DNA of 64,000 bases. Source: Microbotryum silenes-acaulis. Its lineage: Eukaryota; Basidiomycota; Microbotryomycetes; Microbotryales; Microbotryaceae. Below, piece after piece: positions 1-64,000 of the stretch. A program made the translations under genes and the position numbers. Position 1 is the stretch's first letter. Each line of letters starts with the position of its first letter. Location: assembly GCA_003665825.1 (NCBI GenBank), contig QPFY01000002.1, positions 1,984,001 through 2,048,000 of the forward strand, written 5' to 3'. The notes beneath the pieces were generated by a model. The model was not told the DNA's origin, ran no database searches, and was given only the letters and a program-made list of their open reading frames with translations.

Positions 1-2
1 CG

Positions 3-389
3 ACGGCGACGGCGACGACGATGCAACGCGACGTGTCGAGTTCGGGAACGCCGGGCGCGCTTGCCAAGAGGAAGTCGGTGCGATTGACCGAGGATCAGCC
101 TTCGCCGTCGGCACACCAGGCCATGTCCTCGCCTGCTTCTTCCATCCGATCAGGTCAAGGAGCCGCGCCACGCCATGGCATTCTTCTCAACAGCAACCCT
201 CCAAACGGGCATGCGCAAGGCGGGTCAGATGTTGGCGCCTCAAGCACGTGGAGCACTCGAATTCCTCTTTCGCGAACGGTCGATGACAGTTCTGACGAGG
301 ACGAGGATGCGGTCGCTTACAAACAGGCCCGCAAGGCCTTCTCGAAAGCCCTCAAAGATAAGGGCAAGGGCAAGGCCGTGGAACAGTGA
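3..389 (+). CDS. 3' end of an unrecognised protein gene (5' part outside window)
   Basis: The frame is open from the left edge and stops with TGA at 387-389. About 128 C-terminal residues are visible. They are low in complexity and rich in Ser, Pro and Ala, with an acidic patch (DDSSDEDEDAV), then a basic, probably helical tail (KQARKAFSKALKDKGKGKA). No domain is recognisable, so function cannot be assigned. The ATG at 21 is probably internal, because the frame continues upstream to the window edge. The acidic-then-lysine-rich end resembles tails of nuclear or chromatin-associated fungal proteins, but that is only an impression. Confidence 0.55.
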   Translation, partial: TATATTMQRDVSSSGTPGALAKRKSVRLTEDQPSPSAHQAMSSPASSIRSGQGAAPRHGILLNSNPPNGHAQGGSDVGASSTWSTRIPLSRTVDDSSDEDEDAVAYKQARKAFSKALKDKGKGKAVEQ

Positions 390-1108
390 TCTCAAGTAGA
401 ACTCATCGAGTCGGAAGGATCCGTCATCGCCGCTTTTCGCTTCGTCGTGCCCGTCGTCAAGTTATATACGACCCAAGTATTTTCCCCTCCCTTCCCTCAT
501 ATTGTTGCTTCCCTCCCGACCATCCTTTTGCTCTCCCAAACTGTATATCCTACCTTTTGATCACTCAACCCGTCCTACTAGAATGCTTGACTTAAATATC
601 CCTAATCATACCGTTTTGCTTCGCCTCGGTCATCGACCCTCCTTTTTCTCTGTGTTCTGGCTTTGTGTCAGCCCATATGGACACGGGGCGCGGCGCGTGT
701 GGACCCTACAACCTACCTACCTACCTACTAAAGGTGCATTTGTTCTCAGCTGGACTATCCTTATCAACATGAAATCAACTCGTTCGCTCCTCTGAAAGTC
801 ACAGACACTGGGTGCTTGAGCAAAAGTATTGTTTGTGGCCCACTTGGGTTCGGAAATAAGGTAACAGAACGAAGAGAACGGACTACAAAAGCCATGCTGC
901 CCTCGACACAAGAGTCGCAGATGAGTAGGAATGACGGCAGAGGGCAGAGGACGGATCAAAAGAATGGGTAGGGTCAACCGTGGCTGCCGCGCAAATTGGT
1001 AGGACTACGCAAGCCTCGCTTGGGTTTGTGGTTGGCACAAATTGGAGGGCTGGGTCCGGCGGTATACGAAGAAACAAGAAGGAGAAGCGGTAGATAAAAG
1101 AATCCCTT
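390..1108. other. intergenic, between convergent gene ends
   Basis: This is 3' flanking sequence of the left-edge gene and of the HMG-box gene. It holds pyrimidine-rich stretches and a short CTAC microsatellite (about 710-729). Open frames here are short and overlap one another; I see no convincing gene. Confidence 0.6.
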
Positions 1109-3032
1109 TTACTCAGGCCGTATGTAGCCATTCGGAAGGTTGATCTCCTGCCAAGGGTGATAACTCGCTTCAGGCATGTACGCCGGACCCGCAGCGTACA
1201 TGATCGGAAAAGGGGCGGTAGGGGAGTGTTGAGCGGGCTCGTACGATGCTAAACGATGGTCGGGGAAGAGGAGATGTAGGTGTTGAGGGGCGAAAGAAAG
1301 GGACCGGGCCATGCTTGCTTGGAGGACGGGTTGTAGGCACGGGTCGGCGCGGAAGTATCGAGCCGTTGTTGAGGTCTCGCAGGGGATGGGCTGCTGCGGC
1401 GCAGACGTCGGCACGTACCACGTGCGTTGTTGGTGATTCGTGGAGACCTCGTACATCGAGAGATACTCGTAGGCTTCCTCGTCCTCTCGATGGGTTTCGG
1501 AAGATGATATATCGTAGTACGATTGGGAGTAAGTTGACCTCGACGACAACGCGCCCGAACCCCTTGCATCTTCGAAGGACGCTGAACGCCTCCCACCACC
1601 GAGACCATTGTATTCATCTATGATCCATCTTGAGTTTTTCTGCGCCGACACTTCCGATACTAGAGTATCTTCGGGGTTTAGCTCCGGTGTCGGAACCATG
1701 GTGGGGTCGGAGGGAAGTTGGGCCTGCTCTTCAGGGGTCGGCGTTTCAAGCTGTGGCGCGGTTGATCGTCGCTCTTTGCGCTTCGAAGAGGAGACGCGCC
1801 GACCGGAGCGCGCTGGTGTACCGCCGCTTTTGGGTTTGCGTGTAGGTTGGTAAGAATAATCTATTTTGTGCAATCAAAGGTTAGGGGGTCAGCGAATGAG
1901 CGAAGACAGGCGCTGATACCAGGATCGAGCTGCGTGTCCACATTGCGCGCCAACAGCGGCCAACAATGTAGCTAGGCCGACTTGCCTGGGTACGCCAACA
2001 GCAATGCTTTGGCCTTATCTTGGGCGAGCTTGACGTAACGTGCTCGTACCTCTACGGATTCGGCGCGCCATTCACTTGCGATGAGTTTAGCTAGTACGTA
2101 GGGAACGAGAAGTGCAAGCCATCGTCAGTTTGAGCAAACGATCCATGAGTCCGGACGGCGGTGAGCAGTCCAGCAAGCTAGCTCGCAAATCGCGTCAATC
2201 CCATATGAGACGGTCTCAACCGTCCCGAGCAATTACGTCCAGAGCATTTGCTCCGTGGCATAAGTCAACGGAGGCTCGAGAACTCACAGATCGCAGCTTG
2301 CGGAAGTGGGGGAGCGCCCTCGGCCCGCATCGCTTTGAAACGAGCCGTTCTGTAGCAGATCCATGCGTTTGGCGGTCGTTTGGGAGCCAGTGCGTTGGGT
2401 TTTTCGACCTCTGGTTGAGAGTTGGATCGGGAAGGGTCGGCCGATCTCGAAGGATCTTGTTGCGAGAACCACCCGCCGCTTGGAACGCTCGGCAATGGGT
2501 CCGAGGCCGTCGGTGATCGCGCTCGTAAGGGCTCCGACTCCACCCGTGTCACTGGACTGGACATTGCCCGCACGGGTTTCGTAGGGTACGAGGCAGCAGA
2601 AGTCGAACACGGTACGCGATTGTACCATGCCGATGCTGACATGGACGCGTGCGGATCGTCTTGATGGGCATAGTTGCCACGCTGGCCAAATGAGATCAAG
2701 GTGGCTGCGGCGCCCGATTCGTGTCGCCTCGGCACGAGCACGTCGTCATCGGACAGCAGCTGCCCGTGCCCGGCGGAGGAAATGGGTGGGTGATATGTGG
2801 AGTATGCCGAAGAGTGGTTGGAGAAATTTGAGTCGCACTCCCGCTCACTTGCATTCATTGCGGAAAGTTGCATGCCCGCCGAGAGGGCCCGGGGTCGTGG
2901 CGATTGAGCCGAGTCTGACTGTGGCGTACGCGCGTACCCCGTCGGGTCGCTGCAGCAGGCTATGGTGTCGAAAGCATTGTGCGTTGTCGCTGCTCTGCTG
3001 GCAGTCATCACTAAACTCGATCCGTGCTCCAT
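1109..3032 (-). CDS. HMG-box (MATA_HMG-type) transcription factor
   Basis: Three exons: 3032-2288, 2090-1986 and 1860-1109, giving 533 residues. The HMG box is assembled across all three exons. It starts near residue 218 with KRPPNAWICYRTARFKAMR, continues as AAISKLIASEW.AE in exon 2 and ends YPDYSYQPTRKPK in exon 3. This is the signature of the fungal mating-type/Ste11/Prf1-like HMG class, which binds DNA in the minor groove. Regions outside the box are Ser/Pro-rich and disordered. The exon 2 donor is GC (GCAAGT at 1985-1980) rather than GT; the frame and the conserved YPDY junction support it. Such factors often control mating or sexual development genes in basidiomycetes, but the target is not shown here. 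The start ATG is the first in the open frame; an additional upstream exon is possible. Confidence 0.85.
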
Positions 3033-4247
3033 CGGCGTCGACGGTGGATGGTGGGCGGAGGTAAAGGGACAGCCAGGTAGGTACTAGGCACAACAACCTA
3101 GAGTATGCCTGCCCGCCAAGAGTCTTCGCACATGTAGATCGCATCTCACATAGGCAGTCGAGATGGCCTAATTTTGTCAGAATCAGCCGGGCGTGGCCCC
3201 CACGTCGGAGTTTTTCATTCATCCCAATAGCCGAAACTCTCCCTCCCTATAGCCGAGGCTCCGGCTCGACCAGCTTTGGCAGTAACTAGCTACGCCTCGA
3301 CAGTGTCTCAGGTGCTCTCAGGTGCTGGTCCAGGTACCCCGCATATGTCCGCTCCGAGATCGCAGATCACATGTAGTAGGTCGCAGGTACCTGTGTGTTG
3401 ATAAATTACGCCGACGAGAAGTAGCCGTTCTTGTTGGAACCATCAAAGCCTCCCCCAACGATTGGCGCTCGAAATAGTATTTGACTAGGTGCCCCTGATG
3501 TAAGGGAATGTCTTACAGCCTTGTAAGTAGCCGCCTATCGTGTTCTAGTTACGACTTGCTTTTAGTCTAAGCGGTCGAGAACGACAGATTGTAATCATGC
3601 CCATGAGAGACGCATACCTTACACGACAGGCTAGGCGGGACTCGGAGTCGGAGTGAGGTCCAGTATCTACCACAAGCATATCTTGACGGGGATAATGCTA
3701 CGGTCGAAAAGCGCCTATATTATTCATTTAATCCACATCAAGCAAGACCGTGTTTAATAACAGGCATGTAGAGGCTCAGAGTGATGCTCAAGAATTCCGT
3801 GCCTGATCGGGGCGATCTCCAAAGCGATCTCGAAAAACCGCCCGCCCACGAAAAGCTTCGAAACGAACAATGAGGTGCGGTTTGGCAGACCCCCGCGGAC
3901 CTACCTACTACCTATCTGTCAGAGCACCTACTGTTGCAGTGGGCATTAATGCCCGAGTAGTGACTGCCATGGTGTCTTGGCGTCTACAATTACCTGTCTA
4001 CCTACTCCCATATGCCCGTCCCGGCTCGTATCCTCCGGCGGTCAACTGCACTTATTAAGCTTTTTTCGCGCCAGCCGAGTGGCTCAATCCAGGCCCTCGT
4101 AGGTTATAGAAATCCTCCAGCTTTGATATCAACAGACCGTTCCGAGCGCGCGATTATACATCACTTCTAGACACAATCAGACCCAGAATCTCAGTTTGCA
4201 TGAAGTGAGCTACCTCTCTAACCGTAACATACATAATGTTTGCAACA
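3033..4247. other. gene-poor stretch upstream of the HMG gene
   Basis: No credible coding region. It contains the MITE-like repeat at 3499-3623, duplicated short words (for example CAGGTGCT twice near 3310-3330) and CTAC-rich runs near 3900-4010. Part may be the promoter of the HMG-box gene; much looks like decayed repeat sequence. Confidence 0.5.
3499..3623 (+). repeat. MITE-like element, copy 1
   Basis: About 125 bases bounded by inverted ends: TGTAAGGGAATG on the left and the complement of TGTAAGGTATGCG on the right. The inner block (about 3540-3612: GTTCTAGTTACGACTTGC, then GCGGTCGAGAACGACAGATT) matches the element at 16391-16538 at roughly 85 percent. No coding capacity. No clear target-site duplication is visible here. 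Confidence 0.65.
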
Positions 4248-9855
<5,608 letters not shown>

Positions 9856-10363
9856 GGATTTGCACCGAGTCCGCGAACCCCAGTGGAGAAGGTCAAGATC
9901 ACATAGGCCCGACGCGCGCGCGCGATACTCGACCTCGAAACTGAAAAGCTCAGTTGAAGCTCTGAAACTCCGAGTCTCCGACGGGAGATTGCGGCCGGGT
10001 CTGTCCCCAACAGGGTTCAGCAGTAGGTCAGTCTTCCAGTCATTTGTATTGGCTGACAAAACGTGACAACTGATTCAGAGTACAATGTCACGAGTGATTA
10101 CACGTGCAGAGTGATCACCTGTCTTGTTGAAGCTGGAGTCGTCTGTGCATCATTAGCGCGGGTGACGTGATGTCAAAAGGGATTGAGAATTTGCCAATAC
10201 AAGAAAAGCTTTTGGCTCTTTGTAATGACCCCATTAGCAACGCGGTTGTAATTGGGTTGAAGCGCATGGACCCTCGCTCGTCTACGCGGGGTCTCTAGTC
10301 TGCGTACACGGCTCACGGCTCGGTCACTCGACACCTACTTCCCACTCCACCGTTTCCGCAATC
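9856..10363. promoter_or_regulatory. bidirectional promoter between RecQ helicase and septin
   Basis: 508 bases separate the divergent start codons at 9855 (minus) and 10364 (plus). A CCAAT-type word (complement of ATTGGG near 10250) and CACGTG-like words near 10102 lie inside. No uORF-like or coding structure stands out. Shared regulation of the two genes is inference from position. Confidence 0.5.
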
Positions 10364-12481
10364 ATGGCAACGAGTGAGTCATGGTGCAATGGTGGTCAAG
10401 GTTATATCTCCCGCGCGGCTGGCGTACCTCCCTCGTCTGGTCTGGTCTCGCACTCGTGGGTGGTGTGACGGGAGTGTGCTCGCGTGTCACCACACCCCCA
10501 CCGTCGCCGGGGACGTCGTGCTCACGGTCCAACGTCCACTGTCACCGCAACCGTGACTGACCCCGACCTTATTTCCCCGATTCGCAGCTTCCAGCATTGG
10601 TATCGCCAACTTGCCCAACCAGGTCAGTCGAGTCGTCGTGTCTGGTCTGGCATCGACGGGTCTGGCGTGTCTCAGCGTGGCCGTGGGACCCGCCTCGAAA
10701 CGCCCGGTCCCCCTGGTCCATCGGTCACTGATCCCAGCCCTCCGCCTCCATCTTGATCGTTCCCGATCCAACAGAGGCACAAGATTGGTCAGTCTCGTCG
10801 TCGGGCCCACCTTTAGAGCACACCAAGACATGCAGCTGCCGCACTGACTCTCGGACCCGACGTGCTCCACAGTCGCCAAACGTGGCGGCCACTTCACCTT
10901 GATGGTCGTCGGAGAGGCAGGGTTGGGCAAGACCACCCTCATGTACGTGTTTTCTTCTTCTACCAAGCCATTTAATTGCGCACTCTGCTACGAACCCAGC
11001 AGCATCGGTCCAGCCACGTCGTTCGTCCCGAGCGAAAGGCGCATCGATGCAGCGCTCAGACCTCCTTTTCGAACGAGTGCTCCGAGACCGGGTTGGAAGG
11101 TGCACCTTGACTCTTGGGCCTCATCACTGACCCATCGTTTGTCTTCCAAACAGCAACACCCTCTTCTCGACCGAACTCGCCCCCGTCAAGGACTACAGTC
11201 GTCGATTCGTCAAGCAGATGGACAAGACCACCGAGATCGGTCAGTGCCACCAGTCGGCTCGCCCACACGCGCCTCTCGATTCCCGGCAGCTTAACCTCCA
11301 TCCCCTTGGGACACAGACATTATCAAGGCCGAGCTGGAGGAGAAATTGTTCAAGGTCAAGCTCACCGTCATCGATACCCCCGGGTTCGGAGATTACGTCA
11401 ACAACCGTGATAGCTGGATGCCCATCGTCGATTTTATCGTGTGTGACTCTGCACTGCACTCCAAGACTCGCACGACTCTGACTCTCTCGATTTGAACAGG
11501 ACGACCAACACGAGTCGTATATGCGCCAAGAGCAACAACCCCAGCGTGGCGAGAAGCTCGACATGCGAGTCCACGCGTGCCTCTACTTTATCCGACCAAC
11601 CGGACACACGTGAGTTCTCTTTAAAATCTAGACACCTCAGCCTTCGAGTCACAGGCACTTACTTCTCCCTCGATCCCTCGGGTATACAGTCTTAAACCCC
11701 TCGATATCGAGATCATGAAGCGATTGGGCACGCGCGTCAACCTCATTCCCATCGTCGCCAAGGCCGATACGCTCACGCCCCACGATTTGGCCGAATTCAA
11801 GCAGAGGGTCAGTGCTATTCACTCTAACCAAAGCCAACTTGACTCCCATTCTGACTCTTTGTTGTGCACTTCCTCACCCAGATCCGCCTGGTGATCAAAG
11901 CTCAGGGGATCCGAGTGTACCAACCCCCAATCGAAGCCGACGACGAAGCCTCGGCTGAACACGCCAAAGTGCTCGTCGCGGCGATGCCCTTCTCCATCAT
12001 CGGCTCGACACAAGAAGTCACGACCGCGGATGGGCGCGTCGTTAAAGGCCGTGATTACCTCTGGGGGGTCGCCGAAGTGGAGAACGAGGATCACTGCGAT
12101 TTCAAAAAGTTGCGTTCGCTGTTGATCCGTACCCATATGCTTGACTTGATCGCCACGTCGGAGGAATCGCATTACGAGAATTACCGTCAAGCGCAAATGG
12201 AGACGCGCAAATTCGGCGAACCCAAAGTTAAAAAGGTTGAGAACCCTAAGTTCAAGGAAGAGGAAGAAGCGTTAAGAAAACGATTCACCGAACAGGTCAA
12301 GATGGAGGAGGCGAGGTTCCGTCAATGGGAACAGCATCTGATTGCCGAACGTGATCGATTGAACAAGGACTTGGAACAGGCGCACAGCTCGATCAAGTCG
12401 CTTGAACTCGAGTTGGATTCGTTAGGCGGGAACGTCGGGTATGGCTCGACGACCAGTCGATCAACCGTTGGAAGGCGATAA
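10364..12481 (+). CDS. CDC12: septin, Cdc12 type
   Basis: Septin GTPase forming filaments at the bud neck and septum. Nine exons: 10364-10373, 10588-10622, 10775-10787, 10873-10942, 11154-11239, 11317-11438, 11500-11609, 11690-11807, 11882-12481; 387 residues and every junction keeps frame. The start MATTSSIGIANLPNQRHK matches the Cdc12/AspC subgroup. GTPase motifs: GEAGLGKTT (G1, about residues 33-41), DTPGFGD (G3), AKAD (G4). The septin unique element follows (YLWGVAEVENEDHCDFKKLR), then a C-terminal coiled coil rich in E/K/R. The first and third exons are only 10 and 13 bases. The basic patch before G1 (HKIVAKRG) fits lipid binding. The gene diverges from the RecQ helicase gene. Confidence 0.96.
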
Positions 12482-13346
12482 GGGGTCTGGAACGACTTCG
12501 TTTCCTTACCTCTAAACGACGACGTTTCACGATTTCCCAATCCACTCTTGGGACTCACCGGTCCTTTCTTGTGTTACCCAGTACTGTGTTTCTCATCCAC
12601 TTCTTTGAAGTTTCTTTTTTTGCCCCTCTTCTTTCGACGGCCTTCTTTCATTCTTGACATGACCCGCCTTTCGCTTCCGTTCCGTAGCAACTTTTCCTCA
12701 TCCTTTCTTGTGATGCCATAGCAATACGCCTTCCAGTAATTGTCCCAAAACGTCCGGCTCCGACTTTCAGGTATCTCCGCAACACTGATTCCGATATCAA
12801 ATTCCGTTCCATCCCAACTAATCACCACAACAATCTAAGGATCACCGCCCAACCCAAAAACATGCCTCTTCAATTCGATCCCCCTCCATTGCTTCCATTC
12901 GTCGACTGGTCCAACCCAACCCCATTGAGCAGACCTTCCAAGCCGGGGAGATCTCGCTATACAACGGACACATGCACACACATGCACAATCAAAAGGTTA
13001 GCTTTACTTTCCACGTTGCCAGGGTCTAGGATTTCTCACAGCAGGGAAAGTGCTTACGACTCCTTCAGAGAACCGTGGATACAAGGCACTGATTTCGAGG
13101 AAATGACTCGTCATGGCGGACCACCTAGATGGGAGTGGATGCAAGAGTCACTCGACGGTAAACTGTGAGGAAAAATCAGTCTAGACGTACATCATGATAT
13201 GCGAGTTCTCCGACCAGTATGCCTAAACGATTGAAAGGGGATCCGACGATGAGCGAACTCCTGTTTGGAGCGCTTGAACGGAAGTGACTGTGCACGACCA
13301 ACGCACCGATTGTCGCCATTCGTTCCTCGCTTCCGAGACCCTCGGA
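12482..13346. other. intergenic between convergent genes
   Basis: T-rich 3' flank of the septin gene (to about 12650), then mixed sequence. A short plus-strand frame begins at an ATG near 12861 (MPLQFDPPPLLPFVDWSNP) and meets a possible donor after about 50 codons, so a small spliced gene cannot be excluded. Otherwise nothing is convincing. Confidence 0.4.
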
Positions 13347-16038
13347 TCATAAGGCAATATCCTCTCTACAATCGCCAAACGACACCCAACACAGATCCTC
13401 AGCTTTCCGCACCGAGTCATCCACGCCTGGCGTCCAATACAACTTACCACCCGCCCCCGCCTCTTTCTGACTTTTCTTCAGCGCATGCATAACCACATTC
13501 GCGTCATCACAAATCAACATCAAATCCATAGGGCGGGTCTTGACCCCGGAAAAAGCCTTGACCGCCCTTCGGAGGAGACCTCCTTCGCCCAAGAGGTATT
13601 GGCGGAAGTTCTCCCAGTGTACGTGCAGGGCTCGTTCGATGAGGCTGATTTCGAGTAAGGTCGGTGGCAACAGGGATTGGTCGGGTATGATGTCGATTGT
13701 CGCGGGCTGGAAAGGTCCAAATTATTGAGAGTCAGAACCCAAAATCAAAAAAAGCGTTTTCGGCAGTAACGGAACGCACCTTTGAATCTCGGAACGACGG
13801 ATATCGCGTGCAAATCTGCAAGTAGCTCATCAAGGCGTGGTGCCACAAACTATAGTCGTCGTACTCGTGGAAGCCGCATCGCTTGGCAGGGACGATGGAT
13901 GGCCCCTGTACGAAACTTTCCAAGTTGTCTCCGACTACAATCGACAGATAGTTAGAAAAGTCAGCAAGCGAGATCCGAAGCGTGTAGTTACAAAAACCTC
14001 ACGGTATCCATACCGCGCCTTGAGGATCGCATCCCTCATCAAAATAACCCGGCATAGCTCGGCTCCTCGGGCATGCAGCTCAAGCGGCGATAGACTCGAG
14101 TAAATGCGCATATGATCAGGCGTGATCGAGTCCCTCTCGTTCGCTAGCGCCGGTCGACCGGGACTCATGAGCCATGCTCCTAAGAGATCAGCTTGATCGG
14201 ATGGTATAATGAGGCGTCCAACATAGGACGAGGAGGATGTAGGTGAGGACAGTTGTCTACTATGTGCGGTCAGAGTATGTGGAGAGGGAGCTCGGGACAA
14301 GGCGGCATCGACCATCTGCTCGGGTAAGATTTTGCTTCAGAGGCCCTCCCGAGCTACGAAATGACCGAGATGCAACTGACCTTGATGTCGGCTTGAGCCT
14401 CCTCGTATGGCACACTATCCTTGGTCAAGATATTCCGGATGATCTGTGACATGTTATCCACGGCGATCAGGGTCCGCACTAGTATGCCTGTTCAGCATTC
14501 ACAAGGTAAAGCTTACCGAGCCATGTTGTTCAGCTCCCGTGCTTCGATAAAGCCCGTCAAGACCCAGGATCTACAGTACGTGTCCGAACTCATCAACACC
14601 ACGGGATTGAATCTATGATGAAAGACCCATACAGACTTACCTTATCTTCACCTTCCTCTCCTTCCCTCGCCACGATCCACCTGCGATAAATCTCCTCCGG
14701 CCCTAGAGTCTGTTCAGCCGTCTTGCCTACACTCGTTCGTCGGTGCACAAAATGCATTATCCTTTTGCGATGCTCGCTCGATTCGACATCGTCCTGCGTG
14801 GTCTCTTCGGAGGGTACATCCGACAAAGCGGCCAACATATCTTCGACGGACCAGGCTTGTTCGTCTAGAAGTGTGAAGAGCGCGCTCAACTTGTCCCGAT
14901 CGGATCGCGCCTTGTTCGAACCCAGCAAGGGATCCGAAGGTGTTCTTCGTAGTCTTGGTCTGGAAGCGGAACCTGGTGATGCAGGAGAGGATTGAGCTTG
15001 TTTCATCTTTGTTGGAGAGGACCGAGTCTCCAATTTCGAGGTCGACGGCGCAGGTGGTGGTGCGTCCGAAATTAACTCGACAGGGGTAGAAGAAGCGGGG
15101 TACCGAACCGCCGGCCGGATGAAAGGCTGTGCGGCCAGCGGTGGTGGCGGTGGCGGAGGTGGTTGGACCAACCGAGCCTGCTTCTTCGGAGGTCGATAAT
15201 CCTTCTTCGATGATGTGGCCACATGGGTCGCAGTAGTCGTTGGTGGTGGGGGACCCGCATCGGCGGGTGTGTGCGACACGGATGTGGAAGAAGCTGGAGA
15301 AGGGGTGTTCCAAGCCGACGCGACGCCTGCACTCGATCCGGGTGTCAACCCGCCTCCAGCGTGTTGATTCCTAAAAGCTCGGTGTTGCAGCGATTGTTGA
15401 TACAGCGCGGCCGGGGACGCGAGGTGCCCCCCCAGGAGTGTTTGATTGGTGCCGACGTCACCAGAGGTGCCAGGGGGGCCCGACGCAGGCCGAAAAAGTT
15501 GCTGACCCTGTGCTGCGGACTGGTGCTGCTGCTGCTGCTGTTGCCAATGCTGTCGCTGCTGCTGTTGTTGCATCTGCATCTGACGTTGCTGCTGTTGCAA
15601 CTGCTGCTGCAGGATCGAGGCGGGCGAACTTAAATCATGAGGAGAAGCCGAACGTGATGGATAAGGTGCCAGTTGCTGGTCGGGCTGTTGTGGGTGAGGT
15701 CGTTGTATGCGGGCGGCCGGGCTCATCGTCGGACTCGAAGTCGACGATCGGTTCGACGTCAACGCGAACAGGAACGATGCCGCGTCCGGGTAAGGTCCAC
15801 CACCACGACCACCACCATTGATGGGCCATATAAAATGTTCTCCATCCACTATCCCCGCCGTGTCAAACATGCCTCCCTCGTGCTGAACTAAAGGAGCCGG
15901 CGCAGGCTGAGCTGAGTGAGGCTGAAGTGGAGGTGCTGGGTGGTGACCGTGAGCTGGAAGCGTGGATGGCGGTAGCGATTGCGACGCGTCAAACCCACTG
16001 AAGTCGAGAAAGTCGCTGTAATGACCAGACGGATCCAT
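13347..16038 (-). CDS. unrecognised Q-rich protein with conserved-looking C-terminal region
   Basis: Six exons keep frame: 16038-14641, 14570-14517, 14443-14381, 14315-14003, 13934-13780, 13706-13347; 780 residues. The first about 400 residues are disordered: Pro-rich, with glutamine runs (DNA 15520-15615), poly-Pro (PPPPPPPPLAAQ) and phosphosite-like Ser clusters. From about residue 400 it looks ordered (DKLSALFTLLDEQAWSVEDM) and continues as an alpha-helical region with aromatic motifs such as FHEYDDYSLWHHALMSYLQ and HVHWENFRQYLLGEGGLLRR. I recognise no family. The layout (Q/P-rich N-terminus, folded C-terminus) suggests a transcriptional co-regulator, which is speculation. Codon pattern and splice sites argue that it is real. 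The sequence just upstream of its start lies in the older part of the inverted duplication (16160-16390). Confidence 0.72.
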
Positions 16039-16159
16039 CACAGCGTGTGACCTCGCTCGACGATTCCCAGGCAGCGGATGAGCTTGTCGCGAAGAAGGCG
16101 CTTGACATTCGCTGCCGGTGAAAGGTCGACCGTGATGACGCGATCGGCGTTCCAGTGCG

Positions 16160-16390
16160 GTGATAACCGGATTCTGCTCTGCCCAAAAATGAGAAAACGA
16201 AGAACACACACCAGACGGTCGGCCCCGCTCTGTAACGCGGTCTGAACGTGCACGTGAAGATAATAAAAAAGTAAACACAGCGAACGCCCACATCACCCCA
16301 TGTTCTCCCCATCATTCCCATCTTCATTTGACCTGTTCCGACATGTTGCGAGTTGAAGCGGCTGCTTGGCAGCGGATTCACGACGATAAT
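16160..16390. repeat. older, diverged extension of the left inverted-repeat arm
   Basis: Its reverse complement aligns with 22335-22568 at roughly 75-80 percent by eye (shared words include AGATGGGAATGATGGGGAGAA, GTGGGCGTTCGCTGT and CTCATTTTTGGG). It spans the presumed promoter and 5' leader of the Q-rich gene. Divergence contrasts with the near-identical core arm next to it. Confidence 0.7.
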
Positions 16391-16538
16391 TGTAAGGGGA
16401 TGCCTTACAAGAACAGCCCCATAAGTAGCCTCTGAGTAGCTAGAACTATCGAGTTCTAGTTACGGCTTGCTTTTAGCCTAGCGGTCAAGAACGACAGATT
16501 GTATTTTATGCACATCAGAGGCGCATACCAGGCTTACA
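16391..16538 (+). repeat. MITE-like element, copy 2
   Basis: 148 bases starting TGTAAGGGGATG and ending CTTACAC, with the conserved inner block seen in copy 1 (3499-3623). TAAT occurs on both sides (16387-16390 and 16540-16543), a candidate target-site duplication. The mirror position in the right arm (about 22330) lacks the element, which shows insertion after the duplication or loss from the other side. Confidence 0.68.
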
Positions 16539-16545
16539 CTAATAG

Positions 16546-18310
16546 CAGCGACTCGCAAGGCGCTCGAGCAGAGGGGGGAAAGGAAAGCCACTAGGTAGTC
16601 ATAAGTGGGTTGTATGAGACACAAGTTTTTGTGACAAAGCTGTTGATCATCAATGATACCCGTCATGACGTCTTGCACTGCCGGTTGGTGGCAGGCGACA
16701 ATGAACGACGGTAATAAAATTTGAAACATATTCGGAGATCCTTGAAATATTCGGAGAAGAGAAAAGAGAAAGAAAAGGTTGTGGAAAGCCGATCATCGTT
16801 TCAGGGCGTTTATTAACGGCATTTTCGTAGAAAGTTGAGAATGAGTGAATGGGGAAACGCTTCCACACGGATTGTGTTCGACTGAGTCGGGCCTCATGCA
16901 AAAGCGCGTCGGACAAACCATGACCGCTGGCCTCGTGAACGCAGGCAGATCTGATCAACACCACCGGAGGTTAGAATGACTCCTCATAATATGCATCGTC
17001 CTGTGGATTTCGACGGTGAGCAACCCACAAGGGACTCGGCGTCCCTCGACGCTCGGAGATCACCACGCGCACTGCACGTGACCCGACCGACCCCTTAACC
17101 ACTCGACCAGTCGAATCATCAAAACGGACTCGCTAGTCCAGATTACACAGGTCGAGTAGACAAGGGGTAGATACAACGCAGATACGGGGTGTACGGTCAA
17201 TGTAACAGAGTAGAAGAAGGGCAAAATTGGGGGGCGAACACATACATCGGAGAACAAACACGCAAATCCAAGACTCTCAGGGCACCAGTGGGAGGGCCAG
17301 CCATATACACAGTCGGAGCAGAGGAAAGGGAGTACTACCATTGTCGTAATGTATATACACGTAAGAGAAAACCGAAACCTGCAGCTCTAGGCCTGCATCG
17401 GATCGTAATTCACGAGAATGTCAGTTAAATCGGCCTTCCAAAGCCCTCGAATCGTTGCTCAAACCACTGACCTTCTTCCTCCCCAAGAACAATCGTTGCA
17501 TCACATTCGGCCGCTTGAGGCCTTCTTTCTCATCCACGCTTGAATCCGGATCCTGTCCGGCACTCTTGACCCCTCTCAAAGGTTGTCCCCCATCGTACCA
17601 ATCCTTGATCCTCTCGCCGCCGATCGTCGTATGAGCCGAAACGAGCGCTGGTCGAACGGCTCCTCCGACGTTCTCGTCCCGTACCTGGATGACGACACCT
17701 GAAGCGACGTGTTCTTCGCGAGGCGGGGCCGCACCTTCTTTGTTGGAGCGTCCGAAACGTCGAGCAAGTGACTTGGTCCGCTTTGGTCGGTCGGTCGGGG
17801 AATGGGCGGATGCGTGCGCAGCGTAGAATTCATCGAGAGCAGGCATGGGTGGAGGGCTTGACGGAACTCCGACAGGTTTGCCAGCCGCCAGCGTGGCCTG
17901 TCGTCATGACAGGGGTCAAAGTGAACAAGGATCAGCATAACCCCCTCAAAAGTACCAGTAAGGTCAAAGCAACTGACTTCGATATCCCAAATCGACTGGG
18001 TCCTACAGAAGCGATCTTCCTTGGTGAGGCTGGCGTCTCCTCTTGTCGAAGCCGTCCCCCCGCCCGCATTCCAATCTCGCCTTCCGAAATCTTCCCAAGC
18101 TTCCGAGTCCCTGAGGAGGATGAATTGAACCACGCTAGCCGGGTCAGTTGTCGGTCTCAGAAGACAGAGAAACGCCGGGGTGAGACAGATCTTGGCCTCA
18201 CCTGACGCCATACATCTCGATCAACTGCGACCCCTTCCCAGCCCCCGGAGCGATCGGGAAACCCATGTTGATCTTAGGTCGTGCCTCGGACGCCGGCCTT
18301 CCGGCCGCCG
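16546..18310 (+). repeat. inverted-repeat core, left arm (1765 bases)
   Basis: Reverse complement of 20565-22329: position x pairs with 38875 minus x. The only difference I found is at 17924 (A) versus 20951 (C, where T would be expected), inside a PAL1 intron. The arm holds the 3' half of PAL1 and about 840 bases beyond its stop. Inner end at 18310, where the CGGCCGCCG word stops matching. Confidence 0.95.
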
Positions 18311-19922
18311 CGTAAGGTCCATCTTTCCCAATCCCACCCTGCGGTCCCGAACCATCTTGCTCCATCGCGTTGAGAACAGCTGCGGCCCTGGGAGATAATC
18401 GTGCAGAGGGTTGATGACGCACGGGGGCAGTCGAGGGAGTGACCTTGAGTTTGGGCTTGGCGGACACAGTGTCGCCGAAAGGTGGAACTAAGGCTGCAGG
18501 GTTGAAGGCGCCGATGGGGGCACACGGACCCTTGTTCCTCGCTGCTGTCGCTGCCGCGTAGGGCCCGTCGTGTCGGACCAGACCTGACAGTGGCCCAGAT
18601 GGTAACATCGTCAGCATCCTGCCGACGCGAGCAGCTGAATCTAATATGAGAGCGCTCACCTCCTCCACCATACAGTCCACTGATGTCGAGCTTGTCAATG
18701 ACATCCAAGGGTACGTCGCTTTTTCTTTCCACCGGCCGAGGGGCCGTTTTCTTATTCATCAACGAGGCATGCCTGGTCATTTGCGCGCCGTTGGTACCTT
18801 TGGCGTTGCTGTTGCTGTTGCTGTTGCCGGTGCCATTGATTTTGCCGTTGATGTCGGAGAGGGTGTTGGATTTGGCATTGCGGTTGGCGCTCGGACTCAC
18901 GGGACCTCGGGTGGTAGCGCTGGCGTTGGTGCTGAGATTAGGGTGGGACCCCGCGCTGTGGAGGTTGGCGGATGTGATCGAGGTCCGAACCGTCCTCGGA
19001 GCTGGGGCACGCGTACTCGACTTGTAGGCCGAGGTCGTCGACTGGTTCGACAACGTTTCGGGGTTGTAGCTTGCGTCGCTCTGTGCTCGACTCCGTCCGC
19101 CGTGGCCATTCGAGCTCCCACTCGCCGAAGCGCCGTCCGCAAAGGGGCCAGCGGATCGCGTGAAGGTCATTGAACTCGAAGCTGGACCCTGTGGCAATTG
19201 TTGGGGACGCGCCTTTACGGGCGAGTGGGTCCTGGAGGGGGAAGTCGAGGTTGATCGGTCCGACGGTGGGTCCGAAACCGAGTCCGAATACTCGGATAGG
19301 TAGGTATAGTGCTCGAGCAGTGAGTCATTTGTTGTCGATCTCGGAGTTGGTCGGTCGGGCACGGCGGCGATCGTCTGCGGGGGGTGCATGTCGTTCGATG
19401 TGTGATCAGTCTAACGTTATCGCACCGAGAAAACCTCGAGTAAAGAGTCTTTGGAGTGGGTCAAGAAGAGAGAATCGAGCATTGGGCCCGCGCGTCCAGG
19501 GAGGGCTACGTATGCACTGCCCGATCGCCAAGCCTTGATGGACTGGGCGAGCGGCCTGCAGCCGCCAGCTGCGCGGCCGTGTCGGGTCATTCATTCACAC
19601 GCCCGCGCGCCAGGGAGATGCTACTCGAGGCCAGGCGAGAGGGATGCATGCAACTCACCACGACATTGTCCAGTGCATCCCGTAGCGAGCGATCATCTTG
19701 AAAAGGGTCTGATGAAGGTAGAACGCATCCGGAACCAATGGACAACGTGTCGAGATGATAGTGGAGGTCGTCAGGGGTGGGCGAGGGCAGCGGCGACACG
19801 CGACGGTCGAGGTCATAGTCGAGACGGTCATCGGTGGCGACAGGCACAGCGGCGACGACAACGAAGCCCCAACGACGGGTGGACAGAGAGCAAGGAGAAG
19901 CGGGTGTCAGTGTCGCCAACAT
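17387..19922 (-). CDS. PAL1: Pal1-family cell morphology protein
   Basis: Membrane-associated fungal protein needed for cylindrical cell shape and linked to endocytic sites. Exons: about 19922-19659, 19374-18660, 18583-18202, 18110-17978, 17897-17472, 17434-17387; 655 residues. Pal1 hallmarks: LDISGLYGGG, then RHDGPYAAATAARNK and CAPIGAFNP in exon 3, GSQLIEMYGVRDSEAWEDF across exons 3-4, and basic RPKRTKSLARRFGR near the C-terminus. Exon 1 is less certain (it carries a DPF motif fitting endocytic adaptors); the start could be another ATG. The last intron is only 37 bases. If it is not spliced, the protein ends at 17421 instead. Exons from the middle of exon 3 to the stop lie in the left arm of the inverted repeat, so this half is duplicated. 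Confidence 0.87.
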
Positions 19923-20564
19923 CTCGGATTTGAGAAGACAACGCAGTCGATGAAAGTTCACAAATCCCCGGTGACGGCTTCCCTAGATTACAAGAAGCGG
20001 TCCCGACCCGCCGACCGCCCACGACGCGTCGAGCAGCCGCGGACGTCGGTTGGAGACAACACTCCGAGCGGTCGTTCCCTTTGGTGCGCGCCGCGACGGG
20101 GTCCGGGGCCCATTCCTGGAGCTAAGATGCGGTGTCGAAGAAAGAACTCACCGGCATTGAATGTTCTCGCAACGCGTGTCGACGCCATCCCGGACGGGGC
20201 GTAGGAGCGGCCACTTTTTGGAGGTGGTGGAACGGGTCAATGCGTGCTGCTGGCAGATTGGCAAGCCAGTCAGATCGATCCGAAACCCGCAGTGTCGGCG
20301 CCTGGGGGAGTCCGCCTAGCAAGTGGCCAGGCCCACCTCCGCCTTTCTTCGGGTCGACAGCGTTAGTGGCCCTTTTTTTCACAGAATCAAAGTATAGATT
20401 GCCACTGGAAACTCTACGCTAATCGCTACTATGACTAATGCCTTCTGATTCACCTAGCCTCACCTGGACACTCTACGAATACGAAGTTGATCGCTAAGGA
20501 AACTAATTAAAGACTGTCCAGGCGCGCATCCCCTCATAAGGTTTAGGCGCACGGGCTTTACAGT
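19923..20564. other. spacer of the inverted repeat beyond the PAL1 start
   Basis: Likely PAL1 promoter plus unique sequence up to the right arm. A short near-repeat (GGAAACTCTACG and GGACACTCTACG, near 20400-20476) is visible. No gene is recognised. The sequence just before the right arm (TTTACAG at 20558-20564) happens to look like a splice acceptor. Confidence 0.5.
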
Positions 20565-21488
20565 CGGCGGCCGGAAGGCCGGCGTCCGAGGCACGACCTA
20601 AGATCAACATGGGTTTCCCGATCGCTCCGGGGGCTGGGAAGGGGTCGCAGTTGATCGAGATGTATGGCGTCAGGTGAGGCCAAGATCTGTCTCACCCCGG
20701 CGTTTCTCTGTCTTCTGAGACCGACAACTGACCCGGCTAGCGTGGTTCAATTCATCCTCCTCAGGGACTCGGAAGCTTGGGAAGATTTCGGAAGGCGAGA
20801 TTGGAATGCGGGCGGGGGGACGGCTTCGACAAGAGGAGACGCCAGCCTCACCAAGGAAGATCGCTTCTGTAGGACCCAGTCGATTTGGGATATCGAAGTC
20901 AGTTGCTTTGACCTTACTGGTACTTTTGAGGGGGTTATGCTGATCCTTGTCCACTTTGACCCCTGTCATGACGACAGGCCACGCTGGCGGCTGGCAAACC
21001 TGTCGGAGTTCCGTCAAGCCCTCCACCCATGCCTGCTCTCGATGAATTCTACGCTGCGCACGCATCCGCCCATTCCCCGACCGACCGACCAAAGCGGACC
21101 AAGTCACTTGCTCGACGTTTCGGACGCTCCAACAAAGAAGGTGCGGCCCCGCCTCGCGAAGAACACGTCGCTTCAGGTGTCGTCATCCAGGTACGGGACG
21201 AGAACGTCGGAGGAGCCGTTCGACCAGCGCTCGTTTCGGCTCATACGACGATCGGCGGCGAGAGGATCAAGGATTGGTACGATGGGGGACAACCTTTGAG
21301 AGGGGTCAAGAGTGCCGGACAGGATCCGGATTCAAGCGTGGATGAGAAAGAAGGCCTCAAGCGGCCGAATGTGATGCAACGATTGTTCTTGGGGAGGAAG
21401 AAGGTCAGTGGTTTGAGCAACGATTCGAGGGCTTTGGAAGGCCGATTTAACTGACATTCTCGTGAATTACGATCCGATGCAGGCCTAG
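20565..21488 (+). pseudogene. 5'-truncated copy of PAL1
   Basis: Contains the last part of PAL1 exon 3 (20565-20673) and complete copies of exons 4-6 (20765-20897, 20978-21403, 21441-21488) with all splice sites intact. It lacks exons 1-2 and the first part of exon 3, so the conserved DGPY core is missing. An in-frame ATG at 20609 could start a 223-residue C-terminal fragment if the locus is transcribed. No promoter from PAL1 is carried along. Its sequence identity to the intact gene is maintained, so neither decay nor selection can be read from it. Confidence 0.85.
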
Positions 21489-22329
21489 AGCTGCAGGTTT
21501 CGGTTTTCTCTTACGTGTATATACATTACGACAATGGTAGTACTCCCTTTCCTCTGCTCCGACTGTGTATATGGCTGGCCCTCCCACTGGTGCCCTGAGA
21601 GTCTTGGATTTGCGTGTTTGTTCTCCGATGTATGTGTTCGCCCCCCAATTTTGCCCTTCTTCTACTCTGTTACATTGACCGTACACCCCGTATCTGCGTT
21701 GTATCTACCCCTTGTCTACTCGACCTGTGTAATCTGGACTAGCGAGTCCGTTTTGATGATTCGACTGGTCGAGTGGTTAAGGGGTCGGTCGGGTCACGTG
21801 CAGTGCGCGTGGTGATCTCCGAGCGTCGAGGGACGCCGAGTCCCTTGTGGGTTGCTCACCGTCGAAATCCACAGGACGATGCATATTATGAGGAGTCATT
21901 CTAACCTCCGGTGGTGTTGATCAGATCTGCCTGCGTTCACGAGGCCAGCGGTCATGGTTTGTCCGACGCGCTTTTGCATGAGGCCCGACTCAGTCGAACA
22001 CAATCCGTGTGGAAGCGTTTCCCCATTCACTCATTCTCAACTTTCTACGAAAATGCCGTTAATAAACGCCCTGAAACGATGATCGGCTTTCCACAACCTT
22101 TTCTTTCTCTTTTCTCTTCTCCGAATATTTCAAGGATCTCCGAATATGTTTCAAATTTTATTACCGTCGTTCATTGTCGCCTGCCACCAACCGGCAGTGC
22201 AAGACGTCATGACGGGTATCATTGATGATCAACAGCTTTGTCACAAAAACTTGTGTCTCATACAACCCACTTATGACTACCTAGTGGCTTTCCTTTCCCC
22301 CCTCTGCTCGAGCGCCTTGCGAGTCGCTG
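20565..22329 (-). repeat. inverted-repeat core, right arm (1765 bases)
   Basis: Mirror copy of 16546-18310, separated from it by a 2254-base spacer. Near-identity over 1765 bases includes introns and untranslated sequence, so this is a DNA-level duplication, not a retrocopy. Confidence 0.95.
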
Positions 22330-22334
22330 GCACT

Positions 22335-22568
22335 CGCTGCTTCATCGTCGTGAGTCCGCTGCCAAGCAGTTGCTTCAACTCGCAACACGTCGCGGAACAG
22401 GCCAAATGAAGATGGGAATGATGGGGAGAAAGTGGGGTTGTGTGGGCGTTCGCTGTCTATTAATTTTTTTTACGTGCTCGTTCAGGCCGCGTTGCACAGG
22501 GGACTGGTATCTGTTCTTTGTTTTATCATTTTTGGGTACTGGAATAGATCGAGTCCGGTGATCACAGT
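22335..22568. repeat. older, diverged extension of the right inverted-repeat arm
   Basis: Counterpart of 16160-16390 in inverse orientation. It lacks the MITE-like insert and carries instead about 14 unmatched bases (GCACTCGCTGCTTC) at the junction. Homology fades near a CCGGTGATCAC word at about 22568. Confidence 0.68.
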
Positions 22569-23033
22569 TTGATTGCCACGCATGGACCTGGAACGGGGGG
22601 AGGCTTCTAGCGCGTCAGGCCACGCCTAAACGCAGATTACGCCTGGGCCACCGCAAATGGCGCTTCCAACAGCACGACAGTCCAGCCGATTGCCGACTTT
22701 CGAGAGTGAGTAGAAGACAGCGAGTTCCACAAAGACGAAACGAAAAGTAAAAAACAGCTAGAGAAAGCAAGAGCAGGGAAGACCTATATAGCATAGTACA
22801 CAGAGGGCGGCAGGGCATTGGAAATGACGGAAAACACGGGACATCTCGGCGATGAACGCGCGGGCGAGAACAAAGGACGATCCGCAGGAGCAAAGATAAG
22901 CCTATGCCTGTCAAGCCCCATCAGGGGGCCGATCAACGGTCGTCGGGTCAAGTACGATGCATAAGAAGAGCGTGACGAAGGCAGAAAAATGTAGAGAGAA
23001 AAATAGGAGCCCGCCGAAAGACCCACTGGGCAT
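22569..23033. other. intergenic 3' of RAB5
   Basis: No gene or repeat recognised. This is the 3' flank of the minus-strand RAB5 gene. Confidence 0.5.
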
Positions 23034-24522
<1,489 letters not shown>

Positions 24523-24915
24523 GGTGTGGTGATAAGGTAGGGGTTGGAGTCGAAGGCGAAGCTTCGGCGCGGCGCTCTGCTGGACCGCCTGACGCGCCAC
24601 ACGCTCGCTCGATTAGTGATCGCCAATCTATCTCGCGCGCACGCGGTGGGCGTGCGGGGCGTGAGCAAAAGGTGAACCACTCGGATCTGGGGAGCTTCCT
24701 TCCATGGACAAGGAAACATGGATCTGACGCGTAGGAGCGGCAGATAGAAAATGGCGAGAATGATATTCAAAAAGACAGGCTTGGAATGCGAAACGAAACA
24801 AGCGATGCTAAGTGAGAAGTGCAAAAGGTTGAAGAGGAAACTGAATGGTTAAAAATGCCGAAAATACAATACTGATTCGATTCGGGATCCAAAAAGACTG
24901 CTTCCAAACACTCTA
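24523..24915. other. intergenic between two minus-strand genes
   Basis: RAB5 promoter side plus 3' flank of the phosphatase gene. Nothing else recognised. Confidence 0.5.
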
Positions 24916-27900
24916 TCATGAATCCGGCTGTTCCCTCGTCGACATGAGGAACGAAGCAGGGACTTGGATCGTATCCGAGAAGACACGTTTGTGCGACATG
25001 CGTCGTTCCGAAGGGGTCTGCAAATTCCCAAACGAAAGTCGCTTGCCCGCACCGAGATTCGTACTGGTCGATAGCTCATCCTCGGGTAGTGAATCCATTA
25101 CGGGTAAGTTAGTCTCGGTCGCTGGCGAGTGTGACGCCGATAGGTCGGTCGAAAGCCCGTCGGAGAAGACGAATCGACTGAGGATGCCTTTCAGCCTGCT
25201 CGCTGAATCCGAGCGGGGCAACGTCGGCTTGGAGAATGTAGGTAACCCGATCGGCTTCGTCGTCGTCGTAGGTGACACTCGAGCCCCATCCAAGTCCAAT
25301 GACAGCAGTTGCGGGCGATCGTTCGTGCGGTTCGAGCCAGGAAGGGGGAGGACGAAAGAGGTTTGTGGTTGAGGAGAGAAGATCTCGCGTCCTGCCTCGG
25401 GCGTCAAGGTCTCGTCGAATGTCCCGTCAATGTGAATCGCCTCTGTCAATCGACCCAGGCTGCTCGAGTTCTGATCATCAATCTCCTGCTGGATCGCCAC
25501 GGGCGGTCGTGCATAAGCGAATGACCCATTGCTTCCGAGAGGCAAAACGGTTGTCTTCGCCGATGTCTGGGGAACGATTTGCGAGTCGATCGTCTCCGGT
25601 GTCGAGAGGTGTGATCCCGACGTCAAAGAACCATGACTCGAAATTGGGGTTTTGGGACTACTCGTACTCTCGACCTGCTTCGAGGTCCAGGGTGCCAACT
25701 TGGCCTCGGCCGCGGCGCGCTCCTCCGCATAGTCGGGGAACGGTGGCTCTTCCTCATCGTCCCTCACGCCCGTGTCGCCCCGCAATGCACGCTCATACCC
25801 CACGAGTTGGAAGACGAGACCCAGATTCGGTCCAACCCATTCCGACTTCTCCTTGACGAAAGAGTAGGTATCGTGCATGCCCGTACACCCAGCGAGTTCG
25901 GGAAGGTGTCGACCTTCCTTGAGCGCCCGAGCCGCTTCCCGCATGCAGTACGCGATGACGACCGTCGCACTACGCGATACGCCGCATTGGCAATGCACCA
26001 GCACTCGCCCCTTGCCGCCGTCGGTAGCTCGAGCTCGATCAAGGAAGTCGAAGGCGGCTTGGAACTTGCGTGCCTCCACCAGGTCGGACTCGTCGTGACC
26101 CCACTGCGATGCACAAACAGGTCACGTCAGCTCAAAGCCCCTGGCAATAGCGCGCACATACATACCCGAGACCTACCTTGAGCCATAGATAATCAATCTC
26201 AGGTCGACCCGATGTCGGATTCGCGGGAAACTTGATCGACCCATCGGGCGCCGCATCGACGTCCATCTGCGACTTTCGACGCAATCGCGGTGAGCCACGA
26301 CGCAGGGAGGGTGACGCGGCTGGTGTGAGAAGGTCAAGAGGTGTGGCAGCGACAGAGGGGTCGACGAATGGTGTCGGGAGATCGGCATTGGGTGGGGAGA
26401 CGGTGGAAGCGGTGAAGATGGATTGAAGATTAGGCGTCGACACGGTCGGTCGAACAAAGCCTGGCCGAGCGGGGAGGCTCGGTTCGGGAACGACGATCAC
26501 GCCCTGGGTCTTTGTCCGCCGGTGGGACGACTTGCTACGGGCAGGCTGGGGCGCATCTACTCCTGTGGTCGAAGTTGAAGCGCGGGGTGTAGTCTCCTCA
26601 CTCGGCGTCTGAGACAAAGAGAAGGTCGGTGGCGGCAACAATGCTCTCTCCTCGTTAACGAATTTGACCGAAGCGCCCGAGCTCCGTCGCTCGAGGGGTG
26701 GCGCGACCAGCGCGGCATCCTCGACCCATGGACAATCGACCTCTTTCGCGACGTTCAAGACAAATCCAAAGCCCCACTTGGCCAAGACGGCCGGATCGCG
26801 CGCGTTCTGCTCACTCCCCAAGTAGATACCTGGCACGATCTCACGAGGGCCGAGGGCGTAGGGGTACTCCTCTCCTGGCTCGTCGTCACCATTGACGCCT
26901 CTCCGTTCCGTGTCGTTCTTCCTCAGAAGCTGTACAGTCGAAGTCGATGACGAAGAAGAAGAGGTCGAGGTACTGGCGCTCTGACCTACCGAGACCGACA
27001 ACGAAGACGATGAAGGAAGACTACCAATACCCTTGGGCACAATGAGCAGAGGCTTCGGGCCCGAAGCCGCCCCCGGTCCACCGAGTTGAAGTCGAGGGAT
27101 CGACGTCCTGCGCTTCATATTCCGCCCTCCTCGCATCTGTTCTCGCATCTCGTCGGCCTGCTGCTTCATCGCCAGTCGATCGGCGAGCATCAACCGACCG
27201 ATCGTCCGATCCTCCTGCTCCGCGCCTTCGGGGCCAATAAAGGACTGCAACGATACGCCTGGGGTCGGAGGTAAAGACCGTGTTTCGGCCTCGTCATCTT
27301 CAGAGGCTTCGGGGAGAGATAGATGCCCGAATGTGACGTTCTCAAGTGGGCTGAGCGGTGAGAGTGCTCCCGATGCCGCTGTTGAAGATGCGCCGGGGAC
27401 GAGGAGCGAAAGCCGCTTCTTGTTGAGCATCCGCCTCGCGGCAAGCCCCCCACCAGGGCTCGGTGGCCCAGGAGGTAATGAAAAACTTTTCGGTACAGCG
27501 ATAGAGGTCGACTCGGCAGGGGTTCCACGCGTAGGAAGCGAGACGGTGGGTTCGATCGGATCCGCGCCGATAGCTGGCGAAGCGGGTTGAACGAACAGGC
27601 TCGGCGCAGCGTCGTCGTTCATCGCATTGGGTTGGAACGCATTTTCGGAGATGACTCGATGCCGTGTTGTGAAAGCTGCTAATCCAAGATCGAGGGCCAA
27701 CGGAGCACGCGGTGATGTCGACGATGATAATGCTATCCGGCTGGGAGAAGTTGGCGCGCTGAGCCTGGATCCGGACAAAGGCGAGTTCTTGAGCGTCGGC
27801 GAGGCGCGTCGCTCCGGACTACCGTCGTTGATGCTGATCGCTCCGACGCGAGGGGAGAGCGAAGGAGGGGTGGTGGGGGCGAATGTCGTTCTCGTAGGAG

Positions 27901-27925
27901 AGCTTGTGGGTGTGCGCCGCGACAT
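24916..27925 (-). CDS. dual-specificity (MAP kinase type) protein phosphatase
   Basis: Cysteine-based phosphatase, probably acting on MAP kinases (Msg5/Pmp1-like). Two exons, 27925-26177 and 26103-24916; 978 residues. The long N-terminus (about 440 residues) is Ser/Thr/Pro-rich. The domain begins GPREIVPGIYLGSEQNA, then FVLNVAKEVDCP, and an inserted disordered segment of about 130 residues before PEIDYLWLK. The active-site loop VLVHCQCGVSRSATVV (Cys and Arg of HCx5R) lies in exon 2, followed by an AYCMREAARA-type helix. The C-terminal about 300 residues are disordered. The start was chosen at MSRRTPTSS; the open frame extends upstream without other support. The large insert inside the catalytic domain is unusual in animal enzymes but occurs in fungal ones. 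Confidence 0.92.
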
Positions 27926-29153
27926 GGTCGAACTCGGTGCGGTGGTGGCAGCGGCGTTGAGGGTCGTCAAGAGAAGACGAGGCAGAACGCGTAGAGCCGG
28001 AGGCGTGTTGGTAGAGACCTGGGCGCGATGCGCGGGATGAGCATACAGTATAATGATGATGATGAACATGTCTGTCAGCCAAAATGAAACGGTCGGACAG
28101 ATCTCGGAACAAAGGGCGCGGGGAAGGCCACTGACCTGAGTTCGTTTGGTGATGTGCTGCGGTGACGAGGGTTGACTCAGAGGCGCTCGACGCTTGTTGC
28201 ACAGTAGGTTGGGTGGAGGTGGACTCGGCAGAGGTCTGGGTCCCGCACTTGATGCTAGGTTGTCGAGCGAGGATGCCGAATCCGTGATCGAGCTCGGGAT
28301 CGGGGTTGAGAGGCTACACGTCGAGGACGGCGGTATGTGTGTCGCGTACCTCGATGGCGCAGAGTGCATACAGTACGAGACCCGCGAGCTGTCAAATCGA
28401 GGTAATCGAGTGCCCGAGGAGTTGGTCCGAGCTGAGGTGGCGCTGAGGCGATGTGGGTTGGCGTAGGTGCACGCGCTCGATAAATAGGAGAGAAACCGAA
28501 AGCAAGCCCCGTACGACGTTCTTGACGGTCCGAGTGTCAATTACCGAAGGACTCGGTCAGAACGCTCCAACAAGACGCGTTCGCCCGGATCGGATCCACT
28601 CGAGTTGTCGTGCTAGAACGGCGGCGATGATTGCTGCTTATTCAGGAACGCGACGTCAGCTCGACCGACTCGGTGTGGCACACCTCCAGCTGATAGGGAG
28701 GGGGACCTGTGACGACTCGGGTTTGTCCAAGCACGCTTGAACGCACGACCAGCCAAGCACACGCGTTTCCTTTTGTTTGTCCCAAGAGGAGACGAGTCTT
28801 TCCGTTGTAGAAGGGCGGCGATCGTGGCTTGCACACGAGCTCGAGCGAGCCAGCGGTGGGGTGGAGATGGAGCGAACGAGCAACGACTCGTCGCGTCAGC
28901 AGAGCCTCAAGCCGCGCCCAGCAAGCATCCGCATATCCGCAGGGAGCCCACTTCGCTTCAGCGCGAGCTTATGGGCCAATGCAGCTTATCAAGGCAGTTC
29001 AAGTGTTGCACAACAATTGGACAAATCGTCAAGAAGAAGGGAGACGATATCATATCTATGACAGCTTCTAGCTGGCGGCGCACCTGTATGCTGATAAGAG
29101 AGACCCCTCACCCGGGGCCACCTCTCAGTGGCACCACATCACTTCGTTCGCGA
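27926..29153. other. intergenic, 5' of the phosphatase and 3' of YVC1
   Basis: 1.2 kb with several short overlapping frames on both strands, none with clear coding character. It presumably includes the phosphatase promoter and 5' leader. No repeat recognised. Confidence 0.5.
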
Positions 29154-32074
29154 TTAGGCCATCTTGCGCTCGACCTTCTTCTCCAAACTCTCGACCGTCC
29201 TCTGCAACTCAGCGACCATCTTGATCAGATCCCCCAAAAGTCTGTCGTTCGAACCCGACTCCCTCGCAGGATCGAACGTCGACGTCGCCCCGGGGAAAGG
29301 CATCGTATTAACCCTCATAGGCGTCGCATGCGCCGGAAGTCCGACCCCACTATGTCGTCGATGACGAGGATTTGCCAAGATCGTCGAAGGTGGTCCTTCA
29401 ACGGAATACGACATCATCCTCGCCAAAGGGGAATCGTATCGATTTGGAGCCGAAGTCGAGAGGGCCGACCCACCCGAAGTCGCTGAATCGAGCGCTCCTT
29501 CATCGGCCAAACTCGGCCTTCGACCTCGGCCTGAGGTCCCATAGGCGTTTAGGGGTAGACGTTCCTTGGTCGTCGAGTCATGGCGCTTGCGAGGCGACGC
29601 GGGAGGGGAAGATGAAGGCGGGGATTCGGTGAAGCGTACTTCAGTTCTCCGACCCTCCGTGGCGAGGACCACAGGGGTCGACCGAGCCGCGCGGCCCTCG
29701 TCCTCTTCTTCGGCTGGTGGAGTCGTGGCGCTCGACGATGCAACTCGACTTAGGGGGCGTCCGAGGGACCCGGAAGCTCGTGAGCTCAGTCGTGGTCGGT
29801 CGTTCGCTCCATTGTTGCTCAAGCTGGCACGGTAATCGACGGCATCCTCTTCATCGCCCGGTAACGGCTCGTTGATATCCTCGTTGTCCTCGACACCGTC
29901 GGGTGTGTACTCGAACACGGCCGCGCATTCCCAGTGCGCACCTTCGAGCAGAGAGATCTTCTCGCTCCATTTGACTGGTAATGCACGCATGAAGCTCCCG
30001 CGGACTTCGTTGAGCGATCGGCGTAGCGGAGAGTTCGGCAGTGATTGACGCTCGTAGAATGCGATCGCAAGGAGGATGGGGAAAGAAGCGATCCGTGTCG
30101 ATGCAACATCTATGGTATCACCACCAATATGTCAAGGAGGGCGAGGGGCAAAGAGGACTCAGATCTTTCAAAACTGACTGATTTTGTGGAACCACCGGGG
30201 ATTTGTCACGTGCGATACGGGCCACATGATGAGCAAGGCAATGAGGTTGAGAGGTGGAACGTCTGCGAATATGATGAAACCAATCAGTCCTTTACCTCCA
30301 GATCCAAGTGCAGATAATGTTTCGCTCACAATCGAAGAGAGAGTCGGCTTTGACACCTTCAAAGGTTAAGACCGCTTTTCGGAACATATCTTCAGCAGCC
30401 TGTAGACGACATCATGCCACGAGTTGAATTAGACACTGTCTCAAGCATACCTGAAGTAGTTCCGGGAGAAGACCTACAGCATCCGCAGCGATACTGGCGT
30501 ACGTCCCAGACAGGATCGCCACGAGCAACGAGACGAGCAGCGTGTTGCTCAAAGCGGCATAAATGACGATGATGACGGGACCCAAAATGGGATGAAACGT
30601 CGGTGAAGCATCAAGTCCAGACCCATCGAGACCGAACCAAATGAAGATGAGCCATTCGGCAATACGAGCGATCGAATAAGCGCCGTCGCAGAGGTGGTTG
30701 AGGGCAAAGACGAAGCCGAGGAAACAAAAGACGGCGATGCCAAGCAGCCAAGCAAAGTCCGCGAGCATGGCGCGCAGACTGAGGATCAGGAGGTTGTTGG
30801 AGATGGAAGCGAACGCGAGCCTGCAGAGCGTGCGGATAATTCATCAGCAGTTGGCGTGATGAGTGACAGTACGACCTCTTCGATGCTTACCTGGGAAACA
30901 TGAGGCAAGCCGCCGCGGAGAGCACAGCATAGGCTTGATCGCTAGCCCACGCCTCCTCGGTGAGGATGCTCCGAATCCGAAAGCCGAATGCAATCGCGTA
31001 AATTGGAATCCCCATCAAGTCGAGTCCGTTCGTGAGCCCAGCGGCGTAGATAGAGAAGCCGTGCTCGGCGACCGACGCGAGTTTGTCGAGCGAAAAGCCG
31101 AGAGCGTACAGGAAAAACCACTTCTCGTGGATCGACAGCTTGGAGACAGGGAGAGTTTCGTGACGGTTTTGCCTGTCCATGATGACGGCGATGAAGGATA
31201 CGAACAAGACGACAAAGGCGGAAAAGTCGATCAAGGAGCGGTACTTGGGCACCCTCAGGCGATAATGGTCCAGCACGGGAGCCTTGTCGAGGTTGTACAA
31301 GCTGATTTTTTGCACCTTCCATCGATCGGGGAGGATGTCAATAAAACTCGAAGAGCTATAGGTGACACGACCTTCCCAGATGGACGATATAACGCGCTGC
31401 GTCGCCTGACTCTTGATGAAGTTGCGCGCCTTGCCTAGGATCGCGAGTTCGAGCGCGGTCGTCTTGCCCACGCCTTCCACGACGTGGGCTTTGACGAAGC
31501 CTTCCTTTTGCTTGACTCGTTCCATGACCTAGTGCATATTCGACGAGCTATGATCAGTACCACCATGGGTTGTCACGGTCGTAAGCGTTCCCTTTCTCAC
31601 CTCGGCCGAAGCCCCCTGAAAAGCGTGCAATCCACCGACGAGAGATTTCGACATGGCGAGCAACGAGTCGTTGCCCGGTTTGTCGCTACCTGCTTCTGCT
31701 TTCTGTCCCTCACGACGCAATGCCCTGATGGCGAGCGTCTCGCACATGTTGGCGCGGGTAATGTTGAGCGACGAAGAAGCCAGTGCGGAATCGCGTTCGC
31801 GCAGGAACTGCAGCCGACAGAGCAGGAGGACGTAGACGAGCGCCGGGGTGTCGGCGTTGTGGACGAGCAGCTGGTCGAGCGGATCGGTGAACTCGAACAT
31901 GACGTAGGCGGTGCGCATGTACTCTTCCGTCATGGGGAAATTGATGTAGTCGTCCACGAGGTTGTACGCATAGTGGATCATCTCGTACACGTTTAGCTGC
32001 GACAAGGACGGCTCCGTCTTGGCGGCGATCTTGCCCAGCAGCGGGGTCGTGTCGGATAACCCCATGTCGGGCAT
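29154..32074 (-). CDS. YVC1: vacuolar TRP-type cation channel (Yvc1/TRPY)
   Basis: Calcium-releasing vacuolar channel. Exons: 32074-31601, 31528-30891, 30820-30451, 30399-30330, 30262-30179, 30109-29154; 863 residues, all junctions in frame. The cytosolic N-terminus has the TRPY pattern (YNLVDDYINFPMTEEYMRTAYVMFEF). Several membrane segments follow (for example SLIDFSAFVVLFVSFIAVIM, WLLGIAVFCFLGFVFAL, VIIVIYAALSNTLLVSLLVA). After the pore region comes EDMFRKAVLTFEGVKADSLF, then PPLNLIALL and PRWFHKI, diagnostic for fungal Yvc1. The C-terminus is acidic, then Ser-rich, ending in a short coiled coil (LGDLIKMVAELQRTVESLEK). A start at MGLSDTTPLLG (32065) is equally possible. Confidence 0.93.
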
Positions 32075-32305
32075 CCTTGCGGGTACTTTACACCCCTCCA
32101 AGCCGTGACGATGGGTCTTGCACGATACGCTACCTCAGGAAGAAGCCAGAGGAGGAATACGGGAGAGAGCAGAGGCTACAAGGTGCCCAGAGCGTAGCTG
32201 ACTGAATGAATACTATGGACTGAAATGACGCGAGGACGAGGTGACCCGTGCGCGAGGCCCAAGCTCTCAACTTGCGACCGACCACGCCGGCTGCTCCTCC
32301 CAACG

Positions 32306-32482
32306 CACGCTGAGCAAACGGACGGCGGTCTTTGATCCTCAGCCACGATTACCGAGTGGGGATGAGGAGAAAGCGTATGATGCGGGATCGGAAGTGAGGT
32401 CCTTGCGTGACGCGTGGGAACGGTTCGCTCAGGTGCAGGCCGATGCATTGATATCGCTCATTAAGGATTGGTCGTTGGGCGT
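32306..32482 (+). pseudogene. fragment of the FUSC/DUF2421 gene
   Basis: In the plus frame it reads TLSKRTAVFDPQPRLPSGD, EEKAYDAGSE and LRDAWERFAQVQADALISLI. This matches an internal piece of the gene at 46819-50816 (there LSKRTTVFDPERRTPSGD and so on, DNA about 48975-49153 on the minus strand). Identity is roughly 85 percent at DNA level by eye. Only one exon segment is present, with no flanking parts of the parent gene. It lies in the YVC1-MTO1 intergenic region. Confidence 0.85.
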
Positions 32483-33121
32483 AGTGACTGGTGCGGCCCG
32501 AAAAAAATGAAAATGCTACAGCTCCCGCTTATCTACATGTATCGTGTTCCCTTGGCTTACACACACTTTTTAGTCCTGTAGACCATAACAGAGCCAGCAG
32601 AGACGCCCATAAAGGCCTTACATCACCTGTAACACTCTGTCCGCCTCGGGGCGTATTTTCGGCCGTACCCCATGCGCTCAGGCACTCATGCGCTCATAGC
32701 TTCAGATCGGCACTCTCAAACGCTTATCGAAAGCTTTTAAGGGATTTCGCTTTTACTTAAGGGCTCTTTGAGCTCTACAGCAGATAAGCTAAAATCGAAG
32801 TGATTAACATGCAGCTGATCACTACTTTACTGTCCAAAAGTATAGTCAATAGGACTCTAAGGGTTCAATTCTTACTACTGGCCGATACTATATATGTACA
32901 TCATCCAGGTTCACGAATTTTTCTATTGCCAGATTCGAGTAGTTCAACAAAAAAACAAAAAAAAGGGTGAATAAAACAAGAGTCGTTAAATAGAGGATCG
33001 TCTGCTTCCCTTGGCGTTGGCGGCGTCGATCTGCGCCTGCGAGCTCCCCACCCTCCCTCGCTCCCTCGCCCTCGGATCGAAGAGTAGCGCTCGCCGCTCG
33101 CATCAGAGTGACAGCACGATC
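32483..33121. other. intergenic upstream of MTO1
   Basis: Less GC-rich than its surroundings, with A-tracts (near 32946-32968). No gene recognised. Shared 5' region of divergent YVC1 and MTO1. It may contain decayed repeat sequence, given the adjacent gene fragment. Confidence 0.45.
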
Positions 33122-35506
33122 ATGTCACTCCAATCGACACGAGCTTCGATCAGGTCACTCCTATATAATCTACCACCTCGATTAGGCAGTTCAAGCACGT
33201 ACAGGACCTTCGCAACCGTGGTCGAAGGAACCTCGACCTCATCGCCACCGGCGTACGAGACGCTTGTCATCGGAGGAGGTCATGCAGGGTGTGAAGCAGC
33301 CGCAGCATCGGCAAGAGCAGGAGCGAGGACCCTTTTGCTCACCCAACGTCTCGATACGATCGGCGAGATGAGCTGTAATCCCAGCTTCGGAGGTCGGTGG
33401 TCGCCTGGAGTCGGGTCTGCCCCCGTGAATGGTGCTGATGAGTATCTGTTCATCTCGATCAGGCATCGGGAAAGGCACGCTGGTCAGAGAGATAGATGCT
33501 CTTGATGGCCTGTGCGCCAAAGTCTGTGGTCAGTAACCCATCGTGTGTTCCGCGACTCCCTGCCGAGGACAGCTCTGACCACCTCACCTGGTCACCCCGG
33601 CCGAACAGACGTTGCTGGAATACAATTCCACGTCTTGAATAGGTCCAAAGGGCCAGCTGTGCATGTGTGTACTCCCAATGTCCTCCTCGCAGACGGGTCG
33701 CAACTCACCTGTCGGTCTTCTCCACAGGGTCCTCGAGCTCAAATCGATCGAAAACTGTACAAGCGCGAAATGCAGGCCGTGCTCTCCAAGTACCCAAATC
33801 TGACAATACGCTCCGCCAATGTCAAGGACGTCGTACTCTCGAACCCTCTTGATGGACAGACGGAGCGGAAAGTTGTCGGGCTGAGAGTTGGTGAGCTTGC
33901 CACCCCGAGGCACCACTATGAAAGACGTGCTGATTCTGACTCTCCGCTCTTCGCTTCTTTGCTGTTCAGACCAGGGCGAAGTGATCCCCTGCAAGTCGAT
34001 CGTGATCTCAACGGGGACCTTCCTTGGAGGTGAAACCCACATCGGATTGGAGATAACACCCTTCGGCCGAATAAACGAACCCGCTGCGCATTCGCTCTCC
34101 CGCTCGCTCAAAGGAGCTGGCTTCGAATTGGCTCGCCTAAAGACAGGGACACCACCTCGGCTCAGAAAGGACACGATCAACTATGATGGCTTACTGCAAC
34201 AAATTGGCGATCGACCGGCGAATCCTTTCAGTTTCATGACCGATCGAGTCGCGAATGAGGACAACCAGGTGTCTTGTTATCAAACGGCGACGAATGCGAA
34301 AACGCACGAGATCGTTTCCAAAAACCTACATACATCGATCCACATTCGGGAAACGATCAAAGGGCCGCGATACTGTCCTTCGATCGAGTCGAAGGTGATT
34401 CGATTCGGCGACAAGCTGTCACATACCGTTTGGCTCGAGCCGGAGGGCTACGACTCGAACTTGATCTACCCGAATGGAATCTCAGTCACGCTACCAGCCG
34501 AGACGCAGCTCGAAATGCTGCGCTCGATCCGTGGGCTGGAGAACGTCGAAATGACGCAACCTGGGTACGGTGTCGAATACGACCACGTCGATCCTAGGGA
34601 GCTGGATCATACGCTCGAGACGAAGCGGATTAGGGGCTTGTTCTTGGCGGGCCAGATCAACGGTACGACGGGGTACGAAGAAGCTGCGGCTCAGGGGGTC
34701 TTAGCGGGAATTAATGCGGGTCTATCGGCTTTGGGCAAGGATATGATGATTCTGTCGAGGGCGGATGGGTTCATCGGCGTTTTGGTCGACGATCTGGTCA
34801 CCAAGGGCGTCAATGAGCCTTGTGAGTCGCGCTTGGAGATTGCATTTGCGATAAATCATTTGGCTGACGCGCCGGGGTTCCATTCTTAGACCGCATGTTC
34901 ACCTCCCGATCCGAGTATCGTGTTTCGCTCCGATCCGACAATGCAGACTTGCGCCTCACCGAACTGGCGAGCAAGTTCGGCGTCATTTCCGATGCCCGTT
35001 GGATCCATCTCGAATCGACCCGATCCACGCTCCACGCTGGAATCACCATGATGGAGAATTTCATTCTTCCTCCCGAGTACTGGAATATTCGAGGCTTCGA
35101 CGTCCGAAGGGATGGCATCCGTCGCTCGGCGTTCGACTTGCTGCATTACAAGGGGGTCGATGTGACTCGCTTGGAAGGGGTGGTACCGGGATTGGACGGG
35201 CTCGACCCCAAGCTGAAGGAGCGGATCTACATTGAGGGTCTGTACAAACAACACATCCTACGACAACAACACGAAGTCTCGCTCTTTCAAAGGGACGAGA
35301 ACCTCATCATCGACCCCTCAGTTGATTACGCGACGATGCCAGGGATGTCAACCGAGGTTCGACAGCGGCTCGATCAGCATCGTCCCAAGACCCTTGGGCA
35401 GGCGAAACGACTTGAAGGGGTTACACCGGCGAGTTTGGTTGGTCTGATGAAGTGGGTTAGGAAGTCCCATAAGGGTGCCAATGTCGCCCCTGTTGAGGGA
35501 TTGTGA
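33122..35506 (+). CDS. MTO1: mitochondrial tRNA wobble-uridine modification enzyme MTO1 (GidA/MnmG family)
   Basis: FAD enzyme that, with the MSS1 GTPase, installs the carboxymethylaminomethyl group on U34 of mitochondrial tRNAs. Exons: 33122-33392, 33463-33528, 33609-33664, 33728-33890, 33970-34821, 34890-35506; 674 residues, in frame throughout. A basic, Ser-rich leader (about 45 residues) fits mitochondrial import. FAD fold: [19 protein letters not shown]. MnmG signatures: [50 protein letters not shown], and YEEAAAQG with AGINA near the second nucleotide region. The C-terminal helical domain ends with [19 protein letters not shown] and [14 protein letters not shown]. Length is close to other fungal MTO1 proteins. 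Confidence 0.97.
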
Positions 35507-35849
35507 TGCCTCGATTTATCTTGTCGTGGTGATGGAGGAATACGGGATTCACTGCAAAGCATTGGTCGTCTCTATGGAAAGGCCTCTCGAAAAAAGGGAG
35601 ATAATAAGGACGGGGTGGGCGCGTTGCGCCAATAAGATATGGTCACAGAAGAAAGGATGAGCGATGCAGGGTTGTCCTTGGGACTCTTGCGAGGAGGGTG
35701 GGAGAAGAAACGGCGTCGAGCGAACGAAGCTACACAAAACAGACGAACCAATCCATCAACTAGAGATATCGTCCCTTGATGCCAGAGGCTAATCTGGGGA
35801 AGATATAAAATAACAGCCTTACATAGAAAGCGGATAACGTTGCGTCGTC
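35507..35849. other. intergenic between convergent gene ends
   Basis: 3' flanks of MTO1 and of the GATA-factor gene. Nothing else recognised. Confidence 0.5.
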
Positions 35850-38290
35850 TCAATCGTGGGGGAGTTGTTCAGGGTGCTCGTGCTCGAGCGAAGGCGTTTG
35901 TGGATCCGTCATCGTCGATCGAACGGAGGAGCTTGGCGTCGAGATGGGGGGAACTTGTTGGGCCAAGGAAGGGAGGGGAGCACCATGTGTTCTTTGACGC
36001 CATGCTTCGAGGAAAGAAGGTCGTCGGTTGAGGTTGGGGAGATCGGATGGCGCAGGAGGGGCAGGAGGAGGGACCCCTTGAAAGTATTGGGGCGGGATCA
36101 TCTGGGTGATCGGCGGAAGATATTGCAGCTGCCGATGCTCCATGAATTGCTGGGACGGATTTGTGAGCGAGCCACGTCTTGATCCATAGTCCGAAGAAGC
36201 TCGAGGAGTCATCATCATCGTCGATGGGGGGCTGAAATGAGGCGTTGAGGAAGGTCGGGTCGTCAGGGGCGGAGAGGGTGGCATCTTCGGAGGTCCACTT
36301 GGTTGCTGAAGCGCTGACACGAAGGAGGACAGACCCATAGGGGAACGGTTGCTTCGGTCCGGCCACTCGTTACCAAGCGAAGCTGAAGTCATATGGACGC
36401 GGCGGTATTATGCTATTAGCGGTGCTGATGGTCGATTAAAGGGACCGGTGTCGCAAGTCTTGCACTCACCTCGACGTAAACCCATAAGACCAGCGGCGGC
36501 TTCGCGCTCTGGGTGGGCAGATACCGATCTCGAACCTGATCGTTTTCGACTCTTCTGCATTCTTTGAGACTGGTATCAGAAAGGGAGCATCCACCTCAGC
36601 AGGCAGCAGGCCGTCCGACTGCGCGATTCGCCCGCCCACCGCTGTGATCGCGGTCAACTTACCGATGCAATCGAGGCTGCAATGGTTTGTTCGGTCCTTT
36701 CCCTTGTCGCTCGAATTCTCTCCATCGTTCCTTCCGGTAGGTCGAAGTTCTCGGGGGCAATCTGTGGAGTAACGGAGAAAGTGGCCACGTTTGTCAGCTC
36801 ATCGGTATGACATTAGCCGGCCGGCTGGCAGACTGTCGTGTTGGACCCTACCTTGAAGCGTTCGGCCCCGATGGCCCGAAGTTCATGCCAGATCTCGACA
36901 TCACCACTGACGGGACCGAAGCCTATGAGAGTGACCCGAGTGAGCATGTCTGCTATGGCCCAACGGTCGAGGTGATGCGTGCCGAACGCGTCACTCACCC
37001 TCACTCGCCCGCTCCTTGGCCCGCTTGGCTGCGCATAGACCACAGCCATTACACAACATTCTCGATCCAGCAGGTCCTGTTGGTTCACTCCGGTCGCAGA
37101 CCACGCAAGATCAGTTCCAGAGCTGGACGTACCGTGTCGATCGCCGCGAGTGAACTCACCTCGACGCCATTCGGCCGTGTCCTGCACGGAGCAGACGGCG
37201 CACATGTCTGGCGGCGTCTTGCCACGCTTCCGACGATCCTCAACGTCGTCATCTTCATTCATCGACGGGCTTTCCAATGTCAACTTACCCACCCCCTCCA
37301 ACGCGTCGTAGCGCGCCTGCGGAGCCGTGGTTCGGTTTGGATGCGTGGGGGAGCACAGCGGTGCGGAGGGGGGCGCGCGCCACGCAGGGAACAAAGGCAC
37401 AGGGGTCAAAGGATTAAGCGAGGGGTGGGAAGGGACAAAGCGCGGTTTTTGGGGACAGCATCAGCACAAAGCAAAGTGATTGACCAACATTCGGAATGTC
37501 CCAACACTTCACGTGTCACACTGCCACACTATCAGGGTCACGCGGGCTTCGTGGCCAAAGGAACAGGTGCGATGGAGGGTGAACGTGCGGGATGACAGGG
37601 ACCCCCGTGGAGAGGGGTGGGCGACAGCCGGCCGGGGGCGCTCGCGGAAACGCCGAGGCGCCGAGGCTCCGCACGGTCGCGCAGTGCTCAGAACTCACGT
37701 TATCTCTAGATGGTGGAGGGGATTGCGGCGCCGGTCCTGGACGATCATATGGACCGGAGCGCGTACCTGTTCCGTTGAGTGACATGCGACGACCTTGGTT
37801 TGGGCTGCGCGAACCGTTGAAAACAGCACCCAAAGGGAGGTATCCGAAAGCGGGATCAGCGTGTGGTCGTGACTTGGCGATAGCGCCGCGCAAAGGGAGG
37901 AAAAGCTCCAGGGACCAACACAGAGGAGTGCCGACGATCAAGCACAGCAGAAGTCGGTGGCGAAGAGCCCGGTGTTGAATAGGGGAGACCATCTCCAGGG
38001 GGCCGAGTCGGGAAGTGAGGATGCGATCTCTGATCCCCGGAAACGGATAGGCTGAAGGTCGCGGCACCTGTATAAGGCTGCTGCTGCTCGTGTTGCTGGC
38101 CATGGTGGTAGTATTGTCGGCCTTGCTCTTGAGGATGATCGAGTGCCAGATGAGACGTTGGCGCGCTGTCGGGTGATTGATTCGAGCGGTTCAGGTGATG
38201 TCCCTCGACGGGTCGATAGCCTGGGCCGATGCCGGGGCGCCCGGCATGACTGTGACTGTGCCCGTTCTCGAGCGAACTGGCGCGGCTCAT
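35850..38290 (-). CDS. GATA-type zinc-finger protein
   Basis: Probable transcription factor. Well-supported exons: 37316-37160, 37076-36999, 36922-36852, 36761-36663, 36569-36470, 36382-35850. The zinc finger is split by an intron: CAVCSVQDTAEWRRG joins PAGSRMLCNGCGLCAAKRAK, giving C-x2-C-x18-C-x2-C, the class seen in White-collar-2-like and basidiomycete GATA factors. Downstream come helices (DVEIWHELRAIGAERFK; PEGTMERIRATRERTEQTIA), a basic nuclear-signal-like patch (QKSRKRSGSRS) and a Pro-rich tail. The N-terminal coding part lies between about 38290 (MSRASSLENGHSHSHAG) and a donor at 37698. It uses two overlapping frames, so at least one junction there is unresolved. No PAS domain is visible, so a direct WC-2 assignment is not supported. 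Confidence 0.82.
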
Positions 38291-39237
38291 TCTGGCGCGG
38301 GGAGAATGACCCATTGAAGCGACGAGCTAGCAGCGGAGGCGCTCCTATCGAACTATAACACCAATGACAGCAGTCGAAGGCAAAAGGGAGATTCCGTTGT
38401 CTGATTGAAAGAAGGAGATACGGGGTTGGGTGGTGGGTTTGGGAAGATGGGGCAAGGTGCTGTGCGGCGAACGCGAGTTGAGAGGAGGCTGTGAACTTTA
38501 CCGAGGGGCTAAGGAAGTTGCAGGAACAAAAAAAAACGAGAAACGACCTAAAAGTCAGTTCGGGATCGCCGGTCGCGAGCGGGAAGCCGATGGGTACCTT
38601 GAAGCCGGTGTCAACCTCCGGTCATGGGAGGGCTATGGGAAGCACTTCCGCGGTTGAACTCACGAGTGAGATTATGCGGGCCGAAGGCGTACCTAGAGGA
38701 GTCAGTGGTGTCGTTCGGTGTGGACGGAGGAGGACTCAGGAGAGTCGACGACGACCAGATGCGGGAGTTACGATGGAGTCGTCGGCCAAACCCGGCGGCA
38801 AGGGATGGAGGCGTTGTAACAGGGTCCATTTCTCGCACCGCTCGGGTGTATAGCGCTGATACCGAAGGTAGGTACATTTCCTAGATGGCGGCCGCTAGCG
38901 GCGATGCTCCGAGTTATGCACGGCCCCGCTGGGCCTCGGCGCCTCCTGAGCCTGAAGCGGACCAGCCCCTGTCGGAATTATAGCCGAGGCGCGCGGCGTA
39001 GCGCATCGATCTTGGGCCGAGCCGTGGGGTGTGGTGACACCGCTCTCAATTACAACTTTACAAGGCGTGGAGCAATCGCCAAACCAGCGGGACAGGTAGC
39101 ATCCAGCGAGGGAAAATAAGACGGATGTAAACGAAACCGGGGGGGGGGTTGTGCTTTGGGAGTAGCAAAGTTCTAGAGTAGCAGAGTAGCAGAGCGTATC
39201 TAGAGTCTGATTCTAGACCACGCGGTACCTATCATCG
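38291..39237. other. intergenic, 5' of the GATA gene and 3' of the RabGAP gene
   Basis: No coding region stands out. It contains an A8-tract near 38528 and a G9 run near 39143. Confidence 0.45.
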
Positions 39238-42200
39238 TCACAGCAAACTTTGACCGCCCTCTTGAAGTAGATCTGTGCGCACAATCAAAGAGTTCGGCTT
39301 GTGTACTTGTGCGGTGCACCCCGTCGGAAATGGCATTGAGATCGGTTTCGCTTGGCCATTCCTCTTCCTCCCTAGTCACACTCACCTTCGCGAGCGGCCG
39401 TCGGTTTCTGTTGATCTCCGTCAAGCATTTGATCGACCTGATTCATCAAATCGCCATCCAATTCGCCTGCGCCCAAATCGGCGTCCTCTTCTCCCTCATT
39501 GTCGATAACGAACTGATCGTCGGCGAACTGGGTCCGTTCTTCCGCAACTTGCCGGGCCAGATCTTGCACGTCGATTTCGCGCGTTGGGGCACCGACTTTG
39601 GTGGAGGCGGGTTCATTGGCCCATGGGTTCACGACCGGTGGATATGCGGGCATACGCATAGCGGCCGCCGAGAGAGGGTTGACGGCAGGAGCTGATTCGA
39701 CCGGGGCGACGGGCGTAGGGTTCCTGGCGGACGCAGGCTTGGTCGACGTCGAGAAGAGCGAGTCACGTGCTGTCGGTTCGATTGCGGCCGCTGCTGCATC
39801 AAGCTTGCCGATGCTAGGTCCTGTAGTTTGCGATATACATGATGAGAAGACTCTGCACTCCCGAAAGCAGGGTGAAAAACGCTTACTCTGCTCAACCGTC
39901 TGGATATCAAGCCGCTTGCCGACCTCATCAGCGATGCGGTTGATTCGTTCCTGAATCATTTCGACGACAGTCAGTCTCCACGCTCCCCTACCGATTGTTC
40001 TCTCAAGAGGAATTGACGCACCTTATTCTCATCCGTCATCACAGCACTAACAATACCACCCCACCAACCCCCTACAGCACCCTTCGCTTGCTTCGGTTGA
40101 TCCTCCGCCAAAAGAATCTCCAACCTCCAACTGGCCGTGAGGTCACTTTCGAAAAAGTCCTCGAGCAAAGGGTCCGCAAGCACACACATACGGAACGTCG
40201 CGAGTGCCAAAGCGGGTTTTTGTGGATCGTCATTCTCGGCTGAAGGGGGTCGGGTTCGACCCGTGTGTGGATCGGGAGCGGTTTGATGGGCTGAGGATTC
40301 GGCGAATTCGAATAGGTTTTGGATGAGGTTGCTTACACTGCCGAGGTAGCGATCGCCGGGCTCGTTGCGGAACATGTACTGTGGGAGCCAAAAAGGCATC
40401 AGCCGACGACTCTGAGCTGCGGACCAGCAGCGCTACTGACCAGTAAACTCTCCGAGACCTGCAATGCCTCATCCCTCGTCAAATGCCCATCCCGATCTCC
40501 ATCATGGATCGAAAATAACCACGCCAGGTTCATCATCAAATCATTGAACAGGACCGAATCCAGACCCGTCACCACATCCTGAAACGACAACCCCTGCGCA
40601 CCCGTTTCGTCCCAATTGTGAAAGATCCGATCGACGAGCGCATGGTCGACCGGCTCGCGTTCAACATGTTCGTGGAAACCGTTCTTGACGACTTTCTCGT
40701 CCCTAGCCCAGGAGGCGATGTCGCCCAAAAAGGTCCCGAACGCTTCTCGGTCAATGCGCGGTTCCGGTTTTTCGCCATCTTGCTTCTCCGCCACCGAGCC
40801 TTCTTCGGCTGATGGCCCCGAGGTCCCTCTCGATCGTTGCGAAGGGGTTTTGAGGGATCCACCAGAGCTGGAATACCCTCGTTTCCGAGACCTTTCCGTC
40901 GACCTCAGGAGCGCAAGTTGGAAATGATCATATGCGAGACCGAGCTGTTCTTTGCTCAGTCGTCCCGTGGAGCGCAAGTTTCGAATTGCCGACCTCTTGG
41001 CGAAGGTCTCGATCGAGACGACGACCTCGGAACGGAACCGCTTGCGTTCACTCGCGATCGTTTCGTCAGTGATGGACGCGAACTCGCGGAACGCAACGAC
41101 GACTATGGATACGGGCGCTCGGATGGTCAGCACGGATGGTCAGCACGTACACTCTTCAGTTTGCCAGCATGCGTGACTCACACATTTCCTGGAACTTCGT
41201 GATTTGCCGCATCTTAGGATCACGCGATTCGGGATGGGCCGAATCACCAAGCGCAGCAAAGTACGACTTGAGAACGCTGTTCAAACCACAACACATGATC
41301 CATCAGCTTCAGTCAACTTAGCAATTTCAACGTTCCCGAACTCACTTGATAAAAGCTCCATCATCACTTGTCTGCAACAACTCCTCCCCATTGACCTTGA
41401 GGATCGCCAACCCGACTTGAAACAGGACTTTTGGCCCCATGAGGAAGAAACAGTCGATGATTCGGAAGGCAAACACCATCGGAAGGGACGAGATGTAGAG
41501 GGAGAGGAACCACGGTAGACTCGCGACGGAGAGTTGGACGTCAGCTTCGGAGAAATGGTCGTGGATCATGGGGAGGCACTTTTTAACGAGGTGCTCGAAT
41601 ACGCGTTGGTCGAGTACGGTGCCGTACATCGACGGACTGGAGGAAAAATGCAATGTCATGTCAGGACTTTGATCCAGGCGACACAGCTGGTGTTTGCAGA
41701 CTTACGAGTAGTATCCCGGTAGTAACCGGTCGCATAACACGGTCAACGTCCAAAAGCATTGCTCCTCGGACATGTAAATCAAGAAAGACGCAGCGATGAG
41801 GTTCATTGCCTAAAAAGTGGAGCGCATACAGATTAGCTCACGTTTCAGGCTAGGGAGCAGCACGCCGTCACTGACCTGACAGTACCCCACACTCGGATTG
41901 CTCCACGAATACGCCGTCAACACCCTCCGCATCGCGTCGATGCCCGCTTTGTCCTGGTACGCCGCATACTCGGGTAATCTAAGACCACCACACCTCTCGT
42001 CAGTACGCATTCACGCCAATCTCGCGTACCCTACTCGTGAAGACTACTCACGACCGATGCAAATCCTTCTCGATATCATCCGTACTAGCCGATCTCCGCC
42101 CTTCGTTATCTTCAAGGATCTTGTCATAGACTCCAGGGTTGTGCAAGCGCATGTACATGGACCCGCATGTGAGTTCCCACATCTCGCCTCGAAGTCGATT

Positions 42201-43553
42201 CGGAAGACCGACGAGGACGAGGCGGGTGAAGGATGGGTAGCGCACGAGGGTCAGGTTGCGTCCATAGTCTGTCGCGAGCGAGAACGGTCGAAAGAAATTA
42301 GTTTGCGAGCCACTAAGCCAGGATGCGATATGACTCACGCGTCAAGTACTCCTTCCACAGCTTCATCTTTGATTTCTCGCGCAGCCTACGGATGAGACGA
42401 TGAGTGCTGGTTAGGTTCACTCTGGTACGAAACTGACCAGACTCGTGACTCACTTTCGAGGATCTCCCGGAAACTTGAAGACGAGACCTCTGTGAGGCGA
42501 CCAGGGGAAAGTCCTAGAATTCAGTCTTCCGAGCCACTCTTCTTGGGCCCCGCGTATGGTGGACTCACAAGCCGCCATGGAAACCATGGCCCGTTCCAGC
42601 CTCGGTCGTATACTCTTTGACCTCCTTCTGCTTGCCTTTGAAGTCGTTGGCTTCGGAATCGCCTTCGCCGAACGAGATCAACTGCCCGACCTCGGGTTCG
42701 GCTTTCTCCGAGGCGCCTTTCCCATCCGCGTCGGCGTCGTCCTTCTCCGAAACTGGGTTGAGGTAATGTTCGGAAAAGAAGGTGCGGGAAAAAGGTGACA
42801 AAGCTTTCATCATCGGTAAAGAAGCCTTGAGGCGTCTTCGCAACGTGGCGCAGAAGGCATCGTTCGTCGGTCGGAGCGAGTTGAGTTGGATCACGATGCG
42901 GAGGTGGTGCAGCAGGGTGAGGGACAGGGCGAATGCGCCGGCTGAAGTGCCGTCTTGGCCTGGGGCGAGCTTCTCGACGCGTCGCACGGTCGCGAGGGGT
43001 AAGGTGAAACGACAGGATCGTCGGTCGAGCGAGGTGAAGGCGAGAAACGAGGTAGACAGGTAGAGCTTTCCCGACTGGTGCGAGATGAGAAAGGAAGCGG
43101 ACGGGTCGGAGCCGAGACCGAATGCAGCATCAGTATCGAGCAAACTCTGCTTCCAAGCTCGAGTCGCCCTGGGTCTGCGTGCCAAGCCCTACGCCGGACA
43201 CGGTTCCCGACCGATGACGACGACGACCGACGCCGTTCACCCAAGCAGCGAGTTGGAGAGTTGATCCGAGAACTGACATAGGCTTCCTCCTTCCCCTGCA
43301 TGGTCAACACCGCATGGACCTCCCCCAATGGTTCCTCCTCCTCGGGTAGACCGAACGCTTCCCGGAACAGCGCCTGGAGAGCGATGTGCGGACGTTTGCG
43401 GAAGGTGGGTTCGTCGAATATCGCCGTCGCGTCGGAGGTTCGATGACCATGTCAGCTAGCGCTCAACATGTCCGGACAGCCCTTGGGTCCTGTACTAACA
43501 TCTTTGGTCGGTTCGGTGAAGTAGGTCCTGCGCTGTTGCACGCGAAGGCTCAT
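39238..43553 (-). CDS. GYP2: GRAM-TBC-EF-hand RabGAP (Gyp2/Mdr1, TBC1D8/9-like)
   Basis: GTPase-activating protein for Rab/Ypt GTPases. Fifteen exons: 43553-43500, 43373-43278, 43146-42569, 42489-42454, 42385-42339, 42268-42052, 41978-41876, 41809-41706, 41636-41346, 41276-41182, 41102-40441, 40378-40022, 39950-39887, 39820-39386, 39272-39238; 1057 residues. GRAM region: [23 protein letters not shown] domain: [19 protein letters not shown], arginine finger in IEKDLHR, glutamine finger in SVGYCQ, so both catalytic residues are present. It continues [22 protein letters not shown] canonical EF-hand loop follows ([12 protein letters not shown]). The C-terminus is acidic and ends EGGQSLL. The first two exon junctions are the least certain. 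RAB5 in this window is a possible kind of substrate, but specificity cannot be read from sequence. Confidence 0.93.
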
Positions 43554-43974
43554 CTCGACCCGGGTTCAGCTCCCAGCTGCTCCAAGTGGGGGTGAAGGGA
43601 AGGCGAGAGGCGAGACCGAGTGCCGAACGCCGAGTACCAAGTACCGAGTACCGAGTACCGAGTGACCTGAGCGGAGCGTATCCTGCGGCCGAGGCGCTAC
43701 GGTCTAGTGAGTCGTGCTGCCCAGTGCTATGCGACACTAGAATGGGCGACGGGTGGTGGCAAGATCGAGGCCACGTCGTGCCAGGCCTATAGGGCGCATT
43801 CGGCCTCCTTTGACTGGGCAGTTGGTGCTGCGCGCTTCACGTGGCACTATTTTCCAGGGGGATTTGTCCAGGATCCGGACACTGACATTGCTTTCTTCAT
43901 TTCTTTCACACTAAACACAAATTTACCAACAAAAGTACCAAAGCACCCACCAAGATCTCACCTAGTCCGTCGGA
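43554..43974. other. intergenic, RabGAP promoter side
   Basis: 421 bases between two minus-strand genes. It contains the GAGTACC tandem repeat and otherwise nothing recognisable. Confidence 0.5.
43632..43659. repeat. short tandem repeat, unit GAGTACC
   Basis: Four consecutive 7-base units (one is AAGTACC), followed by a partial unit. It lies in the region between the NMO stop and the RabGAP start (43554-43974), where no gene was seen. Confidence 0.8.
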
Positions 43975-45385
<1,411 letters not shown>

Positions 45386-45970
45386 GATGATGATCGAGAC
45401 GAGAAACTTCTTTCACGAGGGAGCGAGCGAGCGGTTTCGGGGAACGGGGGCGACGGCGGTGCGGTGTATGATGGGGAGAGATGCGAGGGGCTTGTCCGAG
45501 TTTGGCTTTCAAAATATGATTGGCGAAAGTTGCCAGGTGAGAGGTGGAGGAAAAGGTGTGTCTTGGATGTAAGTTGCAGAGAGATAAGAAGGAAGCAACG
45601 GCGAGCTGAGGCGGAGCTTGAGTCGGCTTTCGGAATTCGGAAGCCAAGCGCCGCGGCAGTCCAGAACACGGCACCGGTCAATACCCGGACCGGAGGCACG
45701 GCAACCATGCAGGTTTTTGGTTTTTGCTGGGGCGCCTCGACGGTCGCATTGCGCCTCCGTGCACTTTCTTCCTCGTCCCTTCCGCAACTTCTTACACGCC
45801 TCTCGAACCTACCTTTTGCCATGCAAACTTCAAGTCTCGACGAAGATCTGTCACAGCTCCGTAAGCCTGCTCCAAAAGAGGCCAACAACCCATCACAACC
45901 AGCTCAGGCTCACCGAGTCCGCGTCCCTCGACGACACCGCGCAGCGCAGGGCGTTCAGAAACCGTTCGCC

Positions 45971-46088
45971 GAAGCCCGTGCTCAGCCTCTCATAGGTCTC
46001 TAAGCCGAGAACTCTCTACGACCCAAGCGCGTGTCTCAGCATGGAATCACTTTGTCAGCAAAGCATCAATCCGCGCTCGAAGATGCTG
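45971..46088 (+). repeat. imperfect inverted repeat, left arm
   Basis: Reverse complement of 46221-46360 with small gaps. A perfect 30-base core lies at 46037-46066 (starts CAGCATGGAATCAC, ends AGCAAAGCAT), pairing with 46264-46293. The arms would fold into a long hairpin with a loop of about 130 bases. Confidence 0.85.
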
Positions 46089-46220
46089 TTGGACGTGGGC
46101 CCAAGTACGAGCGAGCTGGCGTGGACTTACGCTCCGAAACGTAATCTGACCATCAGCCGCCCCCCTACCTGATGATCGGGTGATTCGTTCTATGTTTCAA
46201 AAGCGCCCGTGAAGCCTCAC

Positions 46221-46360
46221 CAGCATCTTTGAGCGCGGGATTGAGACGGCAGCGCTATTTTCCATGCTTTGCTGACAAAGTGATTCCATGCTGAGACTGC
46301 GCGCTTGGGTCGTAGACGGTTCTCCGCATAGAGACCTGTGAGAAGCTGAGCACGGGCTTC
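46221..46360 (-). repeat. imperfect inverted repeat, right arm
   Basis: Partner of 45971-46088. Extra bases relative to the left arm lie around 46240-46262. Outside the core, arms match at roughly 85 percent by eye. Confidence 0.85.
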
Positions 46361-46818
46361 ACGTCGCCAGCCGAGGTACGCGCAAAATCGTCGCATTCTT
46401 TGCTGTTGTTCATCAGGTCATCTCTCGACCTTCCTGAAGACTGGGTGGATCATGTGGGATTTGAGTCCTCGAGCTCGATCGCTCGAAGGTCTCACCACAG
46501 CCTAGCGTAACTAGTGTTATGTTTTGTTTTTGTCCAGATCTGGCAGAAGCGACTAAGTCTCTGGCACGTGTGTTCTCGGTTCTTTATTTTTGTCCATAGT
46601 TCTCTTTTTGTCGTAGACTTTTTGTCGGCCACCCGCCCCCGATTGGCCACCGAGCAGCATCCCGTCCCGAAAGTTGATTCGCCGGGCCCACGATTTTACG
46701 CATTACGTTCAGCCGATTTGTTAACGCAGGCTAGAAGAATGCTCTAGTACAACACTGAACAACAAAGATAACCTATGCTATACGATCGGATCAAAATGGA
46801 GACACTAAACTGAAATAC

Positions 46819-49800
46819 TCAAAGTACTCCATCAGATATCATGTGGGGGTCGTCGAAGAGCTCCCCGAGATACTGCTCCAGGTTTTCAAGCTCGGACGAG
46901 ACCGACCCGAGCGAGACGAGGTAGAACCTATTCAAAAGGCAAGCGGTTGGACACGAGCAATCAGAACGGGTGCCCACAACGAGCTTCGGCATGTGTGAAA
47001 CATGTAGCGACTCACCAGTACCTGAGAAATCCAGGTCGTTTGAGCTCGGCCTCGCCTCGCGGCAATTGACTAGACCGATGAGCAGTCGAGGATCAGCTTT
47101 CACACGACGCGACAGTACACTCAGATCCTAGAAAAAATCAACTGACCTTAGACGACGGGATAAAACGAGTGCATCGTTCTCGAACGACGCCCAGGTCGGC
47201 TTGGAAGAAGGGACGTCACGCGCCAATGGGGTCTTGCACATCACTGTAAAGCGTCCACAACCCAGTCAGCTCCACACCACCACCTCAATTACCCCGAGAA
47301 CAAGCCATCAAACTCACGCGACGTCGCCGCAAGATGGAACAACACCCTCGCCAACCTCTGCGAATGCAGCCGATAAGGGAACAACGCACTCGCGAAATCT
47401 TTATGCACCGTCTCGTTAAACCCTCTGGTCCCGACCGCCGTTCGAGCCTCCCTCAATCGATCCAGAATGATTTGGTGCGAGTTAATGATCTTGAGCAAGA
47501 CGTCGGCTTTGAAGGGGAGGCCAAAGGTAGGCTCGACTTTGGCGTACCCGAACGTCGTTGGAAGCTTCAAGAGCGCGGATTGGATCGCGATTTCTTGTTG
47601 GACTAACTCGTCGGCGATTTGATCCAATGCTTCGGGTGAAGGCATGGGTGCATCATCGGCGGGTGCGACGACGTTGATCAGAGTCTGCAAAAGCGTATTG
47701 TACCGCGCGAGCGAGGAGGTGATGGTCGCGATCTCCTTTCGAAGCTGTCGTCGAGCTGGAGACCTCAAGAAGAAGAGTTGCAAGATCGCCGAGATACCGA
47801 TCGAGATGCCCATTGAGCCAATGAGGTGGGCGAAGCGAAGCGGCGGAGCTTCGTAGGGCTGTCTGAGCGTCGCCATCGCCACTGGGTTCTCGTTGTAGAG
47901 GTATTCGAGAATGACGACGTTGCCGCTACCGACCATCATCAGTAACGAGGCGGTATAGTACTGCGGGCTCCCGTAGAAGATGAAGGATGAGAAGGCGGCC
48001 CAAACGGCGATCGCTGCCGCGAGACCATAAGGGTTGTAGACGTGTCCTCCAGCGTTGTGAAAGATCTCGAGCACGATCAAGCCGTACAGAGCACCGACCC
48101 CCGTGCCCGCAAGCTGCAGGACCCAAGTCCAGGTCGTTTGGCCCAAGGTGGGTGAGATGGCGACGATGACGGTGATGAGTGACGATGTCATGCCATATTT
48201 GAGAAAAAGGTTCGTTTGAAGGGACGGCGTGAGGATGAAGACTGTGTACAACGAGGCACCGATGGCGACTTTGAAGGCGTCTGTCCGGCGTGCAGGGATT
48301 ATTCAGTCTCATTCTGGCCCATCAAATTGAGGTTCATACCATTTGACGAGCAACTTACAAAGCGATCGATTACCCCTCAACCACCTCTCGAACCAGACGA
48401 AACGCTGTGTAAGGGTGACCTTTGGCGCTGTATAAGGGTCGCCTTTCAGTGTCGCCAGAGCTTCAGGTAACGTCATCCCGTTCGGCCTTTGCCATGGCGC
48501 CAATACTTTCTGCCGCAGGGTGTAAAAAATGTAAGGTCGGATCCGTTTCTTGCGATTGGTTGTGACGAGCGAATGAAGTGAGCACAATTCATCGGTCAGT
48601 TGCCTAGCGTGAAGACGCCGGGCATCAGCTCTCGACTTGTGCATAATCTCAACGAGAGTAGAAGTGAACTGACCCGAAGCCAAAGAGGATCGAATACGAC
48701 TTGGTCAACGCCGCCGAGATGGCCACCTCTTCCGGATGTGCAGAGTCTTCGCCGCCTCTCGAGGATCCGGCAAAGCTGCTCATGGGTACGACGTGTCGTA
48801 TGCGTCTCAGGGACGTCTCGGCGACGAGCGAGCTTGTCCAAGCTTTGGGGAGTCGATCCGCGTACCTATCGTACAACCTCACGTAAGTCTGAAGCCCCTG
48901 AATAGGATCCGAAGATGCTCAACTCACATCATCTGTAATCCCGGCATCCCTTCCTCGATCCTCAAAACATCCTCGATGCCCAATGACCCATCCTTGATGA
49001 GCGATATCAACGCATCGGCCTGCACCTGAGCAAAGCGTTCCCACGCGTCACGCAAGAACCCCAATTCCGATCCCGCATCATACGCTTTCTCCTCATCCCC
49101 ACTCGGCGTTCGTCGTTCGGGGTCAAAGACCGTCGTCCGTTTGCTCAGCGTGTGGCGCAGGTCGGCGGCGGCTTGGGCTTGTTCCTGCGGTGTGGGGGGA
49201 TCGTTCGTCGTGGGCGCATTGGACACGCTCGATTCTCTCGATGCTTGTTGTTGCCTAATTTCGGAGCGTTGTACCTCTCTCCTCAACTTGTCCCCGATGG
49301 TCATCAATTGCTCGATCGTCTCCTTGCGTGACAAAGGCGCGCCCGCCACAGGCTCTGCCGCACCTGTTCTTGGCTGCGTCGCGGGTGGTGGCAGTGTCGG
49401 TTCTTGATTGGCGCGAGAATGCATGTGCCATCGTTCCCTCATCTCTTGCCCGTGCACATCTTCTTCGCCAGTATGTTTCCTCTGTTGTTGTTTGTTGTCA
49501 TTCCCTAGCAACTGATCGACGATAGAAGCGATGACCAAATCGATGCCTCTTCGAAACGCCTTGAACGTCGCCGCCGATTCACTCCTCGCCAACAAGTGAC
49601 GCTTAACATTGATCCCTTCCGGATCGAGTTCGTCGATCAGATCCAGCGCCGAGGAGGACGTGATCAAGGCCTGTTGCAAGCCTTGGACTTTGGCGATCAT
49701 GTCCTGCCAATCGACGAAACGGAATTGGGAATGAAGGCGAACTTCGTAAGCCGTTTCTTCGAGGCGCGAAGCGAGGGCGAGGTAGTCGGACCTGATCGTT

Positions 49801-50816
49801 TGCACGAGCACGGAACGGACTTGTTCCTCATCAGCGTCGATTTCTTTCGAATAGGCCTTGCAGGTCAAATGGGCGAGGGAGGATATGTGTTGCAGCGATG
49901 CGATGAGCAAGGTGTTGAGTTCGGCCGAGGACTGGGTCGGATAGACGAGAAAGTTGACGGCGAGGGAGATGACGAGACCGTAGCCGTAGGCTTGGAAGTA
50001 GGCGAGCAACCAAGAGGATTCGAATGCCAGTCGACCGGATTGTTTTGCGAGTTCGATGGGAGAGTAGATGCCGTTGAAGGCGAAGAGTACGCCGTACTGT
50101 GCAGTGGATAGTGGGATGTCAGCGTTCAAAGGCTCGAGTCTCGAGTCTCGGGAGGTGGGGCAACAATTCTTCGCAGAAGAGAGGGCACTCACGAGGAAGA
50201 AGGATATGTACTTTGGGCCGAGCGCACGAACGAGCGCGACGAGATAGACCCATAGTGCGAACACAAAACCCTGGGCAAGGGGAGCATAGCCTATCGAGCA
50301 AGAGGACCGTGGTCAGCTGGCCAAATATACCGAGCCGAACCTGTTTTCGGAGCCGAGTCGGGTACTCACAGAGCGTGGCCAGGATAACAAAGACGACGAC
50401 GCCACCGAAGAGACCGAGAGATGACCAGATGAAGTTGTGTACAAAGCCGCCTACGGTCTTGCCCGGATAAGCCGCCACAACGGCGAGGACCATCTGCGGT
50501 GGCATCAAGTAGACAAATCAGCCTCGGCGAGTGCGCGCCAACTGACACTGGACCACTGCGCAGCTCCGAGCTCTTCCGGGGCACAAGCAAATGTACCGAG
50601 TTGAGGGACGATCCGGCATGAGGATTGAGATTCGCGAATGGACGCGAAAAGATGAGGGCAAAGGTGAGCGTCAGAGCAATTGTGGCCTTGAGCACGGATA
50701 CGAGCAGCCACCGCGAGCTCGGTGCGACGACGAGCTCATGCTGTCGACCGAGCCATCGACCGAGCCGACTGGGACTGCCAGTGGTACGACCGGCTTGCTG
50801 GACCATACATTCGCCG
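46819..50816 (-). CDS. FUSC/ArAE-like multispanning membrane protein (DUF2421, brefeldin-A-sensitivity type)
   Basis: Predicted endomembrane or plasma-membrane protein of the fungal aromatic-acid-exporter-like family. Well-supported exons: 50493-50370, 50290-50193, 50096-48928, 48877-48674, 48603-48359, 48280-47318, 47243-47147, 47069-47016, 46927-46819 (1021 codons incl. stop), plus an N-terminal exon region to about 50816 that I could not fully resolve. Two hydrophobic bundles: the first (AAYPGKTVGGFVHNFIWSSL, FALWVYLVALVRALG, YGYGLVISLAVNFLVYP) and the second (SSLITVIVAISPTLGQTTW, LQLAGTGVGALYGLIVLEIF, GSMGISIGISAILQLFFL), separated by a long cytosolic loop. The C-terminal LPRGEAELKRPGFLRYWF signature is typical of DUF2421. 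The 5' end abuts a Helitron 143 bases upstream, so promoter or N-terminus may be altered. A fragment of this gene occurs at 32306-32482. Confidence 0.85.
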
Positions 50817-52722
50817 GCGGGCACTCGACCGAGATTCGGGAAGAGCAGCCGTGGTCGTTGCAAGCCGGTCGATCCTCGGTCGATCCTCGGCTCGGCGGTC
50901 GACTCTTTATTTATTTATTTGATAGACTTCATTAACAGCATAATTATATTAATATTAACTAGGTTCGGCGGCGCGCTCCGCGCGCCTCCTCACCACCGTG
51001 ACCGTCACCAATGACTCGGTGACCCGCTTTTGAAATTCGACGACATAAACATATGCGATGACCTGTGCAAAGAATTGAGGCTTGTGAGCATTCTATCAGC
51101 TCTGTTTCGACTGAGTCCCAGATTGACATACCTTCCCAAAGACTCCTGGTGCATGGCCACGGCCTAATACATCCGCAAGGAGGGCTTTCAATTTCCCGTG
51201 AAAGACCCGTGCTACTATGTCGGGACGGTCGGATGCGGCTTGCCCGGGAAGCAACGCGTTGACGATTTCCGACCAGGCAGGATTGCATGTCATTGTGATG
51301 AATATGTCCGGAGCACCGAAAACACGAACGATGGCCATAGCATCTTGGCAAAGTTGGACCATTTGGCGTGGCGATCCGGTGTGTGACGACGGTAGAATTA
51401 CTCTCTTGCCAATCTGCGCGGGATCGAGTCCTTCAGCCAGACTTGCTTGAAGGGACGAATACTCTTCGGCTCTGAGCTTTTTTTGATTTGTTCTCATCCA
51501 CCGAAGCCGATCCTGTTCAGTTAGTGCCCAGGCGTCGGCAACAAATTTCTGGAACAACCGGCCTCCAAGGAACAATGTCGGGTAGCTGATATTGTTGGGA
51601 CGGATATGGAAGTAGTACGCGTTGAATTGGTTTTGCGTTACACGTTTCGAGCCGCTCGGCCCGGTTTGTGGGTTATTGTGGGCGTTGGTGTTATCCATTG
51701 TGTGTTGCAAGACGCCGTCTTCGTCCCGCACCCGTCGAGCTGCCTCCGTTGCGGAAGTATTTTGGCTGAGGGGGATTCTGTCGTAGTACCAGTCTTCGCC
51801 GTATGGTAACAGTAGCGGATATGTCAGGGCCATGAGCGCAGGGTGCCCATCGTAAATGAATTGAATCCCGTGGCTGTTGTCGTTTGGCGGGTGACGTAAT
51901 CGGACGACAATCTCTCTTCTCGAAGACCGGTATTCTGTGTCGTCCCCGGGTAGAATGACGGCAACCTCGTCTTGAGTTGGTAAGTTGTAGATTCTCGGAT
52001 CTCGATTGCGCGGCGCAAGTAACCGCAGCTGGTACATATGTGATGCATCACAGTCCATGAACTCCTGTGCTGTCAAGAACAGTTTGACGCGCCTGTTGTG
52101 ATGTTGCAGCATACCGTCGAGTAGTGGAACAATTTGTTGATATGCCGTGTCCAGACGTCGTACTTCTTCAGACGGTCCATTGAATCTGCGTCGCGCTTCA
52201 ATGCGTTCCGTCGGAGCCAGGAATAGAATCTGCGCAAAGACTGGGTTGCTTGCTGGGGATGGTGCCAGGGTGCCGATACGATGAAATACGTTCCCGCTCA
52301 GGTAGAAAGATGGTGGCCCGGAACCGCTGATGATGCCATGACCTTTGCTTGTCCCGAATGATGCCATAGCAAAGCTTTCATTGAATGCCAGAATGCGTTC
52401 CCGAAAGATCTTCTCAACTGTTTCACGGCTATTCAGCAAGGCTGTTAGTCCGCTGTACTTGATTTAGCAGGTTGAAGGAATGGACGTGTACCGACCTGGA
52501 CCATCGCCAGTCAAAAGCGCGAGCAGCTCGGGGGGCGGTTTTTCGATTCCGGGTAGCCGAACTTTGCCGTCCGCGCAACAGGTTTTGAATGGTGTGACCT
52601 CGCCTGGGGTCGATGATCTTTCGAACTCCCAGTGTAAAGCCGAACAGATTGGACACTGCAATGTCATTGAGCCGAGATCGTGTCGGGCGAAAGGCCCTTC
52701 CGGCAGCGGCAGCAGAGCAGTC

Positions 52723-52738
52723 GGGGGGGGGGGGGGGG
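52723..52738. repeat. G16 homopolymer (C16 on the coding strand)
   Basis: Run of 16 G inside the Helitron reading frame, encoding prolines on the minus strand. Length may vary between cells or be misread in sequencing. Confidence 0.9.
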
Positions 52739-52972
52739 TCCGGTTCGATCGCACTCTTTCGCGTTGGCGTCGTTGGCGCTGCTCCGCGGATCGGCGATCG
52801 ACGGCAGTAGTGGTCGAAGTTGCAGTTGCGTCTGTACCTGACCCCGCGACGTGAGATAGGTCTGGAACTGGTTCATAACGTGGGCGAACGGATCTCAAGC
52901 CTGGAGGTGAAGGACTGCGGGCGCGTCGCAGTTGCCCGGCTGCCGATGCAGATTGACTCGACGATCCAATTT

Positions 52973-53176
52973 GCGCGACGTCGTCTTCTTCGATTCGCCG
53001 CTGCTGCCTCTCGCGAAGTCGTCGTTGTCGCTGTGCTTCGGATCTGCGATTGTTCGAGGTTGCTGTTGGCGGGTGCTGTGCGGGCGCGACGTCGTCTTCT
53101 TCGATTCGCCGCTGCTGCCTCTCGCGAAGTCGTCGTTGTCGCTGTGCTTCGGATCTGAGATTGTTCGAGGTTGCTG
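52973..53176 (-). repeat. 111-base tandem duplication inside the Helitron reading frame
   Basis: Copies 52973-53065 and 53084-53176 differ by very few bases; the period of 111 keeps the frame (37 codons). Each encodes SEAQRQRRLRERQQRRIEED. A third, diverged unit (SAEQRQRRQRERVRSNR) lies near 52750-52800. Confidence 0.9.
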
Positions 53177-53762
53177 GCGGCGGCGTCTGTGCGATTAGAG
53201 TCGATTGTTGGGGTGAGGGCTGGTTGGGGAGGCGACTTGGCTGCCCGGATGGAGGGACCCCAGGGAGAGAAGGTGGCCGGTATCCTCGGCGTCCGAGTGA
53301 ACCCGGCGAACCTTGCGCAAAGCCTTCCACCAAGCGTTCCAACGTTGCTCAGGCAGATCGAATACCTTCTGGTGTCCCTTGGGGAAGATAGGAGGGAAGA
53401 TGAAAACTTGGTGGCGTTTGGACGCGTTCACAAACGAAGATGGGGTCATCACCTCGCCATCGGGCCCTCGAAAAAGCGTCGGGTTTACCGAGAGTTGTAT
53501 TCCGTGGCCCGCTGGGAAGTAGAGTACGTGCGTCGCCCATTGCTCGAGGTTCTGGCTCTTGGAGAGTTCGATCAACCGGTGCTTGTCGGCGCAATTCGCA
53601 TTAGTAACTGGGTCAAGACGATCGCTTGCCTCGGATTAGACCAGACGCTACTTTCATTTCACCCCCACTCGTCATCGTCCTCGTTCTCGTTCTCGTTCTC
53701 GTTGGGACAGGTCAGGTCGCTCCTCTTGCCCTGCATCGCCGACCTCTTCGCACATACACAGC

Positions 53763-56097
53763 ATGGCATCAGGTCAGTGACGGAAGCCGGCCCCAACCGA
53801 GATAATCCCAGTACTCACGAGCTGGCTGTGCTCAACAGACGCTGTGGCCGCACTCTCATCTCGGCTGTCCAAACTGGACCCGACCGCGAACAGTGTCGAC
53901 GCCGCCTCGTCCTCGCCAGCTGCTCCTGCCACACCCCAAGTGGAGGAACAAGACACTGCCCCGACTGTAGCCCAAGATGATCAGGAAACTGCACCCGAGC
54001 CCGCTCCCGTACCCAAAGGTTCGTTCGTTCAGCTGACTCGACCCGCGATGAGCAGCCATGCCCTTGCTGAAACCCCTGAGAACTCACTCGATCGGTACAC
54101 CATCCCCCTTGCCAGCTTCTCAACTTCTTGAAAATTTGCAACACGAGGTTCAAGTAAGCCGCTTACACTCTCACCGCATCCTGCTGCTCCTCTTCCCTCC
54201 CAAGCGCACCCATCTCAACCCCTCTTCGTCGTTGCCGTCCAGGTCACGCTCGCCGATCAACAGCAGGACCCCAACTCGCCTCTCTTTTCGGCCAAGACAT
54301 TCGAGGATCTCAACCTGTGCGTGGTTCGGAAGGGCAGCGCGAGCTAGGCAGCAGCGCCTCTGACGGTGAATCCGGGATGACGTGATTTCCCCCCCACTAG
54401 CCACCCGAACTTGCTCAAAGGAGTGTACAAGATGGGTTTCCAAAAGCCTTCCAAGATCCAGGAGCGTGCTCTGCCTCTTCTACTCCAGAACCCGTCAGTT
54501 TGGATCCTCTTTCTGTATCGTATTCAGGCTGACCCGTAGTAGTCCACCATCTCCAGTCCTCGCAACATGATCGGTCAATCCCAGTCTGGAACGGGCAAGA
54601 CCGCCGCCTTCGCCTTGACCATGCTCTCTCGCATCGACATGGAGCTCAAAAAGCCTCAGGTTAGACTCTATGCTACTTTGAATCTCGCCGTGACAACGGA
54701 CCCCTGACGTTCCGTCGGGTCATCACCCTCCAGGCGATCTGCCTCTCCCCTGCGCGCGAATTGGCGCTGCAAACCTTGACGGTCGTACAACGCATGGGAG
54801 AATACACCCCCGTCGAGTGCTTCGCCGCCGTCAAGGACTCGTTCGATCGCAGAATGCCCCCCATTCAGGCTCAAGTCATCGTTGGCACACCGGGGACAAT
54901 CATGGACGTGCGTTCAACGTTTCATGGGTGAAAAGACGTCTGTGGGAATGCCGCTGATGCTGTGATCGATGGTCTCATAATTTTAGGCTATCCGACATCG
55001 GATCTTGGACTGTAGCGAGGTCAAGGTGTTTGTCTTGGACGAGGCCGACAACTTGTTGGATCTTGGGTCCATGGCCGATCAGAGTTCGAGTGTCAAAAAG
55101 TGGGTCAGGTTCCGACACGTGCGATTGTTGCGATACAAGAGCTGATCGTAAACGGAGTTTCTGGGAACCTTCACAGTGCCGTGATCAAATCTGCACGTAC
55201 ACCGCCGCAACTTGTGCTCTTCTCTGCAACCTTTACCGACACGGTTCGAACGTTCGCCGTTCGCTTTGCGCCGAATGCGAACGAAATCCGCCTCAAGCAG
55301 GAGGAAGTCGCCTTGGATGCGATCAAGCAGTTCTTCATGGGTCAGTCGAGTCTCCAACGGCTTTAGGAACCCCACGTGTTGACGTTAATATCTTCCCCGT
55401 GGTTAAGACTGCCGAGACGAGCAGCACAAGTACGAAGTCCTGGTCGAGTTGTACAACTTGTTGACGATCGGGCAGAGCATCATCTTTGTCGCCGTGAGTG
55501 GAAACCCCAGGCCTCTTCCATGTGCACCTTTGAATGCCTTGCTCAATCGATCACCCATTTTTTCCGCTCGCAGCGTCGAGACACCTCGGACGAAATCTCA
55601 CGACGAATGACGGCCGAGGGGCACGCCGTCGCTTCTTTGACCGGTCAACTGACGCCCGAGGAACGCGACGCGGTGATGGAATCCTTCCGAGATGGCAAGA
55701 CCAAAGTCCTCATGGCGACGAACGTGATCGCGCGTGGCTTGGACGTGATGCAAGTCAACATGGTCGTCAACTACGACTTGCCCGTCGATGGTCAGGGGAG
55801 ACCTGAACCGCAGACTTACATTCATCGCATTGGGAGGACGGGGAGGTTCGGTCGACAAGGCGTCAGCATCAATTTCGTGCATGATCGGAAAAGCTTCAAG
55901 ATTATGGAGGACATCAGGAACGCGGTCGGAAAACCGATTGTGAGAGTTGACACCAGCGATTTCGAACAGATGGAAAAGGTCAGTTTGCTGCAGTCGAGGG
56001 TCACGTGAGCGAGTTTTTGGATACGTTCGCTGATGAAGGCTTTCCTGCTGGCTTTTGGCGTGATGGGTAGACTTTGAAAGCGGCTTTGAAGGCTTGA
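53763..56097 (+). CDS. DBP5: DEAD-box RNA helicase Dbp5 (mRNA export)
   Basis: ATP-dependent RNP remodeller at the nuclear pore. Twelve exons: 53763-53772, 53839-54018, 54116-54153, 54243-54316, 54401-54493, 54557-54659, 54734-54907, 54987-55099, 55177-55340, 55408-55493, 55574-55978, 56071-56097; 488 residues. Dbp5 features: [20 protein letters not shown] and [19 protein letters not shown] before the core; SQSGTGKT (motif I), [27 protein letters not shown] (motif II), FSATF (III), then [21 protein letters not shown] and [10 protein letters not shown] (VI). It ends [15 protein letters not shown]. The first exon is only 10 bases. The start lies just downstream of the Helitron insertion. Confidence 0.97.
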
Positions 56098-56523
56098 AAG
56101 GTGATTCTGAATACCCAGATAGGATGTCCTGATGCAACGATATGATTTCTTAGAAGCCCCTAGTAGGCTAAGCATAGCCATCGGCCTATTCCGCGGCGGG
56201 ACAAATGTGACCCCGGCTGAACGAGACGACTCAGACGGGGCGCTCAGAGAAATCGCAACAAATCACTGTCATGTGATCTGTTTGAAACCAGTTCGAAGAT
56301 GTGAATGTGAATGCGCTGCACCTCGAAAGGGGGCGTTCGGCCGGCGCATTCTACCCCGAGGCGGAGAACATCGCCAGGGGAAGAAGAAAGGGCATCCCTT
56401 TGTCTCGCTCGTGCCGGCCGTGTGAAAGATTCGGTGTTCGCAGTCAACTTGTGCGCGAGCACTCGACGATTGCTCTCCTCTCAATTTCTCCAACAGCTCA
56501 TCGAACCCCACCCCAGAATTACG
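56098..56523. other. intergenic between DBP5 and STE14
   Basis: 426 bases between two plus-strand genes. It serves as the STE14 upstream region; nothing else recognised. Confidence 0.5.
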
Positions 56524-57945
56524 ATGAGTCTCGCAATGTCGGCTGAGAATGACTTGCATAGACGACCGAATGCAGAACCTGATCCGGACATGAGCCCCGA
56601 GCCTTCGTCCGCGGAGCCCCCAACCGGCCTCACCTCTCCTCCACCGCACGAATCGACCTCGACCTCGAACGGCGAGACCCACGTCGAACACCACCCCAGC
56701 CACCGTGTCGGCCCTTCCTTCCCACTCACCTCGTTCGAATCGACCCCTCACAACGTCGCCTGTTTCGCGTTCTGTCTCGGTGCCGTATGGTCCGTAGGCG
56801 TCACACGACTAGTCATCTATTGGCTCCATCCGACCGAACGATCCTGGCAATTGTGGTTCACGCTCGATTCGAAGCATTTACCCGCTCAGAGCCTGTTGAG
56901 CGCATGTACGAGTCCCATGTTGGCGCTTTATCTCAGTTGTTGGGCCATGTTCCATCTGCTTGAATTCGTCGTCACGTCCATGTACAACCCGGGCAAGCTC
57001 TCCGTTTCTTGTCAGTCCAAACCCCCCACTTTGGGCTGTCCGCAACGGGGTCCGCTCGGCATACGGCTCGCTCAACGTAACTAATGGTGGTCCTAACATT
57101 CATAGCCTTCCTCTTGAACAATGGGTTGCCTTACCACGTCGCCCACGCTTTTGGGATTCTCGAGCACATCTTGGAAGAAGCGTACCTACCCCCCAAGTGG
57201 CGAGCATTCAAACACCTCGGATGGATCATGGTCGCTGGTGCGTCACACATGCACTTCACGCAGGAAGATGTTCGAGTTCGTTGCTAATCTCTTGCACCGA
57301 TGTGGTCTGCACATAGGGTGGGTGCTCCTCATGGGAGGTCAGATTCTGCGCTCGTTCGCGATGATGTCGGCAGCGCAAAACTTTTCCCATGTGTACGTCG
57401 TCATTTTCGTCCAGATCTAAACAAAGTATTTCCTGTTCCAGGTGAGGTGTAGAGCGCTGATGCTCTGACCTATCTCACTGGTTCGTCCAAACAGCATCCA
57501 AACCAAGAAGCGAGACGACCATTCACTCGTCGAGACCGGGATCTACGCCTGGTCCCGACACCCTTCGTACGCCGGGTTCTGTTGGTGGGCTTTGGGGACT
57601 CAGGTCGGTCCTCTTGCGGTGAGAAGATCAGACTCTCGAATTCCAAATTAAACCCGACTATCCTCTTCCCTGGGTCTTCCCTAGATCATGCTCACAAACC
57701 CGATAGCGACGCTGGCGTTCACCCACGTTTTGCTCTCGTTCTTTGCCGCCCGTATAGAGGGTAAGTTTACGCCATCATACTTGGGCAAAGGTCTTCGACT
57801 TCTTTTCGATCGTCAGAAGAAGCTGACTCTACCACCCGGATTAACCGGACCTTTAGCCGAGGAGAAATATCTGGTCAAATTCTTTGGCGACGACTATATC
57901 TCGTACCGCAAGCGCGTCCCGACGAGGATCATCTTCATATCATAG
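56524..57945 (+). CDS. STE14: protein-S-isoprenylcysteine O-methyltransferase (Ste14/ICMT)
   Basis: ER membrane enzyme methylating the C-terminal prenylcysteine of Ras/Rho proteins and lipopeptide pheromones. Exons: 56524-57010, 57106-57237, 57317-57392, 57495-57603, 57685-57760, 57857-57945; 322 residues. The N-terminal about 80 residues are disordered. Membrane segments include VACFAFCLGAVWSVGVTRLV and LALYLSCWAMFHLLEFVV. ICMT motifs: GWVLLMGGQILRSFAMMSA, GIYAWSRHPSYAGFCWWALG (SAM-binding RHP) and AEEKYLVKFFGDDYISYRKR with the conserved acidic pair. The intron at 57761-57856 is required: unspliced sequence stays open but would put 32 foreign residues between RIE and EEKY. A second Met (MSAEND) is four codons downstream. 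Confidence 0.95.
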
Positions 57946-58695
57946 AGAAGATGAGAACATGCAATGCAACTGATCAGACGGTGACTAAGATGATTCGCAT
58001 GGGAACGGTCGGAGCGAAGGTTTCACGGGGGTTTGAGAGTGCTGACACTGAGCTGAGCGGTGACTCGGTGAGGCTGAGCCAAAAACACAATGTCGAGGCC
58101 AATGCGCAGGCGGGGCTGCAAGTCAGGTGACCTCGAGGCTTCCGAGGACTTCGATCGGACACGACAAAAACGATCGATTTCCAGTAGTATGATTGAGCAG
58201 GCACTACGATGAAGAGACTTCTTATTTTATAAAATTCTTCAAAATAAATCCAAGCGATGTTGAAAAGGATTGAGAGTCGTCGTCAGTTTGAACGAAAACA
58301 GACGCCTCTAGCCGGTCATTTCACACGCCTGAGCCAGCAGGCACGTCGGGCGTCATTAGCCCACTCGCCTCCATGTCCGTTTGAGCCGCTCACTGCCCCG
58401 TCAACACACGCTCCTCCTTTCCAAGGGGTCATCACAGGCACTACCATTGCGTGTGTCTTTGTGTGTGACTAGATCGAAGCTCGGCACTACCGTCTGGATC
58501 CGGGCACCTGAGCAACCCCAGCGCGTGCGGACGAGGACACGAACGGGCGTGTTTCGCACTGCCTTCAGCTGCCGCGCCTCGATTCGATTCGCCGTCGGTC
58601 GGTCAGTGTCGGTGACCGGTGGACGGGTGAACTACGGGTGACGGGTTTCTGAGGTGACAGTCACAGCAACGACGACGACGCATCCATCGACAAGA
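57946..58695. other. intergenic upstream of the FLC/TRP-ML gene
   Basis: 750 bases. AT-rich around 58215-58260, possibly part of the STE14 3' end, then GC-rich promoter-like sequence with a CGACGACGA run just before the start codon. No gene recognised. Confidence 0.5.
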
Positions 58696-61600
58696 ATGGG
58701 TAGACGTTCAAGAATCTTATCCATTCGACTATGGCTCGCCCTCGCCTCGCTGGGGATGATGGCCTCGCTGCCGACGATTGTGTCAAGTTCCGGGCTGTTG
58801 AAGTACACGCCCTCGTCGTGCCTTCCCAAGGACACCCTCGCCGCACCCGACTCGCAGCAGCTCAAGATGACGGCCCTCTACGCCCAGTTCGACCAGGGCC
58901 AGACCTTTGCGGGACAAAAGGCAAATGGGTACAACCTCGGCGCGACGGGCCAGTACCTCGTCTTCGACAAGGACGGCGCTCGCTACACCTCCACCACGGG
59001 CACGCTCCTGCGCGTCGTGCTCGTCGGCACCACCCAGGCTCTAGCTCAGGGGTACTCCAACACGACCACGTACCTCTCCACCGTCGACATCGATGCCAAC
59101 GTCCTCTCGTTCCCCATCTATTCAAATCAATCGGCTCTCTGTTCCGGCATCAGGACCTCCGCAGGGGCCAATTCGACGACGGGGTCGGGGTGCCCCTATC
59201 AAGGCGACATCGCCCTCGGATTTAGCATCGTGCTCGGTGACTCGTACGCCGCGACGACCATCACCTCCAAGCTCATCGTCCTCGACCCAAGCGTACCGGC
59301 CAAGCATTTGGCCTGTTACGACCTCGAGTTTACGCCCTTTTACCCCAAGTATTTCGTCTACCCTTTGGTGTTGTACTGTGAGTTTGCCCGAAGCTTTTCC
59401 TTTCTCCTTTGCGTCGGGTGAACCACGCCACACCCTCTCCTATCCCCTTGTTTCAAATATGTCTAACTCTCGCTTGCACTCGCATTTCTCTTCTTATGGA
59501 TAGTCGTAATCGCCCTCTTGTCACTGTACCTCGTCCTCTACGTGATCGCACGCCTCAACGCCGCCTACACGGCCTGGCTCCAGGACAACGAGACCCACCT
59601 GGCCTCTTCTCTGACGCTCAAGATCTCGTCCCATACCGGCACCTTGTCGCGACGCAAAATGTGGGGGGCGATCTGGTTCAACGCTTGGGCTGGGCGAGAG
59701 GTCGTGGCGAGTGGGAGTCTGAGGAGGTTCGGGACGGCCGAGTTGAGGGAGGTGTTGGTGACGATTCAGTGGGCTTCGCTCGTTGGGACCATCGCCGTGA
59801 ACTGGCCGGGATTTGCGTGTGAGCACTTGATTCGGTCTTACACCTGTTAGCCATTCTGACGAACGCTGACGATCACAGGGTTCCACAGACCCAATCTTTG
59901 CGCAAACCGCTTGGACAACACTCGTCTACAACTCGACCCTTTCCTTCACCTCACTGCCGCCTTCAATTCTCCCCAACAACATCGAGAAGCCTCCACTGTT
60001 CTCGACCCAGATGCGCGACTTGAACTCGCCCCTGTACTTGGACGACTCGCTACCGAACGTGTTGCTTGATGTTGAGGGCTCGCCCCCGGGGCTTGCCCGA
60101 TGGGCCAGAGCGATTGGTGTTCGGACCGAGGACGTCTGGAGCATCTGCGCCTTCACCTTCTTCATCATCTGCGCCGCCATCCTCGGTGCCCATCTTCTCT
60201 TCTTTTTGTTCGACACCGCGATCGATACCTTCTTGCCTTCGCGATACAGTAAGCGAAGGGTCATGAGGGACGGATTGCCAGCCTTAACGAAGGATCGGGA
60301 GGCGCGCGAAGGCGAGCAGCACCACTACAACGATTTGGGTCACGAGTACGGACACGTCCGTGGGAACTCGTTGTCGAACCGACCTCGTTCGGCCATGTCG
60401 GCGCGAGAACCATCGAGTCGCTCGAGTCGACACCCGCTCGTCGCCGATGCGGATGTCGTCGGTGACGAAGTCTTCTTGCGCGACGAGGAGATGACCCGAC
60501 CGGAGGACGTCGTCCCTTCGTGGCGACTTCATCTCGCCCTCTTGCACGGCAACATTGTGCGGGCCGTCATGTTCTTCCATCTACCCCTGTCGATATTCTC
60601 GGTCTATGTGCTCGCGCATCGATCCGAGATTGAATCGTCGAAGACCTACAGTCTCGCCGGGGCCACCTTTGCGATCGTTTGCTTCATCTTCCCGCTTGTC
60701 TTATTTGCACGGATATATTACAGCGATTTGAGGACGCTTTACACCAGCTTGACGCATCTTCTCGAGCTGGGACCATTGTACAACGCCTATGCCGACGAAT
60801 GCACGATGTTTGCTGGGATGCGGCTGGGGACGAACATAGTTTTGGCGATCGTAATTGGCGCGGTGCAAGGGGTTGGTACGGCTCAAGCTGTACGTTTCGG
60901 TTTCCCATGGGCTAAGTTTCTACCCATGCTCACATTGAGTCTCACTCTTACTCCTGTAGGCCGTGGTCCTCGCGGTCGAAGTCGCCGACACCCTCGTCAC
61001 TTCCCTTTGGCTACCGTGGGGCGACAACGCAGCCATGGGACCCTTGGCGTTCCTTCTTTCCCTTGCTCGTGTCGTTATCGCCGTCCTGCTCGTCGTCATC
61101 TCACCGACGGTAGCGGTCAGTGTTCAAGCCCGGTCTTGGATCACCTACATTATCTTCCTCGTCCAAGCGATCGTGGGTCTCATGCTACTCTGGGTCTTGG
61201 TTTTCAAGTTTTTCGAGTTGATCGTTCGTCTCGTCGGGCGGGTACCCTTCGACGAGTCTCGCAGTCCGAGGGCGGGTGGACTCTTTGGTACATTGAGGAA
61301 ATGGGACAGGGGAGCTGCAGGAGGGGGACCGACGGCCAGGGGGCGTCGGAAGAAGCGTAAGGGGTCCGAGAGGCGAGCCGCGGCGCGCGAAGCGGCTACA
61401 GGAGAGCGACGACGACCTGAGCGACGTGAATCACCTCGCGATAGTCGACAATTGAATCGCCAATCGATGGAGACGAGAAGCGTACTTGCCGCCAATCGAG
61501 CGGGCCATCGAGGAAGCAGGTACGACGACGATGCGGCGTACATCATGTCGCCCATGTCATCCGGACCATGGTCGCAAACGGCGTCGACGCATTCGAGCGA

Positions 61601-62567
61601 AGTGATCAAACCGGGAGCCTATTCGAATAAGGAAGGACCGGTGTTGAGATCCGGACCGAATTGGGGTGAGGCGACGGTCGTCCCTGCGACGAATGCAAGT
61701 GCCATGTCCGTTTCGACGGCGTCGAGTGGTTTCCAACGTGTTGGAGGAGGTCGAGCGACGTACACGAACCCTTACCAACTCGCGACCGTAGAATCGAACA
61801 ACTCGAACCAGTATCCACCTTATCCGTCCTCGTCGGCCGACGTTTACTCCGTCAAAGCTCCTGGAAACCCCAGACGCTTGTCGCAATCCGCCGTAATCGA
61901 GATGGCTTCGGCGACGGCATTATCGAATGAGGAGGAGGTTCTGAGCAGTACGAGCACCATCACGGGTAACGGCAGCAATCGACAAGGGAGGAGGAGTTCG
62001 GCACCTCTTGCGCTTCCACCGAGTTCATCGACGTTGCTCTCCAACGCGGTGCCGAGATACGATGCCCCGTCGCCGGACAAGACGAGACAAGGGCAACGTC
62101 GATCTTCGAGACCGATTTCGTCCGGTAGGACACCGGCGAAGAAGACTGGGGGCACTGGTCTGTTTGGTCGGTTCAGGAGGACGCAACCGCGACCTTCGAC
62201 GTCGGATTACTCGGATGATTCGGACGATTTCACCGATGACGAAGAGGGTGAGGACGAGGTCAACAGGGGCAAGCGCCCGGCGGGAGGATTGAAGGGGTTG
62301 TTTGCGACTCGATTTGCCAAGAAGGCAGATCAAGGGAAGAAGCAGCAAGGGGCTGAAAGGCACCAGGAGGAAGAGGTGGAGCAACTCGCGCCGGCGGTCG
62401 CGCCGGAACAAGCTGGGTTCAGCGTCGTACGCAAACCTCGACCAAGGCCTCCCGTAACGGCCGCGCCTACACCTACGACCAAATCGGAATCTACTGAAGC
62501 TAGCGAGAGGACGACGAGCTCTGACTCGGCTCGCAAGGACGTCGACGAGAACAACAGACCAACATAA
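58696..62567 (+). CDS. FLC/TRP-like integral membrane protein with ML-like domain
   Basis: Fungal flavin-carrier/TRP-ML family; members act in FAD transport, cell-wall or calcium homeostasis. Exons: 58696-59377, 59504-59818, 59889-60889, 60960-62567; 1201 residues. A signal peptide (about residues 1-32, hydrophobic LWLALASLGMMASLPTIV) leads into the luminal ML-like domain with Cys and N-glycosylation sites (NTTT, NQSA, NSTT) and CPYQGDIALGFSIVLGDSY. About nine membrane segments follow (for example VIALLSLYLVLYVIARL, AFTFFIICAAILGAHLLFFL, LLSLARVVIAVLLVVISPTV, IIFLVQAIVGLMLLWVLVF). The C-terminal about 430 residues are cytosolic, basic at first (RGRRKKRKGSERR), then Ser-rich, with an acidic run (SDDSDDFTDDEEGEDE). 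A loop of about 100 residues after the ALTKDR segment is disordered. The start is supported by the signal peptide. Confidence 0.9.
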
Positions 62568-62758
62568 TTTTACCCAGATGATGCGTTTCACGAGGAATAC
62601 ATGGACGACATATTATGAACTCTCTTTCTCTCTCTCTTCTATGCCATTTCTCCTTATTGAGCAGTGGGATACACGCTTAGTGCAGTTTCTAGCCTCTTTC
62701 TTCTCTTTTTGTCAGTTTGCAACATAATGAACTCCGCATACAAGCTACACGGTCTTCT

Positions 62759-64000
62759 TTACTCCAAGGAGATGACGACTTTGCCCTGGGCCTTGCCGGT
62801 CAACAAGTCGAGGAAAGCCTCTCCATCGTCGATACCCTTGACGACGTGCTCGCGAACTCTGTTATAGGAAGGAAAGTGTCGTCCAAGTATCGGTAAGTTG
62901 CAATATCCCCTCAGGTGAATAGTAATGTCCAACTCACTTGATGGTGCCATCGGCAATCAACTTGGGTATCTCCTTGAAGAACTCAGTCATGTCCTTGCCC
63001 GAAATGATAAATCCCTCCCAACGAAGCTGCTTGACGACAATTTGCATGTAGTTCTTCAAAGGGTGTATACCACTCGAGTAAGCCGAGATGCCTCCGCACG
63101 CGATGATGCGACCAAAGGTGTTGCAGGTCGCCAGCGCGAGGTCGAGTTGCTCGCCTCCGACGTTGTCGTAGAAGATGTCGCATGGGTGCTCGCGCATCAC
63201 CTTCTCGACGGCATCGGCACCATCCTTGTAGTTGACAACCACGTCGGCACCGAGGCTCTTGCAGAATTCGAGCTGTAGAAGTGAAAATAAGAGATCATGA
63301 TCAGCGACTACGATTCCGCGCCAGGAGAGAAGAGTGTTGTGGAATGAAGTCTTACCTTGGCAGCGTCACCGCATGATGCAACGACCTGTGAGTGAGTAAG
63401 GAACGAAGGCAGGTGTCAGCTGGTGCAAGATCTCGGGGTCAGCATCCGGAAGCAGTCTGCCTCACCTTGAGGCCCTCTCGCTTGGCGAGCTGGAGCACGA
63501 TTTGCCCAACAGCTCCGGCGGCCGCGGTGATGTAGATCGTCTCGCCCTTCTTGGGCTTACCGATGTTGTAGAACGACCAGTAAGCCGTTTGACCTAGGTG
63601 AAATCACAAGAATTAGATCGAGATTCAAGAACCTCGCCTGAGCCGAAAGAAAAGAATTGTCTCCGACTTACCGGACATGCCGGCACCACCGACGAGCTGA
63701 GTCCAGGGAAGACCCTCCTTGTTCTCAATGACCTTGCAGTAGCCGAGCATCTGCTTGGGGACGACAGCGTAGGTCGAGAACTCGATCATGCCGTAGACGG
63801 CATCGCCGACCTTGAAGTTGTCGCTCTCCGAGCGGAGTACTTCTCCGACGGCGTAACCGCTGAGGGGAGCATTGGGCGTGAAGGGGGGGATGTAAGACGA
63901 GGTATCGGCTGCCCTCATACGTCCCTTCATATAAGGGTCTATTATGCGGTTGAAATTTCGACACGAGCGATCTTTCGTCAGCTTGAGCTGCTCAACCTCG
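62759..64000 (-). CDS. MDR-family NADPH-dependent alkenal/enone reductase (5' end outside window)
   Basis: Zinc-free medium-chain reductase of the leukotriene-B4-dehydrogenase/CurA type, reducing alpha,beta-unsaturated carbonyls. Visible exons: 63938-63672, 63593-63466, 63385-63356, 63272-62938, 62858-62759, ending TAA. Motifs: DPYMKGRMR at the start of the visible part, GDAVYGMIEFSTYAVVP, GGAGMSGQTAYWSF, the NADP loop ITAAAGAVGQIVLQLAK, then VVASCGDAAK, FYDNVGGEQLDLAL and the C-terminal GKAQGKVVISL. No zinc ligands are seen, as expected for this subfamily. Sequence between 63939 and the edge is either intron or includes an upstream exon. About 285 residues are visible. Confidence 0.93.

Follow-up and report, generated by a model that had tools for sequence, protein, structure and literature searches.

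Organisation of the PAL1 locus

The window (the whole stretch of DNA analysed, 64,000 nucleotides from Microbotryum silenes-acaulis) contains an inverted duplication that involves the gene PAL1 (Table 1). Its two arms, of 1765 nt each, are inverted with respect to each other and separated by a spacer of 2254 nt. They differ by a single substitution, at position 17924 (A against G when both are read in arm orientation), and by no indel, which agrees with the near-identical 1765-base inverted duplication reported in the preliminary description of this DNA. A search of the whole assembly (29,850,648 bases, or 29.85 Mb, in 88 contigs) returns 29 arm matches. Two are full-length and correspond to these two loci, and the other 27, which are 51–156 bases long, all lie within the first 146 bases of the arm. 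The inverted duplication is real in the assembly, recent and well preserved. The arm ends have no Rfam match at the gathering cut-off and no tRNA was found there.

Table 1. Features of the PAL1 locus (positions in the window).
Feature	Position	Strand	Description
Left R, outer part	16144-16387	+	terminal stretch of dispersed repeat R, 76% identical to the contig C7 copy
Nested short element in left R	16391-16538	+	ends TGTAAGG...CTTACA; 148 bases; not in right R
Left arm	16546-18310	+	putative parental arm: 146 bases of R, PAL1 3' flank, last 35% of PAL1
PAL1	17387-19922	-	deduced; 6 exons, 641 aa, PF08316
PAL1 exons (deduced)	19922-19659, 19374-18660, 18583-18202, 18110-17978, 17897-17472, 17392-17387	-	
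Spacer	18311-20564	.	5' two thirds of PAL1, PAL1 upstream region, second short element
Second short element	20379-20562	+	ends ...CTTTACA; 2 bases from the inner end of the right arm
Right arm	20565-22329	-	putative derived copy: PAL1 3' part, without promoter
Right R, outer part	22330-22590	-	second, inverted R fragment, truncated at the arm; carries GAAGCAGCGAGTGC immediately next to it

The protein deduced after splicing has a match to PF08316 (Pal1 cell morphology protein), with an E value of 1e-8 and 36.4 bits, above the curated cut-off of 25, so the name given to the gene at the outset is correct. Among the 33 proteins found, the closest are those of Microbotryum silenes-dioicae (95% identical) and M. 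intermedium (90%). The arm contains the last 223 of the 641 whole codons (35%, rather than the half of PAL1 announced earlier) and 924 of the 2536 genic bases, together with 841 bases of 3' flank. The 3' part of the gene is indeed carried to the mirror locus as a truncated second copy, as had been proposed. Read on the + strand, this right copy has preserved exons and splice sites and lacks the PAL1 promoter; an in-frame ATG first occurs at 20609. The PF08316 match (residues 312–354, positions 18705–18503) falls in the spacer, and the mirror copy is therefore devoid of it. When the last 209 residues are used as a protein query, five matches are obtained, none of them named and none more than 46% identical. 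Judging from its sequence, the right copy is probably a dead fragment without function.

The spacer has one orientation in the single assembly examined. As can be deduced from the map, recombination between the arms could possibly invert it, leaving PAL1 intact in either orientation; in such a flip, as had been suggested, the 5' part of PAL1 would be joined to the other 3' half. A cruciform, also suggested at first, would need a loop of 2254 bases, and its extrusion from duplex DNA is unlikely for a loop of this size. Inverted repeats that lie far apart are described as unstable in yeast when they are exposed as long single strands (PMC10164571).

The window contains other repeats: a 175-base inverted pair (32306–32480 and 48978–49152, 90%), a 97-base inverted pair (45971–46066 and 46264–46360, 92%) and a 110-base tandem duplication (52973–53082 and 53084–53193, 94.5%).

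The flanks of the arms and the repeat family R

The sequences that flank the arms on their outer sides are homologous and diverged: 16182–16387 and 22344–22536 are 80.4% identical in BLAST when gaps are counted. A divergence of a fifth to a quarter of sites had been quoted previously, but substitutions alone account for only 25 of the 203 ungapped columns. Both flanks are fragments of a dispersed family, here called R, and they therefore need not belong to the duplication. In the genome itself, a search with each flank recovers that flank and its counterpart, plus 17 others at 71–77% for the right flank (19 matches in total) and nine others at 70–87% for the left one (11 in total). When the right flank is searched together with the outer part of the arm, 37 matches are found, 25 of which, besides the query, run unbroken over the arm boundary. 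R also extends over the first 146 bases of each arm; the change from 80% to 100% identity therefore occurs inside R.

The copies of R align from a common terminus, and it is this terminus, the copy number and one copy on another contig (contig C7, described below) that lead us to call R a transposon. Left–right homology stops at the R terminus and the sequences beyond are unrelated: the observed score is reached by 60 of 200 shuffles for the 200 bases beyond it and by 127 of 200 for 500 bases. R does not appear to form the two ends of one element that encloses PAL1, since the contig C7 copy, which is the one relative examined at length (8 kb fetched), has no inverted R within 8 kb.

In a 23-row tree of the R copies among the loci fetched (short matches of less than about 150 positions and identical copies dropped; 11 of the 20 inner branches drawn open, with weak support), the left and right R group as sisters, with a support of 97/91 and a shared branch of 0.051. 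Their end branches, 0.11 and 0.14, are similar to those of the other old copies (0.11–0.26). This sisterhood could result from an older local duplication or from two insertions of one subfamily. RIP is rejected as the source of the divergence between the two: 15 of the 25 substitutions are transitions and only one has its C in a TCG context.

Two short elements are found near the arms. The one nested in the left R is flanked by an apparent target duplication and belongs to a family with 43 matches listed, itself included (119 candidates, 40 scored); among the 42 others listed, 41 are at 93–98%. This family is very uniform and high-copy; by eye, internal hairpins are seen, and some copies have apparent 5-base target duplications (e.g., GCAAA, GCCTG). 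The second short element has 19 other matches, at 69–81%.

Junctions of the arms

The two arms differ in the way they are connected to their surroundings. On the inner side of the left arm, the Pal1 codons read through 18310 into the spacer, as in two relatives (P0001 and P0002). On its outer side, R continues and matches the copy on contig C16 (GATGTCAGCAGCGACTCGC), the nested element and its apparent target duplication aside. Both ends of the right arm are abrupt junctions. At the outer one, GAAGCAGCGAGTGC is followed by CAGCGACTCGC, a micro-duplication of about 10 bases inside R; R lies on both sides of this junction, and the match AGCAGCGA is shared. At the inner one, the arm starts 2 bases after the terminus of the second short element. 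Just past the tract present in both arms, PAL1 reads CGTAAGG, which resembles the TGTAAGG termini; this likeness may be microhomology or chance. Since PAL1 runs through the inner end of the left arm and R across its outer end, the left arm appears to be parental and the right one the copy.

This asymmetry bears on the possibility that the spacer was inverted through staggered breaks, the arms being the filled-in staggered ends. In favour of it, the staggered-break model predicts inverted duplications that flank an inverted segment. However, the arm that keeps its inner junction (the left one, with PAL1 intact) should then have a new outer junction, whereas R continues over the left outer end and it is the right arm that has the two abrupt junctions. 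We regard this explanation as highly improbable.

The near-perfect identity of the arms and the two abrupt junctions could also be expected if the right arm were absent from the chromosome and resulted from an artefact of assembly or library preparation. Such an artefact would need two unrelated junctions, the arms differ at one base, and the assembly has no third full-length arm locus. The unique spacer of 2.25 kb also speaks against missed adapters, whose palindromes are not known to contain one. In a search of its own genome, STE3 has matches at one place only, on contig C6, so the assembly looks haploid. The single STE3 locus speaks against mixed haplotypes, and a join between them is rejected on this basis. 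Overall, an artefact seems improbable.

Age of the duplication

The divergence between the arms (1/1765, or 0.06%) has a Poisson upper bound of 0.32%. The genus appears to have a RIP-like process in which repeats are mutated at TCG (PMC10502011). The arms agree at each of the 89 TCG/CGA sites, and the duplication is therefore too young for this process, has escaped it or has been homogenised. The RIP-like index of the arm (−0.29) is ordinary for the window, where 10 of 36 tiles have an equal or higher value. Either the copying event is recent or the arms have recently been homogenised.

Two substitutions in 146 bases and one 4-base insertion are private to the nested element when it is compared with the 19 relatives fetched. 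The two substitutions exceed what is expected of an element younger than the arms (P = 0.0008, or 0.023 if the divergence of the arms is set to its upper bound). Because they are too many for a younger age, the nested element is probably older than the copying, if the substitutions arose in place; they could instead have been inherited from the source copy. An older nested element fits a start of copying 7 bases inside it.

Origin of the right arm

We consider it probable that the right arm is a templated insertion produced in one repair event, by ectopic copying followed by end joining. Two old R fragments in inverted orientation would already have been present on either side of PAL1. A break would have occurred between the second short element (which ends at 20562) and the right R. 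A 3' end from the right R would have annealed to the left R just inward of the nested element, with the help of the shared AGCAGCGA, and synthesis would have copied 1765 bases inward, through the 3' flank of PAL1 and then the last 35% of the gene. The new strand would have been released and end-joined beside the second short element. Such an event would have placed an inverted PAL1 fragment upstream of the gene, which would itself have remained intact.

Several observations support the templated insertion. Both outer flanks belong to the dispersed family R, which runs into the first 146 bases of the arm, and the terminus of R is also where left–right homology ends. Past the inner junction, no residual homology is seen over 100 bases (182 of 200 shuffles reach the score). 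The left arm is apparently parental, the right arm is bounded by new junctions on both sides, and the nested element probably predates the copying. In addition, work in yeast describes the same hybrid, in which synthesis takes place at one end while the other is end-joined (PMC11724301).

Other data count against it. The sisterhood of the left and right R could be one such point, and a weak hint of residual similarity comes from the 500 bases past the inner junction, where 7 of 200 shuffles reach the score, a borderline value that refers to base shuffles only. The junction microhomologies are short and imperfect. By analogy, the length is also unfavourable: the templated inverted duplications of yeast mostly measure 5–34 bases, compared to 1765 here.

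The first two of these points favour an inverted duplication of greater age, spanning R as well as the 3' part of PAL1, whose arms were kept identical by gene conversion; conversion would have stopped at the nested element on the outside and at the end of homology on the inside. The identity step, 7 bases inside a large heterology, is also a possible end of a conversion tract. This scenario requires two steps and a conversion that reached exactly the end of homology. No diverged stub is seen within 100 bases past the inner end, and the outer homology ends at the R terminus, as is the case for separate repeat insertions. The diverged edges of the arms are repeat R rather than unique sequence; the two R fragments are nevertheless sisters. 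An older duplication maintained by conversion is, in our opinion, unlikely.

A possible link with a Fanzor/TnpB-like element

Downstream of the longer R copy on contig C7 are frames which contain GIDLG and a C-terminal zinc-finger-like stretch. These frames (L079:1809–6162) are interrupted or spliced. Of five frames scanned, one matches PF07282 (Cas12f1-like TNB) weakly, with an E value of 0.008, below the Pfam cut-off, and two pieces of the frames gave no relative when compared with solved structures. That these frames represent a Fanzor/TnpB-like gene in a Microbotryum-type repeat element is a possible lead, drawn partly from characteristic motifs. A search of open-licence full texts found nothing on Fanzor in Microbotryum.

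A second near-perfect palindrome is present on contig C3 (840632–844801; L080:1932–6101). It consists of two head-to-head copies that bear R, with arms of about 2 kb that are 99.3% identical over 4178 columns and a short unique centre.

The break at the right arm might have been made by a nuclease or transposase encoded by a transposon, which we judge very unlikely. This reading is suggested by the position of the right arm, which starts 2 bases from a TGTAAGG-type element end, by the CGTAAGG just past the copied tract in PAL1, by the fact that at least one R copy (contig C7) is upstream of Fanzor/TnpB-like frames, and by the R copy of contig C3 that sits in a 99.3% palindrome. If it were true, such elements would seed inverted gene duplications.

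Comparison with known systems and significance

Some palindromes, such as those of mammalian sex chromosomes, are kept alike by gene conversion from arm to arm. The present locus resembles them in its long, near-identical inverted arms and its unique spacer, but its arms contain no intact second gene and have no demonstrated history of repeated conversion.

Templated and inverted insertions are formed at double-strand breaks in yeast, and most local ones are 5–34 bases long (PMC11724301). As in those insertions, an inverted copy of nearby sequence is found here, and it would likewise derive from synthesis primed at one end by short homology, the other end being captured through end joining. 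The differences are the length of the tract and the priming, which would have taken place within or next to a homologous repeat fragment.

Inverted duplication is driven by inverted repeats near a break; when long single strands are formed, widely spaced repeats take part, and the duplication is suppressed only if heterology exceeds 25% (PMC10622511, PMC10164571). The present locus shares with these foldback inverted duplications the inverted repeats near the presumed break. Foldback events yield hairpin-capped and dicentric chromosomes in the same accounts, whereas here the segment between the repeats has been copied and the contig continues through both arms. In a foldback duplication the repeats are central and the duplicated region extends outward from the pair; here the two R fragments are outermost, with the duplicated region between them and a unique centre of 2254 bases, so the locus does not have this arrangement.

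Among open-licence full texts, no title dealt with an inverted duplication in Microbotryum, and none was found on inverted duplication or template switching in a fungal genome with a truncated gene copy. The locus is most likely a repair scar of a known kind between two old transposon fragments, and not a new system. The donor and the two junctions of a long and recent templated insertion between diverged repeat copies would all be preserved at this locus. It also indicates that a step in identity between arm and flank need not mean gene conversion, since the homology of the flanks can be that of a separate pair of repeats.
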